Shown here piece by piece: positions 1 through 44,320 of a DNA stretch of 44,320 bases. Position numbers and translations under genes: made by a program. Within the stretch, counting starts at the first letter, position 1; each line of letters begins with the position of its first letter. The notes under the pieces are model-generated. The model had not been told where the DNA came from. It did no database searches and saw only the letters and a program-made list of their open reading frames with translations. Origin of the DNA: Candidatus Azambacteria bacterium (lineage in GTDB: Bacteria > Patescibacteriota > Minisyncoccia > GWC2-36-17 > M10-OD1-4); the NCBI GenBank assembly GCA_027048495.1, contig JALTWS010000029.1:1-44320 (forward strand). The letters are read 5' to 3'.

Positions 1-194
1 AAATTAAATTTATTTTATTTTGCAAGATAGAACTGAAATATGCTATTATTTCATTAAACATTATTTATAGTATTTATTGAAAGAATACTAATATTATTGA
101 TTTTATTAAGTAAATATTAAATTATTTTAATTTTAACTTTAGTATTATATATGTTTAAATTTATAAAAGTTTGTGTATGATTTGATTAATAATT

Positions 195-3100
195 ATGGTA
201 GCAATTACAAACTTAGGTAAAAATACATTATCGGCAAAATTGAGAACAATTTTGCCAAAATGTGACCGAATAGATGCAATTGTCGGATATTTTTATTTTT
301 CCGGTTTTCAAGAAATTTATAAGGAATTGCAAGACAAGCGAATTCGTATTTTAGTTGGAATGAATATTGATGAAAAGATTTTAAAACAGATTGCAAATTT
401 AAAGGAATTAAATTTTGATGACCCTCTGATATCGCAAGGTTCGGTTTCACGTTCTGGTGCATTTGAGGAATATATTAAAAACTTTGCAATTATTTTTAAC
501 GATACAGATGAGTTTGATAATGAAGAATCCATTAGGGCATTTAAGGTATTTTTAAATAAAATTAAAGATGGAACCTTGGAAATAAAAAAAACACCCGAAC
601 CAAACCATGCCAAAAACTATATCTTTCATTTTAAGCCGGAGTATCAAAATAATGGAGAGACTCCTGGTGTGGTTATCGTTGGATCCAGTAATTTATCTCT
701 TGCAGGGCTGGAAGGGCAAAAAGAGCGGAACCGTCTTTTAGAGGAGAAGCATTATTACGAGGAAGACGTACAAAACTTTGAGCGTGAATGGAATAACCCA
801 GACAACATTCTTATTACCGATATCTCTGTGGCTGATTACTTTATCAAAGAGCTTAAAAAGAAGATTTGGTTATATCAATTGCCGGATCCTCTTTTGCTTT
901 ACTATCGTGTTTTGGATGAATATTTTTCCATTGAGGAAATAGAGGGTGTCAAAATGCCGAGTGAAATTACCGGTGGTAAGTTTACCGACTTAAAATATCA
1001 GCGTGATGCAATTGAGATGGGTATTGATCGCATCAAGCGTTTTGGTGGTGTGATTGTAGCAGATGTGGTGGGATTGGGTAAATCTATCATAGCTTCTACA
1101 ATTGCACATAATCTCGGTATGAGGGCGATTATCATCGCCCCTCCACATCTTAAAACACAATGGGAAGATTACCGTGCCGAATTTCAGTTTGATGCTTTTG
1201 TATATAGTACTGGGAAAATAGCCGAAGCATTAAAGCGACATGGTAATACAAAACAAAAATTGTTAATTATTCTCGATGAGGCGCACAAACATCGCAATGA
1301 AGATACTGAAAATTATAAGCTCTTGCACCAGCTCTGTGCCGGCAATAATGTTATGGCACTTTCCGCTACACCATTTAACAATGATCCAAAAGATATCTAT
1401 GCGCTTATTAAACTTTTTACCACGCCAGGTAAGTCAACTATTAAGACAGTGGAAAATCTTAGTATCTCATTTAACGAGCTGTTCACGCGTTACAAGAAAG
1501 CTCGTCGTGACTTGCGTAATGTTTCCTCTGGGAAGGAGCTGGAAAATATAAATAGGGAGATGCGTGCTATTGCTGATACTCTGCGGATGATGATTGAACC
1601 GCTGGTGATTCGTCGTTCAAGGCTTGATTTAGCGGAGATAGATGATTATCGGGAAGATTTAGAACGACAGAATATTGAATTTGCGGATGTGGAGGAGCCG
1701 AAATCTTTGGAGTATGATCTGGGAGATTTAACTGGGCTGTATCTTGATACACTGGAACAAATTTCTCCGGAAGATGAAATACCAAAAGGTCAGACTTTTG
1801 ATGGTGTGCGTTATAAGCCGGCTTCATACATCAAAGGAGATTCCAAGTTTATTGAAAAATTATGGCAGGAGGCAGAAGGAGATGAGGAAGAAGCAAAGAG
1901 CGCCAAACAAAAATTACAACAAATTACCCAAGCACAGATAAACGTGGCTAAGTTTATGCGACGTTTGCTTGTGCGTCGTTTTGAGAGTTCGGTTGATGCT
2001 TTTCGAATCTCTCTAGATAATATGATTAACTCATCTCAGTTAATGCTGGATTGGTACCTAAAACACGGAGAAGTGCCGATTTACAAGAAGGGTGACTTAC
2101 CGTCTCCGGAGGATTTGAAAAATATGGAGCCGGATGAAGCAAAAGCAACACTTGATAATCTTGAAGGTAAGGGGCTCATACGCGTCCCCGCAACCGAGAT
2201 TAACCCAAAGTTTAAAGCTGACTTAGAGGCAGATATACAACTCTTGCAAGAGATTAAGCAAAAATGGGAAGGTGTTGCTGATCCCAAATTTGAACATTTT
2301 GTGGAGCAGTTGCGTGCCTTACTCAAGGAAAATAAGAAACGCAAGATTATCGCATTTACCGAGTTTGCTGATACGGCTGAATATGTTTACAGAAGGATAT
2401 GTGTGGAACATGGAGACATGAGGGTGTTTAAATACACTGCCGCTGATGCCGGTGAGCGAAATAAGCAAATCATCAAAGAAAACTTTGATGCCGGGCTGGA
2501 TGAAAAATTACAAAAAGACGATTTTGATATTTTGATTGCTACAGATGCAATTTCTGAAGGGTTTAACCTGCATCGTGCTGGTGTGATTATTAACTATGAT
2601 ATTCCCTACAACCCTACGCGAGTAATTCAGCGAGTGGGGCGTATCAACCGTATCAATAAAAAAGTTTTTGACGAATTGTACATTTTTAATTTCTTTCCAA
2701 CTTTTACCGGCGAGATGGAAGTTAAAACCAAAACCATCGCGGTATTTAAGAAAAAAATCATAGACGCTTTACTTGGTGATGACACAAAAATATTTACCGA
2801 GGATGAAGAACTGCAAAACTTTTTTGCCAAGCAGTATAAAGAAGAAAAAGATAGACATGATGGTAGAACATGGGATTCCAAATATCGTAATGATTGGCAT
2901 AAAATCAGGCATAATGAAGAAATAATGAAACAGGTACGCGCTATTCCGCATCGCGTGCGCATTGCCAGAAAATCAAATGTAGAAGGTGTTTTAGTGTTTG
3001 CCAAAAAGGGTGATAGTTTTGTCTTTGCTTTTGGTAAGACTCCAGGGGAAGTGGAAATTATTTCACCAGAAGTGGCACTCGAGCTTTTTAATGGTGAAAT

Positions 3101-3500
3101 TGATAAAAACGAAAAAGCTGCTGAGACTGATATGAATTTTGACCCAATATATCAAGTCGTTAAGCGTCATATTTTTAAAGACAATACCATTGCGCCGACA
3201 AAGACGAGTAAAAACAGGCAAGAGGCGCTTGGAAAGGTGCGTCTTCTTGGGCAGAGTTTTGCTCCCGCACGTGAATATGCCAAAGATGTAGAAAAAATAA
3301 TCAAGGAATTGGACGCTCTGCCGGTGGCGACGTTGAAAGATATAACAAAACTTGAGATTAAAAAAGACCCAGAGGCGGCATTTGAGGAAATGCAAAAACT
3401 TGTCTCGCGTGAATACATTGAAAAACTATTGATAACGGCTGACCGCGCGGGAGAAAATGGCCAACTAGTGCTGTTGTCCGAAGAGCTTATTAAACAATAA
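195..3500 (+). CDS. PLD-like nuclease domain fused to SNF2/DEAH-type helicase
   Basis: N-terminal PLD-like signature (NHAKNYIF ... VIVGSSNLSLAGL), Walker A-like DVVGLGKS, DEAH box (LLIILDEAHKH), motif III LSATPFNN, motif VI RVIQRVGRINRI. Confidence 0.9.
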   Translation: MVAITNLGKNTLSAKLRTILPKCDRIDAIVGYFYFSGFQEIYKELQDKRIRILVGMNIDEKILKQIANLKELNFDDPLISQGSVSRSGAFEEYIKNFAIIFNDTDEFDNEESIRAFKVFLNKIKDGTLEIKKTPEPNHAKNYIFHFKPEYQNNGETPGVVIVGSSNLSLAGLEGQKERNRLLEEKHYYEEDVQNFEREWNNPDNILITDISVADYFIKELKKKIWLYQLPDPLLLYYRVLDEYFSIEEIEGVKMPSEITGGKFTDLKYQRDAIEMGIDRIKRFGGVIVADVVGLGKSIIASTIAHNLGMRAIIIAPPHLKTQWEDYRAEFQFDAFVYSTGKIAEALKRHGNTKQKLLIILDEAHKHRNEDTENYKLLHQLCAGNNVMALSATPFNNDPKDIYALIKLFTTPGKSTIKTVENLSISFNELFTRYKKARRDLRNVSSGKELENINREMRAIADTLRMMIEPLVIRRSRLDLAEIDDYREDLERQNIEFADVEEPKSLEYDLGDLTGLYLDTLEQISPEDEIPKGQTFDGVRYKPASYIKGDSKFIEKLWQEAEGDEEEAKSAKQKLQQITQAQINVAKFMRRLLVRRFESSVDAFRISLDNMINSSQLMLDWYLKHGEVPIYKKGDLPSPEDLKNMEPDEAKATLDNLEGKGLIRVPATEINPKFKADLEADIQLLQEIKQKWEGVADPKFEHFVEQLRALLKENKKRKIIAFTEFADTAEYVYRRICVEHGDMRVFKYTAADAGERNKQIIKENFDAGLDEKLQKDDFDILIATDAISEGFNLHRAGVIINYDIPYNPTRVIQRVGRINRINKKVFDELYIFNFFPTFTGEMEVKTKTIAVFKKKIIDALLGDDTKIFTEDEELQNFFAKQYKEEKDRHDGRTWDSKYRNDWHKIRHNEEIMKQVRAIPHRVRIARKSNVEGVLVFAKKGDSFVFAFGKTPGEVEIISPEVALELFNGEIDKNEKAAETDMNFDPIYQVVKRHIFKDNTIAPTKTSKNRQEALGKVRLLGQSFAPAREYAKDVEKIIKELDALPVATLKDITKLEIKKDPEAAFEEMQKLVSREYIEKLLITADRAGENGQLVLLSEELIKQ

Positions 3501-3502
3501 AT

Positions 3503-6500
3503 ATGTCGGAAATAGAACCAACATTTTTTCAAGAACCATATCAAAGAGAAAAATTTTTGACCTTTTTGGTGTCGTTTTTGCCTGAAGATTTTTCTATTAA
3601 AGAAGAAGATTTTTATAAACCTGATAAATACAAAACCATCACTGATTCTTATCGTATCGGTCAAGTTCCAAGCTTGGATTTAAGTGTTATTGAAATTACA
3701 CATAATACCAAAGATGCACGTATTGCGATCGCTACCGATGCTTTTAAATTAATGGCGGACAATTGGATACATCGGGCTTTGATTATATTTAAAAATGACA
3801 CAGACAATTACCGTTTTTCGTACCTTACTATTAAACTTGACGAAAACAGTAAAGGAAAAGTTGTACATACTTACTCAAATCCGCGTCGTTATTCTTTTTT
3901 CTTGGGGGCGGATGCAAAAATAAACACTCCATATCAACAACTTATTAAAAGTGGAAGGGTAAAAGATATAGACGATCTCCAGAATCGCTTTTCTCTTGAA
4001 GTAGTTAATAAAGAATTTTATAAACAGCTTGTCGGGTTCTTTAATGAATTGGTGAAAAAAGAGACAGGCGCGATGCAACTTCCCGAAGAGCAGAACGATG
4101 ATGTTCGCAAGCATTTTGTGGTGCGTCTCATAGGACGAATCATCTTCACTTGGTTTTTGAAACAAAAGTCCTCGCCCAAAGGGCAATTGGTGCCGGATGA
4201 AATTCTTTCATCAAAGGCGGTAGCTGCAGAAAAATATGTTGGTGGATATTATCATGATCGTTTAGAGCGACTCTTCTTTGAGCTTTTAAATACACCGATT
4301 GATAGACGAAATTTACGCAATGATTTGTTTGACCTTGTTCCATACCTTAACGGAGGACTTTTTTCACCACATAGCGATGATTTTTATAAACTCAATCAAA
4401 ATACCGGCTATTCCGAATACCTCAATACCCTTAAAATTTCCGATGATTGGTTTGCTCGTTTTTTTGAATTTTTAGAGACGTATAACTTTACCATTGATGA
4501 AAACACCGCTTTTGATCAAGATCTTTCCATTGACCCGGAAATGCTTGGCCGTATTTTTGAAAATCTCTTGGCTGAAATTGATGAGGATACCGGCGAAAGT
4601 GCCCGGAAGGCAACCGGAAGCTTTTATACACCGCGCGAGATTGTAGAATATATGGTGGATGAGTCGCTTTTAGCATATTTTAAAGAAAAAACAGATATCG
4701 CTGAGGATAAATTAAAAGCACTCATTAGTTACGACCGTGATGATGACAAAGAACACCCCTTGGAAGATGGTGATAAAAGAAAAATTATTGATGCAGTGGC
4801 GGAATTAAAAACTCTGGATCCGGCATGCGGTTCTGGGGCTTTCCCAATCGGAATGTTACAGAAACTTGTTTATATTTTATATGTGGTGGATGAAGAAGGT
4901 GTTTTATGGCGAGCAAAACGGCTTGAGAATGTGGCGCCGATTTACCGGCAAAGCATAGAGGCGGAGTTTGACTCACAAACAAAAAACTATATCCGTAAAA
5001 TAGAGCTGATTGAAAAATCAATTTATGGTGTTGACATACAGCCGATTGCCACAGAAGTTGCTCGCTTGCGGACATTCCTTACACTCATTGTTGACGAAGA
5101 AATAAACGACAACAAAGAAAATCGTGGCATCAAACCGTTGCCGAATCTGGAATTTAAATTTGTCTCCGCCAACACTTTGATTCCACTACCAGAGAGCAAT
5201 AGCCAGACTTTATTTGATGACAAAGAAGGGATTAAAAAACTTTCGGAAATTATGGCAGAATACTTTAGCAGTAGAGACAAAGAATCAGTAAAAGTAAAAT
5301 TCCAGCAAGTCCAGAAACAAATATTCCAACACATGATTCAAATCGGCCACGCAGCTGACCTAACTCAAAAACTTGCAACATGGGACCCATTTTCTGACGA
5401 AAGTGTGGGTTGGTTTGACCCCAAATGGATGTTTGGTGTTGAGGATGGTTTTGATATTGTCATCGGCAATCCGCCGTATGTGAGTTTGGAAAAAATAAAG
5501 GAAAATAAAGATATATATAAAGAGTATTACAGTGTCTTTGCGCCTCGTGGAGATTTGTATACTCTCTTTTACGAAAGGGGGCTGCAACTTGCCAGAAATA
5601 ACGGCTATTTAATTTACATAACCTCCAACAAATGGATGCGTGCCGGCTATGGTGAAAAATTACGCGGGTATTTTGCAGAGAAAAACCCACTCAAACTGAT
5701 TGATTTTGGTGGATTTAAAGTATTTGAAAGCGCCACAGTGGATACAAACATTTTACTGATCCAAAATACGCCAAACCGAAATCACCTGGAAGCTTGCCAT
5801 TTCAAAAACGACTACAAACGAGGGCAAAGTATTGCTGAGTACTTTGAACAAAATAAAGTTGTTTTAAAAAATTTGAATAGTGATACTTGGTTTATAGGCT
5901 CACATGCAGAAATTGCGTTGAAAGAAAAAATCGAGCGCATCGGTACGCCATTAAAAGATTGGGACGTAAAAATTTACCGTGGTATTTTAACGGGTTTTAA
6001 CGAGGCGTTTATTATTGATGAAGCTGTTAGGTTAAAGCTGATTGCCGAAGATCCTAAAAGTGAAGAGATTATCAAGCCACTTTTGCGTGGGCGTGATATT
6101 AAGCGGTATGGATATGAGTGGAAGGGGTTGTATTTGATAAATACTCACAATGGGTATATAGATGAGAATGGGGATAAGGTACCGCCGATAAATGTTAAGG
6201 ACTATCCAGCGATAAAAAAGTGGTTAGATCAATATTACGAGCGTCTGAAAAAGCGTACTGATAAGGGGGTTACTCCTTACAACTTGCGTGATTGTGCCTA
6301 TCTCCAAGAATTTGAAAAGGAGAAAATAATGTGGCAGGAAATGGTACAAGAAAATAGTTTCATTTTTGATAATGATGGATTTTTCTGTAATGACACTGCC
6401 AGAATAATGACAGGTGAAAATCTTAAATTCTTGCTCGCAATTTTTAATTCAAAATTATTCTTCTTCGCTATTAAACAATTTTACGGTGGTGGTGCGTTAG

Positions 6501-6739
6501 GAGCTAAAGGGATTAGAATGAAGCACACATTTTTTGAAAAATTCCCAATTCCCGAAATCACTCCTGAAAACGCTGTAATCGCCAAGCAAATAGAGCGTCT
6601 CGTGGACAACATCCTCACCGCCAAAGTCCAAAACCCCTCCGTTGACACCTCCACCCTTGAAGATCAGATTGATGAGCTGGTGTTTGAGTTGTATGGGTTG
6701 AGCGAGGAACAAAAAGTATTAGTGAAAAACTATGAGTAA
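3503..6739 (+). CDS. Eco57I-like N6-adenine DNA methyltransferase with TaqI-like C-terminal specificity region
   Basis: GSFYTPREIVEYMV, motif I LDPACGSGAFPIGML, motif IV IVIGNPPYVSLEKI, C-terminal TaqI_C-like region (IDFGGFKVFESATVDTNILLIQN). Confidence 0.9.
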   Translation: MSEIEPTFFQEPYQREKFLTFLVSFLPEDFSIKEEDFYKPDKYKTITDSYRIGQVPSLDLSVIEITHNTKDARIAIATDAFKLMADNWIHRALIIFKNDTDNYRFSYLTIKLDENSKGKVVHTYSNPRRYSFFLGADAKINTPYQQLIKSGRVKDIDDLQNRFSLEVVNKEFYKQLVGFFNELVKKETGAMQLPEEQNDDVRKHFVVRLIGRIIFTWFLKQKSSPKGQLVPDEILSSKAVAAEKYVGGYYHDRLERLFFELLNTPIDRRNLRNDLFDLVPYLNGGLFSPHSDDFYKLNQNTGYSEYLNTLKISDDWFARFFEFLETYNFTIDENTAFDQDLSIDPEMLGRIFENLLAEIDEDTGESARKATGSFYTPREIVEYMVDESLLAYFKEKTDIAEDKLKALISYDRDDDKEHPLEDGDKRKIIDAVAELKTLDPACGSGAFPIGMLQKLVYILYVVDEEGVLWRAKRLENVAPIYRQSIEAEFDSQTKNYIRKIELIEKSIYGVDIQPIATEVARLRTFLTLIVDEEINDNKENRGIKPLPNLEFKFVSANTLIPLPESNSQTLFDDKEGIKKLSEIMAEYFSSRDKESVKVKFQQVQKQIFQHMIQIGHAADLTQKLATWDPFSDESVGWFDPKWMFGVEDGFDIVIGNPPYVSLEKIKENKDIYKEYYSVFAPRGDLYTLFYERGLQLARNNGYLIYITSNKWMRAGYGEKLRGYFAEKNPLKLIDFGGFKVFESATVDTNILLIQNTPNRNHLEACHFKNDYKRGQSIAEYFEQNKVVLKNLNSDTWFIGSHAEIALKEKIERIGTPLKDWDVKIYRGILTGFNEAFIIDEAVRLKLIAEDPKSEEIIKPLLRGRDIKRYGYEWKGLYLINTHNGYIDENGDKVPPINVKDYPAIKKWLDQYYERLKKRTDKGVTPYNLRDCAYLQEFEKEKIMWQEMVQENSFIFDNDGFFCNDTARIMTGENLKFLLAIFNSKLFFFAIKQFYGGGALGAKGIRMKHTFFEKFPIPEITPENAVIAKQIERLVDNILTAKVQNPSVDTSTLEDQIDELVFELYGLSEEQKVLVKNYE

Positions 6740-7355
6740 TTTTTATGATAATCAAATACCCAAACCTGTTGATGAAGAAGATATTAAGATTGACTTATAT
6801 TATATTGGACTGGAAGAGTTGAATTTAACTGACAAGGATATAAAGAAAATAGCCGAGTTCTTCTTTTACATGTATAGTTGTTTAAATCAGAAAAGAAAGG
6901 AAAAGAATATTGCAAAAGATGCATTATCAATGCTAAAGGGAGCTGTTTCAGCATTTGGAACAAAAAAATTCAATAATATTGAATGGCGTGAGCATTGCGC
7001 TTCCTCCATTAGAGAGATTTTTCATGGTTTCTCAAATAATGGAGATTGGACACATGACTTCCAAAAAACATTTTTTGAAAATAAAGAAATTCCAGAAAAA
7101 TTAAAACCACTTATCGAATTTACGAGGTTTTATTATGGTTATTTTAGCGGGATAGACCATCATGAGCCAAACAAGATTCTTGGTAATTTTCAATCGATAC
7201 TTTTGTGTAAAGGGGAAATTGTTGAAAGGGGGAGTGTAAAATTAGAAGATCATACTAATGATGATTTCACTAAAATTGTGCAAGATTTCTTCTCAACAGT
7301 AAAGCAAATAATTTCATTTCTAATAAGTGAAGGGAAATATAGTATAAAAAATTAA
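6732..7355 (+). CDS. unknown protein, island ORF3; possibly HEPN-like
   Basis: 207 aa; start overlaps the methylase stop by 8 bp; helical prediction by eye, SSIREIFHGF segment. Confidence 0.75.
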   Translation: MSNFYDNQIPKPVDEEDIKIDLYYIGLEELNLTDKDIKKIAEFFFYMYSCLNQKRKEKNIAKDALSMLKGAVSAFGTKKFNNIEWREHCASSIREIFHGFSNNGDWTHDFQKTFFENKEIPEKLKPLIEFTRFYYGYFSGIDHHEPNKILGNFQSILLCKGEIVERGSVKLEDHTNDDFTKIVQDFFSTVKQIISFLISEGKYSIKN

Positions 7356-7357
7356 TT

Positions 7358-10300
7358 ATGAACCAATTAGAAATACATAAAAAAATAGATGAAATCGTAA
7401 AAAATAATCCTTCTGATGAAGTGGAGGAGGAGGTTTTAGAAATTGTTAATACAAATTTTGACGCGCGAAATTATTTCTTTTCTCAAGTTGATGAGCGGTG
7501 GGTTGAATGGCTTTGGGGGAATGGTTTTTTAGATATTTTAAAGAAACAACCGGAAGATACAACGCGATACAGTTACACAACACCGGAGATAAATTATTTG
7601 GTGAAAGTTGCGCCAAAGAAACCAGATTTCGCAGTGGATGAAATTATTTTAAACGGCGGGTTGGCGACCACGAAAGAAAACTTTAATCCGGAGCTTGTAG
7701 ATAGGATCTTGCGGCTTTGCGCGGAGTTGGATGCAAAGTACATCGTAAAAATTATTCCCAAAATTAAAGAAGAAAATTGGGTTAAGCTTATGGCGCCGTT
7801 TGGGCATTGGGGTTTTGAGTATGAAAAAATGTTTGAAGCTCTGTATAAGGCGGGGGAGTTTGATGCGGTAATTGAACTTGCTGGCGTTGTTTTGACCGTG
7901 AGAAGCGGTGACGAATTAAGCAAAGATACTTTTGATAAAAATCCTTTTTATATAAGAGATTTCTCGTACACAAAAGTATTTGAATATTTGGAGAAAATAG
8001 AAGGTAAGCGTGGAGAGAAAGTGCTGGGATTGTTAACCAGTGTCATAAGAGAAATCGCGAATTTGGGAGAAGATGCCAAAGATTCGGTCTTTGCAAAAGA
8101 GGATATATTTTATTTGTGGGATGTAGACTTTTTTAAGGATGAATATACAGAAACAGAGCATAGAAGCTATAAGGATAGCGTGAAAGATTTGATGTTGTTT
8201 ACCGCTAAGGTTCTAAAAGATTTAATTAAAAAGGAGTGTGATAAAGATGATAAGGGTGGTGTAAAAAAGATTTTTGATGACTATATTGGGGGCTTTGATG
8301 ATGAGAAAGCAATATTGCCTGATACACGCATGACTTGGCAATTGCGCTTATTTGTATTGAGTTTGTGTCCGGAGGTGTTTAAAGATGAAATCAAAAAATC
8401 TTTGTTTAGATTGTTTGATGATGAAAATGAAAAAATAAATTTTGAAGTAAAAGGTGGGGCTGAATATGAGAGGTTACTGAAAAAATGTTTTTTTGTGTTA
8501 TCTTCAGAAGATCAAAAGCGATACAAGAAAAGAGCTGAGGAGCTATTTATACTTGAGTGTGAAGGAAAAACTGAAGAACAGCAAGAATACAGAAAACATT
8601 CCGGCGCTAGAATTTTTTGTTTGATTGGTGAAAAAGAGAAAGCAATGGAAGTTTTTGGAGTAAATTGCGATGAGATTGAAACTGAGCCGAGCACTTCAAT
8701 TAAAGTGGGTGAGGCAGGTTTTGTAGTTTCGCAATCACCTGTTCCTCAAGAAGAATTTGATAAAAAGACCATTGATGAGATTATAGAGCTTTTGCAGGGT
8801 GAATGGACGCCAAAGAAGCTAAATGAACAAAATGAAAATCAAGATTTTCATAGACCACAAAATGCTGAAGGTGTTGGCAATTTAATTGAAAATGGTGTTT
8901 TTAATAGATTTGAGAAATTTATAAAAAATGCAGAAAAATTTTTTGATAAAGATAAAATAGATGCGCATTATACTTATGCATTTTTACGTGGCGTACAAGA
9001 GGCGCTTAAAAAAGGCAAGAGGGTTGGTAGTGATGATTGGCAAGGGCTCGTAAGTTTGCTGAAAAATCTTGTAGATGCAGGTTTAAAAGGGGGTAAAAGA
9101 GAAGAAGGATTTTATGATACATGGCTAGCAAATTGGGAATCTGTTTATCGTGCAACGGCTGATGTTTTGCAGGGGTTGCTAAGTGAAGAGAATAAGGAAA
9201 TTGTAATTGGTGATTTTGGAAAATATCGGGACGATTTTCTGCACATTTTAGAGGTTTTACTTAACTACGAAGATCCAAAACCAAGTGATGAAGTGTCCGA
9301 GACGGCCAAGTCAAAAATTTCAGATGGTGGTGGGGGGAATATGGTAATAAGTGACCCTTATTCAATTGCAATAAATAGTGTGAAGGGAAGAGCTTTTCAA
9401 GCATTTTTGATGTTTGTTTATCAGGATGGAAAAGAATTGAAAGGTGAAAAGGTTAAAATTAAAGATGATGTAAAAAGTTTATATGAAGAAATATTAAGCA
9501 CTGAAAATACAAGGGCGATGATGTTTATGCACGGACATCATTTACCCACATTTTATTTTCGAGATGCAAGTTGGACAAAAGATAAATTAATTTCTTTTGT
9601 GTTTGAAAGTAGTAGCGCTGATTTAGCGCTTGCAGGAGCAGAAGGGTATTTATCGCAAAGTTTGTATAAAGAGATGTTTGAAGACGCGCATATTCGGAAA
9701 TTGTATGAGAAGTGGATTGACCTTAAGGATACACAGTATACCAATGGACAAAAACATTGGAAAAACATAGATGAGGCATTGGCTATCCACCTTGCGCTTG
9801 CTTTTATCCATTTTGGATTAGATGTGGATGTAGGGGGAGGATTTAAAGATGATTTGTTAAAGAAGTTTTGGGAAACTGAAAATCCTAATAATAAAACAAG
9901 ATATCATGAGTTTATATCGTTTATAGGTAGGAGTGTTTTAACAAAAGATCAAGTGAGCGATGAGTGGCTAGAGAAAAATGATATAGATAAAGAGAAGTTC
10001 GTTAGGTTTTGGGATTGGGTTCTTGGCAATAAGAAAATTAAAGATCCGGAGATTTTTAGCGGGTTTGGTTTTTGGATAAATCCAGAAAAAGAAATTATAA
10101 AAGATGAAATTTTAGCTGTTAAGTTAATTAAAACTCTTGAAAAATCAAAGGGAAGATTTGATTGGGATTATGGATTTATAAGAAGGTTGCCTGTTTTAGC
10201 TGATATCGCTCCAGAAGAGACATTAAAAATTATTAAGGCTTATTTACTTGATGAAAATAATAAATTAATAGATTATAAATCAAGGATTCCTATTCACGAA

Positions 10301-10447
10301 GAAGAGTACAAATCGGCTTTGGAAATAATTTATAATAAAAGTAGCTCGTATAAGCTGCGGGTCATTGATCTTGTTAATGTTTTAATTGAAAAAGGCGGTA
10401 GTGCATTTTGGAATTTAAAAAGTATTATAAAGCAAAATGAAAAATAA
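7358..10447 (+). CDS. large protein of unknown function, probably all-alpha/solenoid
   Basis: 1029 aa ORF starting 2 bp after ORF3; no recognisable Walker A or nuclease motif by eye. Confidence 0.85.
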   Translation: MNQLEIHKKIDEIVKNNPSDEVEEEVLEIVNTNFDARNYFFSQVDERWVEWLWGNGFLDILKKQPEDTTRYSYTTPEINYLVKVAPKKPDFAVDEIILNGGLATTKENFNPELVDRILRLCAELDAKYIVKIIPKIKEENWVKLMAPFGHWGFEYEKMFEALYKAGEFDAVIELAGVVLTVRSGDELSKDTFDKNPFYIRDFSYTKVFEYLEKIEGKRGEKVLGLLTSVIREIANLGEDAKDSVFAKEDIFYLWDVDFFKDEYTETEHRSYKDSVKDLMLFTAKVLKDLIKKECDKDDKGGVKKIFDDYIGGFDDEKAILPDTRMTWQLRLFVLSLCPEVFKDEIKKSLFRLFDDENEKINFEVKGGAEYERLLKKCFFVLSSEDQKRYKKRAEELFILECEGKTEEQQEYRKHSGARIFCLIGEKEKAMEVFGVNCDEIETEPSTSIKVGEAGFVVSQSPVPQEEFDKKTIDEIIELLQGEWTPKKLNEQNENQDFHRPQNAEGVGNLIENGVFNRFEKFIKNAEKFFDKDKIDAHYTYAFLRGVQEALKKGKRVGSDDWQGLVSLLKNLVDAGLKGGKREEGFYDTWLANWESVYRATADVLQGLLSEENKEIVIGDFGKYRDDFLHILEVLLNYEDPKPSDEVSETAKSKISDGGGGNMVISDPYSIAINSVKGRAFQAFLMFVYQDGKELKGEKVKIKDDVKSLYEEILSTENTRAMMFMHGHHLPTFYFRDASWTKDKLISFVFESSSADLALAGAEGYLSQSLYKEMFEDAHIRKLYEKWIDLKDTQYTNGQKHWKNIDEALAIHLALAFIHFGLDVDVGGGFKDDLLKKFWETENPNNKTRYHEFISFIGRSVLTKDQVSDEWLEKNDIDKEKFVRFWDWVLGNKKIKDPEIFSGFGFWINPEKEIIKDEILAVKLIKTLEKSKGRFDWDYGFIRRLPVLADIAPEETLKIIKAYLLDENNKLIDYKSRIPIHEEEYKSALEIIYNKSSSYKLRVIDLVNVLIEKGGSAFWNLKSIIKQNEK

Positions 10448-11033
10448 TCTAAAAAATCAAAATAATGTATATGTTTTCATTGATGCATCAAATCTTTGGA
10501 GTGCACAAAAATCAAAAGGCAGGTTTTTTGATTTTGAAAAATTAAAAAGTTTTTTAAAACAACAACATAATGCAAAAAGCATAAAAATATTCTACTATAC
10601 GGCGTATCCTGCAGAAGGAACAAGAGATTATTCATTAGATGGAAAACACAAGTTTTTTACATACCTTCGCAAAGGTCTTGGGGTTGTTGTTCGCAAAAAA
10701 GAATTGAAGCGAATTACTGTGCGTTCTGATAAGGGGGATATTATAGAAGAGAAAGGAAACATGGATGTAGAGATGACCATTGACGCTCTTCACTATAAAA
10801 ATAAATATGATATAGCAGTATTGTTTTCAGGGGATTCGGATTTTCTTGCGCTGGTAACTTATTTGAGAAATAATGGAAAAAATATATATATTTATTCTTC
10901 AAAAAATAACATATCAGAAGAATTAAGAACAGGAGGAGATGGATATATTGATGTATTGAAAATTTCAGAAGATATTTGGGGTCGTGAACTACAACACAGA
11001 GCAGGGAGAAACAAAGGAGAAAATTCGCCATAA
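10437..11033 (+). CDS. NYN-domain (LabA/DUF88-like) predicted ribonuclease
   Basis: VYVFIDASNLW, KGNMDVEMTIDAL, IAVLFSGDSDFLALV acidic motifs; start overlaps ORF4 by 11 bp. Confidence 0.9.
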   Translation: MKNNLKNQNNVYVFIDASNLWSAQKSKGRFFDFEKLKSFLKQQHNAKSIKIFYYTAYPAEGTRDYSLDGKHKFFTYLRKGLGVVVRKKELKRITVRSDKGDIIEEKGNMDVEMTIDALHYKNKYDIAVLFSGDSDFLALVTYLRNNGKNIYIYSSKNNISEELRTGGDGYIDVLKISEDIWGRELQHRAGRNKGENSP

Positions 11034-11040
11034 ACGAAAA

Positions 11041-11064
11041 GCAACCCTCCTCGCGGAAGGCTGC
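11041..11064. other. imperfect hairpin GCAACCCTCC-TCGC-GGAAGGCTGC
   Basis: 8 of 10 positions pair; immediately after the NYN gene. Confidence 0.5.
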
Positions 11065-11080
11065 CCTTGGATGTAAAACC

Positions 11081-11107
11081 CTTTCAGTTTATGGCTAAAA
11101 CTGAAAG
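11081..11107. other. perfect 10-bp hairpin CTTTCAGTTT-ATGGCTA-AAACTGAAAG
   Basis: exact inverted repeat, 7-nt loop, no following T-tract. Confidence 0.75.
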
Positions 11108-11219
11108 ACATTCTTAGTATAACAAAATTAATTCTTTAAAGTCAAATGGATTCTTAAAGGATTGTTTTGTGCCAAAATGAAGCTAAAAAATATAAAATTA
11201 AAATAAATGATTAGAAGTT

Positions 11220-11915
11220 ATGAAAACAAAAGAAGGATTATGGAAATTAAGCCCAAGTGGATTATATGGGTATACAGAATGCAAATCCTGCTTTTGGGTT
11301 GATAATAACTATAAAAAGCAAGGAACATTACCGTTGCTTTTAAATTCTGCTATGGACTCCATACTAAAGCACAGATATGACAAATACAGAAAAAAGAATA
11401 CATTTCCGCCAGAAGTTAAGGAGCTTGAAAAAGAGGGAATAATGCCATTTACAGACATTGTAAAGCTTGAGGAGTGGAGAGAGAAAATAAATTCTCTTAA
11501 AGTTATAAACAAAAAAGTTGGATATGTGCTTGCCGGCAAGATTGATGATGTTTTGCTTGAACCTGACGGAGAAACTTTAATTCCTGCAGACTATAAATCA
11601 TCTGGTAACGCTCCGGCAGAAGATAAGCAAAAATATTATCGTGATCAGCTGGCGGCATACGGATACATGTTTAAGTGTCATGGATATAAAGTGTCCAGTA
11701 GGGCTTACTTGCTTCATTATTTTCCAAAAGACAAAACAAATCCTAATATAAAAGTAGAATTTGTCGGTCATATTGATTTGGTTGATATATCTAAAATAAA
11801 TATTGAAAGAAAACTTAAAGATATAGTGAAATTATTAAATGGAAAATATCCGGGGCATAATCCAAAATGTAAAAATTGCAGTTATCATGAGGGTAGAGTT
11901 AAATATGTTCAATAA
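11220..11915 (+). CDS. Cas4-like PD-(D/E)XK nuclease superfamily protein
   Basis: GKIDDVLLEPDGETLIPADYKSS (D...DxK), downstream QLAAYGYMF, CxxC near both ends (ECKSC, CKNC). Confidence 0.75.
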   Translation: MKTKEGLWKLSPSGLYGYTECKSCFWVDNNYKKQGTLPLLLNSAMDSILKHRYDKYRKKNTFPPEVKELEKEGIMPFTDIVKLEEWREKINSLKVINKKVGYVLAGKIDDVLLEPDGETLIPADYKSSGNAPAEDKQKYYRDQLAAYGYMFKCHGYKVSSRAYLLHYFPKDKTNPNIKVEFVGHIDLVDISKINIERKLKDIVKLLNGKYPGHNPKCKNCSYHEGRVKYVQ

Positions 11916-12094
11916 AATTTAGTTTGTGATGTTATTGAGGTAGAAAATTTGTTTTAGTAAAAAATATCAATATGACAGTAAAATTATCAAATGATGTGGA
12001 ATGTCTTTCAAGTGCTAAGCTGAATAAGAGAGTATATATTAATTAAATTTTGTGCGTAGCATCGTGTTATATAACAGATTGGGTTTTGTTTTAG

Positions 12095-12280
12095 TTAGTT
12101 TTGGGTTTTATAAAGGCTGACAAAGCCTATTTTTATATTTGCATCTTTTCCAAAAGCAGGATCGTTCGGGTCGCTAATTTTACAGCCTAGGCAAGAGTTG
12201 TTTGTTTAAGTTAGTTTGATTTTTTTTGACATAAAGAGTTTCAAGATACAGTTCTCCTGTTGAGTGTATGTTTGTTTATT
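12095..12280 (-). pseudogene. decayed gene remnant
   Basis: Minus-strand frames read STGELYLETLYVKKNQTNLNKQ then, after a frame change, CKISDPNDPAFGKDANIKIGFVSLYKTQN*; protein-like composition with no start. Confidence 0.4.
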
Positions 12281-12587
12281 GTTTATGATTGGAGAGATAG
12301 CAACAAAATTTTAATCAGAGATATAGAAAATATAGCATTTTTTATTTGTTTTTTGTACAAGTATTGCAAAGATTTAGTATTTTATGAGTGTGTTTGTATA
12401 TTTTTCTCATTTTTTCTATACAAATAATGGCATAAGCTTGGTATTTTTATAAATACCTTTTGGTTAAATTTAAAAATAAGTGTATTATTGAAAAATATAT
12501 TTATGTAACATTATCTTTGTTTTTCGGTCTTCTTATAATGAGCGAGGCTATTGGACTTGCTCTTTAATTAATAATTAAAGCAAAAAC

Positions 12588-13736
12588 ATGAAAAAATTGC
12601 GAAATTTTATTTTTGTGTTTGCGTTTGCTTCCTTTGCTTTTTTTGGTGTGGCGGGGAATTTGCAAGCGGCAAAGCCGTCTGATTTTGGCCTTAAAGAAGG
12701 CAATCTTATAAGCGCTATATTTTCCGATGATCCTGATGTTTATATTATAAACAACGACGGATACAAGCGCTTGTTTCTTAACGAAGAAATATTTAATTTT
12801 TACGGGCATTTGGGAGGGTTTTTCAATGTAAAGCTTGTTCCTCAAGAAGTTGTTGATTCTTTTCCCACATCCGGACTTTTCAGAAACTGTGAAGCGGACG
12901 ATCCAAGAGTATTTGGCGTTTCTGTTGAAGGCGAGGATACAGGAACTATGAGCTGGATAAATATGACAGCAGAAGAAGCTCTTGCTGAAGATCCAGATTT
13001 TTTCAAGAAAGTTTTTTGTGTGAATGATAAAGAATTTAAGTGGTATCCAAAAAAAGGAGAATTTAAATCTTTAAAAAGCGTTCCAAATTATGAGAGGAAA
13101 AAGCACAAGATAAAAGAGCTAAAAGAGAAAAAAAGAAAGATAAAAGAACATGCAAATGATGATGACGATGAATTTTACAAAAGAAATTTTAAAAATGTAG
13201 GAAAAATACTTTTGTGTCATAAGGATAAAAAAACAATCCGTGTTTCATTGCATGCTTTAAGAGGGCATTTAAGGCACGGTGATGAAATTGGCGCTTGTTT
13301 TGGTATAGTTTACGATGATGATGAAGAAGATGAAGACAAAGATGACGACAAAGAAGATAAAAAAGATCACGACAAAAAGCATGATGACGATGATGACAAT
13401 GATGATAAAAAAGAGCACGAAGATGACTATGATAACACAATAGATACAGTATCTCCTTTAATTTCAAACATTGTTGCCACAAGTACAAAAGACACATCGG
13501 TAGATATTAAGTGGGAAACAAACGAAGCTTCAACAAGCAAGGTTTATTATTCAACTTCAACTCCAGTTTTGGCAGTAAGCGCAACAAGTTTTATTGAAGA
13601 CACCGCTTTGGTAAACTCACATACCATAAATTTGACAGGACTTACAGCATCAACTACTTATTACTTTTTAGTTGAGTCAACCGATACTTCAGGAAACACA
13701 GCAAAATCTCAAGAAGGGTCGTTTACCACAAAATAA
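12588..13736 (+). CDS. secreted/surface protein with K/D/E low-complexity linker and C-terminal fibronectin III-like domain
   Basis: Signal peptide (MKKLRNFIFVFAFASFAFFGVAG); CH...LRGHLRHGDEIGAC motif; C-terminal SNIVATSTKDTSVDIKWETNEASTSKVYY...GLTASTTYYFLVESTD. Confidence 0.85.
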   Translation: MKKLRNFIFVFAFASFAFFGVAGNLQAAKPSDFGLKEGNLISAIFSDDPDVYIINNDGYKRLFLNEEIFNFYGHLGGFFNVKLVPQEVVDSFPTSGLFRNCEADDPRVFGVSVEGEDTGTMSWINMTAEEALAEDPDFFKKVFCVNDKEFKWYPKKGEFKSLKSVPNYERKKHKIKELKEKKRKIKEHANDDDDEFYKRNFKNVGKILLCHKDKKTIRVSLHALRGHLRHGDEIGACFGIVYDDDEEDEDKDDDKEDKKDHDKKHDDDDDNDDKKEHEDDYDNTIDTVSPLISNIVATSTKDTSVDIKWETNEASTSKVYYSTSTPVLAVSATSFIEDTALVNSHTINLTGLTASTTYYFLVESTDTSGNTAKSQEGSFTTK

Positions 13737-13750
13737 AAAGCAAAGCCAAA

Positions 13751-13783
13751 CTTCAAAAACCCCCAAGTAGGGGGTTTTTGAAG
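13751..13783. terminator. intrinsic terminator
   Basis: Perfect 14-bp stem CTTCAAAAACCCCC / GGGGGTTTTTGAAG with loop AAGTA. Confidence 0.9.
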
Positions 13784-13799
13784 TTTAATTTAAAAAAGC

Positions 13800-13833
13800 A
13801 TACCAAAGTTTAAAAGCTTTTAATTTTTGGTAT
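13800..13833. repeat. 34-bp near-palindrome ATACCAAAGTTTAAAAG|CTTTTAATTTTTGGTAT
   Basis: One mismatch and one wobble across the arms; lies between convergent genes. Confidence 0.75.
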
Positions 13834-13877
13834 GAAAAAAGATATAAGTTGCTTGTGAGAGGTTGACACAAAAAATA

Positions 13878-14090
13878 TTATTTATCTTTTGATGATGGGA
13901 GTGATTTTGCAAGAGAGTATGCTATTGGCAACATAACAACAATATAAAAAAACCAGTCTCTTGTTGTATGGAGCAGAGGATGAATGTTTTCGTTTAAAAG
14001 ATTTTTTGAGTGCAAAAGTCCAAGAATAGTTGATGCTATCCAGCCTCCTGCCAGTATGCCTATTATCCAATTTTTTGTGCTATAATTCAT
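13878..14090 (-). CDS. small membrane protein
   Basis: 70 aa with two hydrophobic segments; extended -10-like TGCTATAAT just upstream on the minus-strand side is not established. Confidence 0.55.
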   Translation of the reverse strand: MNYSTKNWIIGILAGGWIASTILGLLHSKNLLNENIHPLLHTTRDWFFYIVVMLPIAYSLAKSLPSSKDK

Positions 14091-14259
14091 TTAGTTGTTT
14101 TTAGCAATTTAAGAAAACATTTTATCAAAAAAATTTTTGCAATTCAAAATTTTTTGTGGATAACTAAAATCAATTGTTTAAAATATATATCATTCTTTAG
14201 CCTTTTAATTTGTTATTTTTTTTGTTAATATAAAAGGAATTAATCATTAAAAAATAAAG

Positions 14260-15033
14260 ATGAATTTACAACAAGACGATTTTGATAAAGATGACATCTT
14301 AAGTGAAGTTATAAGCAAAAACGAAGATGACAAAACTTTATCAGAAAAAACAAAACAAACTAAAAAAAGCGGTAACATTATAAAATTAGTTCTGTTTATT
14401 ATTGTTATTTTGGCTTTTGTTTATTATGCTGATAATGCTGGTTTTTTTGATAAGTTCAAAAAAGGACATTTAGTTGCAAAAGTTAACAATGAGGCGATAA
14501 CAAAAAAAGACTTAGACCAAAGGATTAATTTGTTTAAAGTTCAGCTTCAAGGAGCAGGAGCTGATTTTTCAGAAGATGATATAAAAGCTCAGGCGCTTGA
14601 TTCCCTTATAAACGACAAGTTATTGGTGCAAAAGGCAAGGGAGAACGGTTATGTTGTTTCTGATGATGATGTTAGCTCTGAGATTGAAAGTATAATAGCT
14701 CAGCTTGGAGGCAAAGCAGAGTTTAAAAACCAGCTTTTAAAAGAAGGATTGACTGAAAAAGAGCTAAGGACGGGAATAAAAAATAGAATGCTTGTTCAAA
14801 AGTATATATCTGACAATATAGATCTTGAGTCTGAAAATGCGTCTTTGACAGAAGAGGAGATAAAAAGTTTTTATGATGATTTTTTTGGCTCACAACAGAA
14901 TCCTCCTTCATACGAAGATGTAAAAGATCAAATAAAAAATCAATTGCTTAACCAAAAAAGGAGAGATAAAATAAATGCTTTTGTAAGTTCATTAAGAGAT
15001 GAGGCAAAAATAGAGATTATAAATAACAATTAA
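14260..15033 (+). CDS. membrane-anchored SurA N-terminal-like chaperone domain protein
   Basis: TM segment, then VAKVNNEAITKKDLDQRI...LDSLINDKLLVQKARENGYVVSDDDV typical of SurA_N; no PPIase domain seen. Confidence 0.75.
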   Translation: MNLQQDDFDKDDILSEVISKNEDDKTLSEKTKQTKKSGNIIKLVLFIIVILAFVYYADNAGFFDKFKKGHLVAKVNNEAITKKDLDQRINLFKVQLQGAGADFSEDDIKAQALDSLINDKLLVQKARENGYVVSDDDVSSEIESIIAQLGGKAEFKNQLLKEGLTEKELRTGIKNRMLVQKYISDNIDLESENASLTEEEIKSFYDDFFGSQQNPPSYEDVKDQIKNQLLNQKRRDKINAFVSSLRDEAKIEIINNN

Positions 15034-15037
15034 AAAT

Positions 15038-15481
15038 ATGAACTTAAAAAAATATACAACAAAAAAGAATTTGGACAAATATGCGTTTTTTTGGTCTGAA
15101 GCAAGGTTAGTTTTGGCGGCGTTGGCTTTGTTTTTTGGAGGAAAGCCGATTATTTTGTTTTTTGGTAGTGGGATGTTTGTAAGTTCAATTTTAAACCTTT
15201 CTTGGGTTATTTCTGGTATTGCCGCTTTATATTTGCTTTACAGATGGAACGCAAACCATAAAAAGATATTTGGGAAAAAAGACGCAAAGACTAATTTTGC
15301 TTTTTTTGTCAGTGTTGTTTCCGGAATAAATTTAGGTATAGCTGGTATTTTAGCAAATAATATAGGAATGCTTATTTCTTCAAACAGGCTTATATTTTTT
15401 GTTGTTGGTATTTTATATCTTTGGTCTGCAAGACAGCTTTTTGTGGAGTTCAAGCAAAACGAAAAAAGGATATTTAATTAA
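15038..15481 (+). CDS. multi-pass membrane protein of unknown function
   Basis: 147 aa, about four hydrophobic helices, starts 5 bp after the upstream ORF. Confidence 0.75.
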   Translation: MNLKKYTTKKNLDKYAFFWSEARLVLAALALFFGGKPIILFFGSGMFVSSILNLSWVISGIAALYLLYRWNANHKKIFGKKDAKTNFAFFVSVVSGINLGIAGILANNIGMLISSNRLIFFVVGILYLWSARQLFVEFKQNEKRIFN

Positions 15482-15502
15482 ATTAATTTTTAATTTAAAA
15501 CT

Positions 15503-16045
15503 ATGACAACAGAAAAAAACAATATAGGTTTTTTATGGTTTTTGGTAGCGGTTATCTTAATAGTCGCTTTTTGGTTTGCTTTTACCCAAAAAGACACAAG
15601 CCAAAGCGACACAACTTTTGAGAAAAAGCAGGAAAATGAGTTTTGGGAAAATGTGCCAATTCAAGGAGCAAACCATATAGCTTATGGAGCAAAGCATCCT
15701 CCTTACAACACGAATCCGCCAACGTCTGGTTGGCATTATGGAAACTCTGCAGACTGGGGAGTGTACCAAAAAGAGCTTGAAGATGAGCTTGTTGTTCACA
15801 GTCTTGAGCATGGCGGGATATGGATATCTTACAAAGACATAGACAAAAGCACAAAAGAAAAATTAGAGAAATTAGCAAAAAAATATCCTCAAAGGGTGGT
15901 GCTTTCTCCAAGGCAAAAAAATGATTCTAAAATAGCAGTCGTTTCTTGGGGTAAGATAATGAAATTAGATGAGTTTGATGAAAATAAAATAGAAACTTTT
16001 ATACTCAAAAACACAAACAAATCTCCAGAGAAGTTTGCAAGATAA
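15503..16045 (+). CDS. DUF3105-family protein
   Basis: N-terminal TM; HPPYNTNPPTSGWHYGNSADWGVY...VVHSLEHGGIWISY. Confidence 0.85.
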   Translation: MTTEKNNIGFLWFLVAVILIVAFWFAFTQKDTSQSDTTFEKKQENEFWENVPIQGANHIAYGAKHPPYNTNPPTSGWHYGNSADWGVYQKELEDELVVHSLEHGGIWISYKDIDKSTKEKLEKLAKKYPQRVVLSPRQKNDSKIAVVSWGKIMKLDEFDENKIETFILKNTNKSPEKFAR

Positions 16046-16121
16046 TTTTGACTTTTAGCTTTTTTGTGCTAAATTATAATAGCAATCTGAACATAAACAA
16101 TCCAAAAGGAGGACAAAAAAG

Positions 16122-16457
16122 GTGAAAAACCAGCATACAAAACAAAGGGTTCTTTTTGATACCAAAAAGATGAACAGGGAGAGCTTAAAAAAGGCTATCC
16201 TTGAAGATATGCTAAGTTTCTATTTTTCTGGTCGCGGCGCCACGCTCTACGATCTTTTAGAGTGTGTTGAAGAAGAAGAAAAAGAGCGGGTTGAAGCTTT
16301 GTTTTTCTCAAGCGACATCCAAAGATTTTTTTACAAAACAGGACAGGTTTATGTCCTTTTAGGAACAAAAAAGAACTTGCAGGAAGTTATGGAAATTACT
16401 GGCGTCTGGTATGAGAGTTTCTCTCCAGTGCCTCCGCTTGTTGCAAGCAACCAATGA
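16122..16457 (+). CDS. hypothetical protein
   Basis: GTG start behind strong AGGAGG; followed by an intrinsic terminator. Confidence 0.7.
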   Translation: MKNQHTKQRVLFDTKKMNRESLKKAILEDMLSFYFSGRGATLYDLLECVEEEEKERVEALFFSSDIQRFFYKTGQVYVLLGTKKNLQEVMEITGVWYESFSPVPPLVASNQ

Positions 16458-16464
16458 ATATTTT

Positions 16465-16497
16465 GCGCTTGGATACAAATGTGTCCAAGCGCTTTTT
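16465..16497 (+). terminator. intrinsic terminator
   Basis: GCGCTTGGATAC-AAAT-GTGTCCAAGCGC then TTTTT. Confidence 0.9.
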
Positions 16498-16565
16498 GGT
16501 TATTTACTAATATTTTTTGTTGTGCTATAACCTAAAATAATATTGAACCAAAGAGGTGGTTTGTT

Positions 16566-17234
16566 ATGGTTCGCTTCTGCTTTTTGACAATTATTTTTTT
16601 GTTTTTGCTTTCTTGCGTATCATATTCTATTACAAAAACAGGAGTTGTTTTTTCTGATGAAAAATCTTGGGAAAGATACAAAGATAAATTTGTGGCCTGG
16701 GCAAGTAAAGGAATTGGCAAAATAACAGAAGAAGATGCTGAGAAAATGCTTGGCAGGCCTCTTAAAATAAAAAGCACAAAAGATTTAACAGCAAAAGGCT
16801 GGTCTTTTTCTACAAACGAAGTGTCAAAATTTGATTCTGGGTTTTACAGAAGGGTTAATGGAAGTTACAAAGAGCATATTGTGGTTATGACGTTTACCAA
16901 AGACAAAAAGCTTTTTGATTTTGAAGTCCAGTCTTCTTTTGTTCCTACTTCAACCGATTATTTTTCTTCTGAACCTGTAGTGAGATATTATCTTTATGTG
17001 TATTTTATGGATAGGTTAGGAGATGTCCTTTCAGATTCTTTGGACAGATCACTTGAAAAATTCAGAAGAAAAGTAAAATTAGATGTAAAAGAAGTATCAG
17101 ATAATTTTGAAGAAAAGTATGTTGTGAAAGATAAAAAAGAGGAAGGAAACAACACATCAGAAAGCATAGATAAAGAAAAGCTAAAAAATGATGTGAATGA
17201 ATTTATAGATGAAGTATTTGATGAAAGCGGCTAA
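16566..17234 (+). CDS. predicted lipoprotein of unknown function
   Basis: Signal sequence with lipobox FLLSC; upstream GAGGTGG ribosome-binding-like sequence. Confidence 0.7.
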   Translation: MVRFCFLTIIFLFLLSCVSYSITKTGVVFSDEKSWERYKDKFVAWASKGIGKITEEDAEKMLGRPLKIKSTKDLTAKGWSFSTNEVSKFDSGFYRRVNGSYKEHIVVMTFTKDKKLFDFEVQSSFVPTSTDYFSSEPVVRYYLYVYFMDRLGDVLSDSLDRSLEKFRRKVKLDVKEVSDNFEEKYVVKDKKEEGNNTSESIDKEKLKNDVNEFIDEVFDESG

Positions 17235-17251
17235 AACTTAGCCGCTTTTTG
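17226..17251 (+). terminator. intrinsic terminator overlapping the stop codon
   Basis: AGCGGCTAA-AAC-TTAGCCGCT then TTTTT; stop TAA lies in the 5' arm. Confidence 0.85.
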
Positions 17252-17311
17252 TTTTTAATATAATGGTAATGTATGTTATAATTTAAGTATGCTAATTAAT
17301 TTATATTTTTT

Positions 17312-17764
17312 ATGAAAAGCATTATGTTAAACAAAGGAAAGATAATTCAGCTTGGAACAGTTGTCTTTTGGCTTTTGTTTTGGTTTTTTAGCGTTTTGGA
17401 TAAATTTATAACCCAGAAATTTTTATGGGTAGGAAAAGATTTTTTTGATGAGTTTGTTGAGCTTTTTGAGTCAATAGGAATAAGCAATATAGTTGTGGTT
17501 GGGGCGTTTTACTGGTTTGTTGTAGCTTTGGAGATTGTAGCTTTTTTGTTTATGTTTTTTGCTTTTTTATCATATTTTAAAAATCAAAAAAAATCCGAGA
17601 ATTTCTTTTTTTGGGGAATATTTTTTAGCTTGTTTATTTTTTCTTTTTTTATGGTGGGTGATCAAATTTTTGGTGAAAGAGAAGAGCTTTTGGAACACAC
17701 TATTTATTGGGTGGCTGTTATAGTCTCGTGGGGAGCTTATAAATATTTTCCTAAGTTGGATTAA
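17312..17764 (+). CDS. multi-pass membrane protein (unknown)
   Basis: 150 aa, hydrophobic helices; extended -10 TGTTATAAT upstream. Confidence 0.7.
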   Translation: MKSIMLNKGKIIQLGTVVFWLLFWFFSVLDKFITQKFLWVGKDFFDEFVELFESIGISNIVVVGAFYWFVVALEIVAFLFMFFAFLSYFKNQKKSENFFFWGIFFSLFIFSFFMVGDQIFGEREELLEHTIYWVAVIVSWGAYKYFPKLD

Positions 17765-17768
17765 TATT

Positions 17769-18089
17769 TTATTCTACAGGAAAGCCTTTTTCCTGCCACT
17801 CTAGCATACCTCCAGAAACATTTTTTGCATTTTGGTATTTTTTCCCAAAAAGAAGCTCTTGTGCCATTGCGCTTCTTCCTCCGCTTCTGCAAATAAGGTA
17901 TATTTGCGCGTTTTTGTCTGGAACTTGTTTTTCTATTTCGCTTTCAATTATATCCAAAGGTATATTTATACTTTCTTTTATGTGTCCTTGTTGATATTCT
18001 TCTTCTGTCCTTACATCTATTATTTTTATGTCTTCTTTTTGTTGTATTTTTTTGTAAAGTTCTTCTGTGCTTATTAAATTTGAATTCAT
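17769..18089 (-). CDS. rhodanese-like domain protein
   Basis: IKIIDVRTEEEYQQGHIKESINIPL...IYLICRSGGRSAMAQELL; internal Met at 18089 preferred over ORF start 18131, which overlaps the upstream gene. Confidence 0.85.
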   Translation of the reverse strand: MNSNLISTEELYKKIQQKEDIKIIDVRTEEEYQQGHIKESINIPLDIIESEIEKQVPDKNAQIYLICRSGGRSAMAQELLFGKKYQNAKNVSGGMLEWQEKGFPVE

Positions 18090-18105
18090 TTTTTTTGTTA
18101 TTTTG

Positions 18106-18453
18106 TTAATTATTAACTCTTCCATAGTCATCTTGCAGTCTGACTATGTCGTTTTCATCAAAATGCCCGAAGGCTATTTCTAAAATTCTTGCGGGATTTT
18201 GCTTCGCTTTTATGCAATGAATTGCTTTTTTAGGGACAAAAAGCTCGTCTCCAGCTTTTGCTTCTATTTTTTTATCATTCAAAGTAAAGATAACTTCTCC
18301 GTCTAGAACTCTCCAAAACTCGTCTCTGAAGTTGTGATACTGCAAGCTTAGTTTTGAGTTTGGATTTATGTTTATTATTTTTACAGTGCAGTTTTCTTCT
18401 TGAGTAAATTGTTCAAAATATCCCCATGGCCTTTTTTGTTTGTGAGTTTTCAT
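18106..18453 (-). CDS. cupin, mannose-6-phosphate isomerase type II-like
   Basis: RPWGYFEQF...CTVKIININPNSKLSLQYHNFRDEFWRVLDGE...AIHCIKA. Confidence 0.85.
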   Translation of the reverse strand: MKTHKQKRPWGYFEQFTQEENCTVKIININPNSKLSLQYHNFRDEFWRVLDGEVIFTLNDKKIEAKAGDELFVPKKAIHCIKAKQNPARILEIAFGHFDENDIVRLQDDYGRVNN

Positions 18454-18547
18454 ATATTTGGTTTAATAAACATTTATATTATACATAATAAGCATTTTAT
18501 ATCAATCATTGAAAATAAGCTGTTTTTGGTGTATAATTTTTTGTTAT

Positions 18548-21355
18548 ATGAAAAAAGCAAATCTAAAAAATGACAAGATAGTTATAAAAGGTGCAAAGAT
18601 GCACAATTTAAAAAACATATCTTTGGAGATACCAAGGAATAAGCTTGTTGTTATTACTGGGCTTTCTGGATCTGGAAAATCTTCTTTGGCGTTTGACACT
18701 ATTTACGCAGAGGGACAAAGAAGGTATGTAGAGTCTTTGTCTTCTTATGCCAGGCAATTTTTGGGGGTTATGGGAAAACCCGATGTTGATTCAATAGAAG
18801 GATTGTCTCCTGCAATATCAATAGACCAAAAAAGCGTTTCTTCCAATCCAAGATCAACTGTAGGGACAATAACCGAAATATACGACTACCTTAGGCTTTT
18901 GTTTGCAAGAGTTGGAACTCCACATTGTCCAAGATGCAAAAAGCCAATATCCAGCCAAAGTGTCAGCCAGATTGTGGATAGTATTTTAAAATTCAAAAAA
19001 GGAACAAGCATACAAATTTTGGCTCCAACAATAAAAGACAAAAAAGGGGAGCATACAAATGTTATAAACACAATAGCAAACTCTGGATATCTAAGAGTAA
19101 GAATTGACGGAGAAGTTTACAATACCCAAGATGCTTTGTCTTTAAATTTAGACAGATACAAAAAACACAACATAGAGGTAGTGGTGGACAGAATGATTAT
19201 TGAAAAGGATATGGACAGAGCAAGGTTGGCAGATTCTGTTGAAACTGCATTAAAAATAGGAGAAGGAACCTTAATAATTTCAAAAAATGAAAAAGAAGAT
19301 GAAGTTTTTTCTGAAAAGTTTGCTTGCGCTGAATGTCAAATATCAATATCAGAGATAGAGCCAAGAAGCTTTTCTTTTAATAGCCCGCATGGCGCTTGCT
19401 CATCTTGTACTGGGATAGGAAAAAAGTTGGAAGTTGATCCCTCTCTTGTAATACCAAACGAAAATTTAACTTTAGCAGAAGGCGCAATAAAGCCGTGGGC
19501 GCAAGCATCAAGATCAAATTGGAACTGGCTTGCTTTGGAAGACCTTTCGCATCATTTAGGATTTTCTTTGAATGTCAAGGTAAAAAATCTCCCAAAAGAA
19601 ATTTTGCAAATAATACTTTATGGTGATCCAAAAAGCCAATTTGAGGGAGTAATAACAAATCTAGAAAGAAAATGGAAAGAAACAGATTCTGAATGGATAA
19701 GATCAGAAATTGAAAAATATATGGTAGTAAAAAAGTGTCCTGCCTGCAAAGGAAGGAGGCTAAAAGAAGAGGTTTTATCTGTTTTGTTTTGCAAAAAAAA
19801 CATAGCGGAGGTGACAGCGCTTTCCATTTTAGATGCGCAAAAGTTTTTCAAGGAAGCAAAGCTTAACAAGACCCAAGAGAAAATAGCAAGTCTGATAATA
19901 AAAGAGATACAATCAAGGCTTTCTTTTCTGATAGATGTTGGATTGGGGTATCTTTCTTTGGACAGGGAGTCAGAAACGCTTTCTGGGGGAGAGGCGCAAA
20001 GGATACGGCTGGCAACCCAGATAGGATCTCGTTTGGTTGGTGTTTTGTATATTTTGGACGAACCTTCTATTGGACTTCATTCAAGAGATAATGCAAAGCT
20101 GATAAAAACATTAAAGGATTTAAGGGATTTAAACAACACAGTGATAGTGGTAGAGCATGATGAGGAGACGATGCTTGCCGCTGACTGGATAATAGAAATA
20201 GGTCCTGAAGCTGGAGCAAAAGGAGGGAAGATCGTGTTTGAAGGAACCCCACAAGAGCTTAAAAAGTCAAAAACAATAACTGGGCTTTACCTTTCAAAGA
20301 AAAAAAGAGCTTATCAGGAAAGTTTGAATCTCAAAGAAAACACAGAAAAAAAAGAACAAAAATATCTTGAGGTTAAAGGAGCTTCAGAAAACAATTTAAA
20401 AAACATAAACGTTAAAATTCCACTTTCAAAATTTGTTTGTATAACCGGAGTTTCTGGATCAGGAAAAAGCACTTTTGTTGATGACATTTTGGCAAAGGCG
20501 CTTGCTCAAAGATTTTACAATTCAAAGCAAACTCCCGGAAAACACAAAGAAATTTTGGGAGCGGAAAATTTAAACAAAGTTATTCATATTGACCAGTCGC
20601 CAATTGGCAGAACGCCAAGATCAAATCCGGCAACCTATACTGGTGTTTTTTCTCATATAAGAGACATATTTGCAAAAACCCAAGAGGCTCAAATAAGAGG
20701 CTATAAAGTTGGAAGGTTTAGTTTTAATGTAAAAGGTGGAAGATGTGAAAGCTGTGAGGGTCAGGGCATTAAAAAAATAGAAATGCATTTTTTGCCGGAT
20801 GTTTATGTTGAATGCGAGGAATGCCATGGCACAAGGTATAACAAAGAAGTTCTTGAGATAACCTACAACGGAAAAAATATAGCTCAAGTTTTGGATATGA
20901 GCGTAGATGAAGCATACGAATTTTTCAAAAATATACCAAAAATAAAAAATATACTTGGAGTATTAAAGGAAGTTGGGATAGGATATATTAAGCTTGGGCA
21001 GGGAGCGACTACTTTGTCTGGAGGAGAAGCGCAAAGAATAAAGCTGGCAGACGAGCTTTCAAGAAAAGACACTGGCAGAACTCTTTATATTTTAGATGAG
21101 CCAACAACTGGGCTTCACTTTGATGATGTTGCAAAACTGCTTTCTGTATTAAGAAAACTGGTAAACAAGGGAAATACTGTTTTGGTAATAGAGCACAATA
21201 TGGATGTTATAGCGGCATCTGACTGGATAATTGATTTGGGTCCCGAAGGCGGAGAAGCAGGAGGAAAGATAGTGGCCCAAGGCACGCCAGATCAAATAAA
21301 AAAATCAAAAAAAAGCCATACAGGACAATTTTTAAAAAAATATATGGAAAGTTAA
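18548..21355 (+). CDS. uvrA: excinuclease ABC subunit A
   Basis: [48 protein letters not shown]-terminal GVSGSGKST, Zn-binding CxxC pairs; ATG at 18548 fits the family N-terminus better than 18509. Confidence 0.97.
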
Positions 21356-21448
21356 CAGGTTAAAACAGCTTGACCATAGTAGCATTTAATGGTATTTTCA
21401 TAAATAGTTCTTTTACATCAGCAAGCCACACAAAAGGAGGGTTTTAAA

Positions 21449-21994
21449 ATGTCATCTGTTGTTAGCTTTTGCAAAGATCTTGGTGTTGTGATAAAAGAAG
21501 TGAAAATAGCTTTAGATTTGAAAAGAAGAAATTTTTCCTCAGAGTGGTTTTTTATTGAAGATATAGCATCTTATGGATGCGCTATCCATTCTGCCATAAA
21601 AGAATTTAGGCAATGCAGGTTTTTTGTTACGGACAAGGGGTACTTTGTTATGGGTACTCTCGTAAAAAATCCAATTGTTGATATTCCCATAGTAAAAGCC
21701 ACAATGCTGGTAGATAAAAATATAACACCATTGCTTAGGATTTTTATACTACGCGAAGAGTTGTCCCAAAAAATAATTCCATCAAAAACAGAGATAAACT
21801 CTGAAAAAGATGGTAACAAGCTGAGATTGTTTGCAACGCAAACGGGGAAAATGCCTCATCTTGATCAAACTTTCATTTTTCATATGGAAGATGGATCAGG
21901 GTTTTTTATAGCTCCAACAAAGTATACAGGAGTGTACAGGCATGTAAAATCATTTCCAGAAAAAAAACATCATCCGGCCTGCTCTATGAAGTAA
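21449..21994 (+). CDS. hypothetical protein
   Basis: 181 aa behind AGGAGGG ribosome-binding site; followed by intrinsic terminator. Confidence 0.75.
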   Translation: MSSVVSFCKDLGVVIKEVKIALDLKRRNFSSEWFFIEDIASYGCAIHSAIKEFRQCRFFVTDKGYFVMGTLVKNPIVDIPIVKATMLVDKNITPLLRIFILREELSQKIIPSKTEINSEKDGNKLRLFATQTGKMPHLDQTFIFHMEDGSGFFIAPTKYTGVYRHVKSFPEKKHHPACSMK

Positions 21995-22001
21995 ATATTT
22001 T

Positions 22002-22033
22002 ACCCGAGCTGAATTTTCAGCTCGGGTTTTTTG
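22002..22033 (+). terminator. intrinsic terminator
   Basis: ACCCGAGCTGAA-TT-TTCAGCTCGGGT followed by T-run. Confidence 0.9.
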
Positions 22034-22060
22034 TTGTGTATAACTTTGGTGGATAAGTGT

Positions 22061-22089
22061 TTGACTTTGGTGGTTTGTGGGTTTATAAT
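22061..22089 (+). promoter_or_regulatory. sigma70-type promoter for the dcw cluster
   Basis: TTGACT (22061-22066), 17-bp spacer, TATAAT (22084-22089). Confidence 0.85.
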
Positions 22090-22096
22090 TAACAAT

Positions 22097-22121
22097 AGTG
22101 GTTGAAAGTGGGGAAAAGTGG
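22097..22121 (+). promoter_or_regulatory. MraZ-box-like operator: three AGTGG repeats at 10-bp period
   Basis: AGTGGttgaaAGTGGggaaaAGTGG directly downstream of the -10, upstream of mraZ. Confidence 0.8.
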
Positions 22122-22169
22122 GGAATATACTTTTTTCCATTTTCAAACCCAAAGGTCATTTAACTTGGC

Positions 22170-22257
22170 GGCAAATAGAGCTAAGTTCTTAATAAGATTA
22201 AATGTATCAAACTTCCTCTCAATACAGCTTAGCTCTGTTTGCCTGCATGAGGGCAAG
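22170..22257 (+). promoter_or_regulatory. structured mraZ 5' leader with mutually exclusive stems near the Shine-Dalgarno
   Basis: 18-bp stem 22170-22187/22226-22243 (two G-U); alternative stem 22238-22243/22252-22257 covering part of GAGGG 22249-22253. Confidence 0.55.
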
Positions 22258-22263
22258 TTTTAT

Positions 22264-22695
22264 ATGTTTGTTGGAGAATATAAACATTCAATAGATGAAA
22301 AAGGCAGAATAGCGGTGCCTTCAAAATTCAGGAGCTCTTTAAAAAGCGGTGCTGTTGTTACAAAAGGATTGGATAACTGCTTGTTTGTGCTTCCGATGGC
22401 AGAATGGAAAAAGTGGGCATCTGAAATTTCCAAGCTTCCTGTTTCCAAAGCAGACTCAAGGGCTTTTGCAAGGCATATGTTTGGAGAAGCTTCTGATGTT
22501 AAATTGGACGGTCAAGGTAGGATTATTTTGCCAACAAGACTTAAAAAATTTGCCAATATTAAAAAAACAGCTGTTTTTGTAGGGCTTTACAACAAATTAG
22601 AGCTTTGGGATGAAAAGACATGGGAAAGATACAAACAAAAAACAGAAAGGCAAAGCACGCAAATTGCAGAAAGAATGAGCGATCTGGGAATATGA
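22264..22695 (+). CDS. mraZ: transcriptional regulator MraZ
   Basis: MFVGEYKHSIDEKGRIAVPSKFR and second copy ASDVKLDGQGRIILPTRLK; ORF start 22102 rejected, ATG at 22264. Confidence 0.95.
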   Translation: MFVGEYKHSIDEKGRIAVPSKFRSSLKSGAVVTKGLDNCLFVLPMAEWKKWASEISKLPVSKADSRAFARHMFGEASDVKLDGQGRIILPTRLKKFANIKKTAVFVGLYNKLELWDEKTWERYKQKTERQSTQIAERMSDLGI

Positions 22696-23561
22696 TCCAC
22701 AAGCCTGTTCTTTTAAATGAAATCATTGAAATTTTAAGCCCTAAAAAAGGAGATATTTTTGTTGACGGGACAGCAAACGGAGGCGGGCACACTTTGGCAA
22801 TCTGGGAGAAAATAAAGCCAAGCGGAAAAATTATAGCAATAGACAAAGATAAAGAAGCAACAAAAAGCCTGCAAAAAAAAGCAAAAAGAAAAAACATAAA
22901 AATAGTTTGCGCAAGCTATGCTGATCTGAAAAATATCATAGACAAGCAAGACTTCGGAAACATTTCTGGAATTTTGCTTGATCTGGGATATTCAAGCTTT
23001 CACATTGAAAAGTCAAAAAGGGGATTTTCATTTCAAAAAGACGAACCTTTAATAATGAGATATGACGCAAACAAAGATGAGCTTTCTGCTTATGATGTCA
23101 TAAACAGCATGCCAGAAAAAGAGCTTGCAGATATTATTTACAAATACGGAGAGGAGAAAAATTCAAGAAAAATAGCAAAAAAGATAGTCCAAAAAAGAAA
23201 AGAAAAAAAGATAGAAACATCTTTGGAACTGGCAGAAATCATAAAAAGCGCATTTTCAAAAAAAAGATATAAAATACATCCCGCAACAAAAACTTTCCAA
23301 GCTTTAAGGATATTTGTAAATGATGAGCTTGGGGAGCTAGAAAGATTTTTGCCTCAGGTGGTTGATGTTTTAAAAAAGAAAGGAAAGCTTGCTGTAATAT
23401 CATTTCATTCTTTGGAGGATAGGATAGTAAAGAGGTTTTTAAAAGAAAAAAAAGATGTGTTTAAAATTTTAACCAAAAAGCCAATTACGCCTTCAAAAGA
23501 AGAGATAATAAAAAATCCAAGATCAAGGTCAGCAAAGCTTAGGGTAGCAGAAAAAATATAG
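22692..23561 (+). CDS. rsmH: 16S rRNA m4C1402 methyltransferase
   Basis: MIHKPVLLNEIIEILSPKKGDIFVDGTANGGGHT...LLDLGYSSFHIE...RGFSFQ...ISFHSLEDRIVK; ATGA overlap with mraZ. Confidence 0.96.
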   Translation: MIHKPVLLNEIIEILSPKKGDIFVDGTANGGGHTLAIWEKIKPSGKIIAIDKDKEATKSLQKKAKRKNIKIVCASYADLKNIIDKQDFGNISGILLDLGYSSFHIEKSKRGFSFQKDEPLIMRYDANKDELSAYDVINSMPEKELADIIYKYGEEKNSRKIAKKIVQKRKEKKIETSLELAEIIKSAFSKKRYKIHPATKTFQALRIFVNDELGELERFLPQVVDVLKKKGKLAVISFHSLEDRIVKRFLKEKKDVFKILTKKPITPSKEEIIKNPRSRSAKLRVAEKI

Positions 23562-23565
23562 TTTT

Positions 23566-23880
23566 ATGAAAAAAACACAAAAAAAACCAAAAACAGAAAA
23601 GATAAAAACAGGGATATCAGTATGTCTTACTTTTATTGTTTTTGTTTTTGTGTTTTTTTCTTTTGAAGCTTTAAAATTTGCTGATTTAAAAAATGAAAGA
23701 TTGCAAAAAATAAATCTAATTTCTCAGTTAGAAAAGGAAAATGAAAAATTAGAAATTGAAGTAGTAAGATTGCAGGCCGCACAAAATTTAAGAGAAAAGG
23801 CAATTTCACTTGGCATGACAAATGTTTCAGAAGTTTCTTATCTTAACATAGCTTCTGAAGAGGTTGCGATAAACAGGTAA
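23566..23880 (+). CDS. FtsL/DivIC-like septum protein
   Basis: Short TM plus coiled coil, position between rsmH and ftsI. Confidence 0.65.
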   Translation: MKKTQKKPKTEKIKTGISVCLTFIVFVFVFFSFEALKFADLKNERLQKINLISQLEKENEKLEIEVVRLQAAQNLREKAISLGMTNVSEVSYLNIASEEVAINR

Positions 23881-23892
23881 AGTTAAAGTTTT

Positions 23893-25626
23893 ATGGTTGC
23901 CTTTTTTCAAAGACTTTTTAAAAAAAAAGATGAAAATTTTAGGGTAACAGTAATTTTCTTATTTGTTGTTTTTTTATTTGTTGCTGTTTTGATGAAGTTT
24001 TTTTTACTGCAGATTTTGTATTATGAAAAATTTGCAAAAAAAGCAGACAGCCAAAGACAGCTTTCTTCTTCTGTTGAGCCAGAAAGAGGGAAAATATTTT
24101 TGGTTGATAGGTTCAACAAATCTTTTGAGTTGGCAACAAACGGAAAAGAATATGAAGTTTTTGCCATTCCAAAAGAAATAGAAAACAAAGAGGAGTTTGC
24201 AAGGTTGGTTTCGGAGCTCTTGGAAGTTGATTATGATGTTATTTTAAAAAGAATTTCAAAAAAAGATGATCCTTATGAACCAGTAAAATCAAAAGTATCT
24301 GAAGAGGACAAGTTAAAACTGGACGCTTTAAATCTAAAAGGTTTAGGATTTAAAGAAACGGTAACAAGGGTATATCCGCAGGGTAGTTTGGCTTCTCATG
24401 TTTCTGGTTTTTTAAGTAAAAAAAATGATAACGGGGTTGGGCAATACGGCATAGAGGAATATTTTAACAAAGAACTTTCCGGAAAGCCCGGATTTTTTTC
24501 AGGAGAAAAAGACACTTTTAAATTTGCCTTGGCAAGCAAAGAGGTGAAGAAGTACTCTGCTATAAACGGAAGTTATGTATTTTTATCTTTAGATCCAAAT
24601 GTTCAGTTCAAAATAGAAGATGAGCTTAAAGCGGCCGTGGAAAAATGGGAGGCAGAGTCTGGTTCTGTTATCGTTATGGATCCGAAAACAGGCAGGATTT
24701 TAGGAATGGCAAACTATCCAAATTTTGATCCTAATAAATATTATGAACAAAAAGATATCTCTGTTTTTCAAAATAAGGCTGTTTCTTCACAGTATGAGCC
24801 AGGGTCAATATTTAAGCCAATAACCATGGCAATAGGCATAGATGTTGGAGCGGTAACTCCAAAAACTGTTTATGAAGATAAAGGCTATGTCTCTCTTTCT
24901 GGATATACAATACGAAATTATGACGGCAAAGCAAGAGGAGAAAAAAATATGACCGAAGTATTGGAAGAGTCTTTAAATACAGGGACGGTCTTTGTTGTCA
25001 GTAAGATAGACAAAGATGTTTATTTGGATTACGTTAAAAATTTTGGATTTGGAGAAAAAACCAATATAGATTTGCCTGCCGAAGCAAAAGGTAATATAAA
25101 AAATTTATATTCCAAAAGGGATATTAATTTTGCTACTGCTTCTTTTGGGCAGGGTATAGCAGTTACTCCTATTCAGATAGTATCTGCAATATCAGCAATA
25201 GCAAACGGAGGGGTTCTTATGAGACCTCATGTTGTTGACCAAATATTTCATGCTGACGGATCAAAAGAGTATACAAAACCTCAAAAGATAAGAAGGGTTG
25301 TTTCAGAAGATACGGCAAAAAAGGTGCAAACAATGCTTGTTTCTGTTGTAGAAAATGGATTTGATAAAGCTAAAATTCCCGGGTACTTTGTAGCAGGAAA
25401 AACCGGTACCGCACAAATACCAAATTATGGCAAAAAAGGATATTCGGAAGATACAATCCATTCTTTTGTCGGATTTGCTCCCGCTTATGATGCTAAATTT
25501 ACAGTTTTAATAAAACTGGAAAAACCCAAAGGAGTAAGGTTTGCTTCTCAGTCTTTGCTGGATCCGTTTAAAAATATAATGAAGTTTTTGCTTAATTATT
25601 ATGAAGTTCCGCCTGATTATCAGTAA
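23893..25626 (+). CDS. ftsI: penicillin-binding protein 2 / FtsI transpeptidase
   Basis: EPERGKIFLVDR, SSQYEPGSIFKPITM, SLNTGTV, KTGTAQIP. Confidence 0.93.
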   Translation: MVAFFQRLFKKKDENFRVTVIFLFVVFLFVAVLMKFFLLQILYYEKFAKKADSQRQLSSSVEPERGKIFLVDRFNKSFELATNGKEYEVFAIPKEIENKEEFARLVSELLEVDYDVILKRISKKDDPYEPVKSKVSEEDKLKLDALNLKGLGFKETVTRVYPQGSLASHVSGFLSKKNDNGVGQYGIEEYFNKELSGKPGFFSGEKDTFKFALASKEVKKYSAINGSYVFLSLDPNVQFKIEDELKAAVEKWEAESGSVIVMDPKTGRILGMANYPNFDPNKYYEQKDISVFQNKAVSSQYEPGSIFKPITMAIGIDVGAVTPKTVYEDKGYVSLSGYTIRNYDGKARGEKNMTEVLEESLNTGTVFVVSKIDKDVYLDYVKNFGFGEKTNIDLPAEAKGNIKNLYSKRDINFATASFGQGIAVTPIQIVSAISAIANGGVLMRPHVVDQIFHADGSKEYTKPQKIRRVVSEDTAKKVQTMLVSVVENGFDKAKIPGYFVAGKTGTAQIPNYGKKGYSEDTIHSFVGFAPAYDAKFTVLIKLEKPKGVRFASQSLLDPFKNIMKFLLNYYEVPPDYQ

Positions 25627-25635
25627 TGTAAAAAA

Positions 25636-26919
25636 ATGAAAAAAGCATTGGAAAAAATCTTAAAACTTCTTGCAATTTTGACCATAAAAAGGTACAAGCC
25701 AAAAGTTATAGCAATAACCGGCAATGTAGGCAAAACAAGTACCAAAGATGCTGTATTTGAAGTTTTATCAAAAAAACAAAAAGCAAGAAAAAGCCAAAAA
25801 AGCTATAACAACGAAATAGGCGTTCCGGTTGCTATTTTGGGCATAAAAGCAGAAAATAATATTTTTTTGTGGTTTTTTTATTTGGCGCTTTCTGTTTTTA
25901 AGCTTATTTATACAAGATATCCTAAAATTTTGGTTTTAGAGTACGGCGTGGACAAGCCAAACGACATGGATTATTTGCTTGAAATTGCTGTTCCTGATAT
26001 AGCTGTTGTTACCGCTTTGGGAGATATACCTGTGCATCTTGAAAATTTTTCTTCTCCATCTGAGCTTGTAAGAGAGAAAACAAAATTGCCAAAAGCGGTA
26101 AAAAAAGAAGGGAAGGTTGTTTTAAATGCTGATTTTCCATTAGTTGAGCAGATGAAAGAAAAAACCAAAGCAAAAGTTTTTATGTATGGATTTTCTTCTT
26201 TTGCTGATTTTAAAATATTGGATCCTGAAATAAAATTTTCCCAAATAAATGAAGTAAATGTGCCTTCTGGAACATCTTTTAAAGTTGAATATAAAGGGAG
26301 TATAGTGCCTGTAAGAATAAATGAGTTTGGAATTCCAAATGTGTATGCGGCCGCTTGTGCTTGTTTTTTGGGCGTATTGAACGGAATGAATTTGGTGGAG
26401 GCTTCAGAAGCAGTATCTTCTTATAAGGCTCCAAAAGGCAGAATGAACCTTATTTTTGGCGCAAAAGACACATTTATATTAGACGACAGCTACAATGCGT
26501 CTCCATCTTCTATGATTGCTTCTTTGGAAACTTTCAAAAAAATTCCGGCAAAAAGAAAAGTTGCTGTTTTGGGAGATATGCTGGAAATTGGCAAGTATTC
26601 AGAAGAAGCGCACAGAAGTTGCGCAAAACTTGCCGCTTCTTTTTGTGATGTTATTATTGCTGTTGGCACAAAGTCACTATTTGTTGTTGATGAAGCTCAA
26701 AAACATGGATTTGAAAAAGGAGAAAATTTATTTTATTTTGAAACATCAGAGAAGCTTTCAGAAAAAATATATGACTTAATCCAAAAAGGAGACTTTATTT
26801 TATTTAAGGGATCTCAAGGAGTTCGCCTTGAAAAGGCTATAAAAGAAATTTTAAAAGATAAAAGAAACGCAGACAAATTTTTAGTCAGGCAAAGTAAAAA
26901 ATGGTTGAAAAAAAATTAA
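25636..26919 (+). CDS. murF: MurF-like UDP-MurNAc-tripeptide D-Ala-D-Ala ligase, lacking the canonical N-terminal domain
   Basis: AITGNVGKTSTKDAV P-loop, YNNEIGVPVAIL, ILDDSYNASPSSM, VLGDMLEIG. Confidence 0.85.
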   Translation: MKKALEKILKLLAILTIKRYKPKVIAITGNVGKTSTKDAVFEVLSKKQKARKSQKSYNNEIGVPVAILGIKAENNIFLWFFYLALSVFKLIYTRYPKILVLEYGVDKPNDMDYLLEIAVPDIAVVTALGDIPVHLENFSSPSELVREKTKLPKAVKKEGKVVLNADFPLVEQMKEKTKAKVFMYGFSSFADFKILDPEIKFSQINEVNVPSGTSFKVEYKGSIVPVRINEFGIPNVYAAACACFLGVLNGMNLVEASEAVSSYKAPKGRMNLIFGAKDTFILDDSYNASPSSMIASLETFKKIPAKRKVAVLGDMLEIGKYSEEAHRSCAKLAASFCDVIIAVGTKSLFVVDEAQKHGFEKGENLFYFETSEKLSEKIYDLIQKGDFILFKGSQGVRLEKAIKEILKDKRNADKFLVRQSKKWLKKN

Positions 26920-26944
26920 AATATGCTAAACTGATTAGGTTTTT

Positions 26945-27017
26945 GGCCCCTTCGTCTAGTGGCCTAGGACGCCGCCCTCTCACGGCGGTAACAGGGGTTC
27001 GAGTCCCCTAGGGGCTG
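26945..27017 (+). tRNA. tRNA-Glu (anticodon CUC)
   Basis: Cloverleaf: acceptor GGCCCCT/AGGGGCT, anticodon arm CCGCC-CTCTCAC-GGCGG, T arm AGGGG-TTCGAGT-CCCCT; no encoded CCA. Confidence 0.95.
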
Positions 27018-27046
27018 CTGTTTTGTTGTCAAAAGGAGGACGATAA

Positions 27047-27271
27047 GTGCAAAAAAAACCAGATGTAAAAATATTACTTTGCCTTGTAAAAAAAGGAAAG
27101 GCAAAAGAACTGGCAAGCATTTTCAAAAAGGCCGAGCTTGTATCAGATGATACAAGAAAAGTAGCGGCTCATATCATAAGAGTCGCAAGAAGGCCGAAAA
27201 AACAAAGGCAAATGTTTTATGACGACATAATACACTGCCTTAATATTATCAATTCCAGACGCCCCGGATAA
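27047..27271 (+). CDS. small basic hypothetical protein
   Basis: GTG start behind AGGAGG; 74 aa. Confidence 0.65.
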   Translation: MQKKPDVKILLCLVKKGKAKELASIFKKAELVSDDTRKVAAHIIRVARRPKKQRQMFYDDIIHCLNIINSRRPG

Positions 27272-27286
27272 TCCGGGGCTTTATTT
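27261..27286 (+). terminator. intrinsic terminator with the ORF stop codon in its loop
   Basis: GCCCCGGA-TAA-TCCGGGGC then TTTATTTT. Confidence 0.9.
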
Positions 27287-27319
27287 TACACTTTTTTATT
27301 TATGTAATAATATATAAAT

Positions 27320-28468
27320 ATGCTAAAAATTATTCACACAGCAGACATACATCTTGGAGCAAAATTTGCTTCTTTTGGAGATAAATCCGGCCAGCAAAGG
27401 CAGGCGCTTTTGGATTCTTTTAAAAAAATAATAGATACCGTTATCTTAAAAAAAGCAAATATGCTTTTGGTAGCAGGGGACCTTTTTGACTCCAATTTTC
27501 CTTCTTATGATACGGTAAACCTTGTTAAATCAGAGTTTAAAAAATTAAACGATCTTGGCATATTTGTTGCTGTTTTGCCAGGAACCCACGATTGCCTTGG
27601 CGCTGAATCAATATACAAAAGAGAGGATTTTGCTGATGGACTTGAAAATGTTTATGTTTTTGATGATCCGAATGTTTTTTGCAAAGAATATGAAAGCTTA
27701 AACCTTGCTTTGTATGCTCAAGCAAACACATCAAACAAGTCTTCAAAAAGTCCTTTGGAATTTTTAGAGAAAACTGATATTAAAAATTCTAATTTTAAGT
27801 ATAAAGTTATTATGGCGCACGGCTCTGTAAAAATAGAAGGCAAATCAGCAGAAGATGACTGGCCAATATCTCTTTCTGAAATATCAAAGTCTCAGGCAGA
27901 TTATATAGCTTTAGGCCATTGGCATGGGGCGCAGGATTTTTCTTTTGGCAAAACAAAAGCTTGGTATTGCGGATCTCCAGAAATAACTTATCAGGAAGGC
28001 AAAGGGGGAATTGGGCAGGGGTATGTTTTAGAAGTTGATTTTTTAGATGATGTTGAGGTAAAAACAGTAAAGATAAGCGACAAAAGAGTTGAGGAGTTAA
28101 ATTTGGATCTTAGCGCTTTTTCTTCAATTGACAGCCTTTACAAGGAGATAGAAGCAAAGGCAGATCCAAACCTTATTTTGTTTGTTAATATAACCGGAAT
28201 GGCAGACCAAAACTTAATTGTTTCAGAAGAGGCTTTAGAAAACGAATTTAAAGACAAATTTTTCAGCATAAGGGTAAAAAACAGTTCTGTTTTGAGAATG
28301 GATGATATAAACGAGCATAATTATCCGGAAGATATGGTTATTGGCCAGTTTGTAAGGATAATGCAAAAAAAGATTGAAGATGCTGAAGACGAGCAAAAAA
28401 AAGAGATATTAAAAAATGCGCTAAAAGCAGGAGTGGCAGAGCTTGAAGGGAAAAATGTAATAAAATAA
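27320..28468 (+). CDS. SbcD/Mre11-like DNA repair exonuclease
   Basis: HTADIHLG, VAGDLFDSN, LPGTHD, MAHGSVK, ALGHWH calcineurin-like motifs. Confidence 0.9.
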   Translation: MLKIIHTADIHLGAKFASFGDKSGQQRQALLDSFKKIIDTVILKKANMLLVAGDLFDSNFPSYDTVNLVKSEFKKLNDLGIFVAVLPGTHDCLGAESIYKREDFADGLENVYVFDDPNVFCKEYESLNLALYAQANTSNKSSKSPLEFLEKTDIKNSNFKYKVIMAHGSVKIEGKSAEDDWPISLSEISKSQADYIALGHWHGAQDFSFGKTKAWYCGSPEITYQEGKGGIGQGYVLEVDFLDDVEVKTVKISDKRVEELNLDLSAFSSIDSLYKEIEAKADPNLILFVNITGMADQNLIVSEEALENEFKDKFFSIRVKNSSVLRMDDINEHNYPEDMVIGQFVRIMQKKIEDAEDEQKKEILKNALKAGVAELEGKNVIK

Positions 28469-28472
28469 AAAG

Positions 28473-30560
28473 ATGTATTTAAAATCTTTATCAGTAAAAA
28501 ACTTCAAAAAATTCAAAGATTTTTCTGTTGATTTTCCTTCCGATATTACGATAGTAAAAGGGCCAAATGAACAGGGAAAGTCCACGATTTTACTTGCTAT
28601 TTTAGCAGGGCTTTTTTATGATCCTAAAAAATCAAACAAAGATATAGAAGCATTAAAATCTTGGAATTCTGATGACCTTTATGAAATAAAAATGGAGATT
28701 GAAAATGAAGGAAATGAGATTTCCCTTGAAAAGAATTTTCAAAAAAAAGAAATGCTTCTTGTAAACAAAACCACCCAAGAGGAGATTAACACCTACAAAG
28801 AAATTTCTGACTATCTTTTTGAAATAGGAGCATTAAGATCTTTGCCTTTGTTTGAAAGCACAGCCTGTGTAAAACACGATGCTTTGTCTTTAATAACCCA
28901 AGGGAAAAGGGAAATATCTCAAGCTTTGCAAAGCATTTTAACTTCATCATCTGAAAATGTAAGCGCAGATAAGGTTATCAAAAAGATAAATGGAATATTA
29001 ACAGATTTACAAAAAGGATTAAAGCAGGCTTCCAAAACTCCGGGACAGTTAAAGGAACTTGAAGAAAAAATATCAGAACTTAAAGCAAAAAAAGAAAAAA
29101 TTATCCAAGACTTACAAGACATAGCAAAAAAATCAAATTACCTGTGGTCTTTAAGAGAAAAATATTCAAAACTTAAAAAAGAACACGATGCAAAAAGCAG
29201 GCAATATGAAAACAATCTAAAGTATTTTGAGGTTGTTGATGAGCTTGATAAGTTAAATGAAGCTTTCAAAAAAGTTGATTCTGACATACAAAAAATTGAA
29301 GACATTGAAAAAAAGATAGAATATATAATTTTAAAACTGGAAAAGATGAAGCCATTGAAAGGGTTTAATTTCAAAGATTTTTACAAAAAGCTCAAAAAAG
29401 CAGAAGGTTTGCATGCAAAAATTGAGTATTTAAAAAAGCATCAAGAAGCTTCTAAAAAAGAAAAAAAATCGGACAAAAAAACATTTTCTTTTGTTTTGGC
29501 TGTTTTTGGTTTTGCTTTTTTGATTTTGGGAGGGGCTTTAGGATTTTTGTTTAATGAAATTTTTTATGCTGGTATTGCTTTTGGGTTTTTGTTTTTGGCA
29601 TTTGCTTTTTTGGGGAAAAACAAAGGCAAAAGCAAAAAAGATCAAAAACAAAACAGCGAACTAAAAAAATTAGAAAGGGAACTTGATCTTTTAGTTGGGC
29701 ATATAAATGCTGTTTTTTCTGAAAATGAGGTAAAAAATGAAGAAGAGCTTATGAAAAAAATAGAAACTTACAATGATTTTTGCAAAGAACTGGATAAGTT
29801 AAAAAGCAAGCAAGAAGGCATCTTGCGGGGACAAACATCAAAAGAGCTAAAAGAAGAAAGAAGAGAGCTTTTAAAAAATATAGGAATACTGGAGGAGAAA
29901 ATATCAAAAGAGCAAAAAGTAAACGCTCCAACTCCTCAGGAGCAAAGGTTGCTTGAGATTGATCTGGAAAAAATGTCAGATGAGCTTGAAAAATTAAAAG
30001 ATGAGATTGTCAGAGTATCTGCTGTTTCCAACCAATATAATACAAGCAACGAGGATTTAGTTGAGGTTGAAGAAAAAATAGCTTTCCTGCAAGAAAAAAA
30101 GGAAAACTTACAAAAAAAAGTCCTTATGCTTGAAGCATTATCAGAAAGTTTGCAAAGCGCGCAGGCAAATATAATATCAAAATCAAAAGCTTGCATAGAG
30201 GATTATATGAAAAAATATATATTTGCGATAACGGACGGAAGATATGATAATGTCAAAGTAAACGATGACCTTTCATTTGAAGTTTTCTCAAGTGAAAAAC
30301 AGGGAATGGTTGTCCCAGAAGAACATTTGTCTCAAGGAACTATTGACCAGTTTTATCTTGTTGCCAGATTTGCAATTTTAGATATTTTAAACAAGGGTAA
30401 AAAGTCTCTTGTTTTGCTTGATGATCCTTTCCATTCTTTTGATGCAAAAAGAAGGGAAAACACAAAAAGAGTTCTTATGGATTTGTCAGATAAATTTCAA
30501 ATTATTCTTTTTACCCATTCATCCGATTATGATAGCTGGGGAGAAGTGGTAAAGATATAA
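28473..30560 (+). CDS. SbcC/Rad50/YhaN-like coiled-coil ATPase with central hydrophobic hairpin
   Basis: GPNEQGKST Walker A; LSQGTIDQFYLVARFAI signature; LVLLDDPFHSFD Walker B; long coiled coils. Confidence 0.88.
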   Translation: MYLKSLSVKNFKKFKDFSVDFPSDITIVKGPNEQGKSTILLAILAGLFYDPKKSNKDIEALKSWNSDDLYEIKMEIENEGNEISLEKNFQKKEMLLVNKTTQEEINTYKEISDYLFEIGALRSLPLFESTACVKHDALSLITQGKREISQALQSILTSSSENVSADKVIKKINGILTDLQKGLKQASKTPGQLKELEEKISELKAKKEKIIQDLQDIAKKSNYLWSLREKYSKLKKEHDAKSRQYENNLKYFEVVDELDKLNEAFKKVDSDIQKIEDIEKKIEYIILKLEKMKPLKGFNFKDFYKKLKKAEGLHAKIEYLKKHQEASKKEKKSDKKTFSFVLAVFGFAFLILGGALGFLFNEIFYAGIAFGFLFLAFAFLGKNKGKSKKDQKQNSELKKLERELDLLVGHINAVFSENEVKNEEELMKKIETYNDFCKELDKLKSKQEGILRGQTSKELKEERRELLKNIGILEEKISKEQKVNAPTPQEQRLLEIDLEKMSDELEKLKDEIVRVSAVSNQYNTSNEDLVEVEEKIAFLQEKKENLQKKVLMLEALSESLQSAQANIISKSKACIEDYMKKYIFAITDGRYDNVKVNDDLSFEVFSSEKQGMVVPEEHLSQGTIDQFYLVARFAILDILNKGKKSLVLLDDPFHSFDAKRRENTKRVLMDLSDKFQIILFTHSSDYDSWGEVVKI

Positions 30561-30561
30561 A

Positions 30562-30921
30562 ATGCTAAAAAGACTAGCAAAAAAATTAAATAAATTTTAT
30601 TTTTTTGGAAACCCCTTTGTTTTAAATATGTTGTTTCTGGGCATTTTAGCAAATGCAGGAGTTTTTTATTTTGTTAAAAGCAAGTTAGATAAAATTGATT
30701 TTAACGATTCTGTTGTATCTGGTATGGGGTATGAGATAATAGCTTCTTTTGACAAAAACCAATATCAAATACCTTTTATTTTGCTTGGATTTTTAATTTT
30801 AAACTTAATTTTAGCTAGGATTGTTTATAAATATGATATCTTTGCCTCTTATATTTTAATATCTTCAGCTTTTGCGCTAAATGTTTTTTATCTTGTTGGC
30901 ATATTTATATTTTTAAACTAA
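30562..30921 (+). CDS. membrane protein of unknown function
   Basis: 119 aa, three hydrophobic segments, 1 bp after the upstream stop. Confidence 0.7.
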   Translation: MLKRLAKKLNKFYFFGNPFVLNMLFLGILANAGVFYFVKSKLDKIDFNDSVVSGMGYEIIASFDKNQYQIPFILLGFLILNLILARIVYKYDIFASYILISSAFALNVFYLVGIFIFLN

Positions 30922-30959
30922 ACCCAACAACATTCAAAATCTTTTTTTAAAAATTCGTC

Positions 30960-30987
30960 ATTTTAAAACACGATCGTGTTTTAAAAT
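30960..30987. repeat. 28-bp perfect palindrome ATTTTAAAACACGATCGTGTTTTAAAAT
   Basis: Exact self-reverse-complement. Confidence 0.95.
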
Positions 30988-31005
30988 AACAAAAACATCT
31001 TTTTA

Positions 31006-31051
31006 AAAATCATCATTTTAAAATGCGATCGTGTTTTAAATTGATGATTTT
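31006..31051. repeat. 46-bp near-palindrome with CGATCG core
   Basis: AAAATCATCATTTTAAAATGCGA|TCGTGTTTTAAATTGATGATTTT; one mismatch and two wobbles. Confidence 0.85.
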
Positions 31052-31139
31052 TTTAAGAGGGAGATAAGGTGTATAGTTGGGGAAAATAAATAAACACAGA
31101 AAAATCAAAGCACAAAAGAATAAAAAGAGTTAAAAAAGA

Positions 31140-32723
31140 TTATCTGTTTTTTGTTTTAAATACTTCTCTTTCAGAAAGGAGATATATGTATTGGTCATCT
31201 TCTGAGACAGTAAAGTCGCGAATTCTTATAAGAGACAGAAAATTTAGATATTTTTTCTTGTCTTTTTCTTCCTTTATTATCTGATTGTCATCCATTTTGT
31301 AGCTTATATCGTTAAATGTTTTGTTGTATGGGGTTGGCTTTTCTTTTAGCAGAACTCTAAGTTCTTTTTCTGAATCTACTTTGAAAAATTTTTCTTTTTC
31401 TAAATCAAAATAAGATACTTCGTTTTGAGCGTAGTTTAAAAAATATACAAGCCCATCTTTTTTAAATGCTCTTTCTATTTCAAAATTTACGTTCTGAGGG
31501 AATATAAATCTTCCTTTGTTTTGCCCAGATTTTATTTTATAATATGCTTTTGTGTTTTCTGAAAATACATATACATTACCTTTGTATTCAAATATAAACC
31601 TTGGAGAAAATCCAAAAGACCTTCCTGTTATTTTCCCAAACCTTTCAAGATCTTTTATGTTGTATATTCCATTTAATTCATTTATTTTTTTCTCTATCTT
31701 TTTTTGCAGATCTTTTGCTTTTTTGGATAAGAAAGAATAAGATTGAAGTTCTTCTGCTGTTTGTTTTGCTTGATTTAATATGTCTATTGCTTCTTGGTAT
31801 TTTTCTTCCGGTAGCTGTTCTACTTGGGCAGTTTTTTGAAGGGCGGATTTGTAAAGTTTGTTTTTAGATTGGAATTTAACATAAAAAGATACAGAAAAAA
31901 CCAAAGCCAAAACAACAAAAACAGATATTATAAAATCTTTTTTCTTTTGAAGTTTTCTTGCAAGCTTATATAAACTATGGTGAATTTTTTGCCAAATAGG
32001 AATTTTTAGTTCTCTTGGTCTTTGTGTTTGTTCTTGCCTTTTTTTAAATATTTTTTTTCTTTTTTCTTGGTCGGTTATCTCAAAAGTGATAATAGCTTCA
32101 GAAAGGTTGTTTTGCTCTTTTGGCTTTTTTTCATATAGGTTAGTTATAATTTCTGCTTGTTTTTCTATATCGTTGCTTAATATCTTTTTTAGCAGGTCTT
32201 TTGGCAGAGTTTTTAAAAATCCTGCGGTTGTGAGTATAAATTTATCTTTTGGTTTTATTTCTCCAGAAACAATAGATGAAAACGAATTTTTTTGTTGTTT
32301 TTCTTGGTTTATGTTTATGAGCGAGTTTCCTCTTAACAGAAAAATAAGATTTTCTCCAATTTGGGAGAACTGCATTTTGTTTTTTGCTGTATTTATAATG
32401 CAAAAAGATATATGATTTTTTAAATTTTTATGCTGTTTTGACAAATCCAGCAAAGAAGCGTTTATTTTTTTTAATGTATTTTCAAAAGAAATTTCCGGAT
32501 CTTTTGCTTTCAGGGAATAAAACTCTCTTTTTGCCATTGATGCTATTAAATTTGGCAGAAAGTCAAGTTCGTTTTTTTTGGTTTTTATGCATCCTATTAT
32601 ATATAAGTTTCCCAAATTTTCTTCTTCTGGGTTTGCTGGCTCATATACAAAAGTTTCGCATTCTTGCGAATCTGATGAGTCTGATAATATTAGCTCTTGT
32701 ATTTTAATATGATAGTTTTTCAT
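31140..32723 (-). CDS. PPM/PP2C-like (possibly degenerate) domain plus TM plus extracytoplasmic region
   Basis: N-terminal fold-like features (FCIINTAKNKMQFSQIGENLIFLLRG...FILTTAGFLKTL), TM FIISVFVVLALVFSVSFYV. Confidence 0.55.
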   Translation of the reverse strand: MKNYHIKIQELILSDSSDSQECETFVYEPANPEEENLGNLYIIGCIKTKKNELDFLPNLIASMAKREFYSLKAKDPEISFENTLKKINASLLDLSKQHKNLKNHISFCIINTAKNKMQFSQIGENLIFLLRGNSLININQEKQQKNSFSSIVSGEIKPKDKFILTTAGFLKTLPKDLLKKILSNDIEKQAEIITNLYEKKPKEQNNLSEAIITFEITDQEKRKKIFKKRQEQTQRPRELKIPIWQKIHHSLYKLARKLQKKKDFIISVFVVLALVFSVSFYVKFQSKNKLYKSALQKTAQVEQLPEEKYQEAIDILNQAKQTAEELQSYSFLSKKAKDLQKKIEKKINELNGIYNIKDLERFGKITGRSFGFSPRFIFEYKGNVYVFSENTKAYYKIKSGQNKGRFIFPQNVNFEIERAFKKDGLVYFLNYAQNEVSYFDLEKEKFFKVDSEKELRVLLKEKPTPYNKTFNDISYKMDDNQIIKEEKDKKKYLNFLSLIRIRDFTVSEDDQYIYLLSEREVFKTKNR

Positions 32724-32830
32724 AATAAGATAATTTTATCATAAAAACAGCAAAAATTAAAAAACGACTTTTTGCCTTTTTTTGTTTTATTTATTATAAT
32801 ACCAGCATAAAGCATTAATTCTTGTTTTTT

Positions 32831-33400
32831 ATGGTTACTTTTGAGCAGTTTTTTAATTCAGAGACAAAAGCAAGGTTAGTTAAGTTTTTTGTGTATAATT
32901 CAAACACAGCTTTTGAAGTAAGAGAAATAGCTTTGAAATTAAATTTAAAGCCTCAATCTATAAAAAAGCCGTTAGAGGAGCTTTCTTCTGCCGGATTTTT
33001 AAAATCTAGAAAGATAAAGTCAAAAAGATTTTACCAACAAGATCCAAAGTGCCATTTCAAAACACAGCTTAAAAATTTGGTTTTGCAGTTTGCGGCGGCG
33101 TCTCACGACAAAATCTATAAAGATGTCAAAAAAATAGGATCTGTTAAGCTAGTGGTTTTGGGTGGAGTTTTTTTAAATACTGATAAGTTTAGGGTTGATA
33201 TTTTTATAGTTGCCGATAAGGTCAGAGAATCTCAATTAAGAAAATTTCTAAAAAATTTGGAAGCAGAAGTAGGAAAAGAAATATCCTATGCTATTATGGG
33301 AACAAAAGAATTTAAATACAGAATGGATATGTTTGACAGGTTTGTCAGGGATATTTTAGAGTTCCCGCACGAGAAAATAATAAATAAATTAAAAGTATAA
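32831..33400 (+). CDS. winged-HTH regulator with nucleotidyltransferase-fold-like C-terminus
   Basis: SETKARLVKFFVYNSNTAFEVREIALKLNLKPQSIKKPLEELSSAGFLKSRKIKSKRFYQ. Confidence 0.7.
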   Translation: MVTFEQFFNSETKARLVKFFVYNSNTAFEVREIALKLNLKPQSIKKPLEELSSAGFLKSRKIKSKRFYQQDPKCHFKTQLKNLVLQFAAASHDKIYKDVKKIGSVKLVVLGGVFLNTDKFRVDIFIVADKVRESQLRKFLKNLEAEVGKEISYAIMGTKEFKYRMDMFDRFVRDILEFPHEKIINKLKV

Positions 33401-33404
33401 AAAT

Positions 33405-33692
33405 ATGAATGACATTTTTAGCCAAATTGCGCTTTGGGTTGAGTATATTGGAATGATAATAATAGCGATCTCTGCTGTAGTTGCTCTTTTTAATGTTGTG
33501 TTTAATTTTAAAGATCTTAAACAAATAAGAAGAAAGTTTGGAGAAAGGATACTTACTGGACTTGAATTTATAATAGCCGGAGAGCTTATTATAGTAACTA
33601 TACTGCCTGACTTTACAGACTTGCTTGATATAGCTGTTATAGTTGCAATAAGGGCTGTTTTGGGCTTTATCTTAAAAAAAGAAATAGCATAG
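33405..33692 (+). CDS. DUF1622-like membrane protein
   Basis: 95 aa with FGERILTGLEFIIAGELIIVTILPDFTDLLDIAVIVAIRAVLGFILKKEI. Confidence 0.8.
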   Translation: MNDIFSQIALWVEYIGMIIIAISAVVALFNVVFNFKDLKQIRRKFGERILTGLEFIIAGELIIVTILPDFTDLLDIAVIVAIRAVLGFILKKEIA

Positions 33693-33701
33693 ATTGTTTC
33701 T

Positions 33702-36419
33702 ATGGATTCTCAAAAAATTAATTTTCCTTGCCTTAAAAAAGAGCAAATTTTTTCCTCTTTGAACTCTTCTGAGTTTGGACTTTCAGAAAAAGAGGTCAAA
33801 AAAAGATCTAAAATATATGGAAAAAACGAGCTTCCTAAAAAGAAAAGAGGGGGGGCTTTTTTATTGTTTTTGAAGCAATTTAAAAGTTCGTTGATATTTA
33901 TACTTTTTGCCGCTTCTTTTATATCTTTCCAATTTGGAAAGTATGTAGATGCTTATGTTATTTTGGCTATTATTTTTATAAATGCAATCATAGGCTTTTT
34001 TCAAGGCTGGAGGGCGGAAAAGGTTTTGGAAGCTTTAAAGAAAATGGTAACCCAAAAAGCAAGGGTTATAAGAGAAGGCAAAGAGATTAAAATTTTAGCA
34101 AAGGATATAACTTTAGGAGATATTGTTGTTTTGGAGGCTGGCGACAGAGTGCCCGCTGATATTAGAATATTGGAAGCAAAAAACACAAGAGTGAATGAGT
34201 CTTCTTTAACAGGAGAATCTTTGCCTGTTGAGAAAAAAGATATTACATTAAAAAGCATTCCAAAAGAAGGCACTCCAGAAAATATTTTATTTATGGGAAC
34301 ATCCTTGGTCTCTGGATATGCAAAAGGGATCGTATTTTCTATAGGAAAATCAACAAAACTTGGAGAAATAGCGCAACAATTTAAAAAGATAAAATACGAA
34401 AAAAGCCATTTTGAAAAAAAGGTTGATGAGCTTGTCTTGCAGATGGGAATGATAGCCTTTTTTGCCGCTTTTGTCACTTTTTTTATAGGGTTTTTTTTAA
34501 AAGGGCTTGAGTTTTTTGAAATATTTTTATTTGCTGTTGCTTCTTTGGTTGCTGGTGTCCCGGCGGGATTGCCTGCGGTTTTGACAATAGTTTTGGCAAT
34601 AGGAGCATCAAAAATGGCAAAGAAAAATGCGATAATAAAGCATTTGCCTTCTGTTGAGACTTTGGGAGTAACAAATGTAATATGCACAGACAAAACAGGA
34701 ACATTAACAAAAAATATACTTACAGTAAAAAAAATATATACAAACAAAAAGATGGTAGATGTCTCAGGAGTGGGAACTGACATAAAAGGAAACTTTAATA
34801 TCAACTCCACAAGTATAATGCCAAAAATATATGATGATCTTAAATTTATTTTAAAGTCTGTGTTTTATACCTCAGATGCATCTTTGATAGTTGAAAAAGA
34901 CAAAGTTATATCTTCTGGAGAGCCGGTTGAGATCGCTATGGAGGTTGTCTCAACAAAAGGAGGAATTAGAAAAGAAGATGTTTTAGAAAAAGCAGATATA
35001 ATAGACAAGATACCGTTTGATACACAATACAAATACAAAGCAGCGTTTGTAAATTTAGGCAAGGCCGGGCATCCGCAAAAAAAGATATTTGTTTCAGGTG
35101 CTTTTGAAGTTGTTTTAAAAAAGTCCAAAAAAATATTTCAAGACGGAAAGATAAAGCCTTTATCTGAAAAAGACAAAGAAGATATATTAAAATATGCGCT
35201 TGATATGGCGCAAGATGCGCTTAAGGTTGTTGGTTTTGCATTTAAAGATGTATCTGAAGACACAAAATCAATTTCTAAAAAAGATATTTCTGATCTTGTT
35301 TTTGTTGGGCTTTTTGGAATGATAGATCCTCCAAAAGAAGGAGTGAAAGAGGCGATACAAAAATGCAATTTAGCTGGAGTAAGGGTTTTGATGCTCACAG
35401 GAGACCACAAAGAAACAGCAGTTGCCGTTGCAAAAGAGATTGGACTTATGCAAAAAAAAGAATTTTATGACGATGAAGTGTTCACAGAGTCGGACTTAAT
35501 TGGCATCTCAGAAGAGGATCTTCAGGAAAAGTTAAAAAATGCTGTTATTTTTGCAAGAGTAACTCCAGAAACAAAGCTTAAAATAGCAAAAGCTTTGCAA
35601 AAGCAGGGCAATATCGTTGCTATGACGGGGGATGGTGTAAATGACGCCCCGGCTTTAAAACAGGCAGATATTGGTGTTTCAATGGGTATTTCAGGGACAG
35701 ATGTTGCAAAAGAGGCGTCTGAGATTATACTTGTTGACGACGATTTTTTTTCTATTGTCAATGCAATAGAAGAGGGAAGACTAGTTTTTTCTAATGTTAA
35801 AAAGACCAGTTTTTATCTGACAACAACAAACATAGCAGAAAGCGCAACTATAATATCAAGCTTGTCTTTTGGGCTTCCTTTGCCTTTGCTTCCAACTCAG
35901 CTTTTATGGTTAAATTTGGTTACAGATGGAATAACTGTCATTGCTCTTGCCGCAGAACCAAAAGAAAAAGATATCTTGCAAAAAAAACCAATATCCAAAA
36001 AAGAAAAAATTTTATCCAAAGATGTAATACCTTTGCTTGCATTTACTGTTATTTTGATGACGGCAGGAACAGTTGGGTTGTTTTTGTATTTTTTGCCTGA
36101 AGGCATAGACAAAGCAAGAACAATAGCGTTTTCCTTTATGGCGTTTTCTCAATTTTTTAATGTTATAAATATGAGGTCTCTTGATGTTTCTGTTTTTAAG
36201 CTTGGGCTTTTTTCAAATAAATTTATGGTTGTTGCCCTTATTATCTCCATAGCGCTACAGATGTTTGTTATTTACAATCCATTTTTTCAAAATATATTTA
36301 GCTTCAAAGATATATCCTTTTTTGAGTGGGTGGTGATAATATCTTTGTCATCTTTGATTTTGTTTGTTGTTGAAATATATAAAATTTTCAAAAGAAAAAA
36401 CAAAATAGCTCAAAAATAA
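33702..36419 (+). CDS. cation-transporting P-type ATPase (P2/P3-like)
   Basis: SLTGES, VPAGLPAVLTI, CDKTGTLT, MLTGDH, MTGDGVNDAPALKQADIG. Confidence 0.95.
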   Translation: MDSQKINFPCLKKEQIFSSLNSSEFGLSEKEVKKRSKIYGKNELPKKKRGGAFLLFLKQFKSSLIFILFAASFISFQFGKYVDAYVILAIIFINAIIGFFQGWRAEKVLEALKKMVTQKARVIREGKEIKILAKDITLGDIVVLEAGDRVPADIRILEAKNTRVNESSLTGESLPVEKKDITLKSIPKEGTPENILFMGTSLVSGYAKGIVFSIGKSTKLGEIAQQFKKIKYEKSHFEKKVDELVLQMGMIAFFAAFVTFFIGFFLKGLEFFEIFLFAVASLVAGVPAGLPAVLTIVLAIGASKMAKKNAIIKHLPSVETLGVTNVICTDKTGTLTKNILTVKKIYTNKKMVDVSGVGTDIKGNFNINSTSIMPKIYDDLKFILKSVFYTSDASLIVEKDKVISSGEPVEIAMEVVSTKGGIRKEDVLEKADIIDKIPFDTQYKYKAAFVNLGKAGHPQKKIFVSGAFEVVLKKSKKIFQDGKIKPLSEKDKEDILKYALDMAQDALKVVGFAFKDVSEDTKSISKKDISDLVFVGLFGMIDPPKEGVKEAIQKCNLAGVRVLMLTGDHKETAVAVAKEIGLMQKKEFYDDEVFTESDLIGISEEDLQEKLKNAVIFARVTPETKLKIAKALQKQGNIVAMTGDGVNDAPALKQADIGVSMGISGTDVAKEASEIILVDDDFFSIVNAIEEGRLVFSNVKKTSFYLTTTNIAESATIISSLSFGLPLPLLPTQLLWLNLVTDGITVIALAAEPKEKDILQKKPISKKEKILSKDVIPLLAFTVILMTAGTVGLFLYFLPEGIDKARTIAFSFMAFSQFFNVINMRSLDVSVFKLGLFSNKFMVVALIISIALQMFVIYNPFFQNIFSFKDISFFEWVVIISLSSLILFVVEIYKIFKRKNKIAQK

Positions 36420-36478
36420 AGCTGGTTGGGTTTTGTTACGCCTTCTTTTTTGATATAATTTTTATATAAACAAAAGCT

Positions 36479-36853
36479 ATGTTTTCTTACTTTTTAAAAT
36501 GGAAATTTTACTACTCTTTGCTTGATTTTTTAAAAGCATGGCGAGGCTTTTTGTATTTTGGGCTTTATGTTTTCTCTGTTCCTTTGCTTTTGAGGACATT
36601 TTTTTGGCCTTGGCATAGGTATTATTCTGGATATCCGGTTAATTTCAATCCAAAAGAAGCGTTTATGGTGTTTTTTGGAAATATGATGTCAAGGATTATA
36701 GGAATGTTTTTAAGAACCCTGTTCATTCTTATAGGAGTTTTTTTTGAGGTTTTTATACTTGTTGTTGGATTTTTGTTGTTTGCGTTTTGGTTTTTTCTTC
36801 CTTTTATTATTTTATACCTTTTTTATCTTGGCTTTTTGTATTTATTTTTATAG
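36479..36853 (+). CDS. membrane protein of unknown function
   Basis: 124 aa, hydrophobic, 6 bp upstream of the ClpC-like gene. Confidence 0.75.
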   Translation: MFSYFLKWKFYYSLLDFLKAWRGFLYFGLYVFSVPLLLRTFFWPWHRYYSGYPVNFNPKEAFMVFFGNMMSRIIGMFLRTLFILIGVFFEVFILVVGFLLFAFWFFLPFIILYLFYLGFLYLFL

Positions 36854-36859
36854 CAAACT

Positions 36860-39391
36860 ATGATTTTTGATCCGCAAAGCACAAAAGCATACAAAGCAAT
36901 ATTATTCAAAGGAACCTTTGCTAGGGCAATGCTTTTTGTGTTTTTGCTTTTGTCTTTTTTGTTTTTTTTAGCATTTGTTTTGTTTGATGTTGTTAAGCTT
37001 TTTCCTTTGTGGATTTCAAAAGATGAGATTTTAGGGTTTTTATTTTTTTCTTTGGGCTTTTTGTTTTTGTTTTTTTCTTTGGTTAAGTTTGCCAAAAGCC
37101 TAAACTCTCAAGACAACAAAAAAACATTAAAAGATGCAGAAGATTTAATAAAAAAAGGGGAAAATGTAAATATAGCAGAATACCTTACAAAAGATGCGCT
37201 TGAATCTGTTTTAAAAGCGATTTTGTTTACAAAAAACAAATCAATAGATTTAACTTATAACTCTGTATTTTTGTTTTTGCTTCAAAACAAAAGATCAGAT
37301 TTTATTTTTTCCCGCCTTCTTATAAACAAAGAACACTTCACAAGAAGCGTTGAGGTTATAGTCCAAAGCCAAAAAAAGAAAAAAGAAAAAGATATTCAAA
37401 ACCACCTTAACGATATTATTTCAGACGCTTTTGATATTGCAAAAAAAAGGGGAAACGAAAAAATAACCTATGGAAGCATTTTTGCCGCGGTTGCTTTGCA
37501 TGACAAGACAATCCAAAACCTGTTTTTTGATTACGGAGCAAAAAAAGAAGATGTTATTGAAGTTGCTTTTTGGGAGGAGCTTTACTTTAAAGAAAAAAAC
37601 AAAAAAGTGCCTTTGCATATAAGCCTTATGCAAACGCCGGGAATAGCAGATGATTGGGCATTTGGATATACCCCAACGCTAAATGTTTATTCAAGGCCGG
37701 TAAACACATCAAAAAGTTCTGGAGAGCATATCCATCCTTTAGGAAGGGAAGAGGAGATACTAAAAATAGAAGAAATTTTATCTTCTTCTGGGACAAATAA
37801 TGTGATACTGGTTGGCGAGCCGGGAGTAGGAATTGATAGTGTTATTTTAGGCTTTACAAAAAGAATAAAAAAAGGACTCTGTCCTGTAAATTTAAGGTTT
37901 AAAAAAGTTGTAAAGCTGGATATGAATGCTGTTGTGTCAAAATCAAAAGATATTTCTGCAACAACTTCGCTTCTTGATAAGATCTTTTCGGAGGCAAAAG
38001 GAGCGGGAAATATTATTTTAATAATAGAAAATTTGCATAACTATATATTATCAGAACCATCAAATGACAAAATTGACATTTCAACAGTGCTTAATCCTTA
38101 CTTAAAATCAGACCAATTTCAGCTTATAGCGACATCTGACCACTTTTCTTATCATTCAAATATTGAAGCAAACTCTTCTATTTCTGTATTGCTTCAAAAG
38201 GTAGAGATAAAAGAGCCTTCAGAAGAACAGACTCTTATTATTTTACAGGACCTTGCTCCATATATTGAAAGAAAAGAAAAAGTTTTTATATCTTACCCGG
38301 CTTTATCTTCTTGTGTGTCAGATGCTGGATCTTATATTCAAAACATTCCTTTTCCGGAAAAAGCATTGTCTTTGCTTTCTGAGGTTATATCTTTTGTAAA
38401 ATCCCATAAAGTTTATGGCAATATCATAACTCAAGATCATGTAACAGAGGTTATCTCCCAAAAAACAGGCATACCTTTGGGAAGAATAACCGGAGAAGAA
38501 AAAGCAAAGCTTCTAAATATGGAAAGGCTTTTGCATGAGAGGATAATCGGACAGGATCAGGCTATTAAAGTTCTAGCAGAAGCTTTAAGGAGGGTGCGTT
38601 CTGGAATATCAGAAAGAAAAAAACCGATAGGAACATTTTTGTTTTTAGGGCCTACTGGCGTTGGAAAAACAGAAACCGCAAAGGCGCTTGCTGAAGTATA
38701 TTTTGGATCTGAAAACAGAATGATAAGACTGGATATGACAGAGTATCAGGACAAAGATTCTATTCAAAGGCTAATAGGAAGCGCAGATAAAAATGTGGAA
38801 GCTCAGTTTGCAAACAAAGTCAGGGAAAATCCGTTTTCTTTGATACTTTTGGACGAGTTTGAAAAATCTCATCCTGACATAGCAGATCTTTTTTTGCAAG
38901 TATTAGATGAAGGAAGGCTTACAGACGCTTTTCAAAGGAAAGTGTCTTTTAAAAATACGATAATAATAGCAACTTCAAATGCAGGAGCTGAGTTTATAAG
39001 GGAATATGTTTTGTCTGGACAAAATTTGGATATTTTGCATGAGAAACTGGTGGAACATCTTTTAAAAGAGGGGATATTCAAACCTGAGTTTTTAAATCGT
39101 TTTGATGCAACTGTTGTTTTCAAGCCATTAGAAAAAGAACAGATAAAACAAATAGCAAAGCTTAACTTGATGTCTTTGTCAGCAAGGCTTGAAGAGAAGG
39201 GAATGAAGTTTAAAATAACAGATGAACTTTTAGAGAAGATAGCCGAGATAGGATACAATCCAGTTTTTGGAGCAAGAGAAATGAAAAGAATAATCCAAGA
39301 AAAAATAGAAAATAAAATTGCAGAGGATATTATAAAAGGCAAGTACAAATACGGATCAGAAATATACATAGATCCGCAAACTATAATTTAA
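36860..39391 (+). CDS. membrane-anchored ClpC/ClpB-like AAA+ protein
   Basis: Two N-terminal TM helices, Clp_N-like region, degenerate NBD1 (GEPGVGIDS), intact NBD2 (GPTGVGKTETAKALAE, LILLDEFEKSHPDI). Confidence 0.9.
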   Translation: MIFDPQSTKAYKAILFKGTFARAMLFVFLLLSFLFFLAFVLFDVVKLFPLWISKDEILGFLFFSLGFLFLFFSLVKFAKSLNSQDNKKTLKDAEDLIKKGENVNIAEYLTKDALESVLKAILFTKNKSIDLTYNSVFLFLLQNKRSDFIFSRLLINKEHFTRSVEVIVQSQKKKKEKDIQNHLNDIISDAFDIAKKRGNEKITYGSIFAAVALHDKTIQNLFFDYGAKKEDVIEVAFWEELYFKEKNKKVPLHISLMQTPGIADDWAFGYTPTLNVYSRPVNTSKSSGEHIHPLGREEEILKIEEILSSSGTNNVILVGEPGVGIDSVILGFTKRIKKGLCPVNLRFKKVVKLDMNAVVSKSKDISATTSLLDKIFSEAKGAGNIILIIENLHNYILSEPSNDKIDISTVLNPYLKSDQFQLIATSDHFSYHSNIEANSSISVLLQKVEIKEPSEEQTLIILQDLAPYIERKEKVFISYPALSSCVSDAGSYIQNIPFPEKALSLLSEVISFVKSHKVYGNIITQDHVTEVISQKTGIPLGRITGEEKAKLLNMERLLHERIIGQDQAIKVLAEALRRVRSGISERKKPIGTFLFLGPTGVGKTETAKALAEVYFGSENRMIRLDMTEYQDKDSIQRLIGSADKNVEAQFANKVRENPFSLILLDEFEKSHPDIADLFLQVLDEGRLTDAFQRKVSFKNTIIIATSNAGAEFIREYVLSGQNLDILHEKLVEHLLKEGIFKPEFLNRFDATVVFKPLEKEQIKQIAKLNLMSLSARLEEKGMKFKITDELLEKIAEIGYNPVFGAREMKRIIQEKIENKIAEDIIKGKYKYGSEIYIDPQTII

Positions 39392-39475
39392 TTTTAATAC
39401 AACTATTCAAAAAACTAATAATAATCCCAATCTATTTTTAAATATAATTTTTACTAATTTATCTTGTCTGCACAC

Positions 39476-39515
39476 CTCACTCACTCAACTCACGATCGTG
39501 AGTTGAGTGAGTGAG
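39476..39515. repeat. 40-bp perfect palindrome CTCACTCACTCAACTCACGA|TCGTGAGTTGAGTGAGTGAG
   Basis: Exact self-reverse-complement. Confidence 0.97.
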
Positions 39516-39540
39516 AAAACTTCCAAACTTTAATTGCGTC

Positions 39541-39680
39541 TTTATTTTTCACTATATTACATCTTTATTTTTCACTATATTACCATATTCACATTTTCAT
39601 TGCATTTGTCTTTTCATATTTTCATTGTATTTTATCTTTTCACATCTTCATTGTATTTTATCTTTTTACATTTTCATTAT
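39541..39680. repeat. degenerate tandem repeats
   Basis: TTTATTTTTCACTATATTACATC twice, then about 26-bp TTTTCA(T/C)ATTTTCATTGTATTTTATC-like units. Confidence 0.75.
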
Positions 39681-39701
39681 TAAACACATTAACACATTTT
39701 A

Positions 39702-39735
39702 CTCACATTTAATGACGATCGTAGTTAAATGTGAG
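39702..39735. repeat. 34-bp near-palindrome with ACGATCGT core
   Basis: CTCACATTTAATGACGA|TCGTAGTTAAATGTGAG; two mismatched positions. Confidence 0.85.
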
Positions 39736-39813
39736 CGAAAAACTTTCAAGAACAAATCGCTAATGACAATTGTAAATTAAATGTAAGTGAAAAACTTTTA
39801 AGAACAAATCACT
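39711..39813. repeat. two about 51-bp direct repeat units
   Basis: AATGACGATCGTAGTTAAATGTGAGCGAAAAACTTTCAAGAACAAATCGCT followed by AATGACAATTGTAAATTAAATGTAAGTGAAAAACTTTTAAGAACAAATCACT. Confidence 0.9.
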
Positions 39814-39844
39814 CACCTAACTCACGATCGTGAGTTGGATGAGT
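39811..39844. repeat. 34-bp near-palindrome with CACGATCGTG core
   Basis: ACTCACCTAACTCACGA|TCGTGAGTTGGATGAGT. Confidence 0.85.
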
Positions 39845-39846
39845 GA

Positions 39847-39990
39847 AGAAAGATTTTTATTTTGGGGAATGTTTGTGCAGAAAATTTTCATTTTGGTTAG
39901 GCTTGTACAAAAAATTTTTGTTTTTGGTAGCGTTTGTACAAAAGATTTTTATTTTAGCTTATACAAAAGATTTTTGTTTTGGACGGGTTT
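39847..39990. repeat. five degenerate tandem units of about 25-32 bp
   Basis: Recurring (T)TTGTACAAAA(A/G)ATTTTT(A/G)TTTT. Confidence 0.75.
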
Positions 39991-40094
39991 GTTTTGTGGC
40001 TTTATTTTCCTTTGTTTTTGTGGTAAACTTTTTAAAAAGTTAAATCCGGAAATTGCCGTTTTTTCTGTTAAATAAAAATTAAATTTAGTTTTTT

Positions 40095-41582
40095 ATGTCA
40101 TCTGGGCTTGAAAAAATAAAAAGAGACAAGCTGGAGAAGCTTGAGAAAATAAAATCAAAAGGAATAAACCCATATCCTTCAAAGTCAAAAAGAGACACCT
40201 CTTTGTCTTTTGTCAGAAAAAATTTCCAAGCTCTTTTTGATGAAAAAAAACAAATAACAATTTCGGGGAGAATAATGGCAAAAAGAGAACATGGGGGGTC
40301 TACCTTTTGTGTGCTTGATGACGGAACGGAAAGACTACAAATTTACCTTAAAAAAAACACTCTTGGCGAGGAAAAATACAATTTTTTTATTGAGCTTTTA
40401 GAGGTTGGAGATTTCATAGACGCAAAAGGAACATTGTTTGTAACAAAAAAAGGAGAAGAAACTCTTGAAGTTTTGGACTTTGCTGTTTTGGTAAAGACGC
40501 TTCTGCCATTGCCAGAAAAGTGGCATGGGCTTTCTGATATTGAAGAAAGATACAGGAAAAGATATCTGGATCTTCTTGTTAACAAAGAAGTAAAAGAAAA
40601 ATTCCAAAAAAGATCGCAAATAATAAAAGCGATGCGCGAGTTTTTAGAAGAAAACGGCTTTTTGGAGGTTGAAACCCCTATACTTCAAACCATACCCGGT
40701 GGAGCTTTGGCAAAGCCATTTAAAACTCATCTTAACGCTTTGAATTTAGATTTGTATTTAAGAGTAGCTCCTGAGCTTTACTTAAAAAGGCTTTTGGTTG
40801 GCGGGTTTGAGAAGGTTTATGAGATAGGCAGATGCTTCAGAAACGAAGGAATGGACGCAACTCATAACCCAGATTTTACAATGATGGAATGCTATGCAAG
40901 CTACCAAGACTACAATGACTTTATGCAGATGACAGAAAACATGATACAGCACATAGTTAAAAAGATAAATAACGGAAGTTTAAAGATAAAGCATACAAGA
41001 AACGAAAGGGAAGAGGAGATTGACTTTTCTGGACCATATCCAAAAATTGAATTTTCCGAACTTTTAAAAAAGCACACGGGCATTGACTACGATGCAGTTT
41101 CTGAAAAAGAGCTTTTTGATAAGGCAGTGGAGCTAAAAATAGACATACCAAAAGGAGCAAATAAAGGCAAAATAGCAGACGAAATTTACAAAGAACTGGT
41201 AAGACCAAATATACTTCAGCCGATATTTATGATAAACCATCCAATAGAGCTTTCTCCGCTTGCAAAAAAAATGGAAAGTGACGAAAGGAAAGTGGAAAGG
41301 TTTCAACTTGTGGTTGCCGGAGTTGAAGTTGCAAATGCGTTTTCTGAACTAAACGACCCGCAAGATCAATTAGAAAGGTTCAAAGCGCAACAAGAAGATG
41401 CAAAAAGGGGAGACGACGAAGCTCAAAGAATGGACAAAGACTTTATTGAAGCTTTAGAATACGGCATGCCTCCAGCGGCGGGGCTTGGCGTTGGCATAGA
41501 ACGTCTTGTTATGCTCCTTACAAATTCACACCATGTTCGGGAAGTGATACTTTTTCCAACGATGAGGCCGAAAAATGATTGA
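40095..41582 (+). CDS. lysS: lysyl-tRNA synthetase, class II
   Basis: GRIMAKREHGGSTFCVLDDG, RYLDLL, FLEVETPILQTIPGGALAKPF, FRNEGMDATHNPDFTMMECY, GLGVGIERLVMLLTNSHHVREVILFPTMRP. Confidence 0.97.
   Translation: MSSGLEKIKRDKLEKLEKIKSKGINPYPSKSKRDTSLSFVRKNFQALFDEKKQITISGRIMAKREHGGSTFCVLDDGTERLQIYLKKNTLGEEKYNFFIELLEVGDFIDAKGTLFVTKKGEETLEVLDFAVLVKTLLPLPEKWHGLSDIEERYRKRYLDLLVNKEVKEKFQKRSQIIKAMREFLEENGFLEVETPILQTIPGGALAKPFKTHLNALNLDLYLRVAPELYLKRLLVGGFEKVYEIGRCFRNEGMDATHNPDFTMMECYASYQDYNDFMQMTENMIQHIVKKINNGSLKIKHTRNEREEEIDFSGPYPKIEFSELLKKHTGIDYDAVSEKELFDKAVELKIDIPKGANKGKIADEIYKELVRPNILQPIFMINHPIELSPLAKKMESDERKVERFQLVVAGVEVANAFSELNDPQDQLERFKAQQEDAKRGDDEAQRMDKDFIEALEYGMPPAAGLGVGIERLVMLLTNSHHVREVILFPTMRPKND
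41508..41569 (+). repeat. lysS 3'-end repeat, copy 1 (in gene)
   Basis: 62 bp, 60 identical to 41951-42012. Confidence 0.95.
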
Positions 41583-41597
41583 TTTTCATTATAGAGA

Positions 41598-41666
41598 ATG
41601 AAAAGACTATTATTTATTCCAAGCAGAAAATTTACTAAAAAATATTTAAAAGAAAATTATGAATAA
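41598..41666 (+). other. 22-aa ORF (MKRLLFIPSRKFTKKYLKENYE*), possible toxin N-terminus remnant or leader peptide
   Basis: Overlaps the start of the CopG-like gene by 8 bp; resembles RelE/ParE-type N-termini (inference). Confidence 0.3.
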
Positions 41667-41937
41667 AAATATAAGATTAAGCAAAGAAGAAAAAAATATT
41701 GTAAACTTGGCAGAAAAGGGTAAGCTTGTTTCTGTTAAAAACAAAAAAAAAGAAATAAAAAAGTATTCTCAAATAGCAAAACAAACTTTAAGAAAAAACA
41801 AAACTATATCAATAAGGATATCAGAAGCCGACCTTTTAAAATTAAAAGCAAAAGCTATTGAAGAGGGAGTTCCTTACCAAACCTTAATATCATCCTCTTT
41901 ACATAAAATGGTTAATGTAAAAAATAATAAAGTGTAA
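41659..41937 (+). CDS. CopG-family-like antitoxin
   Basis: KTISIRISEADLLKLKAKAIEEGVPYQTLISSSLHKMV ribbon-helix-helix signature. Confidence 0.8.
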   Translation: MNKNIRLSKEEKNIVNLAEKGKLVSVKNKKKEIKKYSQIAKQTLRKNKTISIRISEADLLKLKAKAIEEGVPYQTLISSSLHKMVNVKNNKV

Positions 41938-41950
41938 AGACCTCTCACAA

Positions 41951-42012
41951 GTTATGCTCCTCACAAACTCACACCATGTTCGGGAAGTGATACTTTTTCC
42001 AACGATGAGGCC
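41951..42012 (+). repeat. lysS 3'-end repeat, copy 2 (orphan)
   Basis: 62 bp duplicate with two third-position synonymous differences. Confidence 0.95.
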
Positions 42013-42071
42013 AAGGGGGAATGTTTAGATTTAGTTTAAAATGTGATATAATAGTGTAAAGTGAGCTTTTT

Positions 42072-42362
42072 ATGTTAAAAAAAAGATATATAACACAACT
42101 GGAAAAATATGTAAAAGATGCTTTGAAAGGCAAAAAAGGCACACGCGCTTTTTTGTTTGGCTCAAGCGTGTCGCAAGATAAGTTTGGAGATGTAGATATT
42201 GCTGTTTTGGGCAATGTAAGCGAAAAGGATTTAAATGTGTTAAGAGAAACCCTTCAAAACTCCAATTTTCCTTATTTTGTTGATATTGTTCACTTAAACA
42301 AAGCGGACAAATCTTTCAAAGATAATATTTTAAACAGCAAAATAATATGGATAAAACATTAA
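42072..42362 (+). CDS. minimal nucleotidyltransferase (MNT/MntA-like antitoxin)
   Basis: AFLFGSSVSQDKFGDVDIAVLG (GSx7-9DxD). Confidence 0.85.
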   Translation: MLKKRYITQLEKYVKDALKGKKGTRAFLFGSSVSQDKFGDVDIAVLGNVSEKDLNVLRETLQNSNFPYFVDIVHLNKADKSFKDNILNSKIIWIKH

Positions 42363-42766
42363 AGTTAAAGATAGGCCAGTTTAAAAAGTCTTTAGACAGG
42401 TTAAATGAGGTTTTATCTGAAAAAGACAAAAGTGATATATTAAGGGATTCTACAATAAAAAGATTTGAATTTTGTTTTGAGCTGTGCTGGAAAGTGTCAA
42501 AAGTTTATTTAAGAGATGTGTTGGGTCAGGACTTTTTTTCTCCAAAAGAAGTTTTTAGAGGGCTGTTAAAAAACCAACTTTTAAATGAAAAAGATGTTGA
42601 GTTGTTGCTTCAGATGACAGACGACAGAAATCTAACAACTCACACCTACAACGAGAAATTTATAAAAGCTTTATACAGAAAGCTTCCAAAGTATTATAAG
42701 ACAATGTTAAAAGTTTTAAATGTTTTAGAAAAGCAAAACATCAAAAACAAAAAAAGCAAAAAATAG
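42347..42766 (+). CDS. HEPN-domain protein, HI0074/HepT-like
   Basis: RFEFCFELCWKVSKVYL...MTDDRNLTTHTYNE (Rx4H); overlaps MNT by 16 bp. Confidence 0.88.
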   Translation: MDKTLKLKIGQFKKSLDRLNEVLSEKDKSDILRDSTIKRFEFCFELCWKVSKVYLRDVLGQDFFSPKEVFRGLLKNQLLNEKDVELLLQMTDDRNLTTHTYNEKFIKALYRKLPKYYKTMLKVLNVLEKQNIKNKKSKK

Positions 42767-42804
42767 CCCATTGGCAGATTTGATGTTGTAAAGATCAAAA
42801 CAAA

Positions 42805-42848
42805 CCCACCAAAAAACCAAGAGCTGTTGCTCTTGGTTTTTTGGTGGG
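42805..42848. terminator. bidirectional intrinsic terminator
   Basis: Perfect 20-bp stem CCCACCAAAAAACCAAGAGC-TGTT-GCTCTTGGTTTTTTGGTGGG between convergent genes. Confidence 0.93.
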
Positions 42849-42860
42849 GTTAAAACTATA

Positions 42861-44320
42861 CTAATCTATTATTTGGACTTTATAAAATCGTGAAATAGGA
42901 GTAGAAACTGAAGTACTTCCAGTTAGCAGATAAACATAATTACCACTTCCAGGATAAACTATAGATGCTCCATATCGCGCTTTATTAGGTAGAGGTTCTC
43001 TTGCTTCCCATGTATTTGTTGATATTGAATATCTATAAAATGAAGACGTATCTGAAGCTCGTATAAGATATATATAATCAGTTCCTGTTATGTAAGCTAT
43101 ACCTGCGTCATAATCTAATGTAAATGGAAGATTTGCCAATGTGGTCCATGTATTTGTTGATATTGAGTATCTATAAAATCTTGAAGTATATGATGATGCT
43201 ATCGCATATATGTAGTCATTTCCATCATATGTCAATCTATTATTATTTCCCGCACTAACATTATAAGGAAAGTTAGCAAGATACGACCATGAGTTAGAAC
43301 TTGGTGAGTATCTTGCAAATTTATTTCCGCCACCCTGAACATATATATACCCTCCTGCTCCTATTGCTGATGTTCCATTAGATATGCTAAACGGAATGTT
43401 AGCAAGCGTTGTCCATGTATTGTTTGAAATAGAATACTTTGAAAATTCTATAGAACTACTTCCTCGTCCGGCATAAATAAAATCACCAGATCCTGGGTAT
43501 GCTAAAAATGATCCTGTTCCAACAGAGCCTCCACCTGTAAATGACGGGGTTGCCATTGCTTGCCATTGATTTGTATTTATATCGTATCTATAAAATCCCC
43601 CATTATTAGCAAACGAATATAAATAATTGCCAACAGCAACCATATGAGGAGAAGGAGATAAATCAACTCCATTTGGTATATCAGCAATTTGCGTATAAAT
43701 TTCAGGTGATAAAAATGTCTTTACACTTGCCAGCTTAATACTTCCATTAGAAGTAATCGCAGTATTATTATTAGTCCCCAAATCAAAATCCCCTCCAGAT
43801 GTCCCTGTCGGCCTTGTAGGATTTGTTGAGTCTATGAAGTTTTGAGGAGTAGCAAGCAAAGAAACGCTTGTGGTTGCTATCATTCCGGTAGTGGTTGATG
43901 TATATTCTGTCCAGCCTGTCCTGTTGGCAGGATCAGAAGCTGTGTTTGAGGTTGCCCCTCCTGTCCAGTCGCTTTGCGTCCAAGTATATGAAGCGGCAAA
44001 TGTATCTTGCCTCTCTGGAGAGACAAAGGATATTAAAAAAGAAATAGCCAAAACAGCAACAGAAGAACCAAGCAGGGTTGCAAAAGAAGCAAGCCTTGTT
44101 TTTTTATGCACTCTTTTGAACCTTTCAAAATGCTCTGATTTTAACAATTCTTCCTCTTTTGCTTCTATTTTCTCAATCGGAGCTGTAAGTATCTTGTATC
44201 CCTCATGAGGATCTTTGAGTATCAAAACAAAAAACTTAACAACAAACTCTAAAATACCATAAAACAGGTATCTTATTCCTATAGAAAGATAAGCAAAGAG
44301 TTTCGCAAAATATACATTGT
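42861..44320 (-). CDS. Kelch-type beta-propeller surface protein, N-terminus beyond window
   Basis: Repeats such as FYRYSISTNTWTTLANLPF; TM SFATLLGSSVAVLAISFLISF; frame remains open upstream of the TTG at 44225 to the window edge. Confidence 0.85.
   Translation of the reverse strand, partial: NVYFAKLFAYLSIGIRYLFYGILEFVVKFFVLILKDPHEGYKILTAPIEKIEAKEEELLKSEHFERFKRVHKKTRLASFATLLGSSVAVLAISFLISFVSPERQDTFAASYTWTQSDWTGGATSNTASDPANRTGWTEYTSTTTGMIATTSVSLLATPQNFIDSTNPTRPTGTSGGDFDLGTNNNTAITSNGSIKLASVKTFLSPEIYTQIADIPNGVDLSPSPHMVAVGNYLYSFANNGGFYRYDINTNQWQAMATPSFTGGGSVGTGSFLAYPGSGDFIYAGRGSSSIEFSKYSISNNTWTTLANIPFSISNGTSAIGAGGYIYVQGGGNKFARYSPSSNSWSYLANFPYNVSAGNNNRLTYDGNDYIYAIASSYTSRFYRYSISTNTWTTLANLPFTLDYDAGIAYITGTDYIYLIRASDTSSFYRYSISTNTWEAREPLPNKARYGASIVYPGSGNYVYLLTGSTSVSTPISRFYKVQIID

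What the first reader, a model, noticed from the sequence alone, without database searches (positions are those of the whole stretch)
195..11033. Candidate undescribed five-gene defence/restriction system
Seen: five same-strand genes with gaps of 2 bp, 2 bp and overlaps of 8 and 11 bp, indicating one translationally coupled unit. Known families: PLD-like nuclease fused to SNF2 helicase, and Eco57I-like N6-adenine methylase, both typical of restriction and DISARM-like loci; NYN nucleases act on RNA. Inference: a methylation-guided DNA restriction module is joined to an RNA-cleaving abortive arm through two unknown proteins. I see no DrmA/DrmB, PglZ, BrxC or HsdS-like gene, so it is not a standard DISARM, BREX or type I locus.
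Basis: partly seen in the sequence, partly recalled or inferred. Interest (0 to 1): 0.85.

Follow-up and report, generated by a model that had tools for sequence, protein, structure and literature searches.

The report
Restriction core with a new add-on pair
The five genes are not one system but a two-gene DNA restriction enzyme with bolt-on defence genes behind it, among them a previously undescribed two-gene add-on that sits behind at least five unrelated kinds of restriction system in tiny Patescibacteria.

Summary
The five genes, coordinates, gaps and overlaps are exactly as described. They are not one conserved five-gene system. Genes 1-2 (PLD-SNF2 ATPase and N6-adenine methylase, here A-B) are a widespread two-subunit restriction core, found in 18 of 240 sampled Patescibacteria genomes and on a Bacteroidota plasmid; most copies lack genes 3-5. 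Genes 3-4 (C-D) are a separate module with no match in Pfam, NCBIfam, PADLOC, PHROGs or PDB sequences. I found about 35 D loci, essentially all in Patescibacteria. At 23 of them D lies beside restriction genes of unrelated kinds: A-B, type III, DpnII, HaeII with C5 methylase, EcoRI-type methylase with GmrSD/HNH, and TOTE. D models as a HEAT-like solenoid; C is a fast-evolving helical protein that has been swapped on near-identical D. The NYN gene is not conserved; a PD-(D/E)XK gene just outside the finding is a better-supported add-on. Unexpectedly, orphan copies of the last 17-35 codons of the B methylase mark joins between defence modules at 12 further sites. Best model: A-B restricts unmethylated DNA, and C-D is an interchangeable second-line sensor/effector. 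The modular architecture is shown; the C-D mechanism is inferred.

The parts
195..3500 (+). A: PLD-type (HKD) nuclease fused to an SNF2-family ATPase, 1101 aa; candidate restriction/translocation subunit
   Evidence: Pfam PLDc_2 3e-7, Helicase_C 6e-17, SNF2 4e-10; invariant H138, K140, N166, K296, D361/E362/H364 and R813/R816 in 6 homologues; motifs intact
3503..6739 (+). B: N6-adenine DNA methylase with TaqI-like target-recognition domain (Eco57I / type IIG-like), 1078 aa
   Evidence: Pfam Eco57I 9.5e-40, TaqI_C 1e-10; PADLOC REase_MTase_IIG 3e-162; DPACGSG and NPPY intact
6572..6736 (+). 3' end of B, the stretch whose orphan copies mark module joins in other genomes (here intact and part of B)
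   Evidence: HMM of B tails: intact copy here, orphan copies elsewhere
6732..7355 (+). C: 207-aa helical protein, fast-evolving partner of D, conserved R94 and H143
   Evidence: C families of 26 of 30 loci linked by phmmer 1e-5; alignment; AlphaFold2 mean pLDDT 77.9, pTM 0.77; no PDB fold match with E<0.1
7358..10447 (+). D: 1029-aa HEAT-like alpha-solenoid, new family; fused to C (about 1150-1208 aa) in several relatives
   Evidence: no family match; about 40% identical full-length relatives; AlphaFold2 mean pLDDT 75.4, all-helical; Foldseek CAND1/karyopherin-type solenoids
10437..11033 (+). E: NYN-domain (PIN-like) nuclease, 198 aa; local add-on, not conserved with C-D or A-B
   Evidence: Pfam NYN 2.5e-25; only other NYN near D is L058, 460 bp downstream
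11220..11915 (+).
   Evidence: Pfam PDDEXK_1 2e-10; homologues directly behind D in L037, near D in L021, directly behind B in L111, near orphan tails in L148 and L150

Best explanation
This is a modular defence locus. A-B is a two-subunit, ATP-dependent restriction-modification core: B methylates its adenine site, and A, recruited to unmethylated sites, translocates and cuts with its PLD nuclease, functionally like a type ISP enzyme split over two genes (inferred from domains). C-D is an independent add-on that was coupled in translation behind this core and, elsewhere, behind at least four other kinds of restriction system. D is a conserved HEAT-like solenoid that most likely senses an invader cue (a phage protein, DNA ends, or the blocked or active restriction complex). 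C is the interchangeable partner that delivers the effect, probably growth arrest or cell death as a second line of defence (inferred). NYN (E) and PD-(D/E)XK (F) are further add-ons. Add-ons are gained and exchanged at the 3' end of the methylase gene.
For: A-B as unit: all 12 inspected further A genes are followed by B; A 42% and B 33% identical to neighbours on a Parabacteroides plasmid, there followed by an unknown gene and a TIR gene. A-B carries other add-ons elsewhere: GmrSD, SIR2, UvrD, HEAT protein, PD-(D/E)XK, HEPN_AbiU2. C-D as unit: next to A-B, type III Mod-Res, DpnII, HaeII + C5 methylase, EcoRI-type methylase + GmrSD/HNH, TOTE, often overlapping or a few bases behind the restriction gene. 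Restriction genes are enriched within 3 genes of D against genes further off in the same loci, 31/166 vs 5/189, p=3e-7. Partner labels are scattered over the D tree (15 changes). L017 and G1023 share D at 89-91% DNA identity but differ in C and in restriction partner. C subtypes need at least 8 changes on the D tree; in L014 and L021 the C slot holds an unrelated protein with predicted membrane segments. Orphan B tails at joins.
Against: No function of C or D is shown; there is no catalytic motif in D and no fold match for C. C-D also occurs in about five loci without an adjacent restriction gene (L022, L038, L058, L060, L062). R94/H143 of C is not a canonical HEPN Rx4-6H motif. D is known almost only from metagenome assemblies. 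The restriction-gene library used for the enrichment test was partly taken from D neighbourhoods.
Confidence: 0.5

Rival explanations
1. One five-gene system: methylation-guided restriction joined to an RNA-cleaving (NYN) abortive arm through C and D.
For: Translational coupling of all five genes and intact motifs.
Against: No second locus with all five genes was found among about 35 D loci and 18 A-bearing genomes; NYN is not conserved; C-D is shared with unrelated restriction types.
Confidence: 0.05
2. PrrC-like latent toxin: C-D is a toxic pair held silent by the linked restriction enzyme and released when a phage inhibits that enzyme.
For: Known principle for PrrC/EcoprrI (PMC2610378) and proposed for HEPN genes next to restriction systems (PMC3710099); C-D is tied to many restriction types.
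Against: C-D exists without neighbouring restriction genes; one silencing contact would have to fit at least five unrelated enzymes; no RNase motif in C or D.
Confidence: 0.2
3. C-D is a helper or regulator of restriction (scaffold, assembly factor or delay device that protects the host while methylation is set up).
For: Position behind the restriction gene with short gaps or overlaps; solenoid scaffold fold of D.
Against: A-B stays intact where D has decayed (L041, L043) and in most genomes without C-D; restriction enzymes of unrelated build share it.
Confidence: 0.2
4. On the joins only: the orphan methylase tails are random deletion scars of lost A-B systems and say nothing about how modules are gained.
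For: B remnants in L066; a single hsdR relic beside rloC is known (PMC2610378). The tail DNA in intact B genes is no more conserved in codon use than the rest of the gene (0.405 vs 0.398 +- 0.053), so there is no fixed DNA site.
Against: Solid orphan tails keep only 17-35 codons, always the extreme 3' end, with sharp blocks of about 60-80 bp at 90-96% identity; several lie between two add-ons or behind a non-A-B restriction system (L115, L016, L108, L147, L059).
Confidence: 0.4

Closest known systems
DISARM (DrmD/DrmMI class)
   Same: SNF2-type helicase, N6-adenine methylase and a PLD nuclease domain; partial DrmD and DrmMI profile matches
   Different: No DrmA or DrmB, the core complex of DISARM (PMC9142583); PLD fused to the SNF2 protein; DrmD model score 142 against a cut-off of 610
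Type ISP restriction enzymes (LlaGI, LlaBIII)
   Same: Nuclease, SF2 translocase, gamma N6-adenine methylase and TRD as one functional set (PMC3874165)
   Different: Two proteins instead of one; PLD instead of Mrr nuclease; mode of cutting not tested
PLD + SNF2 proteins in PADLOC (HKD+Snf2 C3a139, PLD_Helicase, PbeA) and NCBIfam NF042964
   Same: Same domain pair in A
   Different: Low scores over part of the length (NF042964: 112 bits against a cut-off of 1100)
PrrC / RloC and HEPN genes linked to restriction systems
   Same: Accessory second-line genes linked to restriction loci; an hsdR relic next to rloC is a precedent for restriction relics beside add-ons (PMC2610378, PMC3710099)
   Different: C-D has no ATPase, no anticodon-nuclease triad and no recognised HEPN motif; it is tied to many restriction types

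Membership tests
DISARM | DrmA (helicase) and DrmB (DUF1998) core complex | tested here: not met
   No DUF1998 in the locus; genes 195-11915 assigned otherwise. Caveat: contig begins 194 bp before A
DISARM | DNA methylase and PLD nuclease in the operon | tested here: met
   B is an N6-adenine methylase; the PLD domain is in A
DISARM | DrmD equivalog cut-off (NF038317, 610 bits) | tested here: not met
   142.1 bits
Type ISP restriction enzyme | Nuclease, translocase, methylase and TRD in one polypeptide | tested here: not met
   Split over A and B
Type ISP restriction enzyme | ATP-dependent translocation and head-to-head two-site cleavage | not testable with these tools
   Needs biochemistry
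Type IIG methylase-nuclease (for B alone) | Eco57I-type methylase with TRD | tested here: met
   PADLOC REase_MTase_IIG 3e-162; Pfam TaqI_C 1e-10
Type IIG methylase-nuclease (for B alone) | Own nuclease domain in the same chain | tested here: inconclusive
   No nuclease family matched in residues 1-370 of B; a diverged domain is not excluded
HEPN superfamily (for C) | Rx4-6H motif in a helical bundle | tested here: not met
   Conserved R94 and H143 are about 49 residues apart; no HEPN fold match
PrrC/RloC-type accessory | ABC ATPase with anticodon-nuclease triad | tested here: not met
   No ATPase or nuclease family in C or D
Any PADLOC-described system (for C and D) | Profile match of C or D | tested here: not met
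   No match at E<0.1 for C and D; none for the C-D fusion of L018 at E<0.01

The most novel reading that the evidence does not exclude
The 3' end of a restriction methylase gene is a docking point at which Patescibacteria stack and swap defence modules: each incoming cassette brings its own 60-80 bp copy of the methylase tail, the old copy stays behind as an orphan between modules, and C-D is one such cassette with a conserved solenoid sensor and interchangeable effectors.
Probability: 0.3. Interest if true: 0.8.

Novelty: new variant of a known kind. Interest (0 to 1): 0.6.

Why it matters
A single accessory pair that rides behind at least five mechanistically unrelated restriction systems would be a general-purpose second line to restriction, not a part of one enzyme. 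It would show how cells with 0.8-Mb genomes build layered immunity from swappable parts. The orphan methylase tails give a sequence signature for finding joins between defence modules, and so further unknown add-ons, from DNA alone.

Tried and rejected
(1) Five-gene unit: rejected on neighbourhoods. (2) Known family for C or D: Pfam, PADLOC, NCBIfam, PHROGs and PDB sequence profiles gave none; tblastn of D in plasmids and phages gave none. (3) C as a canonical HEPN: no motif, no fold match. (4) Fixed attachment-type DNA site in the methylase tail: codon identity in intact B genes is not raised. (5) L017 as evidence that TOTE recruits C-D: weakened, because a B-tail relic sits directly before its C-D, so the pair probably came from an A-B locus. 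(6) HEAT protein L108_4 as a D relative: only a 29-column shared stretch (DPxSxAINSVRGxA), hhalign probability 19%. (7) Orphan tails outside Patescibacteria: the tail finds only two plasmid records, both under annotated methylases, so untested there. (8) The two near-identical copies in 'Sulfurimonas' and 'Flavobacteriaceae' assemblies look like misbinned contigs, not transfers. (9) Literature searches for the combination returned nothing direct.

Full report
Observation. The window is one whole contig (44,320 bp) of an 803-kb Patescibacteria-type genome that is 98.6% complete. The five ORFs, their coordinates, the two 2-bp gaps and the overlaps of 8 and 11 bp are exactly as stated. A is a PLD domain plus SNF2 ATPase, B an Eco57I-type N6-adenine methylase with a TaqI-like recognition domain, E an NYN nuclease; C and D match no family. 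Catalytic motifs of A, B and E are intact and invariant in homologues of A and B. The genome's sampled nearest relatives lack A apart from one distant class member, and D was not found in the same family or order, so the locus looks horizontally acquired.

What belongs together: A-B. A profile of A found strong matches in 18 of 240 Patescibacteria genomes. In all 12 further loci read, B follows A (split into pieces in L110). On a Parabacteroides plasmid the same pair (42% and 33% identical) is followed by an unknown gene and a TIR gene. Behind A-B the next genes differ: C-D, GmrSD, SIR2, a UvrD-type helicase, a HEAT-repeat protein, HEPN_AbiU2, or a PD-(D/E)XK nuclease. A-B is therefore a stable core with variable add-ons. 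By domain content it is a two-gene analogue of type ISP enzymes (nuclease, translocase, gamma-methylase, TRD; PMC3874165) and shares parts with DISARM, but it lacks the DrmAB core that defines DISARM (PMC9142583).

What belongs together: C-D. D has full-length relatives at about 40% identity: 7 of 287, 9 of 374, 12 of 381 and 5 of 238 genomes in four overlapping Patescibacteria samples, plus public contigs named Parcubacteria, Woesebacteria, Falkowbacteria and Liptonbacteria and one IMG/VR contig. There was no match in plasmids or phages. The scan of 84,980 species used short peptide patterns and is not exhaustive. In several relatives C and D are one protein of about 1150-1208 aa, which suggests that the pair works together. 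I count about 35 D loci. At 23 of them restriction genes lie directly beside: A-B or B in 11 (window, L014, L018, L020, L021, L037, L041, L043, L065, L066 as remnants, L078), type III genes in 6 (L012, L015, L035, L039, L059, L077), DpnII in 3 (L019, L057, L075), and one each of HaeII with C5 methylase (L061), EcoRI-type methylase with GmrSD/HNH (L063) and TOTE with a methylase (L017). Three of the other 12 are cut off by contig ends. Within the same loci, restriction genes make up 31 of 166 genes within three places of D and 5 of 189 further away (the gene library partly came from these loci).

Module exchange. On a D tree the partner labels need 15 changes, no fewer than shuffled labels typically give. 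L017 and G1023 (L078/L079), from different groups, share the body of D at 89-91% DNA identity, yet one has B and a separate C of another subtype, the other a C-D fusion beside TOTE. C proteins of 26 of 30 loci are one family, with four subtypes that need at least 8 changes on the D tree; mean pairwise identity is 23% for C and 45% for D. In L014 and L021 the C slot holds an unrelated protein with predicted membrane segments. A conserved large partner with a swappable small partner is the usual pattern of sensor and effector; that reading is inference.

Structure. AlphaFold2 gives D as an all-helical solenoid (mean pLDDT 75, pTM 0.47), matched by CAND1 and karyopherin-type HEAT proteins. The low pTM means that the overall shape is not fixed. 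C is a helical bundle (pLDDT 78, pTM 0.77) without a fold match. Conserved R94 and H143 are candidates for function, but their spacing is not that of HEPN nucleases (motif as defined in PMC3710099).

The other genes. Between E and F lies a 10-bp inverted repeat at about 11080-11108, so F may be transcribed apart.

An unexpected signature. Directly before C-D in L017 lies a relic of the extreme 3' end of a B methylase. An HMM of B tails run over all six frames of the loci found further orphan tails in L016 (two), L059, L108, L115 and L014, with weak ones exactly at the join in L040 and L077; reversed DNA gave none at E<2. A survey of 221 genomes found five more orphan tails (open frames of 20-41 aa) in L147, L148, L149, L150 and L151. 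Each lies next to or near defence-type genes: C5 methylase + DraIII-like gene + Vsr | tail | HEPN_AbiU2; GmrSD | tail | C5 methylase; Schlafen helicase | tail; a PD-(D/E)XK homologue near the tail in L150; SIR2 beside the tail in L151. The relics are short (17-35 codons) with sharp edges: in L115 the relic is 94% identical to the locus' own B tail over 63 bp, in L016 the two relics match each other over about 70 bp, and the L147 relic matches the B tail of another genome (L078) over about 80 bp at about 96%, amid unrelated flanks. Codon use in intact tails is not specially conserved, so there is no fixed DNA site; recombination within the methylase tail, or repeated deletion, are the two readings. 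A single hsdR relic beside rloC is a published precedent (PMC2610378).

Mechanism. Most likely (0.5 for the whole picture): A-B restricts unmethylated DNA; C-D is an independent second line, D sensing and C acting. That C-D is merely a control or helper of A-B is less likely, because A-B stays intact where D has decayed (L041, L043) and where C-D is absent. A PrrC-like latent toxin, silenced by the restriction enzyme, stays open, but C-D without a restriction neighbour (about five loci) and the variety of partners speak against one silencing contact. Shown: the modular architecture and the exchange of partners. Inferred: every biochemical step.

Verdict. The accessory pair and the methylase-tail joins are the parts worth following.

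Noticed in passing
L016, L017, L059, L108, L115, L014; L147-L151: Orphan copies of the last 17-35 codons of the B methylase mark joins between defence modules; 12 solid cases, with sharp 60-80 bp identity blocks where compared.
   Followed up: partly
window 11220-11915; L037 12996-13748; L021 2676-3446; L111 3-482; L148 4214-4888; L150 359-1114: A PD-(D/E)XK (Cas4/RecB-like) nuclease family recurs as an add-on behind A-B or C-D and near orphan methylase tails.
   Followed up: partly
L042, L065, L080: Distant D homologues lie near phage-type genes: a major head protein (L042), a terminase small subunit (L080), an integrase (L065).
   Followed up: partly
L108 3224-6340: A 1038-aa protein behind A-B with weak HEAT repeats shares the stretch DPxSxAINSVRGxA with D; possibly a wider class of solenoid defence proteins.
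   Followed up: no
L010, L011: Contigs identical or nearly identical to this window sit in public assemblies named Sulfurimonas sp. and Flavobacteriaceae bacterium: probably misbinned Patescibacteria DNA.
   Followed up: yes
L016, L021, L060, L062 (N-terminal parts of the C-slot proteins): Several C-slot proteins begin with a short N/T/V-rich stretch (such as SGNTVTINNFY, GKHNTVYNSPPP) of unknown role.
   Followed up: no
window 12588-13736: Secreted-type protein with a long Asp/Lys/Glu-rich linker before an fn3-like domain.
   Followed up: no
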